Source: Oceanococcus sp. HetDA_MAG_MS8 (lineage in GTDB: Bacteria > Pseudomonadota > Gammaproteobacteria > Nevskiales > Oceanococcaceae). Taken from it: DNA of 64,000 bases. The stretch lies in the NCBI GenBank assembly GCA_019192445.1, contig JAHCMK010000004.1, positions 1 through 64,000 on the forward strand, written 5' to 3'. Numbering within the stretch: position 1 is the first letter of the stretch; each line of letters begins with the position of its first letter. The notes beneath the pieces were generated by a model. It did no database searches and was not told where the DNA came from. It was given only the letters and a program-made list of their open reading frames with translations. Both the position numbers and the translations under genes were made by a program. This document shows positions 1 to 64,000 of this stretch, in pieces.

Positions 1-101
1 TGCGCTCGCTTGAAATGGAACAACCATTCCTGCGCGAGCGCGCCTAGCGGCACACTGCGTTCTGACTCGCTGATATGTAACGAACTTCGGAGACAGGACA
101 C
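1..101 (-). CDS. possible 5' end of an unidentified gene, cut by window edge
   Basis: On the minus strand an open frame runs from a GTG at 101 to the window edge, about 33 codons. The GTG overlaps the TAG of the upstream dehydratase-like gene by one base, the same TAG/GTG overlap seen at 10404. The later residues (EWLFHFKRA) look protein-like, but no family can be named and there is no clear ribosome binding site. The same bases also form a hairpin: GCGCTCGC at 2-9 pairs with GCGAGCGC at 34-41, with AATGG/CCATT inside. The stretch could therefore be a terminator-like structure rather than a gene. Confidence 0.25.
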   Translation of the reverse strand, partial: MSCLRSSLHISESERSVPLGALAQEWLFHFKRA

Positions 102-1678
102 TAGCTACTGGAGGAGCCAGAGCCGTCTTCCAAGGGCGGCAACTGAAAAACAGCCGCAAAATAGCCCCCTAGCTCATCAAGAATCTCCTGCGCCTGATCG
201 GGGTCGGGCGCATCATCAATTCCGGCAAGCACGCGCGCCAATCGTTGGCGATAGCTGAGCTGCATTCCCCGTGCAATCTGGATTCGCTGAGCCTGTGGAG
301 ACCCAGCACCATGCATAGACTCGGTGAGGTAACCCACCGCGTTTCGCCCTAGAGTCAGGTTCTCAATCAGGCGCAGTATGCGCATACGATCTTCCGTGGA
401 AATATCTGCTCGCCCGCGCAAGTATTTTTGCAGCAAGGGGCCAACTTCGGAATGACGCAGATCCTGCTCAGAAGGCATGGTAGCCACCAAACCACCGGCT
501 AGATCCTGTGCCAAGCGGCCCATCTCGTAAGGCATTTTGGTCACATGGTGTTTGCACACATTGGCCAACATATCGTCACAAATGTAAGCGCCGCTGCGGG
601 TGGCGTGGCCCTGGTAGCTCGCCGCGATGCCAGTGGCATAAATGGTTTCATTCAGATGGGCCATTTCCACCACCTTGTCTTTGACATGGGAAGCCTTGGC
701 CACCCCGTTGTAATCCGCCACCTGCGCAGCGGCACCGATGAGTACATCCCCCACACCGCTTTTGCACACATAGCTGCGCCGGTGATAGGAGGTGAATCGC
801 TCCACCAACATCGCGGCATAGTCGGTCTCACCCTGCATGAACACCCATTCGTGCGGGATGAACACCTCATCGAAGATGACCATGGCCTCCTGACCACCGT
901 ACTGCGCATTGCCCACGTCTATGTCGCCCTCTTCCATGCTGCGGGTATCACAGCTTTGGCGACCGTAGATATAGGTGATACCTGGAGCATCCACGGGGAC
1001 CGCTCCTACCACGGCGTAGTCGGTGTCGGCCTCGGTGAGGCGCATGGTCGGCATCACCACCATGTAATGCGAGTTCAGGCAGCCGGTTTGGTGAGCCTTA
1101 GCACCGGAGACATACACGCCCTGCTCATCCCGACGCACAATCCGCAAAAACAGATCCGGGTCGGCTTGTTGATGCGGAGCCAGCCCCCGGTCTCCCTTCA
1201 CATCCGTCATCGCACCGCCGACCACAAAGTTGCCCGCATGCATGCGCGTCAGAAAAGCCTTGAGGCGGGTGTGGTAATCGGTGCCATGGGCCTCATCCAT
1301 CTCATAGGTCACCGAATACAGCGCATTAAATGCATCCATTCCCACACAGCGCTGAAAGCAGGTTCCGGTGAGCTGACCCAGACGACGCTGCATTTTGTTC
1401 TGCGCCACCAGGTCATCGGCACTGGTACATACATGCAGAAAGCGGCTGACCCGCTTGCCCGTAAACGGCGATACCACCGTAGCCAACTCTGGATTGGCCA
1501 GAGCGAGGTCATAGGTCTGCGCAACGGCATTGATGGAGGGACGAATGACCGGGTGATCAACAAACTCCGGCACCATCTCCCCGAACAAAAACACGCGCAA
1601 ATTACGCCCACGCAAGCTTTGGATGTAATCCGCGCCACTACGTAGAGGGCTGATGGAATCGGGGGTAGCGTCGTACAT
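101..1678 (-). CDS. 4-hydroxybutyryl-CoA dehydratase / vinylacetyl-CoA isomerase-like protein (HpaB family)
   Basis: A 525-residue member of the flavin-dependent HpaB family, closest in motifs to 4-hydroxybutyryl-CoA dehydratase (AbfD), which converts 4-hydroxybutyryl-CoA to crotonyl-CoA using FAD and a [4Fe-4S] cluster. The cluster ligands of the clostridial enzyme (C99, C103, H292, C299) have counterparts here: C107-x3-C111, H299 and C305, followed by K306. The catalytic-region motifs AMTDVKGDR (156-164), GAKAHQTG (192-199) and ESMHGAGSP are present. One oddity is that H299 and C305 are six residues apart, against seven in the clostridial enzyme as I recall it, because one residue is missing between Y303 and the cysteine. 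The start ATG at 1678 is preceded by GGAAGAG. Crotonyl-CoA could feed the nearby PHA pathway. It might instead be another HpaB-family oxygenase, but the conserved cysteines argue for the dehydratase branch. Confidence 0.8.
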   Translation of the reverse strand: MYDATPDSISPLRSGADYIQSLRGRNLRVFLFGEMVPEFVDHPVIRPSINAVAQTYDLALANPELATVVSPFTGKRVSRFLHVCTSADDLVAQNKMQRRLGQLTGTCFQRCVGMDAFNALYSVTYEMDEAHGTDYHTRLKAFLTRMHAGNFVVGGAMTDVKGDRGLAPHQQADPDLFLRIVRRDEQGVYVSGAKAHQTGCLNSHYMVVMPTMRLTEADTDYAVVGAVPVDAPGITYIYGRQSCDTRSMEEGDIDVGNAQYGGQEAMVIFDEVFIPHEWVFMQGETDYAAMLVERFTSYHRRSYVCKSGVGDVLIGAAAQVADYNGVAKASHVKDKVVEMAHLNETIYATGIAASYQGHATRSGAYICDDMLANVCKHHVTKMPYEMGRLAQDLAGGLVATMPSEQDLRHSEVGPLLQKYLRGRADISTEDRMRILRLIENLTLGRNAVGYLTESMHGAGSPQAQRIQIARGMQLSYRQRLARVLAGIDDAPDPDQAQEILDELGGYFAAVFQLPPLEDGSGSSSS

Positions 1679-1856
1679 GTGTCTCTTCCGGAGTAAAGCG
1701 GCTTCGGCATCATAACGCTTGCCGCGACTCAGACTCGAGCGCTACCGCTGCCTGGCTGGAACACAGCCATGCGCACGACGAATGCGCCGTGGCTTTCATC
1801 AAAATGCAACAGCGGCGTCACAGCAGTGCAGCATCGAAGGCCTAGCGTGGGCGCTC

Positions 1857-3026
1857 ATGAATACGTTCCTGCGCAGTGCACGCACCCAGGCCGAATGGAT
1901 CAGTGACTCATTACGGCCAGGCCGCCACCCCAGCGCCCCTCTCAGCATACGCCGGCTACTGAGTCTGGGCTTAGCACTACCGCCCTATAGCGCGCTCCAA
2001 GGCCTGAACTGGGCTGGGCTGGCCCTGGACCGCTGGCTCTACCCCCATTACGCCAATGCCAGCCCGGAACAGCCGCTGTTCATCATGGGCTTGCCGCGCA
2101 GCGGAACCACGTTTGTTCACCGCAGCCTAGCCGCGGCGGATACTGACTTTCACAGCATGCGGACCTGGGAAGCCCTATTGGCTCCCTCGGTTTGTCAACG
2201 GCGGCTATGGCAGGGACTGGCAAAAATTGATCAACGCTGGCTGCGGGGAATCGTTCAACGTGGTCTAGACACCCTGGTGCATTGGGCCGCGAGTGGTCTA
2301 GATGAGATTCACAGCGTTTCCCTGCAGGACGCAGAAGAAGACTACCTAGCACTGTTGCCCGCGGCAGCGTGTTTCCTCGCGGTGCTCGCCTTCCCAGACC
2401 GTGAGGACCTTTGGCAGCTGGGCTATCTGGATCAGCTGCCCGAAAAGCAGCGCCGCCGAATCATAAGCGCTTACCTGGACATTCTTGCCCGCCAGCAATA
2501 TGCCCAGGGTCATCATCGTCGCCTGCTGTCCAAAAACGCCGCTTTTGGCTCTTGGGCCGGGGCCCTCGCTTCAGCACTTCCTGAAGCCCGCTTTTTGATC
2601 TGCATTCGCGAGCCTGCCAAGGGCTTGGACTCCCAGCTCAGTGCCATTGAGCCCGCCATGCAGGCCTTGGGAACCCATGCCCAGCCGGACCGGCTTAGAG
2701 CACGCTTTTTGGAGCTTTTTGCGCATCAATATCAGCACTTGAGGCAAGTCTGCACGGACTACCCGGACCGCACTGAGGTTGTGGATATGGACCTCTTGGC
2801 AGACAACCCCGGACCCGTTCTAAAACAGGCTCTGCGTGGTCTGGGGCTACCCATCAGCGAGCAACTGCAAGCAGCATTAGAGCAGGCCCAACGTCAGGGC
2901 CGAGGCCATCGCAGCCGCGCCAGCCAACAGCCTCTGACTGAGATCCCAGAGGCATTGATGAATGACTATCAGGCGCTGCGTCAACGCGCCACCACCAGCC
3001 CACTTCCCATGGAGAAGCAAGCATGA
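1857..3026 (+). CDS. sulfotransferase family protein
   Basis: About 389 residues from ATG 1857. The frame is open further upstream to 1719, but that extension is arginine/cysteine-rich and not family-like. The PAPS-binding P-loop is clear as PRSGTTF at 80-86, followed by a second nucleotide-contact segment of the type CIREPAKGLDSQLS. These mark a PAPS-dependent sulfotransferase (Sulfotransfer_3-like). Enzymes of this family move sulfate from PAPS to hydroxyl groups of sugars, lipids or small molecules; the acceptor is unknown. The stop overlaps the next start (ATGA), so it is translationally coupled to the glycosyltransferase. By context the acceptor may be a glycolipid or glycan made by that enzyme. 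It is divergent from the dehydratase-like gene, with about 180 bp between. Confidence 0.75.
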   Translation: MNTFLRSARTQAEWISDSLRPGRHPSAPLSIRRLLSLGLALPPYSALQGLNWAGLALDRWLYPHYANASPEQPLFIMGLPRSGTTFVHRSLAAADTDFHSMRTWEALLAPSVCQRRLWQGLAKIDQRWLRGIVQRGLDTLVHWAASGLDEIHSVSLQDAEEDYLALLPAAACFLAVLAFPDREDLWQLGYLDQLPEKQRRRIISAYLDILARQQYAQGHHRRLLSKNAAFGSWAGALASALPEARFLICIREPAKGLDSQLSAIEPAMQALGTHAQPDRLRARFLELFAHQYQHLRQVCTDYPDRTEVVDMDLLADNPGPVLKQALRGLGLPISEQLQAALEQAQRQGRGHRSRASQQPLTEIPEALMNDYQALRQRATTSPLPMEKQA

Positions 3027-4180
3027 CGCTGCTGGACACTCAGACCGCCTACGCCCAAAGCGAGCTCGGGCTGCACACCATAGCGCCGGCTCAGCGCAAG
3101 CTCCGCGTGGCCTTTTTTTCCGATGCCATGCCCGAACGCAATGGCGCTGGCTCCTATTACACCGATCTCGTTGCCCATCTGCGTGAAGCACAGGTGGATG
3201 CGCGGATGTTCCAGCCGCAACGGAAAAGCCGCTGGACCCGTTTCGCGCTGCCCTTGCCTGGGGATTCCACCCAAAAGCTTCTAACGCCAAATATTCCGCA
3301 GATTTGGCAACGCTGTATGCAGTTACAACCCGACATCATCATCGCCATTACGCCCGGCCCTTTTGGGTTGCTGGGAATGGCGCTGGCCAAACGCCTGAAT
3401 TGCGGATTTGCCTGCGGCTTTCATACCCAGTTTGAAGAGCTATCAAAACTGTATTGGAATCCCATGCTGCGCCGCGTTGCCAGCGGCTACCTGGAAGCCA
3501 CCAACCGCATCATCTGCGCTGCCAGCTCGACGGTAATGGTGCATAACACGGCGTTGATTGAGACAGTGCGCAAGCTCGGCGCTCCCACAGTCGATGTGAT
3601 GGGCACGCCACTGGCCCCCTGCTTTGTGCATAGCCCTCTGCAGCCCAATACTGGCGAACTACGCCGGGTCTGCTTTGCCGGCCGCCTCGCGCCCGAGAAA
3701 AATGTGGACCAAATACTGCAGGCAGCCAGAGCCATTCCGCAGCTACAGTTTTCTATTGCCGGTGATGGTCCTCTGTGCAAGGCGCTAGAAAAGCAGGCCG
3801 CCGGCCTCAGCAATGTGCGTTTTCATGGCTGGCTGGACCGCACTAGCCTGCTCCAAGTGATTGACGCCAGCGACATGCTGCTATTGCCATCTGCTCTGGA
3901 AACCTTTGGCACCGTCGCTTTGGAGGCCATGGCCAGAGGGCGTCCTGCGCTGGTTGCACAAGGTGCCGGTATTCATCGTTGGCCTGAGCTGGCTGTGGGT
4001 TTGTATACCCAGCAAACAGGGGAAGATGTTTGCTCAGCTTTGCAGCGCTTACTGCAGTTGGACCCAGCCTTGCGTCAAGCAAGGGCCCAGCAAGCACGCC
4101 AAGCCGCCTTACAACTGCACGAGGCCACGCTGGACCAATGGCTGCAACTCCTGCAATCGCATGCCCAGCCCCTGACATAA
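3023..4180 (+). CDS. glycosyltransferase family 4
   Basis: A 385-residue GT-B retaining glycosyltransferase. The N-terminal domain opens with a short strand and a glycine-containing loop (FFSDAMPERNGAGSYY), as in the GT4 family. The C-terminal nucleotide-sugar domain begins at CFAGRLAPEKN and carries the E-x7-E signature (ETFGTVALE, E293 and E301). Donor and acceptor cannot be read from the sequence; relatives transfer mannose, glucose or sulfoquinovose to lipids or glycans. It overlaps the sulfotransferase by 4 nt and is followed after 17 nt by a deacetylase-like gene, which suggests a three-gene operon for a modified glycoconjugate. No membrane segment is evident. Confidence 0.85.
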   Translation: MTLLDTQTAYAQSELGLHTIAPAQRKLRVAFFSDAMPERNGAGSYYTDLVAHLREAQVDARMFQPQRKSRWTRFALPLPGDSTQKLLTPNIPQIWQRCMQLQPDIIIAITPGPFGLLGMALAKRLNCGFACGFHTQFEELSKLYWNPMLRRVASGYLEATNRIICAASSTVMVHNTALIETVRKLGAPTVDVMGTPLAPCFVHSPLQPNTGELRRVCFAGRLAPEKNVDQILQAARAIPQLQFSIAGDGPLCKALEKQAAGLSNVRFHGWLDRTSLLQVIDASDMLLLPSALETFGTVALEAMARGRPALVAQGAGIHRWPELAVGLYTQQTGEDVCSALQRLLQLDPALRQARAQQARQAALQLHEATLDQWLQLLQSHAQPLT

Positions 4181-4197
4181 AACCAGGACCCACGCCT

Positions 4198-4956
4198 ATG
4201 TCGCTGCTCACCCCCGCTTGGTTGTCCATTCATGACCTCATGCCCCAGACCCTGGATCAGGTGGGCCAGCTTCTCGACCTACTGGACAATCATGGCTATG
4301 CACGGGTTGATCTACTAGTTGTACCCGATGTGGGCTGGAATGCTGCGCAGTTACAACGACTGCAGCATTGGGCGCAGCAGGGGTATCGCTTGGTGGCCCA
4401 TGGCTGGCAGCATCGGGCGCCGTATATTCGAGGCCTGCGCCATCGCGTCCACGCTGCCCTACTCTCCAGAGATGTAGCCGAGCATCTGAGCTTTACGCCC
4501 GGCGAAGAACTCGCGCTCATGCAGCGCTCACAGTCATGGTTTGCTCAGCATGATTTGCCCACACCGCAGCACTATGTGCCGCCGGCCTGGGCTCTAGGCA
4601 GGCTACGCCCCGAGCAGCTTCGCCAAAGTGGTTATGCGTCGGTGGAGGTGCTACAAGGATGTTTTCTGAAGCCCTCCATGCGGCTACACCGCCTGCCCCT
4701 GGTGGGCTTTGAGGCGGATACCACGCTGCGGGCGCGGGCCCTCCTGCCCTGGAATCAGGCCCAGGAAGCGCTGGCGACTCTCACGGGTCGCCCATTGCGT
4801 ATCGCACTACACCCCCATGACCTCAGTCTCAAACTCGCGCATACCATCGCTCCCTTACTGAGCAGAGTACAAGCCATCGACCCGCAGGCTTGGTTCAATG
4901 ACACCATAAAAAAACCCCGCCAAAGCTGGCGGGGTTTTCCGGCTGATGCTGCTTAG
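4198..4956 (+). CDS. polysaccharide deacetylase-like protein (DUF2334)
   Basis: About 252 residues from ATG 4198; the frame is open upstream, but that part lies inside the glycosyltransferase. It belongs to the DUF2334 branch of the NodB-like carbohydrate esterases. Visible motifs are IHDLMP (H12, D13), AHGWQH (H68, H72), a PPAW loop and ALHPHDL near the end, consistent with a metal-binding deacetylase fold. There is no signal peptide, so it may act in the cytoplasm on a precursor made by the preceding glycosyltransferase. Unusually, the last dozen or so codons run through the hairpin that terminates the convergent actP operon, so the final residues are encoded by terminator sequence. Confidence 0.75.
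   Translation: MSLLTPAWLSIHDLMPQTLDQVGQLLDLLDNHGYARVDLLVVPDVGWNAAQLQRLQHWAQQGYRLVAHGWQHRAPYIRGLRHRVHAALLSRDVAEHLSFTPGEELALMQRSQSWFAQHDLPTPQHYVPPAWALGRLRPEQLRQSGYASVEVLQGCFLKPSMRLHRLPLVGFEADTTLRARALLPWNQAQEALATLTGRPLRIALHPHDLSLKLAHTIAPLLSRVQAIDPQAWFNDTIKKPRQSWRGFPADAA
4911..4938 (-). terminator. rho-independent terminator of actP operon, inside the end of a convergent gene
   Basis: An 11-bp perfect stem (AAAACCCCGCC at 4911-4921 and GGCGGGGTTTT at 4928-4938) with a six-base loop. Read on the minus strand the stem ends in a run of seven T, so it suits actP. On the plus strand the T-run is only four. It lies within the 3' end of the deacetylase-like gene. Confidence 0.85.
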
Positions 4957-4973
4957 AGCAGCATCATTAACAT

Positions 4974-6755
<1,782 letters not shown>

Positions 6756-6758
6756 CGA

Positions 6759-7019
6759 TTACTCCTCGTCTACGTCAAATTGACGGTCGATGTCGCCCAT
6801 TTTCTTCACGTAGATGAAGATCAGAACAACGAATACATACACAGCACCCTGCTGGGCAAAGAAAAAGCCCAATTTGATTCCACCAATGGAAAACTGGTTT
6901 AGGAAATCTGCGAGCAAGATGCCAAAGCCATAGGACACGATGAACCATACGGCCATCAGCTTGCCCACCAAGCTCAGGTTGGCCTTCCAATAGGCCTCAG
7001 CCTTATCCGGTAAGGACAT
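6759..7019 (-). CDS. DUF4212 small membrane subunit of the symporter
   Basis: An 86-residue protein with two hydrophobic segments, beginning MSLPDKAEAYWKAN, the usual start of the DUF4212 family that accompanies actP-type symporters. The ATG at 7019 is chosen over an upstream ATG at 7061 because GGAGGAGAG sits just before it. It is thought to act as an accessory subunit of the symporter; direct biochemical proof is limited. It is the first gene of the actP operon, with a dyad about 80-100 bp upstream (7099-7119). Confidence 0.88.
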   Translation of the reverse strand: MSLPDKAEAYWKANLSLVGKLMAVWFIVSYGFGILLADFLNQFSIGGIKLGFFFAQQGAVYVFVVLIFIYVKKMGDIDRQFDVDEE

Positions 7020-7337
7020 GTTTCTCTCCTCCAATACACCACGCGAAATGCGTTGGTGCACACTCTAGAAGTCGCGGCCCATTCCGGGTAGCCCGACTTT
7101 GGTCTATCGACATAGGTCGTGCCCCTAGATCACTGTTTTTTATGGCTTTTCCAGCTTCGCGACTCGTAGGCCAGCCTGCGCGAATCGACGCTCTTGGGGA
7201 GGCTTAGTCAGCCATTCAAGGCACATCACTGCGGGCTAGTGACGCCGACCCAGGCCGGCCTTGAGGAGCACAGGCAGCAGGGTACAAACAAGCAACTTGG
7301 AAACGTCATACGAAAAGGCGACGCGAGCAGGCTGTGC
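7020..7337. other. 318-bp gap upstream of the actP operon
   Basis: Holds the leader and presumed promoter of DUF4212-actP on the minus strand and the dyad at 7099-7119. Nearer the DUF294 gene end I see no convincing terminator, gene or repeat. Confidence 0.6.
7099..7119 (-). promoter_or_regulatory. candidate regulator-binding dyad upstream of actP operon
   Basis: Minus strand reads CGACCTATG, three bases (TCG), then ATAGACCAA. The site at 13671-13693 upstream of the kinase operon shares the outer parts CGAC(C)TATG and ATAGACCAA. Related dyads occur upstream of acs and in the phaE-phaP gap. The position and two-fold symmetry suit a LuxR-type response regulator such as CrbR; this is inference. 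Confidence 0.4.
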
Positions 7338-8426
7338 TTAGAGCAAGTAGCGCAAGCGGAGGCTGGATTGCATCTTTTTGGCTTCGGTCAGCGCTTGTAC
7401 CAGCAGGGCTCGATCAAATCGCGACAGTTCACTCACCGGAATACGGTTGCCGACCTCTAGACCCCGCTCCATGCAGGTGAACTGCCAGCGCACACGTAAA
7501 TCTTGCAGACTGCGGTAGGCTGCTACCCAAGCCTGACGATCCCTCTGCTCGCTGGGCCTGCGCGCACTTTGCTCGAGCCGGGTGGTGGTTTGTGTAGGCG
7601 GAACACCGGCCGCCAAGCTCAACACCCTGGCGGCATCGACAAATAAGGCGACCCCATTTACCTTGAGATCAATCACCGCTTGGCCTTGATGCCGCCGGGT
7701 ACGCAAATCACGCCAAGGCCATAGCGGCGGCGCATTGGCAACCGCTTGGGCGGCAAGCATCTTCAGAAATACCGGTCGCGGCTTGAGATGCTCCAGCAGC
7801 CAGGTGCGCAGCTCGGAGGCCAAGTCCTGATCCCCTGCAATACCGCGAAAATCAAAAAAAATAGCCCCGTGCAATAGGGCCTGAGGATCACCCGTGTCGA
7901 TCCAGCTTGCGAAGACCTGACGCCATTCTCCTGCACTTAAGCACCAACGCGGATTGCTGGCCATGACATCCCCTGGGCACAACACATAGCCGCAGCGATC
8001 CAACCATTCGTTGATTTCGCGCAGGATAGGCAGCAGCCGGTCACGGGTTTGCGCCGGATCCTGCGACTCGAAAAGCAAGGCATTGTCTTGATCGGTGTGC
8101 AGGGTCTGCTCTTCCCGACCCTCACTCCCCAAAGCCAGCCAGCACCAGCGGATTCCGCTGAAGGCCTCGGCGTACATCTGCAACAGCCGGCGTAGCACCG
8201 CGTCATTCCAGTGCGCCACGATGCGCGTGAGCACATCACTGCGCAGCCCCTCCTGATACAGAATTTGCGCCTGCCGGCGCAGTAAGCTGCAGACGCGAAC
8301 CAAGTCCGCTGGCTCTTGAGCTGGCCCTATCCAGCCATCGCCCTGCGCAAGGGCATCCGCCAGGGGATGTCGTTCGCGCAGAGCGGTCTGCGCGGCCATA
8401 CTCGGGTCAGTAGGCCAACCGGGCAT
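7338..8426 (-). CDS. DUF294-type nucleotidyltransferase (GlnD-like)
   Basis: A 362-residue protein with the nucleotidyltransferase signature GSEGREEQ at 100-107 followed by D112-x-D114, as in the DUF294 / putative nucleotidyltransferase family related to GlnD. The C-terminal half is the helical substrate-binding DUF294 domain. Many relatives carry N-terminal cyclic-nucleotide and CBS domains; these are absent, so this is the short form. In Vibrio and Pseudomonas acetate loci the same family sits beside the exonuclease gene. The start at 8426 overlaps the end of the exonuclease gene by 20 nt; a start at 8399 would avoid overlap. The target is unknown. It may nucleotidylylate a regulator of the locus. 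Confidence 0.8.
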   Translation of the reverse strand: MPGWPTDPSMAAQTALRERHPLADALAQGDGWIGPAQEPADLVRVCSLLRRQAQILYQEGLRSDVLTRIVAHWNDAVLRRLLQMYAEAFSGIRWCWLALGSEGREEQTLHTDQDNALLFESQDPAQTRDRLLPILREINEWLDRCGYVLCPGDVMASNPRWCLSAGEWRQVFASWIDTGDPQALLHGAIFFDFRGIAGDQDLASELRTWLLEHLKPRPVFLKMLAAQAVANAPPLWPWRDLRTRRHQGQAVIDLKVNGVALFVDAARVLSLAAGVPPTQTTTRLEQSARRPSEQRDRQAWVAAYRSLQDLRVRWQFTCMERGLEVGNRIPVSELSRFDRALLVQALTEAKKMQSSLRLRYLL

Positions 8427-10404
8427 ACCAGCTCTCTCTAGAGGCGGCCATGGCCTCTCCTAAGGTGCGTATTCCCTTCTGCTGCAACAAAGGCAACAAT
8501 CGGCACAGTACCTCGGCAGTCACCAGGGCATCACCCAAAGAGGTGTGGCGCCCCAACACGGTCACCCCAAGTCGCTCGGCAATGGCCTCCAAACTGTGCT
8601 GGTCACGCTCGGGGTACACCACCGCGCTCAGCAATAAGGTGTCTAAGGCCAGCTGTGGAATCCTAAGCTGGTGACGCTTGCCCGCCAAATCCAGAAAGCG
8701 CATATCAAAAGCCACGTTATGGCCAACGAGGATGGAGTTATCGGCGAACTGCAAAAACCGGCCCAGAGCATCGGCTTGACCCGGCGCATCGGCCAGCATT
8801 TCCGCCCGAATCCCATGAATTTTTTGGGACTCGGGATGAATAGGGCGCGCGGTACGAACCAAGGACTCAAAGAGCTCCTGGCCAATGAGGCGACCATTGA
8901 GCACGCGAATAGCGCCGATGGAAATAATTTCATCGCCCTGACCAGGCTGTAGCCCGGTGGTCTCGGTATCAAACACCGTCAACGCCAGTCGATCCAGGGG
9001 CTGATCCTCTTGCTCCCGATCCAGAGCCTGATCGAATAAACCGAAGTCAAAATATTCTGGTCGTGCTGGCAGCTCCGTAGCCGCACTCAAATTCTGGTCC
9101 GGTGCCGCCGCAGGTTGTAGCAGCAGGTGGATGACGCCGCCATCGCGATGAGTGTCAATCCAGATGGTGCCGCCCTGCCACTCCAACAATTGCTCGGGGG
9201 TCCAGGGTGTTTGTCCATCATCATTGACGGGGGTGTGTTGCCACGAACGAGCCTCAGCCGCATCAATATTTTGGCCGGCCCAGTGCAAGCGAATAACGGG
9301 ATGACCCTCCTGCTGTGCCCCCTGCACGCGTAGCGGTTGAACCTGATGCCCACGCATCCAGCGGCATGCCAGGCTCACCAACGCCACCAAGCTGGCCGAC
9401 TCCGCATGAACCCACAGACCGGCGGGGCTCTCAGGGTCAAGCTCCAGCTTGGCCCGGTCGGCCATCAAGCGGAGTAAATCTCCGAGGGCCACATCATCCA
9501 GCGGCAAACCCTGCTGCCCTTGCAAGGCGTCTGCAACCTCGGCTAACCCCGCTCCAAGCTTGGCGGCCTCGGTATGCACTACCTCCAGCAAAGAGCGCGC
9601 CTGCTCCGCCGGCAAGTCGGGATGATCCCTCAGGGTTTCGGTCGCCGCTTGGAGGTTGGCCAATAAGGCGCGCTGCGGTTCCAACCATTGTGCTCCCCAG
9701 CGAGCTTGCTGGCCCTGCATATCCAGAGAATCCAGTTGCAGCAATAAACCTTCTCTTTGGCCTAGCAACAATCGGCTGAAGCGCGCGCGGACCACCGTCC
9801 CCCCGCGACTCACCAGAACCCCTTGAATCCGGCGGCCATCGCTGGGCAGACGCCCGACAAAATGGCTGATGGCCCAGCGCCGGAATACGATGAATAAGGA
9901 GCGTCCTAATCCAAGCTGCCCATCCTCTTGGAGCAGTTGCTGAGCCGAGGCGTTGTAGAGCAAGACGCGGCCATCCAAGGTACTCACGATCAACGCGCCC
10001 TCCCTGGCCTCGATCAAACCCCGCAACAAATCTCGGTCTTGCTCATGTCCTGAGGTGGCTTCAGCCACCGCCACAGCGGTCTGACCTCCGGCCTGGCGCA
10101 TATGCCCAACCAGGGTCTCTACAGCCTCTCGCACTCCGGCAGGTACACGATCATCATCCAGTGCATGTTCGGGGTTCGCACTGCACCATAAATCTACCGC
10201 ATGAGCGAGCCTGGGCTCCCAGGCTGGACGGCGCTCGCTGCGCGCCCACAGCCGCAATAAACCTGTAGAACAAAACAGATTCAGGGCCGCGAGGGCTGCT
10301 GTGAAGGGGCTGGGTTGCCAGATCACGATGGCGGCACTCACAAGCACAAGAACAGCGCACAGCAGCGCCGATCGCCACCAGAGCTTGGACAAACCCCAGG
10401 TCAC
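8407..10404 (-). CDS. membrane PAS protein fused to DnaQ-like 3'-5' exonuclease
   Basis: A 665-residue fusion. Two membrane segments (about 12-52) come first, then a cytoplasmic linker and a PAS-like region (about 129-215). Next is a region laid out like a histidine kinase core without its catalytic boxes (about 230-430), and finally a DEDDh exonuclease. The exonuclease residues are intact: D479 and E481 in FDTETTG, D567 in HNVAFD, and H620/D625 in GRHTSLGDA. The start is a GTG overlapping the TAG of the receiver gene by one base. Homologues are co-located with actP and the CrbSR system in other gammaproteobacteria, usually annotated as DNA polymerase III epsilon. The enzyme probably degrades a nucleic acid or nucleotide under control of the sensory half; the substrate is not known. 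Confidence 0.82.
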   Translation of the reverse strand: MTWGLSKLWWRSALLCAVLVLVSAAIVIWQPSPFTAALAALNLFCSTGLLRLWARSERRPAWEPRLAHAVDLWCSANPEHALDDDRVPAGVREAVETLVGHMRQAGGQTAVAVAEATSGHEQDRDLLRGLIEAREGALIVSTLDGRVLLYNASAQQLLQEDGQLGLGRSLFIVFRRWAISHFVGRLPSDGRRIQGVLVSRGGTVVRARFSRLLLGQREGLLLQLDSLDMQGQQARWGAQWLEPQRALLANLQAATETLRDHPDLPAEQARSLLEVVHTEAAKLGAGLAEVADALQGQQGLPLDDVALGDLLRLMADRAKLELDPESPAGLWVHAESASLVALVSLACRWMRGHQVQPLRVQGAQQEGHPVIRLHWAGQNIDAAEARSWQHTPVNDDGQTPWTPEQLLEWQGGTIWIDTHRDGGVIHLLLQPAAAPDQNLSAATELPARPEYFDFGLFDQALDREQEDQPLDRLALTVFDTETTGLQPGQGDEIISIGAIRVLNGRLIGQELFESLVRTARPIHPESQKIHGIRAEMLADAPGQADALGRFLQFADNSILVGHNVAFDMRFLDLAGKRHQLRIPQLALDTLLLSAVVYPERDQHSLEAIAERLGVTVLGRHTSLGDALVTAEVLCRLLPLLQQKGIRTLGEAMAASRESWYARLAY

Positions 10405-10790
10405 TATGGCTCCTTCGCCTGGTCGAGCAGCCCCTGGACGCGAGTGAGCAGTTCGCGTGTGGAAAATGGCTTGATGACATAGTCCGTTGCGCCCAGCGCG
10501 CGCCCCTTCACACGGTCGGCGTCACGTCCCTTCGCCGTGAGCATGACGATGGGCGTATGCGCGAATTCCGGCAAAGCGCGCAGAGCTTGGCATACGCTAA
10601 AGCCATCCAGTTTGGGCATCATGACATCCAGCAGGAGCAGGTCAGGATGGTGTTGCTGGGCCATCTCCAGGGCGGCCTCACCATCGCGGGCCACGAGTAC
10701 GCTAAAGCCGGCCCGCGCCAGCAGAAATTCCAAGGACACCAGGATATTGTCTTCATCGTCGGCAACAAGAACGGTGGCTGCATCACTCAT
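10404..10790 (-). CDS. single-domain (receiver-only) response regulator
   Basis: A 128-residue CheY-like receiver with no output domain. The phospho-acceptor is D55 (LLLLDVMMP), the acid pair is D11/D12, and the switch residues are T85 and K107. The ATG at 10790 is favoured over longer frames because it overlaps the preceding kinase stop by 8 nt and the receiver begins immediately. It is the likely partner of the upstream symporter-domain kinase, which lacks its own receiver. With no DNA-binding domain it should signal by protein contact, perhaps to the exonuclease fusion or nucleotidyltransferase in the same operon. Confidence 0.9.
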   Translation of the reverse strand: MSDAATVLVADDEDNILVSLEFLLARAGFSVLVARDGEAALEMAQQHHPDLLLLDVMMPKLDGFSVCQALRALPEFAHTPIVMLTAKGRDADRVKGRALGATDYVIKPFSTRELLTRVQGLLDQAKEP

Positions 10791-13422
10791 GGGAGGCCTC
10801 CTGCACGGGCAAGGAAAATGAAAATTGGGCGCCCCAGCCTGGATTGCTATGCACCCAGATGCGCCCACCCCAATGCTCGACGATTCGCTTAGTAATCGCC
10901 AGCCCCAAACCGGTACCGGAGGCTCGGCGTTCCTGCCGTCGCGCTTGGCGGAAACGATCAAAGATCAGTTCCTGTTCCTCCGCGGCAATTCCAGGCCCGT
11001 TGTCTGACACCATTATCACGATCTCATCTCCTTCATTCCGGCTGCGAATTTGGACCCGACCGCCGTCTGCGGGACAAAATTTGAGAGCGTTCGCGATTAA
11101 ATTGACCAGGACTTGGTGCAGGCGATCGGGGTCGCCCCGCACCTGGACCTGGGTCGCATCCAGTACCAGCTCCACCGCGACAGCCTGTTGGTCCGCCAGG
11201 CTCCGAAGCACCCCCACGGCGCGCTCAACCGCGGCATGGACATCCAAGACTCCTGCATTATCGGCCGTGCTTTCGGACTCCAACTTGGACAAATCCAGAA
11301 CCTGCTCAATCAAGCGGGTTAAGCGATCACTCTCGTCGATAACGATCTTTAGAAACCGGCTGCGCTCGGCCTCGCTCAGCTCTGCGTCGTCGCGCATGAT
11401 TTCGGTAAAGGCGCGAATGGAGGTCAGGGGCGTGCGTAGTTCGTGTGTCACAGTGGACACGAAATCGTCTTTAAGGCGATCCAGCTCGCGCAGCCGTAGA
11501 TTTGCCGCGCGCAGATCGCGCGTCGCCCTTTCCAGGGCATCGCTTTTGTGTTGCAGCTCACGCGCCATGCGCAAAGCCCCGGAGGTTTCCGCCAAAAGGG
11601 CAAAGACCTCGTCCTGGCTCATCTCATGCGCATTGGCCACTGAGCCCACCAAAATCCTTGCCGATGCGGAGCCTACAGCCGCGGCCAGCTCGGACTCGAC
11701 AGCCTGCAAAAGTTCACTATCGGCCTGCACTTGCGGGCCGGTCTGAGCAAGCAGCTCCGCTGTGCGCTCTGCACCCAGCACATGCCGAAGCAGGCTTTCC
11801 AAATCAGCCATGGCCACCCCTCCACGCCACAGGCTGGGCATGGCGGTGGCTGGTGTACCGCGCATGGCATGCACGAAGTCTTCGGCCTGCGCGATCTCGG
11901 TCGCTCGCGGCCGGCCCCACAATGAGAACAACACGGTGAGAAGCAGATTCATGCCCAGGCTCCAAAACACGCCGTGACTCAGGGGGGAAAAAGCATCCAC
12001 GCCAAGGAGCTGCGTTGGCGCCAGTATGGCTGGCCAGTAGTCCTCGTACTGCGGCCAAACCGAGGGCAGGAACAAGCTATGCAGCCATATCAAACAGCCG
12101 GCGGCCAGGCCCACGGCCACCGCTCTTTTGCGGACTTGAGTCCAAAGCAAGCCCAAAACAACCGCTGGTAAGAACTGCGCAACGGCCGCAAATGAGACCA
12201 GGCCGATGGACACTAAGGATCGCTGCGCGCTGACCGCCTCCGCATAGGCATAGCCGGCCAACAGAATCAGCACCATGCTCCAACGGCGAATGACCAGCAA
12301 GCGCTGCCCCAGACGCACGGGGACGGCAGCCCCGCGCCGGGCACGCAGAAATAAGGGCAATGCCCAGTCATTACTGACCATCGTTGCCAGCGCGGTGGTC
12401 TCCACAATAATCATCCCGGTCGCTGCTGACAGCCCACCGAGAAAGGCCAGCTGCGCCAACCATGGGGCATCCAGAGCGAGCGGCAGTGCCAACACCCAAA
12501 TGTCTGCGGAGTCCTGGTCCCCGAACATGCTCAAACCCGCCAAGGCCAGCGGCAGTACCGCTAAATTAATGAGCAACAAATACAGCGGGAACATCCAGGA
12601 GGCGGTGCGCGCATGATCGGGATTGTCGTTCTCGACCACCAACATTTGAAACTGCCGCGGCAGCAGAACCACTGCTCCGGCTGATAACAGCATCAGAACG
12701 AACCAGTCGCCGTAGCCACGCCCTGGTCGCGATACCTGCAGCCAGTCAGCAGCTTGCGCATCAAGGGCAGCGCCTAAGCCCCGCCCCGCCGGCCAAACCT
12801 CCACGACGACATAACCGGCCACCAGCAATAACGCGGCAAGCTTGAGTAGCGATTCCAGAGCAATGGCGCGAACCATACCGTGATGCTGCTCGGTAACTTG
12901 AAGGTTGCGGGTACCAAACAAAATCGCAAACACCGCCATACCCATTGCAATGGCCAATGTCGTGAAGGAACCCAGCAACCCACCTCCTTCCACCCCTGCC
13001 AGTAGAGCGAAGCTCAGATCCACCGCGCGAAGTTGCAGGGCGATATAAGGCACCACGCCGAGCAAAGCCACGAGGGTGGCCAGTGCTGCCAAGCTGGCGC
13101 TCTTGCCATAGCGCGCCGCCAACAGGTCTGGCACGGACGACACCCTGTGGCGCTGACTGAGCGCAATGAGCCTCGGTAGAAACAGTGGAAACAACAAAGC
13201 GACCAGTGTTGGCCCCAGGTACACCGGCAAAAAGCCCAATCCATTGTCAGCGGCAGCGCCAACCGAACCGTAGTAGGTCCAGGATGTGCAATACACGGCG
13301 AGTGACAAGGTGTATGTCAGAGCTGAGCTACGCGGACGGGTGGCGCGTGCATCCACCCTGTAAGCCACCAAAAACAGCAGGGCAATCCAGGCCGCTGCAA
13401 GCAGCAGCGCGGTGAGTGTCAT
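10783..13422 (-). CDS. sensor histidine kinase with sodium:solute symporter domain
   Basis: An 879-residue membrane kinase. Residues 1 to about 500 are a sodium:solute symporter-like domain with 12-13 membrane helices, as in CbrA and CrbS. A linker follows, then a HisKA domain with H660 in VTHELRTPL and an ATPase domain with an N box (HQVLVNLIANALKF), G1 (DNGPGI), an F box and G2 (GTGLGLAI). It has no recognisable PAS domain and no receiver, unlike the second such kinase at 23598-27041. It probably senses acetate or related metabolism through the transporter domain and phosphorylates the receiver encoded next. A 53-residue membrane protein is encoded 7 nt upstream, which resembles the arrangement before cbrA. 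Confidence 0.88.
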   Translation of the reverse strand: MTLTALLLAAAWIALLFLVAYRVDARATRPRSSALTYTLSLAVYCTSWTYYGSVGAAADNGLGFLPVYLGPTLVALLFPLFLPRLIALSQRHRVSSVPDLLAARYGKSASLAALATLVALLGVVPYIALQLRAVDLSFALLAGVEGGGLLGSFTTLAIAMGMAVFAILFGTRNLQVTEQHHGMVRAIALESLLKLAALLLVAGYVVVEVWPAGRGLGAALDAQAADWLQVSRPGRGYGDWFVLMLLSAGAVVLLPRQFQMLVVENDNPDHARTASWMFPLYLLLINLAVLPLALAGLSMFGDQDSADIWVLALPLALDAPWLAQLAFLGGLSAATGMIIVETTALATMVSNDWALPLFLRARRGAAVPVRLGQRLLVIRRWSMVLILLAGYAYAEAVSAQRSLVSIGLVSFAAVAQFLPAVVLGLLWTQVRKRAVAVGLAAGCLIWLHSLFLPSVWPQYEDYWPAILAPTQLLGVDAFSPLSHGVFWSLGMNLLLTVLFSLWGRPRATEIAQAEDFVHAMRGTPATAMPSLWRGGVAMADLESLLRHVLGAERTAELLAQTGPQVQADSELLQAVESELAAAVGSASARILVGSVANAHEMSQDEVFALLAETSGALRMARELQHKSDALERATRDLRAANLRLRELDRLKDDFVSTVTHELRTPLTSIRAFTEIMRDDAELSEAERSRFLKIVIDESDRLTRLIEQVLDLSKLESESTADNAGVLDVHAAVERAVGVLRSLADQQAVAVELVLDATQVQVRGDPDRLHQVLVNLIANALKFCPADGGRVQIRSRNEGDEIVIMVSDNGPGIAAEEQELIFDRFRQARRQERRASGTGLGLAITKRIVEHWGGRIWVHSNPGWGAQFSFSLPVQEASHE

Positions 13423-13429
13423 CGAGTCG

Positions 13430-13591
13430 TCAATGGCGCTGGGCCAGCAGCGCTGCGCCCACGATTAACACAGCCCATAGACCAAACAGCCACACTGCCG
13501 CGTTGCCGTAGGCATCCACGACATTGAGCACCGGCGGAAACATACCCGCTAGGCCCAGTGCGACGAGCACCAAGTAACGTGCCTGCAACAT
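13430..13591 (-). CDS. 53-residue membrane protein upstream of kinase (CbrX-like position)
   Basis: Minus-strand ATG at 13591, preceded by GGAGGAG about 10 nt upstream, reads 53 codons to TGA at 13430. The product begins MLQARYLVLVALGLAGMFPP and has two hydrophobic stretches (about 6-22 and 32-49) around a short polar NVVDAYGN loop. The stop is only 7 nt before the kinase ATG, so the genes are probably coupled in translation. Pseudomonas cbrA is preceded by a similarly small gene (cbrX). I infer analogy from position and size; sequence homology is not tested. Confidence 0.7.
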   Translation of the reverse strand: MLQARYLVLVALGLAGMFPPVLNVVDAYGNAAVWLFGLWAVLIVGAALLAQRH

Positions 13592-13670
13592 CGTTGGCGT
13601 TTTCTCCTCCGCGAATGGATCACTGCAGCGGATGGCTGCAACCGTAGCAGACTGCCGCAGTTCTCAGGCC

Positions 13671-13693
13671 TTGGTCTATGCCTCCATAGTCGA
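13671..13693 (-). promoter_or_regulatory. candidate regulator-binding dyad upstream of kinase operon
   Basis: Plus strand TTGGTCTAT at 13671-13679 and CATAGTCGA at 13685-13693, 80-100 bp upstream of the small membrane gene. Read on the minus strand it shares CGAC-TATG and ATAGACCAA with the actP dyad at 7099-7119, with five rather than three bases between. Confidence 0.4.
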
Positions 13694-13712
13694 AGCGCAG
13701 CGCGCAGGGCTC

Positions 13713-13740
13713 AAAAAAAAGGCCGGTCAGTTGACCGGCC
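13713..13740 (-). terminator. rho-independent terminator of phaE-phaC
   Basis: GGCCGGTCA (13721-13729) pairs with TGACCGGCC (13732-13740), and eight A on the plus strand (T on the minus strand) lie at 13713-13720. It is 27 bp beyond the phaC stop on the minus strand. Confidence 0.85.
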
Positions 13741-13766
13741 TGAGACGCTGAGGCTCATCCCCAGGG

Positions 13767-14831
13767 TTAGCGCTCCGCTAACCACTCGCTAATTGCGGGT
13801 GGTACCAGTTTTTGTGAGCGGCCGGACACATACAAACCAATGTGGCCCCCAGGAAATTCCAGCTCGGTGTAATCCTCGGTTCCCACATGCTTTTCCATGG
13901 CCTTGGAGGCATCGGGCGGTACTAAATGATCATCCCGGGCGAAGATGTTCAAGATCGGCATTTGCAGATCAGCCAGCCGAATGGGCACGCCATCAATTTC
14001 CAGGGTGCCCTTAATGAGCTGATTCTCTTGATGGAAGCGACGCACGAACTCAGCAAAGGCCGCACCGGCTTGCGCGGGACTATCAAAAATCCATTGTTCC
14101 ATGCGTAGAAAGTTCTCCACGCCCTCGCGATTGTCGGCCACATCCAGCAAAGACCAGTACTTCTGCAGATTCAACCGGAACGGCTTTAAGGTGAGGTAGG
14201 ACACATTCAGTAAATCCCCTGGAACATTGCCAAGCGCTTTCACTGTGAGGTCAGCATCCGAGTCCATCGCCCACTTGGTGAGCAAGTTATCGGAGGTTTG
14301 AAAATCGACGGGCGTCACCATGGTGATCAAATTACGCACATTCTCAGGATGCGCGGCTGCATAGCAGGTGGCGAAAACGCCTCCCTGACACACGCCGACC
14401 AAATTCACCTGCGGGCTTTTGGTCATCGTTTTGACCTGCTCTACACAATCATGCAGGTAGCCAAAGATGTAATCGCCTAGGCTGGTAAACCGATCTGCAG
14501 GGTCGGGGTAGCCCCAATCGATGAGGTAAATATCATGCCCCGCGCGGCTCAATGCACCCAACACACTGCGGTCGTGCTGTAAGTCCATCATGTGGGGGCG
14601 ATTGACCAAGGCATAACTCACTAGCAGGGGCTGGGCTTTGGTCTTGCCCGCACTGGGGTAGCGGTAGAGTTTGACGGGGTCAGACTCCCACACCACATCC
14701 CGTGGGCTGACGCCCGTGGTTTCATCCACGATGCCGCGCAAGTTCTGCGGCAACTGCATCATGCCCCAGCTCATGCGCTGGGCTTCCAGGGCGGCTTCGG
14801 CCGGGTTCAGATTAAATAATGGGGCGGTCAT
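13767..14831 (-). CDS. phaC: class III PHA synthase catalytic subunit
   Basis: A 354-residue alpha/beta-hydrolase-fold enzyme that polymerises 3-hydroxyacyl-CoA into polyhydroxyalkanoate at the granule surface, together with PhaE. The lipase-like box is GVCQGG with the nucleophile C148. The triad is completed by D301 (FARDDHLVP) and H330 (GGHIGLY), matching C149/D302/H331 of the Allochromatium class III enzyme almost position for position. The length, about 355 residues, is typical of class III rather than class I (about 590). It overlaps the end of phaE by 4 nt (ATGA), so the two subunits are made together. A terminator follows directly. Short-chain (C3-C5) monomers are expected. Confidence 0.95.
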   Translation of the reverse strand: MTAPLFNLNPAEAALEAQRMSWGMMQLPQNLRGIVDETTGVSPRDVVWESDPVKLYRYPSAGKTKAQPLLVSYALVNRPHMMDLQHDRSVLGALSRAGHDIYLIDWGYPDPADRFTSLGDYIFGYLHDCVEQVKTMTKSPQVNLVGVCQGGVFATCYAAAHPENVRNLITMVTPVDFQTSDNLLTKWAMDSDADLTVKALGNVPGDLLNVSYLTLKPFRLNLQKYWSLLDVADNREGVENFLRMEQWIFDSPAQAGAAFAEFVRRFHQENQLIKGTLEIDGVPIRLADLQMPILNIFARDDHLVPPDASKAMEKHVGTEDYTELEFPGGHIGLYVSGRSQKLVPPAISEWLAER

Positions 14832-15739
14832 GCCTGAGCTCCTGTAGCTGCTTTCTTGGTGGTGGATCGACTACGACTCGTCGCCGGGCGCTTCTTCAAC
14901 GCGGCCACATCGGCCTGCAGCGCCGCCAGTTCCGACTTCAGCTGGCGATTCTCCCGGCGCAGGGCGGCCATCCGGCGGTGGGTGGTATCCAATTCACGGC
15001 GCGACGGCAACCCAATGAATTCCAGGCATTGGTCCAAGTTGGCTTGGCGCTCGATTTTGAGCTCCATGAGCAAATTGCTGAGTTCGCCCTGAGCCTTTCC
15101 GTAGTCTTTGCTATGCGCGATCTCGGCAAAGGCATCTTCGGCCGCGTCAATCCACAGATCTAGAACCGCTCGGGTGCTGTCCAGCGTTTTTTCTGATTGG
15201 GTGAGTTGCTGCACGCGCTCCTGGAGTTTTTCCTGCAAGAGTTCCGGAAAGCGCTGCATAACCTGCGCGAAGGCGGCCATTTTGGCGGGTAGCTGCGCCG
15301 CTTTGGCAGAGTGCTCCTGCCCCTGGCGAAGATACTCGCGGGCCGCGCCCAGGGGCGCAAGTTCATTGGCCCAGCTCATCCCCTGCCCCATTGGTAGGTC
15401 CTTGAGCCAGTCGAGTACGCCATCCGTAGACAGGCCAGGTGCCGCAGATTTCCACAGCGTTTGCCAAGGCTGCTGACCCTGCAAAAACTGCTGCATTAGC
15501 GGCGTCATGGTTTTTCCCATCTCGGTCAATAGCTGTTGGGGGCTTTGCGCCCCGGAACCGACGGCCTTCACCGTGGCTTGCAACATATCGAGCAGCGGCT
15601 GCATGCCAGGGGGCGTCATCGACGCCGCCGACGTTGCCGCACCCAAGTTAGCCCAGGGGTTCGTGGGGGGAGTCCATGCCGACTGGGCTGTTTTCATGAA
15701 GTCCAACCAGGGTTGGGAGAAGTCGTTTGCAGTTGTCAT
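14828..15739 (-). CDS. phaE: class III PHA synthase subunit PhaE
   Basis: A 303-residue accessory subunit of class III PHA synthase. It is largely helical, with a long coiled-coil-like C-terminal region (about 240-290) that ends in a basic Ser/Arg/Lys tail. Typical PhaE features include the tryptophan-rich start (WLDFMKTAQSAW) and the FIGLPSRRELD segment near 235. PhaE binds PhaC and activates it; it has no catalytic residues of its own. AAGGA lies before the ATG at 15739. Its promoter region faces the phasin gene across a 263-bp gap holding two copies of a 19-bp repeat. Confidence 0.92.
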   Translation of the reverse strand: MTTANDFSQPWLDFMKTAQSAWTPPTNPWANLGAATSAASMTPPGMQPLLDMLQATVKAVGSGAQSPQQLLTEMGKTMTPLMQQFLQGQQPWQTLWKSAAPGLSTDGVLDWLKDLPMGQGMSWANELAPLGAAREYLRQGQEHSAKAAQLPAKMAAFAQVMQRFPELLQEKLQERVQQLTQSEKTLDSTRAVLDLWIDAAEDAFAEIAHSKDYGKAQGELSNLLMELKIERQANLDQCLEFIGLPSRRELDTTHRRMAALRRENRQLKSELAALQADVAALKKRPATSRSRSTTKKAATGAQA

Positions 15740-15776
15740 CCGGTGTCGTCCTTGGGAATGTGGGTGTAGTTTGCTG

Positions 15777-15795
15777 TTTTTGCGTCGCGGAATCT
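15777..15795 (+). promoter_or_regulatory. candidate PhaR operator, copy 1 (phaE side)
   Basis: TTTTTGCGTCGCGGAATCT, 38 bp upstream of phaE. It matches copy 2 at 15941-15959 in 16 of 19 positions and in the same orientation. Placement in front of phaE suits a PHA-responsive repressor such as the PhaR encoded nearby; inference. Confidence 0.45.
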
Positions 15796-15798
15796 CTA

Positions 15799-15818
15799 CG
15801 ACTTCAGTCGAAGACCAT
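15799..15818 (+). promoter_or_regulatory. dyad in phaE-phaP gap resembling actP/acs sites
   Basis: CGACTTCAGTCGAAGACCAT resembles the minus-strand actP dyad in sharing CGAC, GTCGA and AGACC, with one gap. It may be a site for the acetate response regulator at the PHA promoters. The match is short and degenerate. Confidence 0.3.
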
Positions 15819-15940
15819 TCGGACTAGGCACGTCTTGACGATTTTCCACCCACTGCAAAGAAACCTATATATAGGCGATTTTTAAAAAGCCTCATAGATA
15901 GGACAATTCGCACCACCTTCTACCAAGGTCGATACTTATT

Positions 15941-15959
15941 TTTTTGCATTGCGGAATTT
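15941..15959 (+). promoter_or_regulatory. candidate PhaR operator, copy 2 (overlaps phasin -35)
   Basis: TTTTTGCATTGCGGAATTT, a near-copy of 15777-15795. It covers the presumed -35 box of the phasin promoter, where a bound repressor would block transcription. Confidence 0.5.
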
Positions 15960-15971
15960 TGGCCCTATACT
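15944..15971 (+). promoter_or_regulatory. sigma-70-type promoter of phasin gene
   Basis: -35 TTGCAT at 15944-15949, a 16-bp spacer, and -10 TATACT at 15966-15971, about 30 bp before the phasin ATG. The -10 is a good match; the -35 is weak, which suits regulated expression. Confidence 0.55.
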
Positions 15972-16002
15972 GAACTTGCCCATTCACCCAACGGAGCAAA
16001 CA

Positions 16003-16467
16003 ATGAGCACCCTGAACAACACCCTGAAGAGCTGGACCGAACTGGCCCAGAAAGCGAACGAACCCCTGCTCGGCCTGCTGAAAAGCTATGAAGAGCTAGG
16101 CCAGTCTTTGAGCACCGAGCACAGCAAACAGCTAGAGACAGCGTTGGCCGAAGCCAAGGCCTCCGGCGAAACTCTGCTTGGCGCTAAAACCATCGGCGAT
16201 GCAGTGACCGCCCAACGCAACATCCTCAATGCCTGGACGGAGCTGCTGCAGCAACAGGCACAGAGCTGGGCGCAATCGGCCACGGATGCAACAGAAAGCC
16301 TCACCCAAACGCACGAAGAAGCCGGACGCGAGGCCCTGGAGCTGCTGGGACAGGCAACCGATCAACTCAGCAAAGACGCAGTCGGCGCAGTCGAGCAATA
16401 CCTGACCAATATTGAAGTGGCATTGAGCTGGATGCTCAAACTCGCCGCACAGCCCAAAACGGCCTAA
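16003..16467 (+). CDS. phaP: phasin family protein
   Basis: A 154-residue, almost wholly helical, alanine/glutamine-rich protein of the phasin family, which coats PHA granules and limits their coalescence. The ATG at 16003 (MSTLNNTLKSWTEL) is chosen because GGAG lies just upstream and the promoter -10 is at 15966; a longer frame from 15949 would include the promoter. It has no signal peptide or membrane segment. It is divergent from phaE and followed by a hairpin and then phaA. PhaR-type regulators commonly repress phasin genes until granules form, and a candidate operator overlaps this promoter. Confidence 0.9.
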   Translation: MSTLNNTLKSWTELAQKANEPLLGLLKSYEELGQSLSTEHSKQLETALAEAKASGETLLGAKTIGDAVTAQRNILNAWTELLQQQAQSWAQSATDATESLTQTHEEAGREALELLGQATDQLSKDAVGAVEQYLTNIEVALSWMLKLAAQPKTA

Positions 16468-16481
16468 ACGGGCCATCACTT

Positions 16482-16504
16482 GCCCCAGGCCAATGGCCTG
16501 GGGC
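16482..16504 (+). terminator. hairpin after phasin gene, terminator or attenuator
   Basis: GCCCCAGGCC (16482-16491) pairs perfectly with GGCCTGGGGC (16495-16504) around a 3-base loop. The following tract is GCTTGATTTTT, so the T-run is offset. Partial termination would give more phasin than thiolase message. Confidence 0.6.
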
Positions 16505-16620
16505 GCTTGATTTTTGGGACGGGCAGCGGGCTGTGGCGGGCCAGGACACGCCCAAGCAGATGGCATAACCCACGATCGCTCTCGCCCCACCCCGGCACCC
16601 TATGAATAAAGGAGGAGCCC

Positions 16621-17802
16621 ATGAAAGACATCGTAATTCTGGCCGCGAAACGCACTGCTATTGGCAGCTTCGGCGGTAGCTTAGCCGGCATCAGTGCCGT
16701 AGAGCTTGGCAGCAAAGTCACGGCCGACGCCCTGGCCACCGCGGGAATCCCTGTGGATGCTGTTGATGAGGTCATTCTCGGCCAAGTACTGGCGGCTGGC
16801 GCAGGCCAAAACCCAGCGCGGCAGAGCGCTATTCATGCTGGCCTCCCTCAAGAAGTTCCAGCGCTCACCATTAATAAGGTCTGCGGCAGCGGACTCAAAG
16901 CGGTGCATTTGGCAGCCCAGGCTATTGCTTTAGGTGATGCCGATTGCGTTGTCGCCGGCGGCCAAGAAAACATGAGTAGCGCAGCGCATGTGTTACCCGG
17001 ATCACGCAACGGTCAACGCATGGGCCCCTGGACCATGCAAGACAGCATGATCACCGACGGCCTCTGGGATGCGTTTAATGATTTTCATATGGGCATCACG
17101 GCCGAGAACTTGGCCAGCAAGTACGAGATTTCTCGCGCGGAACAAGATGCTTTCGCCGCGCACTCCCAGCACAAGGCCGCAGCAGCAAGAGACGCTGGTC
17201 ACTTTGCCAGCCAAATCACGACAATCGACATTCCAAGGCGCAAACAAGAGCCTTTGGCTTTTGCGCAGGATGAGTTCATCCGGGGCGACGCTACAGCTGA
17301 GGGCTTAGGCGGCCTACGCCCTGCCTTCAAAAAAGATGGCAGCGTCACTGCGGGCAATGCCTCCGGGCTTAATGACGGCGCCGCTGTGGTGGTTGTCGCC
17401 AGTGCCGACTTTGCCCGCAATCATGGCCTCACGCCGCTGGCCCGCGTGGTGTCCTGGGCGAGCGCTGGTGTCGACCCCAAAATTATGGGAATCGGCCCGG
17501 TCCCAGCCACCCAGCGCTGCTTGAATAAGGCCAACTGGGACATTCACAGCCTAGATTTGATTGAGGCCAATGAAGCCTTTGCTGCCCAGGCCTTAGCCGT
17601 GGGACGTGAACTTCAGTGGGATGCGGACAAGGTCAACGTCCACGGCGGCGCCATTGCACTCGGCCACCCGATTGGCGCCTCCGGCTGTCGCATTTTGGTC
17701 ACGCTCACACATGCCCTGCAGCAACGCGGTGGCGGACGGGGTTTGGCCACTCTTTGTATTGGCGGCGGTCAAGGCGTCGCCCTGGCTTTAGAAACTCTAT
17801 AA
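16621..17802 (+). CDS. phaA: acetyl-CoA acetyltransferase (beta-ketothiolase)
   Basis: A 393-residue biosynthetic thiolase that condenses two acetyl-CoA to acetoacetyl-CoA, the first step of polyhydroxybutyrate synthesis. Catalytic residues are visible: C88 in [11 protein letters not shown] (acyl acceptor), H349 in GHPIGASG, and C379 in CIGGGQG. Length is normal for the family. An AAAGGAGGAG ribosome site precedes the ATG. phaB follows after 13 nt, so the two form a unit. A degradative role in ketone-body or butanoate use is also possible, but the placement between phasin and phaB argues for PHA synthesis. Confidence 0.95.
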
Positions 17803-17815
17803 GAAGGACAAACAC

Positions 17816-18571
17816 ATGCACATCAACCTCAAAGACCGCGTCGCACTAGTGACTGGCGGTAGCGGCGCCATCGGTCGCATTATTTGCGTTTACCTCGCCC
17901 GCGCAGGAGCCGGAGTGGTAGGTAACTGCTCCTCTTTGGACGCACCCTCTGCCGCCCAATTGCAACAAGATGCCAAGGCCAATGGCTGGGATATCGGCCT
18001 GTCCCCATTCAATGTGGGCGACTTCGACGAGACTCAAATCGCCATCCAGCGCATTGAAGAGGAGTATGGGCCCATCGAAATCCTAGTCAATGCCGCGGGA
18101 ATTACCCGGGACGCCCCCATCAAACGGATGGATTTGAACCAGTGGCAGGCGGTGATGAAGGTCAACCTCGATAGCTGCTTCAACACCTGCCGCCATATCG
18201 CACCCGGAATGGCCGAGCGTGGCTACGGAAGAATCATCAATATTTCCTCCATCAATGGGCAAAAAGGCCAATTTGGTCAGGTGAACTACTCGGCCGCCAA
18301 AGCGGGCATGCATGGGCTCACCATGGCCTTGGCTCAAGAAGTCGCGCGCAAAGGCGTCACCGTGAATACAGTATCGCCGGGCTATATCGACAGTCCTATG
18401 ATTCAAGCGGTGCCGGAAAAAATCCGCGAGGGCATTCAGGCTGGCATTCCCGCCGGTCGCTTTGGCCAGCCGCGCGATATTGCCGCCATGGTCACCTATC
18501 TAGCCTCTGAGCAAGCGTCCTTCCTCACCGGTAGTAACATCCCGGTCAATGGCGGGCAATTCATGCACTAG
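17816..18571 (+). CDS. phaB: acetoacetyl-CoA reductase
   Basis: A 251-residue short-chain dehydrogenase that reduces acetoacetyl-CoA to (R)-3-hydroxybutyryl-CoA, normally with NADPH. The cofactor loop is TGGSGAIG at 13-20. The active site is S145, Y158 and K162, with the SINGQKGQFGQ-NYSAAKAG stretch characteristic of PhaB rather than FabG. The final PVNGGQFMH also fits. The ATG is preceded by AAGAAGGA. It lies directly after phaA and before phaR. Confidence 0.95.
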   Translation: MHINLKDRVALVTGGSGAIGRIICVYLARAGAGVVGNCSSLDAPSAAQLQQDAKANGWDIGLSPFNVGDFDETQIAIQRIEEEYGPIEILVNAAGITRDAPIKRMDLNQWQAVMKVNLDSCFNTCRHIAPGMAERGYGRIINISSINGQKGQFGQVNYSAAKAGMHGLTMALAQEVARKGVTVNTVSPGYIDSPMIQAVPEKIREGIQAGIPAGRFGQPRDIAAMVTYLASEQASFLTGSNIPVNGGQFMH

Positions 18572-18878
18572 GCAGGCGCTAATTTCACCCCCAAGCACCT
18601 CAGCGGGCCACCGCCGAACACCCTCAACCGCAGCAACTGGGCATACCCAAAGCCCACTGTGTATCTGCGGGTGACTTCGGCGGGGACCCGCCTGAGGGCC
18701 ACGGGCACTATGCGCGCCCCAGAGACACTGACGATGCCACTGGCATGCCATCGTCCAAGGTTGTGCTCGGTCGAAAAGCCGCCCCTCATCGGCATCTTCC
18801 GATGCATGACCCTTCCCACTGCGGTGGCCATTGCCGCACTTACCCCCGCAGTAGCGCCGGGCAAGCTAGGATTCCCCC
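18572..18878. other. 307-bp gap between phaB and phaR
   Basis: No supported gene. Two small hairpins (ATGCC/GGCAT near 18733 and CATCGG/CCGATG near 18788) are visible, with no clear T-run. The region probably holds the phaR promoter; I cannot place -35/-10 boxes with confidence. Confidence 0.4.
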
Positions 18879-19355
18879 ATGACTGAACCCCGCATCATCC
18901 GTAAATACCCCAATCGACGCTTATACGACACCACAACGGCGCAATTTATAAATACCGACGCCCTGCGCGATATGGTGATTGCGGGTGATAGCTTTCGGGT
19001 CTTGGACAGCAAAACCAAAAAGGACCTCACCCGGCAAACCCTTCTTCAAGTGGTGACTGAAGCCGAGGAAAAAGGCGAGCCCCTGCTCTCCGAGGAGGTT
19101 CTCAGGCACATGATCCGGTTCTACGGCTCGGTGATGCAGTCAGCCTTCAGACCTTACCTAGAGCGCTCAATAACCCAGTTCTTAGGCCATCAAGAACAAT
19201 GGCAACAGCAGCTGGAAAATCTGTTTCAAGAGGGCCCTCTGGGCGCACTGCAGGATGTCGCCAAAGTCCAGGGCGAAGTGATGAAGCAATGGACCCAGAT
19301 GTGGTCGCAGCCGACCCACTCTCCTGACACACCCACAGAGCCCGACGAGCGCTAA
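18879..19355 (+). CDS. phaR: PHA synthesis repressor PhaR
   Basis: A 158-residue regulator with the diagnostic N-terminal PHA-accumulation DNA-binding domain (RIIRKYPNRRLYDTTT at about 5-20) followed by the PHB-binding domain and a glutamine-rich C-terminal tail (EQWQQQLENLF). PhaR proteins bind both DNA and nascent PHA granules: when polymer appears, PhaR leaves the promoters of phasin and its own gene. It is placed at the end of the PHA locus on the same strand as phaA-phaB. A long palindrome starts 14 bp after its stop and may end its transcript. Confidence 0.93.
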   Translation: MTEPRIIRKYPNRRLYDTTTAQFINTDALRDMVIAGDSFRVLDSKTKKDLTRQTLLQVVTEAEEKGEPLLSEEVLRHMIRFYGSVMQSAFRPYLERSITQFLGHQEQWQQQLENLFQEGPLGALQDVAKVQGEVMKQWTQMWSQPTHSPDTPTEPDER

Positions 19356-19368
19356 GCTTTAGGGAAGT

Positions 19369-19503
19369 ACTGATTTAATGCCTGCACTTGCAATCTGAGT
19401 TGTCGGCGGTGCTCGAAATCCTCATGTACACCCACATACACTGCGGTTTTTGCGCTCCGGCGACAACCCACCTTGCTGCGCTCGACGATTCAATCAGTGA
19501 TGA
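19369..19503. repeat. long imperfect palindrome (arms about 65 bp)
   Basis: The two halves are inverted copies. ACTGATTTAAT at 19369-19379 answers ATTCAATCAGT near 19488-19498. GTTGTCGGCGG at 19399-19409 answers CCGGCGACAAC at 19457-19467. Between these, GCTCGAAATCCTCATGTACA answers a degenerate inverted copy ending GCGGTTTTTGCGC. It could fold as a long hairpin or cruciform, and it abuts the left end of the IS. It has the look of a dispersed intergenic repeat; no second copy was noticed in this window. Confidence 0.65.
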
Positions 19504-19587
19504 AATGGACTCCCCCGGTAATTTACTCGGCATCACAAGTGCCACGCTGAATGTTCTAACCATCAGCCTTTACCGAAGGAGCCCAAC

Positions 19588-20628
19588 ATGGATGCTACGA
19601 CTGTCGCCATTGATCTGGCAAAAGACGTTTTTGAGATTGCCCTTGCGGATGCGAATCACAGGATCATTAAACGGCTGCGGTTGAGTCGGGGTGATTTTGC
19701 GTTGTTGCCACACTCTCTGTCTCCCGCCACCGTCGTCATGGAAGCCTGTGCGACCAGTCATTACTGGGCGCGTCTTTTTCGGGAAGCCGGGCATTCGGTG
19801 CGCTTGCTGCCGGCGCATTACGTGCGGCCCTACCGAAAACGTAACAAGACAGACCGGGCCGATGCTGCGGCCTTGGTTCAGGCGGCGCGAGATCCCGACA
19901 TTCTGCCGGTGGCCATTAAGACTGAGTACCAGCAGAGCATCATGGCCCTGCATCGCATCCGCTCGGCATGGGTCGCAACACGGACCGCTCGCATCAATCT
20001 CGTGCGGGGGCTACTGCGCGAGTTCGGCATCCTTCTTCCCTCGGGGGCAGCGAATGTCATCCCAGGGGCGTTGGTGGCTTTGAGCGACCGAGCCTTGCCT
20101 TTGTCCTTCGTTGAAGGGCTGCTTCCAGCCATCGACGAGATACGAGAATTGGACGCCAGAATTGATGCCCTCGATAAGCAGCTTGCTGCGCTGGCCCGGC
20201 AGAGCAAGGACGCGACGAGGCTGCAAAGCATTCCCGGCATTGGCGTGATGACGGCCACCGCTTTGGCCGCGTCGGTGGGCGATGCCCAGCAATTCCGCTC
20301 GGGGCGCCACATGGCGAGCTGGCTGGGGCTGACGCCCCGCGAGTCGTCCAGCGGGAGCAAACGCCACCTGGGCAGCATCTCCAAACGGGGCGACGTGTAT
20401 CTGCGAAAGCTGCTGATTCATGGCGCCCGATCCGCTCTACTGCAAGCCAAGCGGGTGGCGAAGCGAGAACCTGGCGAGTTGACCAAGCTCCAAGCGTGGG
20501 TTCTGGCGCTCGAACAACGCGTGGGCCACAACAAAGCTGCTGTGGCCCTGGCCAACAAAATCGCCCGCATCGCCTGGGCCATCTGGCGACATGACCGACC
20601 TTTTAACGGCAGCTTTGCTGCCGCCTAA
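19588..20628 (+). CDS. IS110-family transposase (DEDD recombinase)
   Basis: A 346-residue recombinase. The N-terminal RuvC-like domain holds D9 (VAIDLAK), E52 (VMEAC), D89 and D92 (KTDRADAAAL), the DEDD set. The C-terminal Tnp_20 (IS116/IS110/IS902) domain includes SIPGIGVMTATAL and the serine cluster S253-S255 in TPRESSSGSK, which holds the second catalytic nucleophile. An AAGGAG ribosome site precedes the ATG. It is full length with no frameshift, so the element may be active. Members act with an RNA transcribed from the element's noncoding end; here that would be the segment after the gene. Confidence 0.93.
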   Translation: MDATTVAIDLAKDVFEIALADANHRIIKRLRLSRGDFALLPHSLSPATVVMEACATSHYWARLFREAGHSVRLLPAHYVRPYRKRNKTDRADAAALVQAARDPDILPVAIKTEYQQSIMALHRIRSAWVATRTARINLVRGLLREFGILLPSGAANVIPGALVALSDRALPLSFVEGLLPAIDEIRELDARIDALDKQLAALARQSKDATRLQSIPGIGVMTATALAASVGDAQQFRSGRHMASWLGLTPRESSSGSKRHLGSISKRGDVYLRKLLIHGARSALLQAKRVAKREPGELTKLQAWVLALEQRVGHNKAAVALANKIARIAWAIWRHDRPFNGSFAAA

Positions 20629-20853
20629 CTGACCCCACTTCACTGGTTGCGCCGAGAGAAGAATAGTCACGACAATCAGGACCCTCCTGCAGGGGACAAA
20701 GCCGATAACAAATCCGTGCTCTCAAGCACGATGCAGCGTGTGGCTTCCCCTGTGCGGATTGCATGATGGCCAGATGCCAAAGGCATCAACAAAACAGGCC
20801 GGATATACGTCTGCAACCCCCGTTTAGTCACGACTTCAACTCAAGGCCTTGCT
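20629..20853 (+). ncRNA. candidate bridge/seek RNA region of the IS
   Basis: 225 nt of noncoding IS sequence between the transposase stop and the right inverted repeat. It is rich in pairing: CGTGCT-CTCA-AGCACG at 20715-20730, GATGCC-AAA-GGCATC at 20773-20787, AATCCG/CGGATT at 20711-20716 and 20755-20760, and CCCTCCTGCAGGG near 20682. The 10-mer TAGTCACGAC occurs twice, at 20664-20673 and 20825-20834. IS1111-group elements are reported to encode their target-choosing RNA in this position; RNA ends are not determined. Confidence 0.5.
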
Positions 20854-20898
20854 GGGGGAGTCCATATACGCTTCCTTAGCGCCTGAATGTCGTCGCTG

Positions 20899-20919
20899 CG
20901 ACCATTGTCGGATGGTCAG
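20899..20919 (+). promoter_or_regulatory. dyad upstream of acs
   Basis: GACCAT (20900-20905), six bases, then ATGGTC (20912-20917), about 70 bp before the acs ATG and 34 bp from the IS repeat. It shares CGACC-nn-TGTCG with the minus-strand actP site at 7099-7119. Candidate CrbR binding site by inference. Confidence 0.4.
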
Positions 20920-20988
20920 ACGCGCCAAGCAGTGGCTACAGTGACTGCGACCCTGTAGGGCACCACAATTTCGGAGTTGAGACATCTC

Positions 20989-22941
20989 ATGAGCGAATAT
21001 CCCACGCACCCCGTGCCGGAAGGCCTCGCGCAATCTGCCTGGATCAATCAAGACGAATACAACAGGCTGTACCAACAGTCTGTGGACGACCCCGAAAGTT
21101 TTTGGGCAGAACAGGGCCAGCGCCTGGACTGGATAAAGCCCTACACTCAGGTCAAAAACACCAGCTACGCTCCCGGCAATGTCTCCATTAAGTGGTACGA
21201 AGATGGCCAACTGAACGTCAGCGCCAACTGTATAGATCGCCACTTACCCGAGCGCGCGCAGCAAACCGCCATCATTTGGGAAGGCGATGACCCCGGAGAA
21301 GATCAAAACATCAGCTACGCCGAGTTGCACACTCAGGTCTGCAAATTGGCGAACGGGCTGAAGAGCTTAGGCGTTAACAAAGGGGACGTCGTCACCCTCT
21401 ACATGCCCATGATTCCCGAGGCGGCTTACGCCATGTTGGCCTGTGCCCGCATTGGCGCGGTGCATTCCATTGTGTTCGGCGGTTTTTCACCGGATGCTCT
21501 GGCCAACCGCATTGAGGGCGGCCAGGCCAAGATAGTCATTACCGCCGACGAAGGTCTACGCGGTGGCAAGTCTGTGCCGTTGAAAGCCAATGTGGACAAA
21601 GCTCTAGACTTACCGGGTACAGACTCGGTACAGCATGTTCTAGTCGTCGAGCGCACTGGAGCCGACGTGGGTTACAGCAGCCCAAGGGACGTGCGTTATA
21701 GCGCCCTCGTCGCCGAACAATCCAGCGATTGCGCTCCCGAGCCCATGAACGCTGAAGACCCACTGTTCATCCTGTACACCTCCGGCTCTACCGGCAAACC
21801 CAAAGGCGTGCTGCACACCACTGGCGGCTATTTGGTGTACGCCTCCATGACCCACCAGTACATCTTCGATTACCACGATGGCGATGTGTACTGGTGCACG
21901 GCCGATGTGGGCTGGATTACCGGACACAGTTACATCGTCTACGGCCCATTGGCCAACGGCGCCACCACCTTGATGTTCGAGGGCGTTCCCAGCTATCCCG
22001 ATAACAGTCGGTTTTGGCAGGTGGTCGACAAACACCAAGTCAGCATTTTTTACACAGCACCTACCGCCATTCGGGCCTTGATGCGCGACGGCGATGATTT
22101 GGTGAAGCAAACCAGCCGGTCCAGCCTACGCTTGCTGGGCAGTGTAGGAGAGCCAATTAACCCCGAAGCTTGGGAGTGGTACTACCGCGTTGTTGGAGAA
22201 TCCCGCTGCCCCATCGTCGACACTTGGTGGCAAACCGAGACCGGCGGAATCCTCATTACTCCCCTCCCCGGCGCGACCCCGCTTAAACCGGGGTCGGCAA
22301 CCCGACCATTTTTTGGTGTGCGTCCAGCTCTTGTCGATGACAAGGGCAATATCCTGGAAGGTGCCACCAGCGGCAATCTGGTGCTGCTGGACTCTTGGCC
22401 CGGTCAGATGCGGACCGTGTACGGCGACCACGAACGCTTCGAACAAACCTACTTCAGCACCTACCCCAATATGTATTTCACGGGGGATGGCGCGCGGTGT
22501 GACGAAGATGGCTATTATTGGATTACCGGACGTGTGGATGATGTGCTCAACGTCTCCGGCCACCGCCTAGGAACCGCCGAAATTGAGTCTGCCCTGGTCG
22601 CCCACGACAAAGTCGCGGAGGCGGCCGTGGTGGGCTTCCCCCACGATATTAAGGGTCAGGGAATCTACGTTTATGTCACGCTGAACGCAGGTGAGACCAC
22701 CAGCGAAGAGTTGCGCAAAGAGCTGCGCAATTGGGTACGCAGCGAAATCGGCCCCATCGCCTCACCGGATGTGATTCAGTGGGCCCCAGGCCTACCCAAA
22801 ACCCGCTCCGGGAAAATTATGCGGCGAATCTTGCGCAAAATTGCAGAGAACGAATACGCGGCCCTAGGCGACACCTCCACACTGGCGGACCCCAGCGTGG
22901 TAGACAACCTCATCGCCGAACACAAAGCGTTGGTGGCCTGA
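20989..22941 (+). CDS. acs: acetyl-CoA synthetase
   Basis: A 650-residue AMP-forming acetate:CoA ligase that converts acetate, ATP and CoA to acetyl-CoA through acetyl-AMP. Visible are the P-loop-like [12 protein letters not shown], the TWWQTETGG acetate/AMP motif, [18 protein letters not shown], and the C-terminal [11 protein letters not shown] with K609, the lysine that is acetylated to switch the enzyme off in Salmonella. The ATG at 20989 follows GGAG at 20973; an upstream TTG is less likely. crbR starts 2 nt after the stop. Only about 120 bp separate the gene from the IS, so its control region is short or altered. Confidence 0.97.
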
Positions 22942-22943
22942 CA

Positions 22944-23612
22944 ATGCCGGCATCTATCCTGATTGCCGACGACCATCCGCTGTTTCGCGCAGCTCTCAAG
23001 CAAGCCGTGCTCAGCACCCTGGCCAATGCCGAGGTGTATGAGGCGGCGAGCATGGCGGAACTGGAACAAATCGTGGATGAAGAGCCGCAGGCGGATCTCG
23101 CTTTACTGGACCTGCACATGCCGGGGGCGCGGGGTTTTTCTTCGCTGGCTTGGCTGCGCAGTCAACACCCGCAAATCCCAGTGATTGTGATATCAGCCAT
23201 GGACGACCCCACCACCATGCGTCGTGCCGCGGACTTCGACGCTTCGGGGTTTTTGTCCAAGTCCACACCCTTAGAGGACATTCGTGAAGCTATCGAGCGC
23301 GTGCTCGCGGGGCAGACTGTTTTCCCCGATGATATTCACGAAGTAGAAGACACAGATGATGCAGATACCGCGGCCAAGCTGGCCACGCTGACGCCGCAAC
23401 AGTTCCGGGTCTTTATGCGTCTGGCCGATGGCGCTCTGAACAAGCAAATTGCTTACGAGCTACAAGTCTCTGAGGCGACCATTAAAGCTCATATGACCGC
23501 CATTTTGCGCAAGCTGGGGCTGTATAGCCGCACCCAAGCCGCTGTGTTAGCCCATCAACTTCAAGCCGACGGTAGCCAGCCACCAGCTCTGCAGGACTCA
23601 GAGCAGGCCTGA
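22944..23612 (+). CDS. crbR: LuxR-family response regulator CrbR
   Basis: A 222-residue two-domain regulator. The receiver has D56 (LALLDLHMP), the acid pair D9/D10 and K106. The C-terminal LuxR-type helix-turn-helix is at about 150-210 (LTPQQFRVFMRLADGALNKQIA, ATIKAHMTAILRKLG). Orthologues (CrbR/ErdR/ActR) switch on acs for acetate use in Vibrio and Pseudomonas. It is 2 nt downstream of acs on the same strand, and its last 15 nt overlap the convergent end of crbS, its probable kinase. Confidence 0.88.
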   Translation: MPASILIADDHPLFRAALKQAVLSTLANAEVYEAASMAELEQIVDEEPQADLALLDLHMPGARGFSSLAWLRSQHPQIPVIVISAMDDPTTMRRAADFDASGFLSKSTPLEDIREAIERVLAGQTVFPDDIHEVEDTDDADTAAKLATLTPQQFRVFMRLADGALNKQIAYELQVSEATIKAHMTAILRKLGLYSRTQAAVLAHQLQADGSQPPALQDSEQA

Positions 23613-26600
23613 CATCAAAGCACGCAACGCGGCGGGGCGTACTGGTTTATGCAGCACACGCATATGCGCCCGCCGCGCCGCCTCTGCTGATTCCGAGGAC
23701 ACATCCGCGGTAATGAGGATGGCTGGCACTGGTGCATGCAACTGTGCCCGCACCGACTCGACCACCTCAACACCGGTACGACCTTGGCCGAGTTGATAAT
23801 CTGCAAGCAGGATCTGCGGCTGATAGCGCTCCAAAGTCGCTGTCGCGGCCTCTGGTGTATCGGCCGTCTCTACAGAGCAGCCCCATGTTTCCAATAAGGC
23901 GCGCATCCCTGCCAGCACCCCGGCATCGTCGTCTATACACAGCGCACGCACACCGCGCAGTCTTTCCGCACCACGGCTGACACGGCCACTGCGGGCTTGC
24001 TCTACTGGACGTCGCGCAGTGGTGCGCTCGGCCAGCAGGCGGAAACAAGACCCCCGACCCGGCACAGACTCCACCTCAATACGATGGTTCAGCATTTTGG
24101 CCATTCTCAGACAGATCGCCAGACCCAGGCCGAAGCCCTTACCCATATCGCCGCGCACTGACTGTAAGCGCGAAAACTCCTCGAAGATGCGCTGCTGATG
24201 CTCCGGAGCGATGCCGGGCCCGGTATCCCAAACCTCAATCGCCAGTTCAGTCCCGCGCCGCCGCACACCCATCAGAACCTTGCCCTGCTCGGTGTAGCGA
24301 ATGGCATTGGAAAGAAGGTTTTGCAGGATTCGCCGCAATAGCTGTGGATCACTCACCACAACACCTCGACTTTGACGCACACGAAGCTGCAAACCACGCT
24401 CAGCAGCAATCACCCCAAATTCGCGCTCCAGTGGGAGCAAAACATCTTCCAAAGAAACTGGTCTAGGCTTGACCTCCCAAACTCCCGCGTCCAGGCGCGA
24501 AATATCGAGCAAGTCGGTGAGCAGCCCTTCCATGGAATGCAAAGCTTGCTCGGCATTCCCCAGAAGTTCTTCTCGCGCAGGCCCCTCGCCAGTGTGCTGC
24601 TGGGCACTGGCAACAAAAAGCTTGGCGGCATTCAGAGGCTGCATCAGATCATGGCCTGCGGCTGCGAGGAAGCGCGTTTTGGACCGGTTCGCTGTTTCCG
24701 CTTCCGCCCGTGCCAAGGTGAGCTGAGTGTTGGCATCCTCCAAAGCTGCGGTACGCATCGCAACGCGTTGCTCCAAATTGACATTGGTCCGCTCCAGCTC
24801 CTCCTGCACATGCTTGTAATCGGTCACGTCACTGAAGGTGGACACGAAGCCGCCCCCAGGCATGGGCTCGCCCCGCACCTCTAAGACCCGCCCATCCGGC
24901 ATCCGGCGCTCATGGCGGTAACGGTGGCGCTGGCGGAGGTGTTCTAAGCGTCTTTGTACCTGATCTTCAGCGTCACCATCTCCCAGCAAACCCCGCTGGG
25001 CGTTGTAGCGCAGGATATCTTCGATAGGCGCACCCTCGGCCAACAACTCCGCAGGAAAGTTGAAAAGGCCCTCATAGGCACGGTTCCAGGCCACCAATCG
25101 CTGCTCGGCATCAATCACGCTGACAGCCTGGCTGAGATTATCCAAAGTGGCCTGCAGCAAATCTCGGTTAAAGCGGGCCGCTCCCGAGGCCTGGTCAATG
25201 GCGCGTGCCACCTCACGCACAGCGTCCGCCGAGCCGGACTCCAACGCATCCAGCAAACTACGCGCACTCGATGAGCCCATAACAGCGGCAAGACGACGTT
25301 CAACAAAGTTGAGCAGCTCCGGCGGCGCCCGCCCGCTACGACTTTGGATATCTGGGTGGTGACGCGCAAACTCGGCGAGCAAACTCCGCGCCCGATCCGC
25401 CCCATAGAACCGCTCGATCAACACCTTCAGGTCGGTGTAGCGTAAATCGCCACGCCCACTGGCGTCCTGAGAACGCACAAAGCGATGGCTATTGAGTTGC
25501 TCGCGCAGCGAAGTCCGGCTCCAGCGCGACACCCAGTAACTCAGCAGAATATGGCTACCCAGACTCCACACGCTGCCGTGCACAAGAGGGTCTAGTCCAA
25601 CCAGGCCGAACAAGGCATGCGGCGCCAGCCAAATAATGCCCGCAGGACCGTCCTGAATCCATGCGGCATCGGGTAGAAAACCGGGAATCAGTAAGGTGTA
25701 TGCCCACAATGCTGTGCCCACCATCAGGCCAGCCATCACCCCAAGGTGATTACCCCCTCGCCAGTACAGGGCCCCTAGCAAGGCCGGCGCTAACTGCGCC
25801 ACACCCACAAAGGCGATTTCGCCCGTCGCCGCCAAGGGCGACTTCACCGCCATGGCCCGATAGAACAAGTAGCTGGCCAGTAACAAGGCCGCAATGGCAA
25901 AACGTCGCACCTGACGCAGCAAGGCCCCCAAATCACCATCCGCTGGCCAACGGCCACTGCGCAACAGGCGCGGCATCACCCATTCGTTGCTGATCATGAT
26001 GGCCAAAGCAATACAGGCCAGAATGACCATGGCCGACGCCGCTGAGAAGCCGCCAATAAAGGCCAAGCTCGCCAGCAGCTCTTGACCTTGGGCAATGGGC
26101 AGCGCCAGCAGATAACTATCGCTGTCTACCGTCGCTCCCAGAGTGGCCTGCCCCACGGCTGCCAAGGGTAAGACCAGGACACTCACCAGCAGTAAATAAA
26201 GTGGCAGTAGCCAACGGGCGGTGCTTAAATCTTCAGGCCCGCCGCTTTCCACCGCCAGCAAGTGGAACTGACGGGGCAGACACAACACCGCCATTGCCGC
26301 CAGAACTGTGAGCACCACGAACCGAATGCCGTCGATGGGCGGGGCGGCCTCGAGATTGTGAACCACCAGATCTAAAGTCGAGCCGGAGTATTGCCAGAGC
26401 AAAACGGCGCCGACGAGCAAGAAAGCGGCAAGCTTCACCACAGACTCAAAGGCCACTGCCAGTACCAAGCCGTATTGCTTTTCACTGGCCGCTACATGGC
26501 GGGTACCAAATAACACTGCAAAAAAGCCCAAAGCTGCAGCGGTTAATAAGGCGACGTCAGCCCCAGTGTGCTGCAAACTCGGCGCCAAAGTTTCCAGGCT

Positions 26601-27041
26601 GGTGACCACGCTTTTTAACTGCACGGCGATATAGGGCAGAACCGCGAGCACGGCCACCAAGGTCACCACGCTACCAATTTGGGTATCGCCGCCATATCGC
26701 GAGGCGATGAAGTCGGCCATGGAGGTAACGTGGTTATCTTTAGCCGCCTGAATCACCCGTTTCAATACCGGCAGACCGATGGTGAACATCAGCACAGGCC
26801 CGAGATAGATGGCGAACCAACTGTAGGGGTCTTGCGTGGCTCCACCGACAGCCCCGTAGTAGGTCCAGGAGGTGGCATACACTGCCAGCGCCAGGGTCCA
26901 AATACCGGCCTGAAGTCGCCGCGGCTTGCGCCCACCCCGACGGTCGCCCCACCAAGCCACGGCAAATAAACAGCTCAGATAGGCACCGGCTAATAGCAAA
27001 GCTGCCCAGCCCGGCAGGCCGCCCAGAGCTTGCTCGCTCAT
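23598..27041 (-). CDS. crbS: hybrid sensor kinase with sodium:solute symporter domain, CrbS type
   Basis: A 1147-residue hybrid kinase. In order: a sodium:solute symporter-like domain (1 to about 505), a linker with an STAC-like helical segment (about 540-620), a PAS domain (about 624-745), a coiled coil, HisKA with H797 (AAGHDLMQPLNAAKL), an ATPase domain (DTGPGIAPEHQ, GFGLGLAI), and a C-terminal receiver with D1081 (ILLADYQLG) and K1132. This architecture is that of CrbS, which controls acs with CrbR. The start overlaps the monooxygenase stop by 4 nt (ATGA). The end overlaps crbR by 15 nt in a convergent arrangement, which may tie their expression. Confidence 0.9.
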   Translation of the reverse strand: MSEQALGGLPGWAALLLAGAYLSCLFAVAWWGDRRGGRKPRRLQAGIWTLALAVYATSWTYYGAVGGATQDPYSWFAIYLGPVLMFTIGLPVLKRVIQAAKDNHVTSMADFIASRYGGDTQIGSVVTLVAVLAVLPYIAVQLKSVVTSLETLAPSLQHTGADVALLTAAALGFFAVLFGTRHVAASEKQYGLVLAVAFESVVKLAAFLLVGAVLLWQYSGSTLDLVVHNLEAAPPIDGIRFVVLTVLAAMAVLCLPRQFHLLAVESGGPEDLSTARWLLPLYLLLVSVLVLPLAAVGQATLGATVDSDSYLLALPIAQGQELLASLAFIGGFSAASAMVILACIALAIMISNEWVMPRLLRSGRWPADGDLGALLRQVRRFAIAALLLASYLFYRAMAVKSPLAATGEIAFVGVAQLAPALLGALYWRGGNHLGVMAGLMVGTALWAYTLLIPGFLPDAAWIQDGPAGIIWLAPHALFGLVGLDPLVHGSVWSLGSHILLSYWVSRWSRTSLREQLNSHRFVRSQDASGRGDLRYTDLKVLIERFYGADRARSLLAEFARHHPDIQSRSGRAPPELLNFVERRLAAVMGSSSARSLLDALESGSADAVREVARAIDQASGAARFNRDLLQATLDNLSQAVSVIDAEQRLVAWNRAYEGLFNFPAELLAEGAPIEDILRYNAQRGLLGDGDAEDQVQRRLEHLRQRHRYRHERRMPDGRVLEVRGEPMPGGGFVSTFSDVTDYKHVQEELERTNVNLEQRVAMRTAALEDANTQLTLARAEAETANRSKTRFLAAAGHDLMQPLNAAKLFVASAQQHTGEGPAREELLGNAEQALHSMEGLLTDLLDISRLDAGVWEVKPRPVSLEDVLLPLEREFGVIAAERGLQLRVRQSRGVVVSDPQLLRRILQNLLSNAIRYTEQGKVLMGVRRRGTELAIEVWDTGPGIAPEHQQRIFEEFSRLQSVRGDMGKGFGLGLAICLRMAKMLNHRIEVESVPGRGSCFRLLAERTTARRPVEQARSGRVSRGAERLRGVRALCIDDDAGVLAGMRALLETWGCSVETADTPEAATATLERYQPQILLADYQLGQGRTGVEVVESVRAQLHAPVPAILITADVSSESAEAARRAHMRVLHKPVRPAALRALMSGLL

Positions 27042-28486
27042 CCCCGCGCAAACTCCATACTGCCGTCCTCAAGACGCCCCCAGCCCAACAATAGACGGTC
27101 GCGGATGTAGTTTTGGTAAAGCTTCCACGGCGCTTTCGAGCCCTGCTTGGGCATGCGATCGAGGGCGCGCTGAACATAGCCGGAGGAAAAATCAATAATG
27201 GGCTCTGGCTGCAGGCGATCATCACGCAGTCGCGGGGTGCAACGCTGATATCCCTTGCGCTGCATATGCTTGATAAGCCGGCAAACATATGCCGCCGTCA
27301 GGTCCGCCTTGAGGGTCCATGAGGCGTTGGTATAACCCACGGTGAAGGCAAAATTGGGTAGATCTTGGAGCATCATCCCGCGATACACATAGGATTGCGT
27401 CAGGTCCACTGGCTGGCCATCATGATGCAGATGCATGCCACCTAAAAACTGGAGGTCTAAGCCTGTGGCGCTGACGATAATATCGGCGTCGATCTCCACA
27501 CCAGAGCGCAACCGAATACCGCTGGAGGTCAAGCTGTCGATGTGGTCCGTGACGATGTCGGCCTTGCCTGAGCGCAAAGCGGCGAACAAGTCTCCATCAG
27601 GGACAAAGCATAGCCGCTGATCCCAGGGGTTGTAGTCCGGTTTGAAATGCGTATCCACCGGAAAGTCTGGGCCTAAAGCTTGGCGAATCCCTTTACGCAA
27701 AAAGCGTTTCACGGTTTCGGGCTTACGCCGGCTGAGCGTGTACAACCACATGGACAAGCCAATATTTTTCCAGCGGTTCAGGCCATATGCCATGGATTCC
27801 GGCAGCCAGCGCCTGAAGCTTTGCGCCAGCTTATCTTGAGCTGGCAGGGAGAGCACATAGGATGGGGACCGCTGCAGCATGGTGACTTTTGCGGCTTTGT
27901 CGGCCATAGCGGGCACTAGAGTCACCGCTGTCGCACCGCTGCCAATCACGACCACCCGTTTATTGGTGTAATCCAGGTCCTGTGGCCAATGTTGAGGATG
28001 AACGAACTGTCCTTGAAAGGCCTCGCGCCCGGGGAAGTCGGGCTGATAGCCGCCAGCGTAGTTGTAATATCCCGCACAGCAATGCAAGAACTGACAGCTC
28101 CAGGACTGCATCTCCCCGCTTGCCAACTGTACCTCAACCTCCCAACGATTCCTGGCACTGTTCCAATTGGCATTGGTGACCCTATGCCCGAAATGCACGT
28201 GGTCCGCCACACCATAATCCTCGGCGGCCTCGGCAATGTACTCGCGTATAGACTCCCCGTCGGCCAGAGCCTTACCGCCAGTCCAAGGCTTGAACACATA
28301 ACCTAAGGTGTACATGTCTGAGTCTGAGCGCACTCCGGGGTAGCGAAACAGATCCCAGGTTCCACCCAAGCTGTGGCGGGCCTCCAGCACCGCAAAGCGT
28401 GTACCTGGCAACTGCTTACGCAACATACACGCTGCACCAATGCCCGATAAGCCGGCACCAATAATTAGGACGTCAACGTCCGCCAT
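27038..28486 (-). CDS. flavin monooxygenase, Baeyer-Villiger type
   Basis: A 482-residue FAD/NADPH enzyme. The first Rossmann motif GAGLSG is at 10-15 and the second, GSGATA, at 182-187. Between them lies FQGQFVHPQHWP (157-168), which fits the Baeyer-Villiger fingerprint F-x-G-x3-H-x3-W-P. Such enzymes insert oxygen next to a ketone or oxidise heteroatoms; the substrate here is unknown. It overlaps crbS by 4 nt and so is co-transcribed with the acetate sensor, which may mean its product ends as acetate or acetyl ester. CTCC on the plus strand (GGAG) just before the ATG is a good ribosome site. Confidence 0.85.
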   Translation of the reverse strand: MADVDVLIIGAGLSGIGAACMLRKQLPGTRFAVLEARHSLGGTWDLFRYPGVRSDSDMYTLGYVFKPWTGGKALADGESIREYIAEAAEDYGVADHVHFGHRVTNANWNSARNRWEVEVQLASGEMQSWSCQFLHCCAGYYNYAGGYQPDFPGREAFQGQFVHPQHWPQDLDYTNKRVVVIGSGATAVTLVPAMADKAAKVTMLQRSPSYVLSLPAQDKLAQSFRRWLPESMAYGLNRWKNIGLSMWLYTLSRRKPETVKRFLRKGIRQALGPDFPVDTHFKPDYNPWDQRLCFVPDGDLFAALRSGKADIVTDHIDSLTSSGIRLRSGVEIDADIIVSATGLDLQFLGGMHLHHDGQPVDLTQSYVYRGMMLQDLPNFAFTVGYTNASWTLKADLTAAYVCRLIKHMQRKGYQRCTPRLRDDRLQPEPIIDFSSGYVQRALDRMPKQGSKAPWKLYQNYIRDRLLLGWGRLEDGSMEFARG

Positions 28487-28565
28487 GTTGTCTCCTCAAT
28501 GTGCCCTACGGCGAAAGTGCCCCACAGCGCTTAGGCCTGCGTCTGCGAAGTGTTTACGCATTTCC

Positions 28566-30305
28566 CTAGCTCGGGCGGTTGCTAATCCATACGGTTTCGT
28601 AGGGGGCGAGATCGACCACATCGGCCAATGACGCATATTGCCGCCCCCCAATGAGATTATGCCAGTCGTCAGTCACAGTGAGGTTGAGCTGGTCCAAACG
28701 CAGTTGAACGGGTTCATTAGTCACGTTGCTCACACAGAACACACTCTGACTTCGGTCCATGCTTTGGCGCCAAAAACCGAACAGGGAATCGCCCAAATGC
28801 AGGGTGAACTGCGTTGCATTGGGGTGAAACGCCGGCTGCTGGCGGCGCAGCGCTAGCAGTTCCCGTAGCCGGGAACTGACGATGGCGGCGGGGTCTTGGG
28901 CATCGCCGAGTCGGGCACTGAGCTCATCCGCGTCCCACTGATGACGGTTAAGCGAACGGTTTTTCCCGGTGCGCTCAAAGCGCTCTTGATCATTCGCGGT
29001 AGCAAACACGCTGTTCAGGTACAGCGCCGGCAAGCCTTCCAGGCCGAGCATAATCGCGTGTGCGCAGAGAAATCTGTCTATCTGCCAGGTATCCGGCCCT
29101 TGGTGGGTGCCTTGCAGCGCATCCCATAATGCGATGTTGATTTCATAAGGCCGGCTCTGCCCTCCCAAACTCCGCCAGGAGACTTGCCCACCACTGCGCA
29201 GACTGGTTTGGATTAGCGCATCCGTTTCGTCCTCGCTTAGCAATCCTTCGGCCGGACGCAGCCCTATGCCGTCATGCGAGGCTATGAAGTTCAAAAAGCA
29301 TGTACCCGTCTGCGCCGGGGGCATGCTCATCAGCCAAGTTTTGAGGTGGCCAGAATGCCCAGCCAGCAGAGTGTGGAGCAATAACGGCGGCAAGGAAAAG
29401 TTGTAAACGATGTGGGCTTCGTTTCCGTTGCCGAAGTAACTCAAATTTTCCCGGTTCGGAATATTGGTTTCGGTCACCAAGATGGTCTGCGGATCTACCG
29501 CCTCAACCAGAGTCCGTAACAAGCGCACGATCTCGTGGGTCTGGGGCAGATTAATGCAGGAGGTACCCAGCTCTTTCCACAAAAACGCCACCGCATCGAG
29601 TCTAAAGGCGCGAATGCCTTGGTCAAGCATGGACCGCATGATGGTGGCGAACTCTAACAATACCGCCGGATTGGCAAAGTTGAGATCGATTTGGTCATGG
29701 CTGAAGGTGCACCACACATGGGCTTCCCCCTGCGCGCAGCGCGTCGGCCTGAGCAGGGGACTTGTGCGTGGCCGCACCACGCCTTCGAGATCTGTGTCTG
29801 GGGGCAGGCTATGAAAGTAATCCTGCCCGACGCCCTCCCCGGCTATAAAGGCCTGAAACCAGGGGTGCTCACTGGAACAATGGTTGATGACCAAATCTGC
29901 CATGACCCGGTAGGAGTCGGATAGTGCTGACACATCCTCCCAACCACCGAGCTTGGGGTCCACTGCGGCATAGTCCTTCACGGCAAAGCCATGGTCGGAG
30001 CTGTAGGGGAAGAAGGGCAATATGTGCACCCCACTGATCGCTCCGCCAAGCTCCTCATCCAAGACGCGCTTGAGTGTTTGTAGGGGAGGCTCCCCAGGCC
30101 GGCTAATTGTGTCGCCGTAGCAGATCACCCAGGCATCGGCTTGTGTCCACAGATTACGCGGGGGCCGCTCCAGGCCTTGGTCGGCCTCCAGGTCCATGGC
30201 ATCACAGAGGTCCTTGGCCAACTGCGCAATATCTACATCGTCGGAGTAAATACGTTGTAAGTGCTCGGCGACCTGCTCAGCAACCTGCTGGCCATCATGC
30301 TTCAT
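28566..30305 (-). CDS. GH13 sucrose-phosphorylase-like enzyme, probably glucosylglycerate phosphorylase
   Basis: A 579-residue GH13_18-type glycosidase/phosphorylase. The catalytic nucleophile is D237 (AFRLDAVAFLWKE), the acid/base is E279 (VTETNIPN), and the transition-state Asp is in ASHDGIGLRP. The family contains sucrose, sucrose-6-phosphate and glucosylglycerate phosphorylases. The next gene upstream makes glucosyl-3-phosphoglycerate and the one after that is a glycerate kinase, so phosphorolysis of 2-O-glucosylglycerate to glucose-1-phosphate and glycerate is the best guess. It overlaps the synthase gene by 4 nt (ATGA). Sucrose phosphorylase is the main alternative. Confidence 0.83.
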   Translation of the reverse strand: MKHDGQQVAEQVAEHLQRIYSDDVDIAQLAKDLCDAMDLEADQGLERPPRNLWTQADAWVICYGDTISRPGEPPLQTLKRVLDEELGGAISGVHILPFFPYSSDHGFAVKDYAAVDPKLGGWEDVSALSDSYRVMADLVINHCSSEHPWFQAFIAGEGVGQDYFHSLPPDTDLEGVVRPRTSPLLRPTRCAQGEAHVWCTFSHDQIDLNFANPAVLLEFATIMRSMLDQGIRAFRLDAVAFLWKELGTSCINLPQTHEIVRLLRTLVEAVDPQTILVTETNIPNRENLSYFGNGNEAHIVYNFSLPPLLLHTLLAGHSGHLKTWLMSMPPAQTGTCFLNFIASHDGIGLRPAEGLLSEDETDALIQTSLRSGGQVSWRSLGGQSRPYEINIALWDALQGTHQGPDTWQIDRFLCAHAIMLGLEGLPALYLNSVFATANDQERFERTGKNRSLNRHQWDADELSARLGDAQDPAAIVSSRLRELLALRRQQPAFHPNATQFTLHLGDSLFGFWRQSMDRSQSVFCVSNVTNEPVQLRLDQLNLTVTDDWHNLIGGRQYASLADVVDLAPYETVWISNRPS

Positions 30306-31531
30306 GCGGCCACATCCGGACGGGCGGCGTCGGCAAGCACTGCTTGGCGCATCTCTTCCAGAATGTTTGGGCGTGCACTGCGTACCCGATTCCAGCTGGG
30401 CACGAAGGGCTGTTCCATAGGATTGGCCAGGAAGTGCTGCCCAGCGGCCACCACATTGTGTGCGAAGGTTTCCACGGCTTGTTCTTCAGCGTGGATGTCC
30501 AGTCTTAAGCCATTAATCATGGCGTCGTGGCTGTAGGTTTCGATGTAATCCAGGGCGGTACGAAAGTAGGTCGCTTTGATCGAGCGAAAATGTTCACTGG
30601 TAAACACCACGCCATTGGTTGCTAATTTGCGATAGAAGGCTTTGATGATGTCCACCGACATTTTCGACAGGCCCTGACTAGCATCCTGCGCAGAGAGGTC
30701 TTGATGCTTGTGGTCGTAGGCATCGGCCACATCCACCTGGCAAATTCTGTTGGTGGCGTAATTGCGGTACATCTCAGAGAGCACCCCAATTTCCAAACCC
30801 CAATCGGTGGGAATGCGGAGGTTCTCTACCGCCTCAATGCGCAGCGCAAACTCGCCTGCCAGGGCGTAACGGAAGCTGTCCATGAACTCCAGGTAAGGCA
30901 AGGGCCCGAACACCGTGCGCAGAGTTCGGATGAGGGGGCTGACCAGCAGCCGACAGACGCGCCCATTCAATCGTCCCTCGGCAGCGCGGGCGTAATACCC
31001 CTTACAGAACTGATAGTTAAACGCTGGATTAGCCACCGGGTATAGCAAACGCGCCAGCATTCCGCGCTCATAGGTGACGATATCGCAATCGTGTAGAGCC
31101 ACAGCTCCAGGTTGCTCCGTCGCCAGCAAAAAGCCCAGGCAATACCACACATTGCGCCCCTTTCCGGGCTCATTCGGGGCCAAACCCTGTGCCGCTAGCT
31201 CGTTGTGGATAGCCTGCAAGCGGGGCCCATCATTCCAGAGCAAGTGTGTTTTCTGCGGCAACCGGGAAAAAAATTCCTGCGCGTGGGCGTACTCCTGAGC
31301 CGTGGCCCGATCCAGGCCGATAATGATCTGGTCAAGGTAATCCGCCGCCTGCAGCTCCTGCACGATGCCTTCAATTGCAGGTCCTTCTAACTCCGAGTAG
31401 AGGCAAGGCAGAACCAAGGCCAAGGGGCGACTCCGCCTAAATGCGCGCAGCTCATCCTCCAAGGACTCCAAAGAACGCTGTCGTAGCGCATGTAAGGTGG
31501 GGATAACGCCATTTTGGTAGAAATCACTCAT
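30302..31531 (-). CDS. gpgS: glucosyl-3-phosphoglycerate synthase
   Basis: A 409-residue GT-A glycosyltransferase of the GpgS (GT81) type, which joins a nucleotide-glucose to 3-phosphoglycerate. The D-x-D metal site is D148-C-D150 (ALHDCDIVTYE). Other family segments are LVLPCLYSELEG, GKGRNVWY (phosphoglycerate region), NYQFCKGYYAR and the histidine-bearing DHKHQDLS. A phosphatase (GpgP) is normally needed to release glucosylglycerate, a compatible solute and nitrogen-stress product, but none is encoded in this window. The gene lies between the glycerate kinase (27 nt upstream) and the phosphorylase (4-nt overlap). Confidence 0.88.
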   Translation of the reverse strand: MSDFYQNGVIPTLHALRQRSLESLEDELRAFRRSRPLALVLPCLYSELEGPAIEGIVQELQAADYLDQIIIGLDRATAQEYAHAQEFFSRLPQKTHLLWNDGPRLQAIHNELAAQGLAPNEPGKGRNVWYCLGFLLATEQPGAVALHDCDIVTYERGMLARLLYPVANPAFNYQFCKGYYARAAEGRLNGRVCRLLVSPLIRTLRTVFGPLPYLEFMDSFRYALAGEFALRIEAVENLRIPTDWGLEIGVLSEMYRNYATNRICQVDVADAYDHKHQDLSAQDASQGLSKMSVDIIKAFYRKLATNGVVFTSEHFRSIKATYFRTALDYIETYSHDAMINGLRLDIHAEEQAVETFAHNVVAAGQHFLANPMEQPFVPSWNRVRSARPNILEEMRQAVLADAARPDVAA

Positions 31532-31558
31532 AGATCTGAGCCCTGCGTAGATAACAAT

Positions 31559-32404
31559 TTAAGGCGCCAACCAGCGAACATCGGGCAACCAATCATGCGT
31601 GACGTTCACGCGCAAGCGCACCGCCGCGCGCTGTGGAAGCGATAGTTCAGCCCATTCACTGAGGCGCTGATAATGCTGCATAAAGCGTGAGAGCTGGGCG
31701 GGGGTCATACCAGCTCTGGGGTCGGCACTGAGCGACCGAGTCTGTTCCTCCTGCTGCGCCCGCCAACGGCAGATACTCTCCCAGTCTGGCGCCAGCAAAC
31801 ACACCACATCATCCAAATAGGAAAACCATTCGGCGTAAGGACCTGCGAGTTCTTGGTTGACGTAATGACGCCACCGCCCAGCCTGATCTTCCTCGGCTTC
31901 AAGCGAATTACACGGAGCATGCAGTGCCTCCAAGCTCTGCGCAGGCAACCCCACACACCAACCCTCAAAAATCACGACATCGGGGCGACAGGCCAATACG
32001 GATTCATCCTCAGCAGGCAAACGATCGTCGTAAGCCTTGGAAAATCGGGGCAGAGGCACACCTTCGCTGGGCCAAGCACTATGGAATGCTTGCATCACCT
32101 GCAGACCTCGTTGTACGTCATGAGTACCAGGCACACCCCGCGTCCGCAGCAAAGGATGGACCGCGGCAGCCAAGGCCACACGCTGCTCTTGCCCTAAATA
32201 AAAGTCGTCCAGACTGAGCACGCAGCACCTCCAGGAGTAATGCTGCTCCAGACGCTCACATAAGGCCTGACTCAATGTGGACTTGCCTGTGCCCTGACCA
32301 CCTTGGAGGCCTATACACAGTGGAGACTGCCGCTGACGCCGCCCGGCTACCCAGGCAGTGAGCATCTGCAGCGTGGTCTCGGATGTTGCGCTCCACGTAG
32401 CCAT
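31559..32404 (-). CDS. D-glycerate 3-kinase (GLYK-like)
   Basis: About 281 residues from ATG 32404; the frame is open to a GTG at 32482. A P-loop kinase with GGQGTGKST, then LSLDDFYL, RGVPGTHD, VVIFEGWCVG and RWRAQQE, the pattern of the plant/yeast-type D-glycerate kinases. It should phosphorylate glycerate to 3-phosphoglycerate. In this operon it would recycle glycerate freed by the phosphorylase and supply the substrate of GpgS. No ribosome site is obvious for any start, so the N-terminus is uncertain. It is divergent from the OxyR-like regulator. Confidence 0.82.
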   Translation of the reverse strand: MATWSATSETTLQMLTAWVAGRRQRQSPLCIGLQGGQGTGKSTLSQALCERLEQHYSWRCCVLSLDDFYLGQEQRVALAAAVHPLLRTRGVPGTHDVQRGLQVMQAFHSAWPSEGVPLPRFSKAYDDRLPAEDESVLACRPDVVIFEGWCVGLPAQSLEALHAPCNSLEAEEDQAGRWRHYVNQELAGPYAEWFSYLDDVVCLLAPDWESICRWRAQQEEQTRSLSADPRAGMTPAQLSRFMQHYQRLSEWAELSLPQRAAVRLRVNVTHDWLPDVRWLAP

Positions 32405-32516
32405 GCGCGATTCGTAGCAAGAATGTGGCCAGCTGCCATCAGAACCGTGCATGATGTGGGGGTAGAGCTTGGCTTCACCCACGGCTCACGACAACGATGT
32501 TTCGCCTGGACAATCC

Positions 32517-33458
32517 GTGCCCCACACTCGCCCCACACTGCAGCAGCTCATGTATTTTTTGGCCGTGGCCGAGCATGCCAGTTTCCGTAGAGCGGCTGAT
32601 CACCTGGGCATTAGTCAGCCCACGCTGACCGGTCACATCAGCGCGATGGAAAAGCGTCTGAACATCCAGCTCTTTGAGCGCTCCCGAGCCGGCACGCATA
32701 TCTCGCCCGCCGGCCGAGAACTTCTGGAGCCGGCGCGCCAAGTGGTCGAAGAAGTGGACACCCTTTCCTCACTCGCCGACCAGGCACGCGGCGGTGCCAG
32801 AGGGGTGTATAGACTCGGTGTGTCGCCGACCTTAGGGCCATATTTATTGCCACACTTGCTACCGGCCCTACACAAACGATATGCAGAGCTACGCCTACAC
32901 GTGAGGGAAGATATCCCTTCTCGTTTGGAGCAGGACCTCGCTCATGGCCAATACGATCTTATTCTCACCGCCCTACCCCTCAATACCAGCCATGTTCGGA
33001 GTACGCCTCTGCTTCGGGAATCGATTGCCTTGGTATTACCCATGGACCACCCACTGAGCGCCCGACATCCCATTCGTGGCGCCGACCTTGCTGGTTTGAA
33101 AATCCTCACTATCGAAGACCGGCACCAGTATTCGCGTCACATACAGCAGCTCTGCGCGCGCTTGGGTGCTGAGGTGTTGCAGGATTACCAAGGCACCAGT
33201 TTGGACTCGGTTCGCGTGATGGTGGTTATGGGTTTGGGGGCCGCATTTCTACCGGCTCTATATATTTCTTCAGAAATTGGGGACCGCGCCGACACTCTGA
33301 GGATTACCCGCTTAGCCGACGAGGAACTCAGCCGGACGCATGTCTTGGCTTGGCGACCGAGCAGCCCAGCACGTGGTTTCTTTCAGCAGTTGGCCCAGGA
33401 TATCAGGGCCTTGATTGCTGATATGCAGGTCCCTGGAGTCCATACCCTCAGCGATTAA
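32517..33458 (+). CDS. OxyR-like LysR-family regulator lacking the peroxidatic cysteine
   Basis: A LysR-family regulator of about 313 residues if begun at GTG 32517; a TTG at 32469 would add 16. The helix-turn-helix is FRRAADHLGISQPTLTGHI, and the effector domain follows OxyR closely (GPYLLPHLLPALH, LKILTIEDRH, GAAFLPAL). In E. coli OxyR the sensing cysteines are C199 (in GHC) and C208. Here the first is Gln (DRHQ, Q204 in this numbering) while the second is kept (C213, QLCARLG), nine residues later as in OxyR. A peroxide-formed disulfide is therefore not possible in the usual way. It is divergent from the glucosylglycerate operon, the classic LysR position, so it may control that operon in response to another signal. 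Confidence 0.85.
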   Translation: MPHTRPTLQQLMYFLAVAEHASFRRAADHLGISQPTLTGHISAMEKRLNIQLFERSRAGTHISPAGRELLEPARQVVEEVDTLSSLADQARGGARGVYRLGVSPTLGPYLLPHLLPALHKRYAELRLHVREDIPSRLEQDLAHGQYDLILTALPLNTSHVRSTPLLRESIALVLPMDHPLSARHPIRGADLAGLKILTIEDRHQYSRHIQQLCARLGAEVLQDYQGTSLDSVRVMVVMGLGAAFLPALYISSEIGDRADTLRITRLADEELSRTHVLAWRPSSPARGFFQQLAQDIRALIADMQVPGVHTLSD

Positions 33459-33506
33459 CTGGGGCCAAAGCCACTGAGGCCTGCTTATTCGCAGCAGGCT
33501 GGGAGC

Positions 33507-34037
33507 CTAACTCTCACCGAGTTGGGTTAATGCCACTGCACAGTGAGACAGCCGCATCGATGGCGGATTCACCCCGAGCATAAAGGGCGCGGCCTTAGCC
33601 AGTGCACTCATACCCAGAATATTGCGCTGCGACCCCGGCAGCACGGCCACTTCAACCGGCCCTAGCTCACAGTTATCGCCCACCTGCAGGGACTGCGCCT
33701 GGTAGATATCCATAGCCCGGAGCCGGCCATCTGCCATTCGCGCCGCAACGCGATCGATGTGCACTAAGGCATTCTTCCGCTGCAAACGCCGAAAAAGCTT
33801 CTGGCTAATGCTGCTGTAACCCGCCCCCGTGTCTACAAGAAACGCGGACGGCGTTTCGGCGCCAATACGAGCATTGACATACAAGCCGCCGGAGGGGCGT
33901 TGTTCCAAAACAACATCTTGTTCCACACCATGCGCGGCCACTGTTTCCACAGCAGCCTCTGGCCCAACCCCATGGGCGGCCACATTGGCGCACAATAATG
34001 GTGCAAAATAAAGGAAAAAGTTCCTGAGACGAGGCAT
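33507..34037 (-). CDS. secreted retropepsin-like aspartic protease
   Basis: About 176 residues from ATG 34037 (MPRLRNFFLYFAPLLC), with an N-terminal signal peptide to about residue 21. The clan AA motif is D69-T-G-A in FLVDTGAGYSS, followed by the later hydrophobic ILGMSAL that completes the retropepsin fold. Single-domain bacterial members are taken to work as dimers in the periplasm. It ends 48 bp after and convergent with the OxyR-like gene. The substrate is unknown; other members process membrane or secreted proteins. An upstream start at 34082 would give no signal peptide at the terminus. Confidence 0.72.
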   Translation of the reverse strand: MPRLRNFFLYFAPLLCANVAAHGVGPEAAVETVAAHGVEQDVVLEQRPSGGLYVNARIGAETPSAFLVDTGAGYSSISQKLFRRLQRKNALVHIDRVAARMADGRLRAMDIYQAQSLQVGDNCELGPVEVAVLPGSQRNILGMSALAKAAPFMLGVNPPSMRLSHCAVALTQLGES

Positions 34038-34244
34038 TGTTGGTACCAGGCAGACACCGTTAGGTGGGCTGTCGCAAAACATGTGCCTATCTAAGCCTCA
34101 GCCAGAGCCTCTACGCCCTTAGTCTAATAGCTGATCGGTTTTTCCTATCACATTTATTGTATTTTTGTACTAGATATTCTTCAGCTCATCTATATATTGA
34201 GCTGTAGTTCGAGGCACCCCTCCCACACCCCAAGGAGATTAGGT

Positions 34245-34601
34245 ATGAAAATCCAAGTTGCTACCTTAGCCCTGTTGCTCAGCGCACCGCTGTATGCCCA
34301 CGCCGGTAACGCCAACCTGGGCGCGACCCAGGCCATGGATACGGTCACAGTGCAAGAGGTTGAATACCGTCACCGTCCTCCTTTCAAGCGTAGCTTGGAA
34401 GTGCTGCCGGCTGCCGATATGGCACGTCAGGAAGCCGCTCAAACCGTAGTCATGCATGACACTAACTTCAGCGGCAAGCCACCATTTAAACGCAACGTGC
34501 AGGTCATGCGCGTGGTCGACACGGCCGTTATGGAAACCAGCGCTCAGGACGACGAGCGTGTCCGTGGACCGCGCCACCACTACCACAAAATCTTCCGTTA
34601 A
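34245..34601 (+). CDS. small secreted protein with internal repeat
   Basis: A 118-residue protein of no recognised family. A signal peptide (MKIQVATLALLLSAPLYAHA) is followed by a mature basic protein of about 98 residues. Two related segments are visible: RHRPPFKRSLEVLPAAD and SGKPPFKRNVQVMRVVD, sharing PPFKR-x3-V/L and a final D. The tail is rich in His/Arg (RGPRHHYHK). CAAGGAGA precedes the ATG at 34245, so the start is well supported. The strong signals and terminator suggest a highly expressed periplasmic or surface protein. Function unknown. Confidence 0.75.
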   Translation: MKIQVATLALLLSAPLYAHAGNANLGATQAMDTVTVQEVEYRHRPPFKRSLEVLPAADMARQEAAQTVVMHDTNFSGKPPFKRNVQVMRVVDTAVMETSAQDDERVRGPRHHYHKIFR

Positions 34602-34621
34602 TTGCGAAGATTTTGGTTGCA

Positions 34622-34696
34622 CCTCACCGTATGTGGTGAGGAAAACCCTTAAGGGTTCGATCCCACAAGAAAGCCGGCTGCTTAGCCGGCTTTTTT
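34622..34696 (+). terminator. three hairpins ending in a rho-independent terminator
   Basis: CCTCACC/GGTGAGG (34622-34641), the perfect palindrome AACCCTTAAGGGTT (34644-34657), and GCCGGC/GCCGGC (34673-34690) followed by six T. Only the last is a terminator; the first two may protect the 3' end of the secreted-protein message. Confidence 0.8.
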
Positions 34697-34883
34697 GTGC
34701 TCATCACATTGGTGGCAAGCACGCCTGGCCCGGAACTTCTTGGCTGTAGCACTAACCCCTACATGAGCACCATTCAGACTAAGCGCGTACCAACAGGCTT
34801 AGCACCCAAGCGGAACAAAGCTGGTCCCATGCAGTGCCAGCCCCGTACACTGTGACCGTGAATGACGCTCATGGAGGACTCCC

Positions 34884-35321
34884 ATGCCATACGCACTCGC
34901 CGCTTTTATCTCCGGTTTTGCCGCGACCCTGATCTTCCATCAAGGTTTATTTGCCCTGCTGCATAGCTTAGGCGCAGTCCCCTATCCTGCCTACTCCATG
35001 GCGCCTACAGCCCCACTTGGCATACCTGCCGTGTTTTCCTTGGCTTTTTGGGGGGGTGTATGGGGCCTCATACTATGGCCCCTTGTCGGCGCCGCCCGCG
35101 GAGCATCGTTCTGGATACGCTGTATTGTCATCGGCGCCCTGGGACCAAGCTTAGTCGCGTTACTGCTGGTGTTTCCCTTGAAAGGCCAGGCCTTTGCCGC
35201 AGGTGGTGACATCAAAATCTGGGTCGGCGCCTTACTGCTTAATGGCGCCTGGGGACTGGGCCTTGGACTGGGCTTAACCCTACTCCCCGGCGGTCGATCA
35301 AGTAGAGCATTAGCCTCGTAA
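34884..35321 (+). CDS. hypothetical four-helix membrane protein
   Basis: A 145-residue hydrophobic protein with four predicted membrane helices (about 5-30, 47-68, 78-102 and 112-135) and glycine-rich turns. The start MPYALAAFISGFAATLIFHQG is preceded by GGAGG. The conserved-looking PTAPLGIPAVFSLAFWGGVWG segment suggests a widespread uncharacterised family, but no function can be assigned. It stands alone, downstream of the terminator at 34696. Confidence 0.65.
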   Translation: MPYALAAFISGFAATLIFHQGLFALLHSLGAVPYPAYSMAPTAPLGIPAVFSLAFWGGVWGLILWPLVGAARGASFWIRCIVIGALGPSLVALLLVFPLKGQAFAAGGDIKIWVGALLLNGAWGLGLGLGLTLLPGGRSSRALAS

Positions 35322-35657
35322 ACGCGTGACGCGCAGGCCTCTGAGCACAAAAAGCTGACTGGTCATGGGAAACCTATTGGCTTATGCGCCTCAGCAAACG
35401 CGGCTCTTCTGAGCAGCGTCTGTAGCGACATTTTGTGTATGCGCACAGCTGATTCAGCGGCCTGCCATCGTGCCTTATGAGCACCTTCCCCACATAGACG
35501 CCCTGCGCCTGCGCCGGACTCTAGCAAGGCCCGGATGAATCGCCGTTCGCCTCCTGCATCGCAAGCAGCGATGCCTGCACTCCAACACCAGCGAGCACGA
35601 TGAAAATTGCAGGCAAAAAAAAGCCGCCCCAGAGGACGGCTTTGAACAAACGGACGA
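35322..35657. other. 336-bp gap between membrane-protein gene and rpsI
   Basis: Contains the rpsI terminator at 35615-35641. The remainder shows no supported gene, promoter or repeat. Confidence 0.5.
35615..35641 (-). terminator. rho-independent terminator of rplM-rpsI
   Basis: On the minus strand AGCCGtCC pairs with GGgCGGCT (one mismatch, 4-base loop) and is followed by eight T (A at 35615-35622 on the plus strand). It lies 17 bp past the rpsI stop. Confidence 0.85.
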
Positions 35658-36050
35658 TTACCGTTTGCTGTATTGAGTTGCCCGGCGTGCTTTATGCAGA
35701 CCGACTTTCTTACGCTCCACCTTACGGGCATCGCGAGTGAGAAAGCCTGCAGCGCGCATCACTGGCTTGAAGCTCTCGTCAAAATCCACCAGCGCCCGTG
35801 CTAAACCATGACGAATAGCACCCGCTTGGCCACTGGCACCACCACCACGGCAGGTGACTTTAATGTCGAAACGATTTTCGGCGTCCAGTTCCACCAGCGG
35901 CTGGCGCACAATCATGCGCGACGTAGGACGACCAAAAAAGTCATCCAACGGCTTGCCGTTTACCGTGATTTCGCCATTTCCGGGCTTAATAAATACGCGA
36001 GCCGCTGCGGTTTTCCGCCGACCCGTCCCGTAGTTTTGCGTAGTTGCCAT
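35658..36050 (-). CDS. rpsI: 30S ribosomal protein S9
   Basis: A 130-residue S9 protein of normal length. Family segments include [48 protein letters not shown] and the basic C-terminal tail ending KRR...QYSKR that reaches the decoding site. The start is 1 nt after the rplM stop, giving the usual rplM-rpsI operon. A terminator follows. Confidence 0.97.
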
Positions 36051-36051
36051 A

Positions 36052-36486
36052 TCAGTTCAGAGTCAGTGCTTGCGGTTGTTGAGCTTCATGTGGGTGCTCA
36101 GAGCCGCTGTAGATTTTCAATTTCTTGAACATTGCCCGACCGAGCTTGTTCTTCGGCAACATGCCTTTAACAGCGGCTTCCAAGACGCGCTCAGGGCGCT
36201 CGCTCAGCTGCTTGTCCAGACGTGTCACGTGCAGATTGCCCGGACGACCCGAGTGACGGTAGTAGTTTTTTTGAACGGCCTTGTTGCCGGTCACTTTGAG
36301 TTTGTCCGCATTGATGACGACGACGTAATCGCCGGTATCAACGTGAGGCGTGTAAATCGGCTTGTGCTTGCCGCGCAGACGATGCGCGATGTGTGCCGCC
36401 ATCCGGCCCAAGACCAGGTCGGTAGCATCAACGAGCAGCCAGTCACGGCGAACTTCGTCGGCCTTGGCAGAAACAGTGGTGGTCAT
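36052..36486 (-). CDS. rplM: 50S ribosomal protein L13
   Basis: A 144-residue L13 protein. The ATG at 36486 ([20 protein letters not shown]) is preferred over 36528 because AGGGAT precedes it and the family starts there. Typical L13 motifs are [40 protein letters not shown] and [12 protein letters not shown]. It is first in the operon with rpsI. A promoter and a hairpin lie upstream. Confidence 0.96.
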
Positions 36487-36504
36487 CAGAGATCCCTTGC
36501 TCCA

Positions 36505-36521
36505 ACGAGGAAATGCCTCGT
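36505..36521 (-). promoter_or_regulatory. leader hairpin before rplM
   Basis: ACGAGG (36505-36510) pairs with CCTCGT (36516-36521) around five bases, about 20 nt upstream of the L13 start. It may be the autoregulatory leader site known in principle for ribosomal operons; not proven here. Confidence 0.35.
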
Positions 36522-36551
36522 CATGCATAAGAAAGGTTTAGCGAATCGCGA

Positions 36552-36580
36552 ATTTTAGAACGTCATGCCACGAAAAACAA
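36552..36580 (-). promoter_or_regulatory. sigma-70-type promoter of rplM-rpsI
   Basis: On the minus strand: -35 TTGTTT (36575-36580), a 17-bp spacer, and -10 TAAAAT (36552-36557), about 65 bp before the start codon. Confidence 0.5.
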
Positions 36581-36691
36581 GTGACACCCGGCATCTTTAC
36601 TTTGGTCGCGACGTGCCCAAGCCGCAATGAGCTTCCCAGTAGTGCCATCTCAGTCGACCGCTTGCGCCGAAATGCCGATGGCCGCTGACCG

Positions 36692-37495
36692 TCAGGACCC
36701 ACCTGCCGCACCAAACTCATAGAGTACAGACACGCTGCTGCGCGTATCCGTGGACTCCAAACCTTCGGAAACCTGGGAGTTATGCCGTACATCCAGCCCC
36801 AGCTGTGTCCACAAGGCTCCAATCACAGAAAACTTAATGCGCGTTTGAGATTCACTCACCGTGTTTTCTGAACCGCTCTGAACCGTCACCCGCTGGGTGA
36901 GGCTGGTTCGCTCATGTGGGTCCCAACTGAGGCGAGCTGTCAGCTGACCGACGAACTCATCTTCGCTGTCCCGCGTGGCCTGCAACTCCTGTTGCCGAGC
37001 ACCCGCGCCGAGCTCTAGGTCGAAGCTCGTCGTGTCGGTATTGAGTAGGCGCCGACCATAGCCCAATGTTTGCGTAGTGCTGGTTCGAATGCTGGCAAAC
37101 AGATCCTTAAAATATTCCGCCTCGGCAAACACATAGTTCTGTTCGTTCACACGGCGCTCTGCACGTACATCCAGGCGATAGTTTTCTGCTGTGGTTTGCT
37201 GGTCGCTTCGCACCTCGCCATCGGCATCGGTGTTTTGCACCTCACTGCGCACCTGGAGCAGAGCGCCACGGCTACTGAGTTCCCACAATGCGTCTTCCCG
37301 GCCGTAACGCAGCTCATACTCAGCATTTTGCGAGCGCGATTCAGCATTGCCACTGGTGGCAACCAAGCCAGCGGCGACCTTTCCAAACCACGGGTTAGGC
37401 TGCGACTCAGCCTCGGCTGCTTGCGCGCCCAGCGCTGTAAAAACCAACACGCTGACTGCGCCACAGCCTGCGACGATATTTTTCAACAGATCCAT
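36692..37495 (-). CDS. DUF481 outer-membrane beta-barrel protein
   Basis: About 267 residues from ATG 37495 (MDLLKNIVAGCGAVSVLVF), with a signal peptide to about residue 27. The mature part alternates polar and hydrophobic residues in repeated strands (GLVATSGNAESRSQNAEYELRYG), the pattern of the DUF481/YdiY family of outer-membrane barrels that form salt-induced or housekeeping porin-like proteins. The last residues (VSVLYEFGAAGGS) place the barrel-signal aromatic some residues before the end, because a short Ala-Gly tail follows. It stands alone, divergent from the Fe-S protein. Confidence 0.72.
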   Translation of the reverse strand: MDLLKNIVAGCGAVSVLVFTALGAQAAEAESQPNPWFGKVAAGLVATSGNAESRSQNAEYELRYGREDALWELSSRGALLQVRSEVQNTDADGEVRSDQQTTAENYRLDVRAERRVNEQNYVFAEAEYFKDLFASIRTSTTQTLGYGRRLLNTDTTSFDLELGAGARQQELQATRDSEDEFVGQLTARLSWDPHERTSLTQRVTVQSGSENTVSESQTRIKFSVIGALWTQLGLDVRHNSQVSEGLESTDTRSSVSVLYEFGAAGGS

Positions 37496-37588
37496 ATTTC
37501 TGGCGAACACTTGTATTGAGCTTGCGCATTGTGCACACGCCGCCATAGTCCTGCAGATTCGGGATCATAGGCGGGGTAAACTGAGGCT

Positions 37589-38731
37589 ATGAGCTCGCAA
37601 TTCCCATTTGCGCTGAGCGATCAGTGCGTACGTTGCGGTTTGTGCTTGCCCCACTGCCCGACATATCAGACCCAACGCCGTGAGGGGGAAGGTCCACGCG
37701 GTCGTATCGTGTTAATGGAAGCCATTGCAGCCAGTCGCTTGGAGTACTCCCCTGGAGCGCAAGAGCAACTCGATCATTGTCTGGGCTGTGGTCGCTGTGA
37801 GACGGTCTGTCCAGCAGGAGTACCTTATCTCGCCATCCGAGACGCTTTTCGGGCCGAGAATCTGCGCTGGTATCAGCGTTTACGCTTGTGGCTCTTGGCT
37901 GACCCCAAAGGGCTCATCTGGCGCCGGCTCGGCTTGGCGCTCCTGCGCTGGGCACCGGCCAGGCTCAGCCGGAGTAAGCATTGGCTCAGCCTCGCTACTA
38001 ACATTGCCAAACATCCGGCGGCGCGCGCCCAACGGGCCAAAGAGCCCGCGCAGACTGCGCAGTCCTCAGCAACATTGCATCTGTTCCAGGGCTGTGTTGC
38101 CCCCGAGTTAGATTCACGAGCCCAACAAGCCGTATGGCGCGTGCTTTGCAGCCTTCCCGGCCACAAGGTGGCGCTCAGCCCGCGTGCCTGCTGCGGCGCT
38201 ATGGCCAAACACGCCGGTCACACCACACTGGCCAAAAAACATGCCGAGGAGATTGGCCGGCATACAGCCCCGTTGGTGACTCTGGATAGTGGCTGCTTGG
38301 CGGCCTTAGGCGACGCGGCAGATAACGTCTTTGAGGCCTGCCAACTGGTCCTGCAGGAATGGCCGGACCACTGGCAGCCAAAACTGGAGAGCACACGCGT
38401 ATACCTTCACACACCATGTACGCATTACAGTGCCGGCAACACACGGGCCATCCACGACCTGCTCAGCCGCATTCAGGGAATTACCCTGATTCCGGTCCGT
38501 GGGCATGGATGCTGTGGTGCGGGTGGTACACACTTATTAGATGATCCAGAACATGCTGCGCAATTTGCCCAGGCAATCGTGAACGAGTGCAATGCCGGCC
38601 CCGGATTCCTCGTGTCCACAAACATTGGTTGTCGGGTGCACCTGCGCCTACACATGAACCTCAGGCATGACATTGAGGTCCGCCATCCACTGGAAATTCT
38701 GGAAGACGCCTTGCAGACTCCTTCCTCATGA
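37589..38731 (+). CDS. Fe-S oxidoreductase, GlcF-like
   Basis: A 380-residue protein with two [4Fe-4S] ferredoxin motifs (C13, C16, C19, C23 and C64, C67, C70, C74) followed by two cysteine-rich CCG domains (SPRACCGAMAKHAG and GHGCCGAGG). This is the build of GlcF, the iron-sulfur subunit of glycolate oxidase, and of heterodisulfide-reductase-like subunits. The flavin subunits GlcD and GlcE are not beside it, so the partner and substrate are unsure. It overlaps the nitroreductase gene by 4 nt (ATGA) and is probably co-transcribed with it. Confidence 0.82.
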   Translation: MSSQFPFALSDQCVRCGLCLPHCPTYQTQRREGEGPRGRIVLMEAIAASRLEYSPGAQEQLDHCLGCGRCETVCPAGVPYLAIRDAFRAENLRWYQRLRLWLLADPKGLIWRRLGLALLRWAPARLSRSKHWLSLATNIAKHPAARAQRAKEPAQTAQSSATLHLFQGCVAPELDSRAQQAVWRVLCSLPGHKVALSPRACCGAMAKHAGHTTLAKKHAEEIGRHTAPLVTLDSGCLAALGDAADNVFEACQLVLQEWPDHWQPKLESTRVYLHTPCTHYSAGNTRAIHDLLSRIQGITLIPVRGHGCCGAGGTHLLDDPEHAAQFAQAIVNECNAGPGFLVSTNIGCRVHLRLHMNLRHDIEVRHPLEILEDALQTPSS

Positions 38732-39297
38732 ACACAACGTCCCAGACGCAGGCCCAACTCGCATTGCTGCGCAGCCGTCAAACCACGCAGGACTTCGCCA
38801 CCACGCCAGTACCTGAAGCCATCACCCGCGAAGCTCTGGAATGCGCCATCCGAGCGCCGAATCACCACCTCACGAACCCCTGGCGCTTTCAGCTGTTGGG
38901 CAAGCGCAGTATCGCAGCCATCGCCAACCTGAACGCAGACTTGGTTGCCCAAAAGAGAGGTCTTGAGGCCGCCGCCAAGAAGCGCCAGCGGTGGGAAGCA
39001 ATTCCAGGCTGGTTGTTGGTCAGTTGCGAGCGCGATGCGGACCCGGTGCGCAACCGCGAGAATTACGCGGCCTGCTGCTGCGCCATACACAGCTTTTGCC
39101 TCGCCCTGCAGGCTCAAGGGCTGGGCAGTAAATGGACCAGTGGCGCGGTGACCCGCGCCGACGGCTTTGCTGATCTGGTGGGCATGAACCCAGAGCGGGA
39201 AGAGTTCGTCGGCTTAATATGGTTTGGCTACCCCAGCCTCAACACACCGCTGAGCAAGCGTGCACCGCTGGAGCAGGTGCTTAGGACTCGGGACTAA
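38728..39297 (+). CDS. nitroreductase family protein
   Basis: A 189-residue FMN-dependent nitroreductase-fold protein. R-S-R-Q-T-T near 15-20 and APNHHLTNPWRF (phosphate and flavin contacts) fit the family, as do CCCAIHSFCLALQAQGLGSKW and the late GLIWFGYP. Such enzymes reduce quinones, nitro groups or flavins with NAD(P)H; the substrate is unknown. It is translationally coupled to the Fe-S protein. Its last 17 nt overlap the convergent end of lptE. The run CCC in the middle is uncommon and may bind metal or simply be tolerated. Confidence 0.82.
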   Translation: MNTTSQTQAQLALLRSRQTTQDFATTPVPEAITREALECAIRAPNHHLTNPWRFQLLGKRSIAAIANLNADLVAQKRGLEAAAKKRQRWEAIPGWLLVSCERDADPVRNRENYAACCCAIHSFCLALQAQGLGSKWTSGAVTRADGFADLVGMNPEREEFVGLIWFGYPSLNTPLSKRAPLEQVLRTRD

Positions 39298-39784
39298 TTC
39301 CTCGCAGCTCCGCTTCTACACGCAGTAACAATAATTCGATTAATTCTCGGCGTAACGCCGCCTCGATTTGCGCCTCTTCCTGCTGCTTAGCCAGGGCCAC
39401 GCTCGGGTCGAAGCTCAACCGTCGCTGTGCAACCACCTGCAGCAATGGTGAACTACGACCGCCGGCATCCACTCGAAACCGCAGGCGGCCTTGTAATTCG
39501 AACTCTGCTGCCTGCCCGCGAGCATCTAGAGCGCTGACAATTTTGCGCTGCTCTAGGCTCTGCAGCACCAAGGTGGCGCGCGGCTGCGCCAAACGACTGA
39601 CGCCAGATAGCTCCAGTTGGGCACGCACAGCGGCGCTGAAGTCCTCTCCGTCGATACCCGCCAGCTGGCTTTGCAGCCTATACCCCGGCCAGATATCAAC
39701 AGGCCAAGTACTGACGCCCGCCAGACGAAAACCACAGCCTGCCAACGCCATGGCGAGCAGGCTGACAGCCAGCACTGTGCGCAT
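39281..39784 (-). CDS. lptE: LPS-assembly lipoprotein LptE
   Basis: A 167-residue lipoprotein. Signal peptide with lipobox LAGC (C17), then GFRLAG, the typical LptE start. It plugs the LptD barrel and helps insert lipopolysaccharide in the outer membrane. It directly follows leuS with a 1-nt overlap, as in many gammaproteobacteria. The usual next gene, holA, is missing here; a convergent nitroreductase gene takes its place and overlaps lptE by 17 nt. Confidence 0.88.
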   Translation of the reverse strand: MRTVLAVSLLAMALAGCGFRLAGVSTWPVDIWPGYRLQSQLAGIDGEDFSAAVRAQLELSGVSRLAQPRATLVLQSLEQRKIVSALDARGQAAEFELQGRLRFRVDAGGRSSPLLQVVAQRRLSFDPSVALAKQQEEAQIEAALRRELIELLLLRVEAELRGISPES

Positions 39785-42354
39785 CAGCCCACAACCAAGT
39801 TAACCAAACGGCCAGGCACCAATATTTCTTTGCGAACCGCCTTCCCTTCCAAGAACCGAATGACGTTCTCATCCTTCTTAGCATGGTCCAAGATAGCCTC
39901 TCGGCTAGCGTCGGCGGCTACCTGAATTTTCGCCCGCAACTTGCCATTGACCTGTACCACCAACTCGACCTCGCTCACCGTCAGCGCATCCGCATCCACG
40001 CTGGGCCAAGGCGCTACGGCCACCAACCCCGACTGACCCAGAGCCTGCCACAGCGCCTGTGCAATATGCGGAGTAATGGGCGCCATAATTTGCACTGCAA
40101 TGCGCAGGGCTTCGTGCTCGGCTTCAGCGCCAGCATGATCGCGCAGCGATTGATTGGCGTTGAGCAGCTCCATCACCGCAGCAATGGCGGTATTGAAGGT
40201 TTGCCTGCGGCCAATATCGTCCGTCGCCTTGGCGAGCGTTTCATGCGCCTTTCGGCGCAGGTCGGCACGAACCTTGTCGTCTACAGACCGGTTGTGGTCG
40301 GCCGTACTCGCCTCATACACGGCACGCCAAAAGCGCTTCAAGAAGCGCGCAGCACCCTCGACGCCAGACTCGCTCCATTCCAGGCTGGCATCGGGTGGGG
40401 CCGCAAACATCATGAATAGCCGCACCGTATCGGCCCCGTAGCGTTCAATCATCGCCTCAGGATCGACACCGTTGTTCTTGGACTTGGACATCTTCACCAT
40501 GCCTTCAAAGCACAGTTCCTGGCCCGTGGCACGGTCTAGGCCTGATACTGTCCGGCCCTTGTCGTCACGGTTCACCTCCACCTCAGACGGGGCCACCCAG
40601 AGCTTGCGCTGCCCCTCTTGTTTAGACCAGGACTCAGCCAACACCATCCCCTGGGTGAGCAATCTCTGGAAGGGCTCATCGCTGTTTAACAAACCCTCAT
40701 CACGCATCAGGCGATGGAAAAAGCGGGCATACAGCAAGTGCAAGATCGCATGCTCGACGCCGCCCACATATTGGCTCACCGGCGTCCAGTGGCGAGCCCG
40801 TTCATCCAACATTTGCTGCGCATCAGGGCACGCAAAGCGAGCGTAGTACCAACTGGACTCAAAAAAGGTGTCAAAAGTGTCGGTTTCCCGCTCCGCAGCC
40901 TGGCCGCATTGAGGGCAGTCAACCTTTTTCCAGTCCTCCAGCTTAGTCAGTGGCGATGCCCCTCCTGTGACCACCACATCCTCCGGCAGACGCACGGGCA
41001 ACTGGTCTTCAGGCACGGGCACATCCCCGCAATCGGGGCAGCGAATAATCGGGATGGGACAGCCCCAGTAACGCTGCCGCGAAACCCCCCAATCTCGCAG
41101 GCGGTACTGCACCCGCTCCTCACCCAGGCCCTCCGCCTCTAAAGCATCACGAATAGCGTTGAACGCCGCTTCGAAATGGAGACCGTCGTATTCGTCCGAG
41201 CGGATCAAAGGCCCTTTCTCGATATAGGCCCCGGACTTGAGATCTGGAGCCTCACCCTGTTCGTTGGCGATAACGGCACGGATGGGCAGATCATGCTTCT
41301 GGGCAAACTCCCAGTCGCGCTGATCATGTGCTGGAACACTCATGACCGCGCCGGTGCCGTAGCCCATCAATACGAAGTTCGCCACCCAGATGGGAAGAAT
41401 GTCACCCGTGAGTGGATGGCGCGCCAGCAGCCCTAAAGGCAAGCCTTTTTTCTCTTGGGTTTCAATATCTGCGGCCGCTGTAGAGCCGCGGGCACATTCC
41501 GCGCAGAACTCCGCCACATCACTGCGACGCTTGGCCACTGCCTGTGCCAGAGGGTGCCCTGCAGCGACGGCCAGATAAGTCACACCGTATAAGGTGTCGG
41601 GCCGCGTGGTGAACACTTCCAGCTCGGGAAACTCTGGCGAGTTCTCCACGGGAAAGCGCACACTCAGCCCGCGCGAGCGCCCGATCCAGTTGCGCTGCAT
41701 GCTGCGCACAGCTTCTGGCCAGCCATCTAAATTGTCCAGACCCTCGAGCAACTCTTCAGCGTAGTCACTAATGCGCAAAAACCACTGAGATATCTCGCGC
41801 TGTTCCACCAAGGCTCCTGAGCGCCAGCCGCGCCCATCAATCACCTGCTCATTCGCCAATACAGTGTTGTCGATAGGGTCCCAATTGACCGTGGCGTTCT
41901 TGCGATAGGCCAAGCCTTTTTTGACCAGCCGGGTGAACAGCCATTGCTCCCACTGGTAGTACTCGGGATCGCAGGTCGCAAACTCCCGGCTCCAGTCGTA
42001 GGACAGGCCCAGGCTCTTGAGTTGCTCTCGCATATGCGCGATGTTGTCGCGCGTCCACGCGGCCGGGGCCACGCCGCGTGCAATGGCTGCGTTTTCAGCC
42101 GGCAAGCCGAAAGCGTCCCAGCCCATGGGCTGGAGGACCTCATGACCCTGCATGCGCATGTAGCGCGCAATGACGTCGGCGATGGTGTAGTTCCGCACAT
42201 GCCCCATGTGCAGCTTGCCGCTGGGATACGGGAACATTGCCAAGCAGTAAAAGGGCGGCTTCGACGAGGAGTCATCCGCACGATCAACGCCAGCGTCCTC
42301 CCAAAGTGTGCGGGCCTGCGCTTCAATGGTGGCGGGTTGATAGGACTCTTGCAT
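39784..42354 (-). CDS. leuS: leucyl-tRNA synthetase
   Basis: An 856-residue class I synthetase of normal length that charges tRNA-Leu. The HIGH motif is HMGH in [14 protein letters not shown], and the KMSKS loop is [11 protein letters not shown]. The editing domain is present between them ([12 protein letters not shown] and related residues), as are the zinc-like CPDCGDVP and the C-terminal anticodon domain. It lies 12 nt after lnt in a long minus-strand operon. Confidence 0.98.
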
Positions 42355-42366
42355 AGCTCAATGGAA

Positions 42367-43860
42367 TTAGTTCTGTGGAAGCGCCGAAAAGCGCCGACGG
42401 GAAGAAGACAGGATACGCCTCAGGAATAAGGCACCCAGCACCGTGCCTTGCCATAGGATCAACGGCCAAGCTCCCCAGCGCATGTAGGGAGTGATCCCGA
42501 GCCGGGGTTGGACCTGCGCAGTTAACACTCCGCGCTGCCCCCAGCCCAGTTGCTGCAGTAACTCGCCCTGAGGGCTAATCACAGCCGTTATGCCTGTGTT
42601 GGCCACACGCAGCAGCGGGCGCCCGGTTTCGGCGGCGCGTGCCTGCGCAATTTGTAAATGCTGTGCCGGCGCCAAAGTGCCCGCAAACCAAGCGTCATTG
42701 GTGACCGTGACCTGCAGCCCTGCGTCGTCACTGCGCCGCACGAGGCTTTGCGCAAAGACGCTTTCAAAGCAGATGGATATTGCCAGGGCGACGCCATGCG
42801 CGTAGAGAAACCGATCGGACTCCATATCAGTGCGGATATCCGTAAACGGGAGATTGAGCCAATCGAAGACCGGGCGCACCCATTGTGGCACGGGGAAATA
42901 CTCACCAAAGGGCACGAGCTTTTGCTTCACGTAATGCCCACCATCGCCGCCGAGTGCATACATGGTGTTGTAGGGGTGGCCGTTGCGGCGAGTGATCACA
43001 CCAACGAGCCATACCTGTTCCAGGTTGCGCGCCTGATCATCCCAGTCTTCAAACCAGCTTTCGACGCGGTAACGACTCGCGGGCACCGCCACTTCTGGCC
43101 AGATGATCAGCTCCGCCTCAGGGTGCTCCAAAGACAGCTGGGTATACATCTCCAGAGTGGGCAACAAATTCTGCGGCCGCCATTTCTGGTCCTGAGGCAT
43201 ATTCCCCTGAACCAAGGCCACCTGCATGGGGTCGGCATGGGGCTGCGTCCAATTCAGGCTCGGCGGACAAAGCGCCCAAAAGGCTGCAGCGGCAAGCCCA
43301 GCCGTCACAGCCCATTGTTTCTGGCCGCGTATTAACAGCACCGCCGCGCCTGCCATCCACCACAGCAGTAAGCCCAGCATGTCAACGCCGGCCAGCGCCA
43401 GCACACCGTCTGCCCCCGGCCAATTGCTCAGCCCGTAGCCCAGATTCAGCCAGGGGAACCCGCCCAACACCCAAGCACGTGCCTGCTCGAACAGCCACCA
43501 CGTTGCCGGTAATGCCAGCATCAAGCGCAGCACCGCATTGTGGCTCAGCCACCATGCCAAGCCCACGGCGGCTCCCAAGTACACGGCTAAGTACGCCGCC
43601 AGGGCCAATACCAGCACCACAGCCAACCAAAGTGGTGCCCCCCCAAAGTGATGCACGCTGACGAAGACCCAGGACACACCCGCTAAGTACAGTCCAAAGC
43701 CCAAGGCCCATGCATGGCGCGCAGCGACCCGAGGGGACATGCCCAGCGCGGCGTTTAACCACAGAGCCAGCACCGGAACCATGAGCCCGGACCAACCCAA
43801 TGGGGCAAAGCCCAGGACCAAAGTGGCGCCGGCTAACAGCGAGGCAAACATGCCGAACAA
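42367..43860 (-). CDS. lnt: apolipoprotein N-acyltransferase
   Basis: A 497-residue inner-membrane enzyme that adds the third acyl chain to lipoproteins. Six or more N-terminal membrane helices (to about 195) precede a nitrilase-like domain with the Glu-Lys-Cys triad: E256 (IIWPEVAVP), K314 (VKQKLVPFGEYFP) and C364 (ISICFESVF). A final membrane helix and a basic tail follow. It is placed between ybeX and leuS. Confidence 0.95.
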   Translation of the reverse strand: MFGMFASLLAGATLVLGFAPLGWSGLMVPVLALWLNAALGMSPRVAARHAWALGFGLYLAGVSWVFVSVHHFGGAPLWLAVVLVLALAAYLAVYLGAAVGLAWWLSHNAVLRLMLALPATWWLFEQARAWVLGGFPWLNLGYGLSNWPGADGVLALAGVDMLGLLLWWMAGAAVLLIRGQKQWAVTAGLAAAAFWALCPPSLNWTQPHADPMQVALVQGNMPQDQKWRPQNLLPTLEMYTQLSLEHPEAELIIWPEVAVPASRYRVESWFEDWDDQARNLEQVWLVGVITRRNGHPYNTMYALGGDGGHYVKQKLVPFGEYFPVPQWVRPVFDWLNLPFTDIRTDMESDRFLYAHGVALAISICFESVFAQSLVRRSDDAGLQVTVTNDAWFAGTLAPAQHLQIAQARAAETGRPLLRVANTGITAVISPQGELLQQLGWGQRGVLTAQVQPRLGITPYMRWGAWPLILWQGTVLGALFLRRILSSSRRRFSALPQN

Positions 43861-43867
43861 AGTCGTG

Positions 43868-44758
43868 TTAGGTGGTACTGACGCCGTCGGGAGCGGCTTC
43901 AGCTTCCGCCACAGTCACCTGCAGCAGATGGACGCGGCGAGAGTCTGCCCGCAATACCTTGAAACGAAACTCACCGATTTGCAGCTCTTCGCCACGACGG
44001 GGGACCCGAGCCAGGGCTTGGGTGACAAAGCCGCCCACCGTATCAGCATCCTCATCACTGAACTCTGCACCGAAAAACTCGTTGAAGTCGTCAATCGTGG
44101 CAAGGGCTGTGACGAGATAACGCGCGCTATCCTGGCGCACGATGGGCGATGCTTCGCTCTCGTCGTGTTCATCGTCGATATCCCCGACGATGGTCTCCAG
44201 CACATCTTCAATGGTGACCAAGCCAGCGACACCGCCATACTCATCAACGACAATCGCCATGTGGTGTCGCCCAGCACGGAACTGTTTGAGCAACATGTTC
44301 AGGCGCTTGGTCTCCGGCACAAAGACGGGCTCGCGCAGGTGCGACTGAATATCAAACGCCTCCCCGTTCGCGTCCATTAACTGCAAGCCTTGCAGCTTGA
44401 GCAAATCCTTGGCGAGCAAAATGCCGACGATTTGATCCCGGTTTTCACCAATCACAGGGAAGCGTGAGTGCCCTGAGTCAACAACCACCTGAAGGATGTC
44501 CTGGGGCTTGGCGTCCAGCTCCACAACCACCATCTGCGAGCGAGGAATCATGATGTCCTCGACCGGGGTGTCGGCGGTATCCAGAACCCCCTCCATCATG
44601 GCCAGCGCGTCTTGATCGATGACGTCCAGCTGCGACGCCTCCGCCAAGAGCTGGGTAATTTCTTCTCGGCTACGGGGAGCCCCGGCAAGTGACCGCCCAA
44701 AGCGGCGCACCCAGGAATCAGAGCTCCCCTCCGGACTGGGAGGTCGTTCGTCGTTCAT
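43868..44758 (-). CDS. ybeX: CorC/YbeX-type CBS-domain protein
   Basis: A 296-residue cytosolic protein with two CBS domains (about 70-190; [48 protein letters not shown]) and a C-terminal CorC/HlyC transporter-associated domain ([17 protein letters not shown]). Relatives affect magnesium and cobalt handling and ribosome maturation. It lacks the N-terminal membrane domain of the longer CorB class. Its start overlaps ybeY by 4 nt. Confidence 0.93.
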
Positions 44759-45258
44759 GTTCGTGTGTTGTTGGACCAGTTGGCCTGTGATGAATCGTCA
44801 ATGATTTGGTAAGGATTGGCAAAGCCCAGCTCGGCCAATAAGGCAATTTCGCGTGCTTCCATCGTGGCGGCGTCGGCATCGTTTTGATGATCGAATCCCA
44901 GCAGGTGCAAGCACCCATGGATGACCATATGCGCCCAATGGGCTTGAGGTGATTTAGCCTGCTCCTGCGCCTCTCGCGCGATCACGTCGGCGCAAAGAGC
45001 CAGGTCGCCCAGGATATTGATGGGCCAGTCCGGCGGTAACTCCGCCGGGAAAGACAGCACATTGGTCGGCCTTTGCTTAGCCCGAAACTGGGCATTCAAC
45101 CTTTGCGACTCCACGGCGCTCACGACGCGGATGTTCAACTCGCAAGACAAGTCACCCAGGGCCAAACGCGCAAACTGAACCAGCTGCGCGCGGGCGGGAA
45201 TATCGTCTCGCTGGGCTGGACCGCGATCGATCAGCACCTGTATTTCAGGCTGGCTCAT
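44755..45258 (-). CDS. ybeY: endoribonuclease YbeY
   Basis: A 167-residue metal-dependent RNase involved in 16S rRNA 3'-end maturation and ribosome quality control. The zinc site H-x3-H-x5-H is in HMVIHGCLHLLGFDH, and the conserved NVLSFP precedes it. It overlaps its neighbours on both sides by 4 nt, so ybeZ, ybeY and ybeX are tightly coupled. Confidence 0.95.
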   Translation of the reverse strand: MSQPEIQVLIDRGPAQRDDIPARAQLVQFARLALGDLSCELNIRVVSAVESQRLNAQFRAKQRPTNVLSFPAELPPDWPINILGDLALCADVIAREAQEQAKSPQAHWAHMVIHGCLHLLGFDHQNDADAATMEAREIALLAELGFANPYQIIDDSSQANWSNNTRT

Positions 45259-46193
45259 GCCCGGCCATCCGCTTCATAAGCGCGCACAATTCTTGCAACC
45301 AAAGGATGGCGAACCACGTCCTCCGCCGAAAAACGCGTGATGTGCACCCCATCTACCGCATCCAAAATGGTCGCTGCGTGCGCCAAGCCGGAGCGCTCAG
45401 ACTTGGGCAGGTCGATCTGGGTAGTATCCCCGGTGACGACCGCCGTAGAGCCAAAGCCCAATCGGGTGAGAAACATTTTCATTTGCTCCACGGTGGCATT
45501 TTGCGCTTCATCTAGAATCACGAAAGATTCATTCAGCGTACGTCCGCGCATATAAGCCAGCGGCGCGATCTCGATAATCTGCTTCTCCAGCAACCGCCCA
45601 ACGCGCTCAAAGCCCAGCATTTCATACAGCGCGTCGTACAGCGGGCGGAGATAGGGGTCGACTTTTTGGCTCAAGTCGCCTGGCAAAAAGCCTAAGCGCT
45701 CTCCAGCCTCCACCGCCGGGCGAACCAAAATCAACCGACGTACCGCCTCTTTCTCCAAAGCACGCACGGCAGCCGCAACAGCAAGGTATGTCTTACCGGT
45801 GCCAGCCGGGCCGATGCCAAAAGACAAATCGGCATCTTCAATGCCTTGCAGATAGGCTCGCTGGTGGGCGTTGCGCGGCCGTACCAGGCCGCGACGCGTT
45901 CTAATGCTCAAGGCATCTTGTGCTGGCGGTAGGCTGTCACGAGCGGTGATATGCACATCCTCGGGTTGAATACCCCCCGCTTCATCAGTGCGCGCATAGA
46001 GCTTGCGCAAAGTCTGCGCTGCCATCGCAGCATCGGCCGCCGGCCCTTCCACAAAGAAGCGATGGCCGCGATTCCGGATTTCTACGGTGAAGTCTTTTTC
46101 GATTTGCCGCAGGTGCGCGTCCAGAGGACCACACAGACGCGCCAGTCTCTCCGCAGACTCGGGCTCCAATGTCAGGTGTTCAATCACATTCAT
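45255..46193 (-). CDS. ybeZ: PhoH-like ATPase YbeZ
   Basis: A 312-residue PhoH-family NTPase with Walker A GPAGTGKTY (about 132-140) and Walker B FVILDEAQN, preceded by a KH-like N-terminal domain. It works with YbeY in RNA metabolism. It sits 11 nt after miaB in the usual order. Confidence 0.93.
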   Translation of the reverse strand: MNVIEHLTLEPESAERLARLCGPLDAHLRQIEKDFTVEIRNRGHRFFVEGPAADAAMAAQTLRKLYARTDEAGGIQPEDVHITARDSLPPAQDALSIRTRRGLVRPRNAHQRAYLQGIEDADLSFGIGPAGTGKTYLAVAAAVRALEKEAVRRLILVRPAVEAGERLGFLPGDLSQKVDPYLRPLYDALYEMLGFERVGRLLEKQIIEIAPLAYMRGRTLNESFVILDEAQNATVEQMKMFLTRLGFGSTAVVTGDTTQIDLPKSERSGLAHAATILDAVDGVHITRFSAEDVVRHPLVARIVRAYEADGRA

Positions 46194-46204
46194 GCTGGGA
46201 ATGC

Positions 46205-47539
46205 TCAGGCTGCCACTGCCTCTATAAGCCGGCCGCGCAAGCTATTCGGTAGAGCCTCGGTAATTTCCACGGTCACAAACTGACCGATAAGCTCTAAGGG
46301 CGCCGCGAAATTGACCCAGCGATTGTTATCTGTACGCCCAGCGACTTCGTGAGCGTCGCGCCGTGATAGGCGCTCTACCAATACCCGCTGGCGGGTCCCA
46401 ACCATGGCCTGGGTAAAGGACTCTCCACGCTGGCGAATACGCTGCTGCAGCAACGCTAAGCGCTGTTTCTTTTCGTCCTGAGACACGTTATCGATGAGCT
46501 TTTCAGCTGGCGTGCCAGGGCGTGGTGAGTAAATAAAGCTGTAGGCATGATCAAAGTCGGCAAAGTGTGCCAACTCCAAAGTTGCCTCGAAATCCTCCGC
46601 CGACTCAGACGGAAACCCCACAATAATGTCAGTGGACAGGCTGATTTCGGGCTTAGCGGCGCGCAAGCGCTGGATTTTAGCGAGGTACTCCTCCACTGTA
46701 TGCCCACGCTTCATCATTTGCAGGATGCGGTTAGAGCCAGACTGCACCGGCAAATGCAAATAGGCGGCCAATTTGTCCACATCAGCGTGCGCGGCGATCA
46801 AACTGTCGGAAAATTCGGCGGGGTGGGAGGTGGTGTAGCGAATGCGCCCAATTCCAGGGATCTGCGCGACGCAGCGCACCAGCAAAGCCAAATCAGCGAC
46901 GCCACCATCCTCCATGTCACCGGCATAGGCATTCACGTTTTGCCCAAGCAAGGTAACTTCGCGCACCCCCTGGTCGGCCAACGCATGGATCTCTGCCAGC
47001 ACATCACTGAGTGGGCGGCTAATTTCTTCGCCGCGGGTGTACGGCACCACACAAAAAGTGCAGTACTTACTACACCCCTCCATCACCGAGACAAAGGCGC
47101 ATACCCCCTCAGCACGGGGCTGAGGCAAACGGTCGAACTTTTCGATCTCTGGGAAGCTCACGTCCACCGCCGCGCTACCCGTTTTTTGCCGCTCGCGCAC
47201 CAACTCTGGCAGGCGATGCAAGGTTTGAGGACCGAAAATCAGGTCGACATAAGGTGCTCGCGCCAAGATGTCATCACCTTCCTGGCTAGCCACACAACCG
47301 CCGACGCCAATAAGCACCTCAGGGTTCTTGGCTTTGAGTGCACGCAGCCGGCCCAACTCAGAAAACACCTTCTCTTGCGCTTTCTCACGGATAGAGCAGG
47401 TGTTGAGGAGCAGCACCGAGGCCGACGCTGGATCATCCGTGCGCTGGGTGCCGAATGACTCTTCCAGGACTTCGGCCATTTTGCCGGAGTCATAGTCATT
47501 CATCTGACAGCCGAAGGTTTTGATGTAAACCTGATTCAT
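46205..47539 (-). CDS. miaB: tRNA-2-methylthio-N6-dimethylallyladenosine synthase
   Basis: A 444-residue radical-SAM methylthiotransferase that modifies A37 of tRNAs reading U-starting codons. The N-terminal cluster uses C11, and two further cysteines in [10 protein letters not shown] and GVGGCVASQ. The radical SAM site is [16 protein letters not shown] (C-x3-C-x2-C). A TRAM domain ends the protein. It is the first gene of the ybeZYX-lnt-leuS-lptE run. Confidence 0.97.
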
Positions 47540-47655
47540 GGAAAACGCGACAGGCGCGCAAAAAGGCGAAACGAACCTTACATTTTAACCGGCTTCATGT
47601 CTGCGGTCACCGCCCCAAGCGGATTATTGCTTCGGCCTCGTCGCCCGCTGGACCA

Positions 47656-48102
47656 TTAAGAGCCAGCTAAGCGCTCCACCCAGCTATCAATCGCGGGCAC
47701 GAGGATGTCCCAGGTTCGCTCAAAGGCCCTGCGTCCTTGGCAGTAAGGATCGGGGACGTGGTCATGCTCCCCCACCCAATGCGTGAGAGCGTAAACGCGA
47801 CCGCGCGCCGTAGGAAAGCGAGACATCAACCAGCGCGCGTGATGTGGCTCCATAGTGAGTATGAGCTCGTGGTCGGCGACCAGCTGCGCCTGAAGTTGCC
47901 TTGCCCGGTGCGCTTGCATGTCGATGCCATGGTCTTGCATCACCGCCAGGGCCTCATCATCTGCAGGATGGTTTACCAGGGCGGCGGTGCCAGCCGAAGC
48001 CACCACAGCCCCAGAGTGCTGCCACCGATCTTTGAGCAAGTACTCCGCCATAGGACTGCGGCAGATGTTGCCGGTACAAACCATTAACACCGAATTAAAC
48101 AT
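47656..48102 (-). CDS. low-molecular-weight protein-tyrosine phosphatase
   Basis: A 148-residue phosphatase from ATG 48102 (MFNSVLMVCTGNICRSP), chosen because GAGG lies just upstream. The active-site loop is C9-x5-R15-S, and the general acid is in the late DPYCQG. Such enzymes often pair with a tyrosine autokinase in exopolysaccharide export (Wzb type); no kinase is nearby here. It overlaps the end of the quinone reductase gene by 8 nt. Confidence 0.9.
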   Translation of the reverse strand: MFNSVLMVCTGNICRSPMAEYLLKDRWQHSGAVVASAGTAALVNHPADDEALAVMQDHGIDMQAHRARQLQAQLVADHELILTMEPHHARWLMSRFPTARGRVYALTHWVGEHDHVPDPYCQGRRAFERTWDILVPAIDSWVERLAGS

Positions 48103-49081
48103 CGGCAACCTCAATCAGTAGCTTGCCCTGAACCTGGCGTTCACCCAGCGCCTGTAGGGCTTGAGGCACATTGGCCAGGGAATATCGCTGGTATATGTGA
48201 GGCCGCAAATGCCCATCCGCCCATAGCTGTGCCAACTCAGCGAAGTTTTGCGCATTTGCCGCAGGCTCTCGCATGGCAAACGCCCCCCAAAAAACCCCCA
48301 CGGCGGCCGCCCCCTTGAGCAATAGTTTGTTCATCGCCAACTGCGGGATGCTGCCGGCCGCAAAACCAACAATAAGTAAACGCCCACCCCAAGCCAGGCA
48401 GCTCACAGCCTCGGCAAACACATCACCGCCCACCGGGTCGTAAATGACATCGACTCCTTGCCCACCGGTAAGCCGTTTCACTTCGGCCTTGAGCGAGCTT
48501 TGGGTGTAGATGATGACCTCGTCGGCACCCGCCTCACGAACACGCTCTTCCTTACTCGCAGAGCCCACGGCAGCAATGATCCGACCCGCTCCCATTGCTC
48601 TGGAGAGCTCCACCGCAGCGAGCCCTACTCCGCCAGCAGCCCCCAGTACCAACACTGTCTCCCCAGCCTGAAGGGACGCACGCTGTTTGAGGGCGTGATA
48701 GGAGGTGCCATAGGCCATGGGAAACACTGCGGCTTGCTCAAAGGTCATCCCGTCAGGGATCGGAATCAGACTCTGAGCAGGAGCAATCATTTGCTCGGCG
48801 TAGCAGCCGTGGCTAAACACGCCCATGACGCGATCACCAGGCTTCCAAGCCTCAACCTCAGCGCCCACTTGTGTGACCACACCGGCCATTTCTGCGCCAG
48901 GCACAAAAGGCGGCGTCGGTCTGACTTGGTATTTGCCCTCGATGATGAGCGTATCGGGAAAATTCACGCCGCAGGCAGCGATGTTGACGCGAACCGCCTG
49001 GGGCCCGAGCTCTTCCTCAGGAAGGTCGCGCATCACTAGATTTTGGGCTGGCCCCAGTTCCTCACAGACAATTGCCCGCAC
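48095..49081 (-). CDS. NADPH:quinone oxidoreductase-like zinc-free MDR protein
   Basis: A 328-residue medium-chain reductase. The NADPH fold is marked by VLVLGAAGGVGLAAVELSRAMG and the substrate half by GVNFPDTLIIEGKYQ. It lacks the structural and catalytic zinc cysteines, as in quinone oxidoreductase and acryloyl-CoA-reductase-like groups. The physiological substrate is unknown. It is followed by the tyrosine phosphatase gene with an 8-nt overlap. Confidence 0.85.
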   Translation of the reverse strand: MRAIVCEELGPAQNLVMRDLPEEELGPQAVRVNIAACGVNFPDTLIIEGKYQVRPTPPFVPGAEMAGVVTQVGAEVEAWKPGDRVMGVFSHGCYAEQMIAPAQSLIPIPDGMTFEQAAVFPMAYGTSYHALKQRASLQAGETVLVLGAAGGVGLAAVELSRAMGAGRIIAAVGSASKEERVREAGADEVIIYTQSSLKAEVKRLTGGQGVDVIYDPVGGDVFAEAVSCLAWGGRLLIVGFAAGSIPQLAMNKLLLKGAAAVGVFWGAFAMREPAANAQNFAELAQLWADGHLRPHIYQRYSLANVPQALQALGERQVQGKLLIEVADV

Positions 49082-49262
49082 GTCTTCTCCTCATTCTGAT
49101 GTGGGGCTTATCTTAGCGGCCTCAGACGATGATCGATCTGTTTTGCGTGCTCGACGGTCGGCGCGCTTAGCTCTGGCCCTCCACCTCGGCCTTGCACCCG
49201 CACTTCTATGAACTGAAAGCCTGGTTAGATACGACCGACGCTCAGCGGCCTGAGAACTATGC

Positions 49263-49910
49263 TCAGCGCTCTGAGTCCTCCGTGATGACGCCGTATCGAA
49301 AAGCCGCCAGGGTGAGTTCCACGTCATTGCTGACCTTGAGCTTATCGAAGATGCGCCGCCGGAAGCTGCTCACTGTATTGGTGTGGATCTCCAGTAGCTC
49401 CGCGATTTGATTGGTACTGTGACCGGCCACGATTTTGAGTGCGACCACCATTTCACGCTCTGATAACGAATCGAATGGGGTGTTGGCGCCGTGCCCGAGC
49501 AGGCGCGCGGCCATGCTTCCCGCAACTTCGGCCGAAATGTAAGTCTGCCCCTGCAGAACGCGGCGAATCGCACGCTCGACCTCGGCTTCATCACAATCTT
49601 TACTCAAAAAACCCGAAGCACCGGCAGCCAGCGCGCGCGATGGATACGGCTCCTCCGTTTGACCCGACAGGATGATCACCTTCACCGCCGGGAAGCTCTT
49701 GCGAATTTTCTCGGTGGCTAAGGTCCCCCCCATACCGGGCATATTCAGATCCATCAGAACAATATGCGGCTGCAGGGCGTCGAGAAACTCTAAGGCTTCT
49801 TCTCCGCTGGAAGCTTCGCCGACCAGCTGCATGTCCTGCACGCGGGAAGCGATGTGTGCGATGGCGCGGTGGATCATCCGATGATCGTCCACACTCAACA
49901 ATCTGATCAC
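49263..49910 (-). CDS. GacA/UvrY-like LuxR-family response regulator
   Basis: A 215-residue regulator with a receiver (D54 in VLMDLNMPG, K104 region SKDCDEAE) and a LuxR-type helix-turn-helix (LSEREMVVALKIVAGHSTNQIAELLEIHTNTVSSFRRRIFDKL). The ending SNDVELTLAAFRYGVI matches the GacA/UvrY subfamily rather than NarL or CrbR. No cognate kinase is adjacent. GacA proteins usually act through small RNAs that titrate CsrA/RsmA. A perfect 10-bp-arm palindrome with GacA-box-like spacing lies 50 bp upstream, between this gene and the divergent protease. Confidence 0.85.
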   Translation of the reverse strand: MIRLLSVDDHRMIHRAIAHIASRVQDMQLVGEASSGEEALEFLDALQPHIVLMDLNMPGMGGTLATEKIRKSFPAVKVIILSGQTEEPYPSRALAAGASGFLSKDCDEAEVERAIRRVLQGQTYISAEVAGSMAARLLGHGANTPFDSLSEREMVVALKIVAGHSTNQIAELLEIHTNTVSSFRRRIFDKLKVSNDVELTLAAFRYGVITEDSER

Positions 49911-49959
49911 CCAAGACTCCGTCAGGGTTTAACAAGGCATGGCGTTGGTCGTCTGACCG

Positions 49960-49983
49960 GCTTGTAGTGTAATCACTACAAGC
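49960..49983. promoter_or_regulatory. perfect inverted repeat between GacA-like gene and protease gene
   Basis: GCTTGTAGTG (49960-49969), TAAT, CACTACAAGC (49974-49983). The inner 18 bp reads TGTAGT-N6-ACTACA, the same layout as the published GacA box TGTAAG-N6-CTTACA. There is no T-run, so an operator is more likely than a terminator. Confidence 0.5.
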
Positions 49984-50090
49984 AGCCTTGGCACGGCGCA
50001 CAGACGCTGGCGATAGCTTTGCATACTCTTGAGGGGCTCCCAGAGGACCGGGAGCGCCATACAAATCTGGATACACACGAGGACCGTGTA

Positions 50091-51347
50091 ATGAAAGGAC
50101 TTCTCCGCTTAACGGCTGGCGCCACCCTGTTGGGCGCAAGCACTCTGGCCCAAGCGGGCCTGTTTAGCCAAAGTGAACCCGAGATGTACATCGTGCAGCT
50201 CGAGCCCAGCGCACTCGTCGGCCAAACCATTTCCGAGGCAACGGCCGCCGTGCTAGGCCTGGTTGGCGCTGAAGGCGCCGTTTTCGAGTACGACACCGTG
50301 CTGACCGGTTTCGCGGCTCCCCTGACCGAGCGCCAAGTCCGCTTGTTGAAGCGTCTGCCTTTAGTCAGCGCTATTGAAAAAGATTCCATCGTTCAGGCTA
50401 CGGGCACGCAAAATAACCCGATCTACGGCCTGGATCGCATTGATGAGTACAACCGCCCTACCGATGGTGTGTACCAATACCCAGCCAGTGCTGGCGCTGG
50501 CGTTCACGTTTACATCGTGGACACAGGCATCAACGCGGATCACGTCGAGTTCACGGGTCGCATTGGCCAAGGTCAAAACTTCGTCAGCGACGGACCTGGA
50601 GGCCTCGCCCGGCTGCTACCGCTGCCGGTACCTCTTCCGCTCGATATCTTTGGCCTGCTCGGTGGCGGCGTTGATCCCGAAGCTTGGGATGATTGCAATG
50701 GCCACGGCACCCACGTTGCCAGCACCGCTGGTGGTACCCAATGGGGTGTAGCCAAACAAGCAACACTGCATGCGGTTCGTGTGTTGGGCTGCTCTGGCTC
50801 TGGCTCTACTTCGGGCGTCATCGCCGGCATGGAATGGGTCGCAGAAAATGCGGAGAAACCCGCCGTGGCCAACATGAGCTTAGGTGGCGGGTCTTCTGCA
50901 GCTTCTGACGCTGCTGTACGCGCCCTTTACAATGCTGGCGTGGTTCCAGTTGTTGCCGCTGGTAACGACAACGCAGACGCCTGCAACAGCTCCCCAGGTC
51001 GTGAGCCACTGGCGTTCAACGTCGTTTCCTCGGATAGTCAGGACCGTGAGTCTAGTTTCTCTAACCACGGCACCTGCACCGACATCATCGCTCCTGGTTC
51101 CAGCATTGTCGCAGCCAGCCACACCAGCAACACCGGCTCTGCAACCTTGAGCGGCACCTCCATGGCAGCTCCGCATGTCGCCGGCGCCGCGGCCTTGATT
51201 CTGGGCGAAACGCCCAGCCTGTCCGTAGCCGACGTCTACTCCACGCTGCTATCGAATGCGACTCCAGGCAAGATTGCCCTGAGCCCAGCCAACGTCGGAA
51301 CACCGAATTTGCTGCTGAACGTCTTCCCCGAAGGCGCAAAAGACTAA
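50091..51347 (+). CDS. secreted subtilisin-family (S8, proteinase K-like) protease
   Basis: 418 residues from ATG 50091, preceded by ACGAGGAC. A signal peptide ends near 22 (TLAQA), followed by an I9 inhibitor propeptide (about 30-103) and an S8 catalytic domain. The triad is D144 (YIVDTGIN), H205 (NGHGTHVA) and S357 (GTSMAAPH). An unusual proline/leucine-rich insertion (about 170-194: [16 protein letters not shown]) sits between the Asp and His motifs, where proteinase K has a short loop. Cysteines at 202, 234, 298 and 329 could form disulfides. It is likely exported and released as an extracellular protease. It is divergent from the GacA-like gene, consistent with GacA-type control of exoenzymes. 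Confidence 0.92.
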
Positions 51348-51390
51348 TCACAATCACTGGCAGCCTGAGCTGCCATGACGGCATGATTTC

Positions 51391-51419
51391 AAAGCCCCGC
51401 CAACCGCGGGGCTTTTTTT
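51391..51419 (+). terminator. rho-independent terminator of protease gene
   Basis: AAGCCCCGC (51392-51400) pairs with GCGGGGCTT (51406-51414) around CAACC, ending in seven T (51413-51419). It is 45 bp past the stop. Confidence 0.92.
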
Positions 51420-52149
51420 ATGCGCTTCAAAGCACAGAGCCCTTTTGCTCTCCGGCGTTAAGACTGCCGGCCAAACCTAGAAACATGTGCGTTTAGTTCG
51501 AAACGCCTCTGTAAAAACAGCAACACGAACGCGCTAGCACGGGCAAAGCCAACGACGTATCGACTTGCCACGCCCATGGACAAATGCGAATCAGCCGCAT
51601 GACCTAGATGTGTTTTCCCATCGAAGATCGTGATTCACTTTTTCCAGGCTGTGCGTGCGCGACTAGCCTTTTGGAAGACTGCAAGCGCTGTAACCCGCAA
51701 TTCACACAGGCCAACAGGCGCTTTGGAAAATTACCTAGCATTGACACGCTAACGCTGAGGCCGGCGGCCGGAACCTCACCGTCCTGTTAACAACGGACAA
51801 GGCGTTTAGTTTTACTTCTCACCGCCTGCGACCCATCATTTAGGGCGAGTCAGCTTTGTGCTACGCGCTAAGCACATACTGCGAAAACACGGGCCTCACC
51901 CCCTTGGCATTCCTCTGGGACAAAGCTTAAGAAACAGCGAGGTCGCGGCATACATCCACGCTTAGCGAAGGCCTCAGATGGCGTGTCGCGATCGAACTAT
52001 GATGCTCGGGACGCGCGGTTTGGGGGTCCGGACTCCGCTTAGCACTTTGCGCCTAAAGCGCGCTAGGGCACGGACTGTCGCGAGACATAAATGGAGTCTA
52101 GAGTGCGCCTACGTTTGCTCCGAGTAACAGCAAAGCCTCCGGCTCTCAA
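51420..52149. other. 730-bp region without a supported gene
   Basis: Lies between two outward-facing terminators. The longest open frame (51608-51790, 60 codons) has no ribosome site and no protein-like composition. No repeat, tRNA or clear promoter is recognised. A small RNA cannot be excluded. Confidence 0.5.
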
Positions 52150-52180
52150 TAAAAAAGCCCCACCGTTTCCGGCAGGGCTT
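52150..52180 (-). terminator. rho-independent terminator of TonB-receptor gene
   Basis: On the minus strand AGCCCTGCC pairs (two G-U) with GGTGGGGCT around a 6-base loop, followed by six T (A at 52151-52156 on the plus strand). It is about 77 bp past the stop. Confidence 0.82.
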
Positions 52181-52256
52181 TCTCAGGACTTAAGCTGCTG
52201 ACTGCTGCTTAGCGCGGCCTGTTCACAGCCACTTTTTCAGCCAGTACTAAGTACGA

Positions 52257-55200
52257 TCAGTTGAAGTCTAAGCGCGTGCTCAGGTACAGCTGACGGCCGC
52301 CTATGCGATAGGTATCCGTATCTGTTTGAGCGTTGAACTCACCAACAATGAACTCAGGCTGCTCATCAAACAGGTTATTGATACCGAAAGACACCATCGC
52401 CGTGCTGTTGAAGAAGTAACGGAATGCCGTGTCTACATAGTAGGTCGCCGAAACATCACGGGAGAGATCAGCCGTCAGCTCTTCGGTCACTCCACCGATG
52501 TAATCGACGTTCAGCGATGCCCCGTACTTCTCGAAGCCCCAATCCACAATGGCGTTGGCGCGATACTCCGGATAGATACCGCGAGTCAGGGCTTCCACAT
52601 CATTTACGAACTGCCCTACGGCATCGAATGGCGTAGTCACCGTGGATTCACGTTCCTCTAACCGCGTCACCATCACCCGGGAGTTAAAGCTACCCACGCG
52701 AGTATTCAGGACGTGATTAAAGGCAAAGTCGATACCCTTGGCGGTTTCTTTACCAATGTTCTGCTGCAAGGCAACAACCGCGTTGATCTGTCCATCCGCA
52801 AATCGCGTGATGTTGGAGCAAGCCGCGTCGTTCAGCTCTAGAACACAGCGCTCCACAATTGAGCGCTCGGAGATCGCAGCAATAGCGTCCTCCAGCTCAA
52901 TGGAGAAGTAATCCAGAGTGAATGAGCCTCCGGGGATAAAGTCCGGATCCCACACCACGCCGATGTTGAAGGTATCACCCTGCTCCGGTGCAAGATCAGG
53001 ATTACCACCAATCCGACCACGCGGCTGCGCGTTGGACTGGAAGTACCCACCCTCGGGAACGCCGGTTTGCGTACATTGAGCTTGCTGCTCTGGCGTCAGA
53101 GTGTTGTACACGTCGTTGTCTGGAGCATCAATATTCCCAGTTGAGCAGGGATCAACGTACAACGGGAAGTTATCAGACTGCGGAGAGAACAACTCTAGAA
53201 TCGACGGTTCGCGGAACACCTCAGCGAAGCTGGCCCGAACAACCACAGACTCGATGGGCTGCCATAGCGCATTCACCTGGAACACGTTATTGCTGCCAAC
53301 GGTGGAGTAGTCGTCTTGGCGGAAACCAAAGCCAAGCTCCAATGCCTGGGCAAAAGGAGCGCCGCTAAGCAGCGGAGCCGAAATTTCGATGGAAATCGAA
53401 TCTACATCGTAACCACCGGCCAAGCCTTCACCGGCATTACCGGTGACCGCTTCTGTTGCTTTACCGGAATCTGGGGTGTAGCTAAAGAACTCCTCCCGAG
53501 TTTCCAATGCAATAGCGGCGGTGAGCTCGCCACCAGGAAGAGGCATGATGGGGCCTGCAAAGGACAGGTGACCAAAGTTACGCGTGCCCTGGAAGAAGTC
53601 CACCAAATCCGCCTGAACGTAGTTCAGCATTTCGGGCGTAATCGTGCCCACATTGCCGAACAGGTTCAGAGGTACGCAATTCGCGATAGGAGCATCTGGT
53701 GTGCCGCAGGTAATGGTGCCGTCGGCTGCTTGGAAGGATGGGCCTAAAGCATTTTGCAAACGGGATCCAACGAATTGACCACCGTCAACATCGGTTTGCT
53801 GGAAGCGGCCATATTGGTAAAAGGCCTCCCAGTCCCACATATCTACGAACCCGAGCTCTCCTCGCGCACCAACCGTAATCTGATTCAGTGAACGCTCCTG
53901 GGTGAAGGAACGGCCTCCGACCTCAGCAATCCGACGACGAATGTCGCCAAGGTCTACCCCAAACGGATTGTAAAAGTTGGATGCGGGAATCGTACCGGGA
54001 GGATCAAACAGGGAGAAATATGGCAGTGGTGCCAAAGCCTGATCCGAGGTACGACGTGCATAGCGAGCTTCGGCGTAGACCTCAACCCCATTCTCCAGGA
54101 GATAATCGCCCGAGAAAAAGGCGTTATTCCGGATGAAGGGTGTCTGCAGGAAGTTAACAGGGCCGAAGTTGAAAGCATCCTCGGGCACGCGAGTCCGCGG
54201 CTGGCCATCTTCGCCAATAGTATAAATACCGGCTTCGAAGGGGCCACCTTCAGGCACGTTAAAGAAACCATTCAACTGAGCCGAGCTGCCGCCCACCACG
54301 ATGCCAACGTCGCCATCGCCATCAATATCACGGTTGAAGGCGCCAAAACCTGCAGCAGCAACGTCATCTAAGTCTGTGAATGACAATGCATCTCGCAGAT
54401 ATCCCTCGCTTACGTTGCCTTGGTAAAACTCATTCTGGCGGTTGTACTCAAAACCAGCCGTGAATCGGCCCTTTGCACTGGCCCCGCCAATCACGATGGA
54501 GGCGCGATAGTTTTCACCATCGGTGCCCTCGAGGTTGGGGTCACCAACTTCAGCCGCCGCAGGGTTGGTTTCAAGGCCTGGATACGTACTCGCAAAGGCG
54601 TTAATTTCTACGCCTTGGTGATCACGTCGGGTGATGATGTTCACCACCCCAGCTACCGCGTCAGCACCATAAATAGCAGACGCCCCCTGCGGGAGAATTT
54701 CAATTTTCTCAACAATTGCCAGGGGAATGGTCGAGAAATCGTTACCTGAAATATCGCGACGACCGTTGATCAACACCAGCGTGCGCTGACGCCCAACACC
54801 ACGTAAGTCGACAGAGGTTGAGCCATCACCGCCGTTGTTCGTACGACTGGAAAGCGGCGAACCTGTCACCACAGGAAGCTGACGGATCACGTCACCGAGA
54901 TCCGCCAAGCCGATCCGGTCGATATCAGCACGGCTGACCTCAATCACCGGAGAAGCGCCCTCAATATCCGTTCTCCGCAAGCGAGAGCCGGTGACTGAAA
55001 TGCGTGATAACGACGTCAACTGGTCTGTTGATTCTTCTTCGGCCGGTGCTGCAGGAGCAGCGGCGACAGGCGCGGCTTCTACTGGAGCAGCCGGAGCCGC
55101 CGGCTGTGCCACTTCTTCTGGCTCCGGTGCAACCGGTGCCACTGGCTCCGGCGTGGCTTCTACGACCTCTAAATATTTGGTTTTGAGATATCCCACATCG

Positions 55201-55433
55201 CCATCTGCAGTTTGCAGCATGGCAAATTCGCCTTCGTAACCTAAGATTTGAAGCTCAGACCCTTGCGGCAGCGTTTTCACAACGGCCGTATTCAGGTCGG
55301 GGGCTTCGCGAAGATTAATGCGAATCTTGGTGGTACCGGTGTCAGCATAAACAGCGCTGGATAAACCTAGCGCCATGCCAACCGCAATAGGAATCGTCAG
55401 CTTTCGCAGCTGACCCTGCCTTCTCTCGGTCAT
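52257..55433 (-). CDS. TonB-dependent receptor with N-terminal SH3b domain
   Basis: 1058 residues. The signal peptide ends near 30 (SAVYA). A bacterial SH3 domain (SH3_3, about 35-91: IRINLREAPDLNTAVVKTL ... VGYLKTKYLEV) follows, then a Pro/Ala/Glu linker (92-134). The receptor itself starts with a TonB-box-like RISVTGSR and plug (about 141-270: DIEGASPVIEV, GASAIYGADAVAGVVNI) and ends in a 22-strand-type barrel (LYLSTRLDFN). Other Oar/CirA-like receptors carry an STN or carboxypeptidase-like domain at this position, not SH3b. An acidic loop at D369-D375 (DIDGDGD) could bind calcium. It stands alone; the ligand is unknown. GGGAG precedes the ATG. Confidence 0.9.
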   Translation of the reverse strand: MTERRQGQLRKLTIPIAVGMALGLSSAVYADTGTTKIRINLREAPDLNTAVVKTLPQGSELQILGYEGEFAMLQTADGDVGYLKTKYLEVVEATPEPVAPVAPEPEEVAQPAAPAAPVEAAPVAAAPAAPAEEESTDQLTSLSRISVTGSRLRRTDIEGASPVIEVSRADIDRIGLADLGDVIRQLPVVTGSPLSSRTNNGGDGSTSVDLRGVGRQRTLVLINGRRDISGNDFSTIPLAIVEKIEILPQGASAIYGADAVAGVVNIITRRDHQGVEINAFASTYPGLETNPAAAEVGDPNLEGTDGENYRASIVIGGASAKGRFTAGFEYNRQNEFYQGNVSEGYLRDALSFTDLDDVAAAGFGAFNRDIDGDGDVGIVVGGSSAQLNGFFNVPEGGPFEAGIYTIGEDGQPRTRVPEDAFNFGPVNFLQTPFIRNNAFFSGDYLLENGVEVYAEARYARRTSDQALAPLPYFSLFDPPGTIPASNFYNPFGVDLGDIRRRIAEVGGRSFTQERSLNQITVGARGELGFVDMWDWEAFYQYGRFQQTDVDGGQFVGSRLQNALGPSFQAADGTITCGTPDAPIANCVPLNLFGNVGTITPEMLNYVQADLVDFFQGTRNFGHLSFAGPIMPLPGGELTAAIALETREEFFSYTPDSGKATEAVTGNAGEGLAGGYDVDSISIEISAPLLSGAPFAQALELGFGFRQDDYSTVGSNNVFQVNALWQPIESVVVRASFAEVFREPSILELFSPQSDNFPLYVDPCSTGNIDAPDNDVYNTLTPEQQAQCTQTGVPEGGYFQSNAQPRGRIGGNPDLAPEQGDTFNIGVVWDPDFIPGGSFTLDYFSIELEDAIAAISERSIVERCVLELNDAACSNITRFADGQINAVVALQQNIGKETAKGIDFAFNHVLNTRVGSFNSRVMVTRLEERESTVTTPFDAVGQFVNDVEALTRGIYPEYRANAIVDWGFEKYGASLNVDYIGGVTEELTADLSRDVSATYYVDTAFRYFFNSTAMVSFGINNLFDEQPEFIVGEFNAQTDTDTYRIGGRQLYLSTRLDFN

Positions 55434-55517
55434 AAATTTTCTCCCTGTGAAGCGAGTCGATCATTGACAACGCCTCGGATTAAGAATCGCCGTCCCAAAA
55501 CGGCTGACCTGAATGTA

Positions 55518-55531
55518 CCTGAAGTTTCAGG
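55518..55531. promoter_or_regulatory. inverted repeat upstream of TonB-receptor gene
   Basis: CCTGAA-GT-TTCAGG, with an extra direct copy ACCTGAA at 55507-55513. It is 85-100 bp before the receptor ATG; candidate operator only. Confidence 0.3.
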
Positions 55532-55606
55532 GCTTGGGATAGGAGTTTTCGCATTCCCATAAATTTTTTTGACTATGGAAATAGCCAAAAGCCATAGCAA
55601 GGACTA

Positions 55607-55625
55607 ATGCTGCTTTGCAGCATTG
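55607..55625. promoter_or_regulatory. perfect inverted repeat upstream of dGTPase gene
   Basis: AATGCTGC-TTT-GCAGCATT, with CTATGG/CCATAG (55574-55579, 55593-55598) just before it. No T-run follows, so an operator or leader hairpin is more likely than a terminator. Confidence 0.35.
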
Positions 55626-55680
55626 ACGGGGCTGGATTGTTCGCGAGTTGACCAGCACACTCAAGATCGGCTCTAACAAG

Positions 55681-56811
55681 ATGCACGTCATGCTTGCTGC
55701 TTACGCTGCTCGTCCAGAATCATCACGCGGCCGACGCTATGGTGAAAGCCCCCCCCAGATGCGTTCGGAATATCAGCGCGACCGCGATCGTATCGTGCAC
55801 TCCTCGGCCTTCCGTCGGCTGGTGTACAAAACGCAGGTATTCGTCAACCACGAAGGTGACCTCTTCCGCACACGGCTGACGCACTCTTTAGAGGTCGCTC
55901 AAATTGCGCGCACAATCGCCCGCAACCTTGGCCTGCATGAGGAACTGGTGGAAACCATTGCCCTGGCCCATGACCTGGGCCACACCCCCTTCGGCCATGC
56001 CGGGCAAAGCACATTGAATGAATGCATGCGTGACCACGAGGGCTTTGAACACAACCTGCAAAGCTTGCGGATTGTGGACTTGCTAGAACAAAAATACGCC
56101 GCGTTTCCTGGGTTAAACCTGAGCTTCGAGGCACGCGAGGGAATTCTCAAACACTGCTCCAAACGCCATGCACGCCATTTGGGAGAGTTGGGTCAGCGCT
56201 TTCTCGACAGAAGCTTTCCCAGCGCTGAGGCCCAACTTGCCAATCTGGCGGACGAAATTGCCTACAACAATCACGATGTAGATGATGGCTTGCGCGCCGG
56301 CCTGCTGGATTGGTCGGCGCTTTGCGAGATTCCATTGTTTGGCCGCTTTGCCAAACAGGCGGAGCAACAATGTGGCTCCGCCTCGCCTAAGCAAATGCGC
56401 CATGAAGTCATCCGCAGGATGATCAATTACTTGGTCGTCGACTTAACCACCGAGTCCGACCGACGCCTCCGCGAGGGGGGGTATCAACATGTGGATGATG
56501 TTCGCCAGGCTGGCGCGTCCGTGGTGGCATATTCAGACCATGCAATGGCCGAGTCGCAAGAGCTGAAACGCTTCTTGCACGCTGAACTCTACAACCATCA
56601 TCGGGTACTGCGGTCCACACGCAAGGCGCAAAGTCTGCTCAAAGGCATATTCGACATTTACGTCGGCCACCCAGAATTGCTGAGTCCCGAACTGAGGAAG
56701 GCCGCAGATCAGTACGGCCTCCATCGCGCGGTAGCGGATTATTTGGCGGGGATGACGGACCGCTACGCCATGGATGAATATGAGCGCCTCACCAATCCGC
56801 GCCGCCTCTAA
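55681..56811 (+). CDS. dgt: deoxyguanosinetriphosphate triphosphohydrolase-like protein
   Basis: About 376 residues from ATG 55681; a TTG at 55648 or ATG at 55693 are alternatives, and the family consensus (LAAYAARPESSRGRR) suits either ATG. It is an HD-domain dNTP triphosphohydrolase: H/HD metal residues are in RTRLTHSLEVAQIAR and ALAHDLGHTPFGHAG, with a later D in LADEIAYNNHDVDD. It cleaves dNTPs to nucleoside and triphosphate, trimming nucleotide pools. It is the short type-2 form. It is divergent from the TonB receptor, with 200 bp of shared control region rich in dyads. Confidence 0.9.
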   Translation: MHVMLAAYAARPESSRGRRYGESPPQMRSEYQRDRDRIVHSSAFRRLVYKTQVFVNHEGDLFRTRLTHSLEVAQIARTIARNLGLHEELVETIALAHDLGHTPFGHAGQSTLNECMRDHEGFEHNLQSLRIVDLLEQKYAAFPGLNLSFEAREGILKHCSKRHARHLGELGQRFLDRSFPSAEAQLANLADEIAYNNHDVDDGLRAGLLDWSALCEIPLFGRFAKQAEQQCGSASPKQMRHEVIRRMINYLVVDLTTESDRRLREGGYQHVDDVRQAGASVVAYSDHAMAESQELKRFLHAELYNHHRVLRSTRKAQSLLKGIFDIYVGHPELLSPELRKAADQYGLHRAVADYLAGMTDRYAMDEYERLTNPRRL

Positions 56812-57115
56812 GCGTGCCCGGCCCATGCCAAGCCAGGAAACAAACATCAGGCCCGGGTGTTTCTACGGGTGGACGGATGCCACAAACCCAAGCTTGCGGC
56901 ATAGAGCGCGTCCGAGGCTAGGCTCATCCGCGTAAAGAGTGTGGACTGCTATACTGCGGTCGATCGGCAGACGGGGATTTTGCGAATAGCTCAGAGCCAC
57001 AAAGGCCCTCACTGAGCGAACGCAAATCACACCCCCTGCCCCCTCCACTCCTCGTAGATGGCCTTCAGGCATTCGCCGCAGGCAGGGCCAGATACGCGAC
57101 GCAGGAAGGTGCCAT
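56812..57115. other. 304-bp gap upstream of gltB
   Basis: No supported gene. A TATACT -10-like box at 56950-56955 lacks a good -35; it would give a gltB leader of about 160 nt. No riboswitch fold recognised. Confidence 0.4.
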
Positions 57116-60100
57116 ATGGACATGAACAGCTTGTATCGCCCTGAGTTTGAACGCGACAGCTGCGGCTTTGGATTAATTGCCCACATTCACAATAAACCTA
57201 GCCACTGGTTGGTGAAGACTTCGATTGAGGCGCTCGCTCGCCTCACGCACCGAGGTGCGGTCGCAGCCGATGGCAAATCGGGTGATGGGTGCGGCATTTT
57301 GATGAAAAAGCCCGATGGGTTTTTACGTCAGGCTGCTGAGCAGGCCGGTTGGACCCTAGGCGAGCATTACGCCGTCGGTAACGTTTTTCTCAGCCCGGAT
57401 GACACCATCGCTGAGGAATCGCGCAACGTCGTCAACCAAGCCTTGCGCGACCATGGCCTGGAGCTAGCTGGCTGGCGTGTCATGCCCATAGACACCAGCG
57501 TTTGCGGTGAGCAGGCCTTGGCATTACTGCCACAGGTCGAGCAGCTCTTTGTTAACGCCGCGCAAGGCGACAGCCTGTTTGACTTTGAACGCAAGCTATT
57601 CCTTGCGCGTCGTCAAGCCGAAAAAGCACTGGAAGCCAGCGACCCGGACTTCTACGTATGCTCACTATCGGCGCGTGTCATCCTCTACAAAGGCTTGGTC
57701 ATGCCGGCCGCCCTCCCCACGTTCTATAAGGATCTTGCCGACCCCACATTGGAGTCGAGCATGGCGGTGTTCCACCAGCGCTTTTCGACCAACACCCTGC
57801 CTCAGTGGCGGCTGGCGCAGCCGTTTCGATTCCTCGCCCACAACGGCGAAATCAATACCATCCAGGGCAACCGGTACTGGGCCAAAGCCCGCGTGGACAA
57901 ATTCGCCCAGGGCGATATTGAGGACATCGAGGCTATTAAGCCCTTGGTGACCATGTCTGGCTCGGACTCGCAAAGCCTGGACAACATGTTGGAGGTTCTC
58001 CTGGCTGGAGGCCTGGACGTCTTTTCTGCCATGCGCATGCTGATCCCTCCTGCATGGCAAAACATTGAGCAGATGGATCCAGACCAGCGGGCCTTCTTTG
58101 AATACAACTCCATGCACATGGAGCCCTGGGATGGCCCAGCAGGCATCGTATTCACGGATGGTCGCTATGCGGCCTGCTCCACAGACCGTAACGGCCTGCG
58201 GCCAGCGCGCTGGGTGGTCACCGATGACGATCACGTCACCTTGGCCTCTGAGGTCGGCGTTTGGGAGTATTCGCCGGAACAGGTGGTGGCCAAAGGCAAA
58301 CTCGGCCCCAGCCAGATGATGGCCGTGGATACCGAGCGTGGCGAAGTGCTCACCAGCGCGGAAATCGACAAGCGCCTGGCCGGTCGTCACCCGTATAAGC
58401 AGTGGCTCAAAGATCACGTCAAACGATTGGAGTCCAAGCTGACTGAGCATGATGGGGAAGAGCCCACCATGGCTCCGTCGACGCTCAACATTTACCAAAA
58501 GCTCTTTCAGGTCACCTTTGAAGAGCGCGACCAAGTGTTGCGGGTGCTCGCCGAAGCGGGCATGGAAGCTGTGGGGTCCATGGGCGATGACACCCCCTTC
58601 GCGGTGCTTTCCGAGAAAATCCGTAGCCCCTACGATTATTTCCGCCAAGTCTTCGCGCAGGTGACCAACCCTCCCATCGACCCTTTGCGCGAGCAGATTG
58701 TGATGTCGTTGGAGTGCTGCCTCGGCGCTGAGCAGTCGGTGTTCAAGGAAACACCGGAACGTGCGGCACGCTTGTTGGTCGATTCGCCGGTGCTGTCTGA
58801 GGGCAAATTCCGGCAACTGCTCAGCCTGGATGATCCGGCCTATGCCCATACCATCCTAGATTTGAACTACGACCAGGAACAAAGCCTGGAAGACGCCGTT
58901 CGCGCCCTATGCGATAAAGCTGAAGACGCCGTGCGTAACGGCACTGTCGTGCTCGTCCTCAGTGATCGCTCGGTCAGCCGGGACAAGCTCACCATTCATG
59001 CTCTGCTCGCCACAGGAGCCGTCCAACATCGCTTAGTCGATGCGGGCATTCGTTGTGATGCCAACATCGTGGTAGAAACGGCCACAGCGCGCGACTCACA
59101 CCAGTTTGCCTGCCTCATTGGCTATGGCGCTTCGGTGGTTTACCCCTATCTGGCCTACGAGTGTTTGGCGGACATGATTCGCACCGGCGAAATCAAGAAT
59201 CGCCAAGCCTCGGACCTTGCCCGCGCTTACCGTAAGGGCATTAATAAGGGCCTTTACAAGATCATGTCCAAAATGGGCATTTCCACCATTGCCAGCTACC
59301 GTGGCGCTCAGTTATTTGAGGCGGTGGGACTGGATAAGAGCGTGGTGGAACTGTGCTTCCGCGGCACCACATCGCGGATCGGGGGCACCCGCTTCATCGA
59401 CTTCGAAACCGACTCCAGAATGCTGGCGAAGTTTGCCTGGAACCCGCGCAAGCCTCTGGAGCAGGGCGGCCTGTACAAATATGTGCAAGGCGGCGAATAC
59501 CACGCTTATAACCCAGATGTGATTCGTGCACTGCACACTGCAGTACGCTCTGGCGACTACAGCGACTACCAGGTCTATTCAGACATGGTGAACAACCGCC
59601 CTGTTGCTGCGCTGCGCGATTTGCTAGCGCTCAAGCCTCAGGATGGAATCTCGCTGGATGAGGTGGAATCGGTAGATGCGATTTTCAAACGCTTCGACTC
59701 TGCCGGAATGAGTTTGGGTGCCCTCTCGCCGGAGGCCCACGAGTCCTTGGCCCAAGCTATGAACCGCTTGGGCGGCCGCTCCAATTCCGGTGAAGGTGGC
59801 GAAGATCCTGCGCGTTATGGCACGGATCGTATGTCCAAGATCAAGCAAATTGCATCCGGGCGCTTCGGGGTCACACCGCATTACCTGCGCAACGCCGAGG
59901 TGCTGCAAATCAAAGTCGCTCAGGGCGCCAAGCCCGGCGAAGGCGGTCAGCTACCCGGCCACAAAGTCAATGAATACATCGCGCAGCTGCGCTACTCGCG
60001 GCCTGGCGTGGCGCTGATCAGCCCGCCCCCACACCACGACATCTATTCCATTGAAGATCTGGCGCAGTTGATCTTTGACCTCAAACAGGTCAATCCCAAC

Positions 60101-61567
60101 GCTTTGGTCTCGGTCAAGCTGGTGTCGGGCCCAGGAGTCGGCACCATTGCCGCGGGTGTGGCCAAAGCCTATGCTGATCTGATTACCATTTCTGGCTACG
60201 ACGGTGGTACCGGGGCCAGTCCGCTCACCAGCGTGCGTTATGCGGGCACACCCTGGGAGATTGGCCTGGCGGAAACGCATGAGACCCTGCGCCGGAATAA
60301 CCTTCGCGACAAGGTCAGGGTGCAGGCCGATGGCGGCATGAAGACCGGCCTGGACGTGATTAAGGCGGCCATTCTGGGCGCTGAATCCTTTGGTTTTGGT
60401 ACCGCCCCCATGGTGGCCCTCGGCTGCAAATACTTGCGCATATGCCACCTCAACAACTGTGCGACGGGGGTCGCCACGCAGCACGACGGACTGCGTAAGC
60501 ACCATTACATTGGTGAGGCCGAAATGGTGATGAACTACTTCCAGTTTGTCGCTCAAGAAGTTCGTCAGTGGCTCGCCAAATTAGGTGTGCCGAGCTTACA
60601 AGACCTCATCGGGCGCACCGACTTGCTGGAGATCATTGAGGGTCGCACTGAGCGCCAACGCAACTTGGACCTGCAACCCATCCTCAATGCTTCTAGCTTG
60701 GCCCTGGATGCGCCGCACTACTGCGTCACGCCTTCCAACACGCCTTTCGATAAAGGCGAGCTGGCGGCACAAATGGTGGCCGACTGCTTACCAGCCATTG
60801 AGTCTGGTAGCGGCGGCCATTTCACCTACACCCTGCGCAATGTCCACCGTTCTATTGGTGCGCGCCTCTCCGGAGAAATTGCTGCTCGGCACGGCAATCA
60901 GGGCATGGCCAACAGCCCCATTGTGCTCCAGTTGAAAGGCACTGCTGGGCAAAGCTTCGGCGTTTGGAATGCCGGTGGTTTACATCTAGAGCTCGAGGGC
61001 GACGCCAACGACTACGTGGGCAAAGGTATGGCCGGCGGCCGGATTGTTATCCGCCCACCCGCCGGGTCCAAATTTGCCGCCCACGAGGCCGCCATCATTG
61101 GGAATACCTGCTTGTACGGGGCCACCGGAGGCAAAATTTTCGCGGCCGGCCAGGCGGGCGAGCGCTTCGCCGTGCGTAACTCTGGCGCTACCGCCGTCGT
61201 AGAGGGCCTTGGCGACCATGGTTGTGAGTACATGACCGGAGGCGTTGTCTGTGTGCTGGGTAGCACCGGTGTGAACTTTGGTGCTGGCATGACCGGCGGC
61301 TTCGCTTATGTGTTGGACGAAGACCGTCTGTTTGTCGACCGCTACAACCATGAGCTCATCGACATTCACCGCATTGCATCTGAGTCCACCGAGGCTCATC
61401 GGAACTTTTTGCGCCAACTCATCCTGGAGCATGCTGAGGCCACGGGAAGTGAGCGTGCGCTGGAGATCCTTGAGGATTTCCGCGATTACTTGCCCAAGTT
61501 CTGGCTGATTAAAGCGAAGGCCACAGAAATTGGGGCGCTCTTCGACCAAATACGCGAGGCAGCTTAA
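57116..61567 (+). CDS. gltB: glutamate synthase (NADPH), large subunit
   Basis: A 1483-residue alpha subunit that moves the amide nitrogen of glutamine to 2-oxoglutarate. A 15-residue propeptide precedes the amidotransferase nucleophile C16 ([11 protein letters not shown]). The synthase domain binds FMN, and the [3Fe-4S] cluster is in C-x5-C-x4-C ([12 protein letters not shown]). The C-terminal beta-helix (GGRIVIRPP repeats) is complete. Length is normal. gltD follows after 124 nt. An alternative ATG is 57122. Confidence 0.97.
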
Positions 61568-61640
61568 TCCCCATGCATCGCCATGGGTTAACGACATCAC
61601 GCCAGAATGCTGGAAGCCCCTTAGGCTCCAGCGCTACTAG

Positions 61641-63095
<1,455 letters not shown>

Positions 63096-63104
63096 TTCCC
63101 GCCC

Positions 63105-63815
63105 ATGCAAACTGCCATTCCCAACCACGAGCGCCTCATTGTGGCCTTGGACCTCCCTGAGGCTGACCAAGCAAAGGAGCTGGTCCGTACGCTGGGCGAC
63201 AGCGTAAGCTTCCACAAGGTGGGGTTGGAATTGGCGATGACCGACGACTACTGGTGCCTTATCGATTGGCTGCTCGAGAACGATAAGAAGGTCTTTGTAG
63301 ACCTGAAGTTCTTCGATATTCCAGCAACCGTTGGCCGGGCTGTGCGCCGCTTATCCGAACGTGGTGTGCACCTGTGCACGGTGCACGGTAACCAGGGCAT
63401 CATGGAGGAAGCCGCTGCCAATAAATCTGGGGACATGGGCGTATTGGCAGTGACCGCTTTAACCAGTTTGGACCGCGGTGACCTCGACGACCTTGGCTTC
63501 GCATGTGATGTTGACGCTCTGGTGTTGTCACGTGCTAAACGCGCCTTAGAGGCGGGCTGCGATGGCGTTGTGTCTTCGGGGATGGAGGTTCAGGCACTGC
63601 GTGCGGCCGGCTTGCAAGATTTAATTGCGGTAACCCCAGGCATTCGCCCGGTAGATAATCGCCCTAGCGACGATCAAAAGCGTGTCCTCACGCCAGCCCA
63701 GGCAATTCGTCAAGGCTCGAACTATCTGGTTGTGGGTCGTCCCATCCGCGATGCAAAGGACCCACGTGAAGCCGCCTTAGCTATCCAAGCCCAAATTGCA
63801 GGAGCCGCGACATGA
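63105..63815 (+). CDS. pyrF: orotidine 5'-phosphate decarboxylase
   Basis: A 236-residue TIM-barrel enzyme that decarboxylates OMP to UMP, the last step of pyrimidine synthesis. The catalytic D-x-K-x2-D set is in [13 protein letters not shown], and the phosphate-binding TPGIRP and VVGRPI are near the end. It begins 9 nt after gltD and overlaps hemE by 4 nt (ATGA). Confidence 0.96.
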
Positions 63816-64000
63816 CACCAGCCGACCCGCACACCGTGGAGGCGTCACGCTTTTTACGCGCTATTGCCAGACAGCCCGTAGACCGCCCTCCCGTTTGGGT
63901 GATGCGCCAAGCAGGACGCTACCTGCCTGAGTACCGGGAAACACGGGCCAGAGCCGGCAGCTTTTTGGATTTGTGCCGGAATGCCGAATTGTGCTCAGAA
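63812..64000 (+). CDS. hemE: uroporphyrinogen decarboxylase, 5' part
   Basis: The first 63 codons of HemE, cut by the window end. The substrate-binding [17 protein letters not shown] signature is present. The enzyme converts uroporphyrinogen III to coproporphyrinogen III in heme synthesis. It starts within the pyrF stop (ATGA). Confidence 0.95.

Follow-up and report, generated by a model that had tools for sequence, protein, structure and literature searches.

An SH3b domain on a Pro/Ala-rich linker precedes divergent TonB-dependent receptors in a family of Gammaproteobacteria: a candidate wall-docking cap

Outer-membrane barrels with periplasmic domains

OmpM of diderm Firmicutes joins an SLH domain, a stalk and a porin barrel, and its binding to peptidoglycan has been measured (PMC10628300). 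The receptor considered here, encoded in a 64,000-nucleotide stretch of the genome of Oceanococcus sp. HetDA_MAG_MS8 (the window), resembles OmpM as described there in combining in one chain a wall-binding domain (here a candidate), a periplasmic spacer and an outer-membrane nutrient channel; that OmpM links tethering and uptake is counted as a further likeness (PMC10628300). The parts themselves differ: in that account, OmpM consists of SLH, coiled-coil stalk and trimeric porin, whereas the window receptor has an SH3b domain, a disordered Pro/Ala linker and a TonB-dependent plug-barrel (PMC10628300).

YgiM-type proteins (TIGR04211) share with the receptor, by reading, a signal peptide followed by a periplasmic SH3 domain at the N-terminus, the window SH3b matching TIGR04211 weakly (24.7 bits, below the full-length cut-off of 65). 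They continue, also by reading, into a coiled coil and a membrane anchor, whereas the window receptor ends in an outer-membrane barrel. OmpA and OprF pair an 8-strand barrel with a peptidoglycan-binding OmpA-like domain, and thus also combine a barrel with a flexible periplasmic tether domain; a similar barrel is seen in the one SH3b small-barrel protein folded here. Their wall-binding domain, however, is C-terminal and of another family, while SH3b is N-terminal.

Two further comparisons concern TonB-dependent receptors. Transducers of the FecA/FpvA type carry an STN domain and work with a FecR partner. They too carry an additional globular domain ahead of the TonB box, but neither STN nor FecR is found at the window receptor locus. 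The FpvA types of Pseudomonas are strongly different alleles at one receptor locus in close relatives, a pattern that recurs here; FpvA alleles nevertheless belong to one receptor family, whereas the SH3b-capped barrels fall in separate places of the receptor tree.

Architecture of the window receptor

The receptor gene and its surroundings comprise the following features, all on the minus strand:

52257-55433 (-), receptor open reading frame, 1058 aa, intact
55344..55433 (-), predicted Sec signal peptide, residues 1-30, ending ...SSAVYA before D (sequence reading, boundary by eye)
55164..55328 (-), SH3b (SH3_3), residues about 36-90 (Pfam, AlphaFold2 strands, kept in 4/4 family genomes)
55005..55163 (-), Pro/Ala/Glu linker, residues 91-143 (composition, low pLDDT)
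54984..55004 (-), TonB-box-like motif RISVTGS, residues 144-150 (VTGS in the 27-receptor alignment)
54645..54956 (-), Plug, residues 160-263 (Pfam PF07715)
52260..54644 (-), TonB-dependent beta-barrel, residues 264-1058 (Pfam PF00593, model, structural matches)
52148..52184 (-), possible intrinsic terminator 3' of the receptor (by eye; absent from the consensus scan list)

The initial annotation had described an SH3b domain and a Pro/Ala linker fronting a TonB-dependent receptor, and the arrangement is real. SH3_3 (PF08239) matches residues 39-89 (E 8.9e-8, 32.7 bits, above the Pfam gathering cut-off of 27; 55167-55319 in the genome-level match), and the proposed extent of the domain, residues 31-95, was a fair approximation. 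The AlphaFold2 model, computed from an alignment that used 23 of the 38 non-SH3b receptors, places five SH3-like strands within residues 36-84, with block pLDDT of 68-80 at residues 51-90 and about 45 at residues 31-50; the cut-off score together with the SH3-like strand order identifies a bacterial SH3 domain. Plug (PF07715, residues 160-263, E 5.6e-18) followed by the TonB_dep_Rec barrel (PF00593, residues 505-1021, E 6.8e-27) identifies a TonB-dependent receptor. The barrel is mostly confident in the model, and the top Foldseek matches of the whole model are PfeA, PirA, FepA, Cir and BtuB. A barrel is thus combined with a domain on a spacer, placed on the periplasmic side by the signal peptide and the side of the plug.

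The 53-aa linker is 21% Pro and 30% Ala, with no Lys or Arg. Residues 92-150 are disordered in the model (block pLDDT 27-37), as is the signal peptide (24-29). VTGS is invariant in 27 aligned receptors, 23 of which were motif-selected rows trimmed to start three residues before it; RISVTGS, named after the TonB box of this receptor family, may have the corresponding function. The Pfam scan of the receptor gave no STN match at E 0.01. At the level of transcription, the promoter scan found no consensus site, and the terminator scan gave 8 sites where 4.5 were expected, none of them in the anticipated position.

Distribution of the fusion

One SH3b receptor per genome occurs in all four genomes of the host's family examined, two of which are metagenome-assembled. 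The three further receptors have the same domain order, each with an SH3_3 score above the Pfam cut-off (35.5, 40.2 and 40.2 bits), which makes a chance fusion or an assembly artefact very unlikely, and this explanation was rejected. The remaining 81 genomes of the order showed no SH3b receptor, nor, among the matches listed, did wider class and phylum samples. All listed frames of more than 520 aa with matches to the SH3b alignment, from the order but outside the family (G078, G069, G022, G023, G033, G029) were read and none is a receptor: G078, G069 and G022 match via Pro/Ala stretches and read as RNase E-like, FimV-like and ABC-F-like, while G029 is another SH3-repeat protein. Open frames of this length listed in the class sample with the SH3b alignment (G392, G341 twice, G238, G150, G381) likewise include no receptor; together with G023 and G033 they appear, by reading, to be YgiM-like proteins with SH3b, coiled coil and anchor. 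Short proteins with SH3b, judged YgiM-like from their size and on reading, occur widely across the class.

In the phylum sample, the SH3b alignment at E 1e-8 matched 16 other genomes, in open frames all of 209-293 aa. With the alignment of SH3b, linker and plug, for which at most 6 candidates per genome were scored, only the window's match among those listed starts before position 93 of 292. On plasmids, 1276 records match and none covers 80% of SH3b, linker and plug. The related-locus search gave no loci with the whole receptor protein as query and two loci with the N-terminal alignment, both from family members. The fusion was also not found in the literature searched, and among 25 listed NCBIfam models of 26 matched, none reaches its cut-off for the receptor. 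Within these models and papers no standard receptor class has this layout, and whether the fusion is common in databases was tested in part, by these genome searches.

Replacement of a usual N-terminal domain, as first proposed, is a slightly inexact description. Among 38 related receptors, the 37 with the N-terminus in view have no SH3b (profile score at most 0 bits), the single exception being cut by a contig end, and in many of them little sequence precedes the TonB-box-like motif. SH3b and linker are an addition between signal peptide and motif. The linker by itself is no diagnostic feature, since long N-terminal extensions, acidic or of Pro/Ala type, also occur in some relatives that lack SH3b.

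Different plug-barrels behind one cap

In a 42-receptor plug-barrel tree, a quick tree without bootstrap, the four SH3b rows fall in four places and require 4 label changes, each imposed by starred branches. A row was admitted if its frame exceeded 700 aa, if it had a plug motif and a V[TS]G[STN] motif, and if 650 residues or more followed the latter; rows sharing their first 400 residues were merged and failing regions left out to give the 42. AU tests reject one clade for all four SH3b plug-barrels (p 1e-44); a clade of the window-genus pair is rejected as well, as is one of the Oceanococcus-genus pair (p 3e-6 each). Long branches lead to the barrels of the window and G003, so their kin is unsure. 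The G001 barrel shares 54-58% identity with receptors from two other families and 33% with the window's. As a control, three non-SH3b receptor pairs of these genomes, compared between congeners, reach 73%, 77% and 97% identity. The order set's other 84 genomes gave no match to the L043 barrel at E 1e-80; a search of 369 class genomes at E 1e-70, which scored at most 2 candidates per genome and had no positive control, also gave no match and shows little.

G002 and G003, congeners with syntenic flanks, have SH3b domains 89% identical and plug-barrels only 32% identical in amino acids. Their SH3b codons give dS 1.45 and dN 0.063 (dN/dS about 0.04), against a dS of 0.06 for the nearby MoxR gene, and show purifying selection on SH3b in this one species pair. 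The two sequences agree in every base over the 300 bp upstream and the gene's first 29 bases, after which similarity falls abruptly, as expected of allele exchange. A swap of the plug-barrel alone, with a blastn breakpoint in the linker, was considered and rejected, as the SH3b codons themselves have diverged at synonymous sites; the exchanged unit would start near codon 10. In the window-genus pair, SH3b is 59% identical, with dS not computable, and is less conserved than gltB (84%, 900 codons) or non-SH3b receptors (73%, 77%).

Related modules on small barrels

SH3b and linker also precede small barrels, in 5 genes from 4 scanned genomes of the order, all five above the SH3_3 cut-off, and by reading in a sixth gene from a fifth genome. 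In a genome of the Oceanococcus genus group, a small-barrel protein carries two SH3b domains. The one small-barrel protein folded matches the barrels of OmpA, OmpW and OprF (pTM 0.50); 2 of the 5 scanned genes have no Pfam barrel match even at E 1. In an SH3b tree of 57 rows and 61 columns (rows of at least 50 residues with domain E <1e-3, gathered with models from the receptors' own N-termini), receptor and small-barrel domains lie on one side of a branch and 47 other SH3b domains opposite (SH-aLRT 92). The G081 (L056) small-barrel gene is in this tree and outside the Pfam scan, alignment A5 and the fold, while the L204 gene is in neither tree nor fold.

A candidate docking cap and its alternatives

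The initial annotation offered two roles for SH3b, tethering from the periplasmic side or reception of a signal. Tethering is the most likely reading, and it gains support from the related SH3b-linker modules in front of small outer-membrane barrels. Once the signal peptide is cleaved off, the mature receptor would start with SH3b, held on a Pro/Ala-rich linker of 52-67 residues whose contour of about 156-234 A would exceed the distance from outer membrane to cell wall, roughly 70-100 A. SH3b may then bind the peptidoglycan sacculus, stem peptides being its most likely target, although SH3_3 domains bind varied ligands. The receptor would thereby be anchored or concentrated near the wall, its TonB box still accessible to TonB. 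The module would be kept at one locus per genome, where lineages would exchange alleles with different barrels and fuse them anew; receptors for different cargo could in this way gain the same docking cap. The peptidoglycan ligand, the benefit of docking and the route of exchange are what we infer, and we give about an even chance to the reading as a whole, with SH3b as a cap docking barrels of the outer membrane to peptidoglycan and with exchange of receptor alleles at the locus.

Partners other than the wall have to be considered. SH3b may instead bind TonB, for instance at the Pro-rich region in the periplasm, or ExbD, and so raise local TonB at the receptor whatever the barrel. Such a partner, common to all TonB receptors, would suit the independence from barrel type, the position before the TonB-box-like motif on a flexible tether and the presence of an SH3b receptor in 4/4 family genomes, yet related modules also sit on small barrels, which we take to be of a type needing no TonB, and bacterial SH3b domains are not generally known to bind Pro-rich peptides; we consider this explanation unlikely. 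Less probable still is a signalling domain that, like the STN of FecA/FpvA, reports occupancy to an anti-sigma factor. Its place would be the same, N-terminal and before the TonB box, but Pfam calls the domain SH3_3 rather than STN, the genome's only FecR match is on contig C6 while the receptor is on C4, and no sigma/anti-sigma pair was noticed among the inspected neighbours of the four receptors, most of them named by reading. Signalling via FecR was dropped for want of a partner at the locus, and the signal-reception half of the initial proposal is not supported, though a more remote partner may exist.

The module may also have no selected role. A YgiM-type SH3b with its signal peptide may have been fused by domain accretion and tolerated, the barrel differences reflecting no more than the turnover through gene transfer that is normal for TonB receptors. 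The abundance of short YgiM-like proteins in the class and the weaker conservation of SH3b than of the other genes compared in the window-genus pair favour this account, which is nonetheless rather improbable, if slightly less so than TonB or ExbD binding: the low dN/dS between G002 and G003 and retention before four barrels argue for a kept function, and the three other receptor pairs compared show no turnover.

More broadly, and tentatively, this SH3b subfamily may be an interchangeable N-terminal cap, one version on OmpA/OmpW-type barrels and another on whichever TonB receptor occupies a dedicated recombining locus. In Gammaproteobacteria this would be a tether from outer membrane to wall whose wall-binding end is N-terminal, linked with the import of cargo but separable from the choice of it, a generalisation we hold to be somewhat less probable than the docking cap itself. 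TonB pulls on its receptors across the periplasm, and little is known of their placement with respect to the wall; a receptor that carries its own candidate domain for docking there offers a clean test. A kept cap with four barrels is in addition a natural experiment that separates the function of a periplasmic module from cargo specificity, and it points, speculatively, to a selective force that replaces the exposed barrel and keeps the hidden cap, such as phage, bacteriocins or changing nutrients.

Domain layout of the receptor

The SH3b receptor is encoded by an uninterrupted open reading frame of 1058 residues, located at 52257-55433 on the minus strand of the window.

Features of the SH3b receptor
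N-terminus: signal peptide, by reading
Residues 39-89: SH3_3 (Pfam, E 8.9e-8)
Linker: 53 residues, 21% Pro and 30% Ala, with ten acidic and zero basic residues
Between linker and plug: RISVTGS motif, compatible with a TonB box
Residues 160-263: plug (Pfam)
Residues 505-1021: TonB-dependent barrel (Pfam)

An AlphaFold2 model computed from a 27-row alignment has a mean pLDDT of 77. It contains five SH3-like strands, with a block pLDDT of 68-80 over residues 51-90 and of about 45 over residues 31-50. The linker is disordered and most of the barrel is confident; the top Foldseek matches of the model are PfeA, PirA, FepA, Cir and BtuB. The initial annotation had placed an SH3b domain at the front of a TonB-dependent receptor, which is borne out by the intact frame, the Pfam matches to SH3_3, plug and barrel, and the recurrence of the fusion in all four family genomes searched. 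TonB-dependent receptors that bear an extra domain at the N-terminus are a known kind, to which this protein belongs.

Distribution of the fusion

An alignment of SH3b and linker was searched against 85 genomes of the order, own included. Each of the four family genomes, namely the window genome (G000), its congener G001, and G002 and G003, which share a genus, has one strong receptor-sized match (E 1.6e-60 to 1.7e-69), while the fusion is found in 0 of the 81 remaining genomes. Oceanococcus is placed in Oceanococcaceae by the NCBI taxonomy, and additional short SH3b genes are present in G002 and G003. Outside the family, eight matches lie in frames longer than 500 aa, spread over six of the 81 genomes. 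None of the six frames above 520 aa proved on reading to be a receptor, and the other two, of 509 and 511 aa, have internal stops and are too short for one.

The class was sampled with 369 genomes, own included, and at most ten candidates were scored in each. Among the matches listed, six frames other than the window exceed 520 aa; on reading, none of the six is a receptor. Among the matches listed for a phylum sample of 398 genomes, queried with SH3b, linker and plug (at most six candidates scored per genome), none but the window starts before position 93 of 292; with the SH3b alignment at E 1e-8, those listed apart from the window are frames of 209-293 aa only. Of 1276 matching plasmid records, 0 reach 80% coverage of SH3b, linker and plug, and fusions carrying a distant SH3b domain could escape the order, class, phylum and plasmid searches alike. 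An SH3b-TonB receptor fusion was not found in a literature search that had most subscription journals outside its reach. One match concerns FeoA/FeoB and not this fusion, and the papers listed for Oceanococcus together with TonB were unrelated.

Barrels behind the SH3b domain

A plug-barrel tree of 42 rows (4 with SH3b, 38 without) and 822 columns was built by a quick method with SH-aLRT support only. The SH3b labels were verified afterwards by profile for 4/4 carriers and 37/38 non-carriers; the unverified row is the G013 receptor, whose N-terminus is cut by a contig end. The four SH3b receptors fall in four separate places, the exact positions being unsure owing to long branches. Together with five receptors from two other families, G013's among them, the G001 barrel forms a starred group; this barrel is 58% identical to its nearest row, that of G013, and 57% to that of G006. 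The G002 barrel and three receptors without SH3b make up another starred group (54% identity). On a long branch, the G003 barrel is without close kin (best identity 29%), and the window barrel is likewise long-branched (best identity 34%), its nearest rows by path being receptors without SH3b from the same genome, genus and order (support 86). The SH3b label requires four changes on this tree, imposed by starred branches. By AU test, a single clade is rejected for all four SH3b receptors (p 1e-44), for G000 with G001 (p 3e-6) and for G002 with G003 (p 3e-6); these groups were chosen by tree-independent criteria (SH3b carriers; same genus), but the tests were run once the tree was known.

Several non-SH3b relatives (L014, L015, L017, L114 and L116) have their own long acidic or Pro/Ala N-terminal extensions, which precede a TonB-box-like motif.

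Comparison within genera

Plug-barrel identity between SH3b receptors is 33% for G000/G001 and 32% for G002/G003. Non-SH3b receptor orthologues are 77% and 73% identical in two G000/G001 pairs and 97% in one G002/G003 pair, and gltB is 84% identical between G000 and G001 over 900 codons. The three non-SH3b pairs behave as ordinary orthologues, and it is on these controls that the SH3b receptor locus is called exceptional.

The G002 and G003 loci are syntenic: blastn aligns 8.6 kb (85%) on one side of their dissimilar part and 7.4 kb (96%) on the other, the latter alignment extending into the SH3b-linker coding stretch. Upstream of the gene, 300 bp are identical in the two genomes, as are its first 29 bases; identity falls beyond that point. 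A nearby MoxR gene (by reading) has a dS of 0.06, as against 1.45 for the SH3b coding sequence, where dN is 0.063 and 55/62 amino acids are identical; the linker retains 75% amino acid identity. From these sequence comparisons, we read the locus as one where nearly the whole gene was probably exchanged, via the common upstream flank, for an allele from a different lineage. SH3b would have been kept in this allele by purifying selection, with a barrel of different origin. A transglutaminase/TPR gene (L042:8655-9836) separates the SH3b receptor from the next receptor in G002; the matching interval in G003 is about 0.27 kb, without this gene.

In the window genus, dgt and gltB (by reading) lie near the receptor in both genomes, and a PKD/Ig-domain gene separates dgt from the receptor in G001. 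SH3b is less conserved here than the control genes, given its 59% identity (38/64) between the window and G001, for which dS is not computable. The evolutionary pattern at the SH3b receptor locus is unusual and renders the function of SH3b testable.

The SH3b-linker module before small barrels

Elsewhere in the order, five genomes, G020 (with two genes), G004, G049, G052 and G081, have six more genes that by reading encode a signal peptide, SH3b, a Pro-rich linker and about 180 C-terminal residues.

Coordinates of SH3b small-barrel genes noted in the order
L045:4004-4993
L046:2711-3709, minus strand
L047:2793-3797, minus strand
L048:2063-3070, minus strand
L049:3254-4255
L204:843-2105

Five of the six genes from G020, G004, G049, G052 and G081 were scanned with Pfam: SH3_3 is above cut-off in 5/5, OMP_b-brl gives a sub-threshold match in 3/5 and any barrel match is absent in 2/5. 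In the one protein folded, an SH3-like domain and a small barrel are joined by a disordered linker (mean pLDDT 70, pTM 0.50); the barrel matches OmpA, OmpW and OprF (best E 3.2e-6), with a TM of 0.78 to the OprF barrel by target length. G002 has its own version with two SH3b domains, related to the G049 protein over the second SH3b, linker and barrel (E 2e-33) and more weakly to a G020 protein. Of the listed genes, one carries two SH3b domains, and at least two adjoin long repetitive frames, in L047 (4061-6997) and L048 (3386-5953).

In an SH3b tree of 57 rows, a branch with SH-aLRT 92 separates the 4 receptor and 6 small-barrel domains from the other 47, many of which come from YgiM-sized proteins. 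With 61 columns and rows collected by a receptor-derived model, this grouping is suggestive only. Nine aligned SH3b domains have I-N-x-R, four glycines and L-K-x-x-Y-L invariant.

Putative function

The sacculus, a general envelope partner, is the most economical candidate ligand of SH3b, because the receptors and the small-barrel proteins have an outer-membrane barrel in common, not TonB or a cargo. The same consideration makes TonB or ExbD a distinctly improbable partner, as TonB is not common to both types of protein. The initial annotation had proposed a periplasmic wall tether or a signal receiver: the tether gains from the occurrence of the module before small outer-membrane barrels, while FecR-type signalling through SH3b is very improbable, the sole FecR match of the genome lying on a different contig from the receptor. 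That SH3b is simply a tolerated domain accretion seems unlikely.

With the sacculus as ligand, SH3b is predicted to dock an outer-membrane barrel to the wall through a flexible linker. The linkers of the four receptors have contours of 156-234 A and, by length alone, can span the gap from the outer membrane to the wall. OmpA and OprF resemble the small-barrel proteins in their barrel but carry their wall-binding domain at the opposite end.

A wall-binding domain and a channel are combined in a single chain in OmpM, where binding has been measured (PMC10628300), whereas in the SH3b receptor it is putative.

Convergent with the window receptor is a subtilase gene (Peptidase_S8 with I9 propeptide, 50019-51347), not noticed in the 20-kb regions around the other three SH3b receptors. 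Apart from the receptor, a search of the window's genome yielded a single SH3_3 gene, L050:2567-3271 (minus strand), which encodes Sel1/TPR-like repeats (type by reading) with SH3b at the C-terminus.
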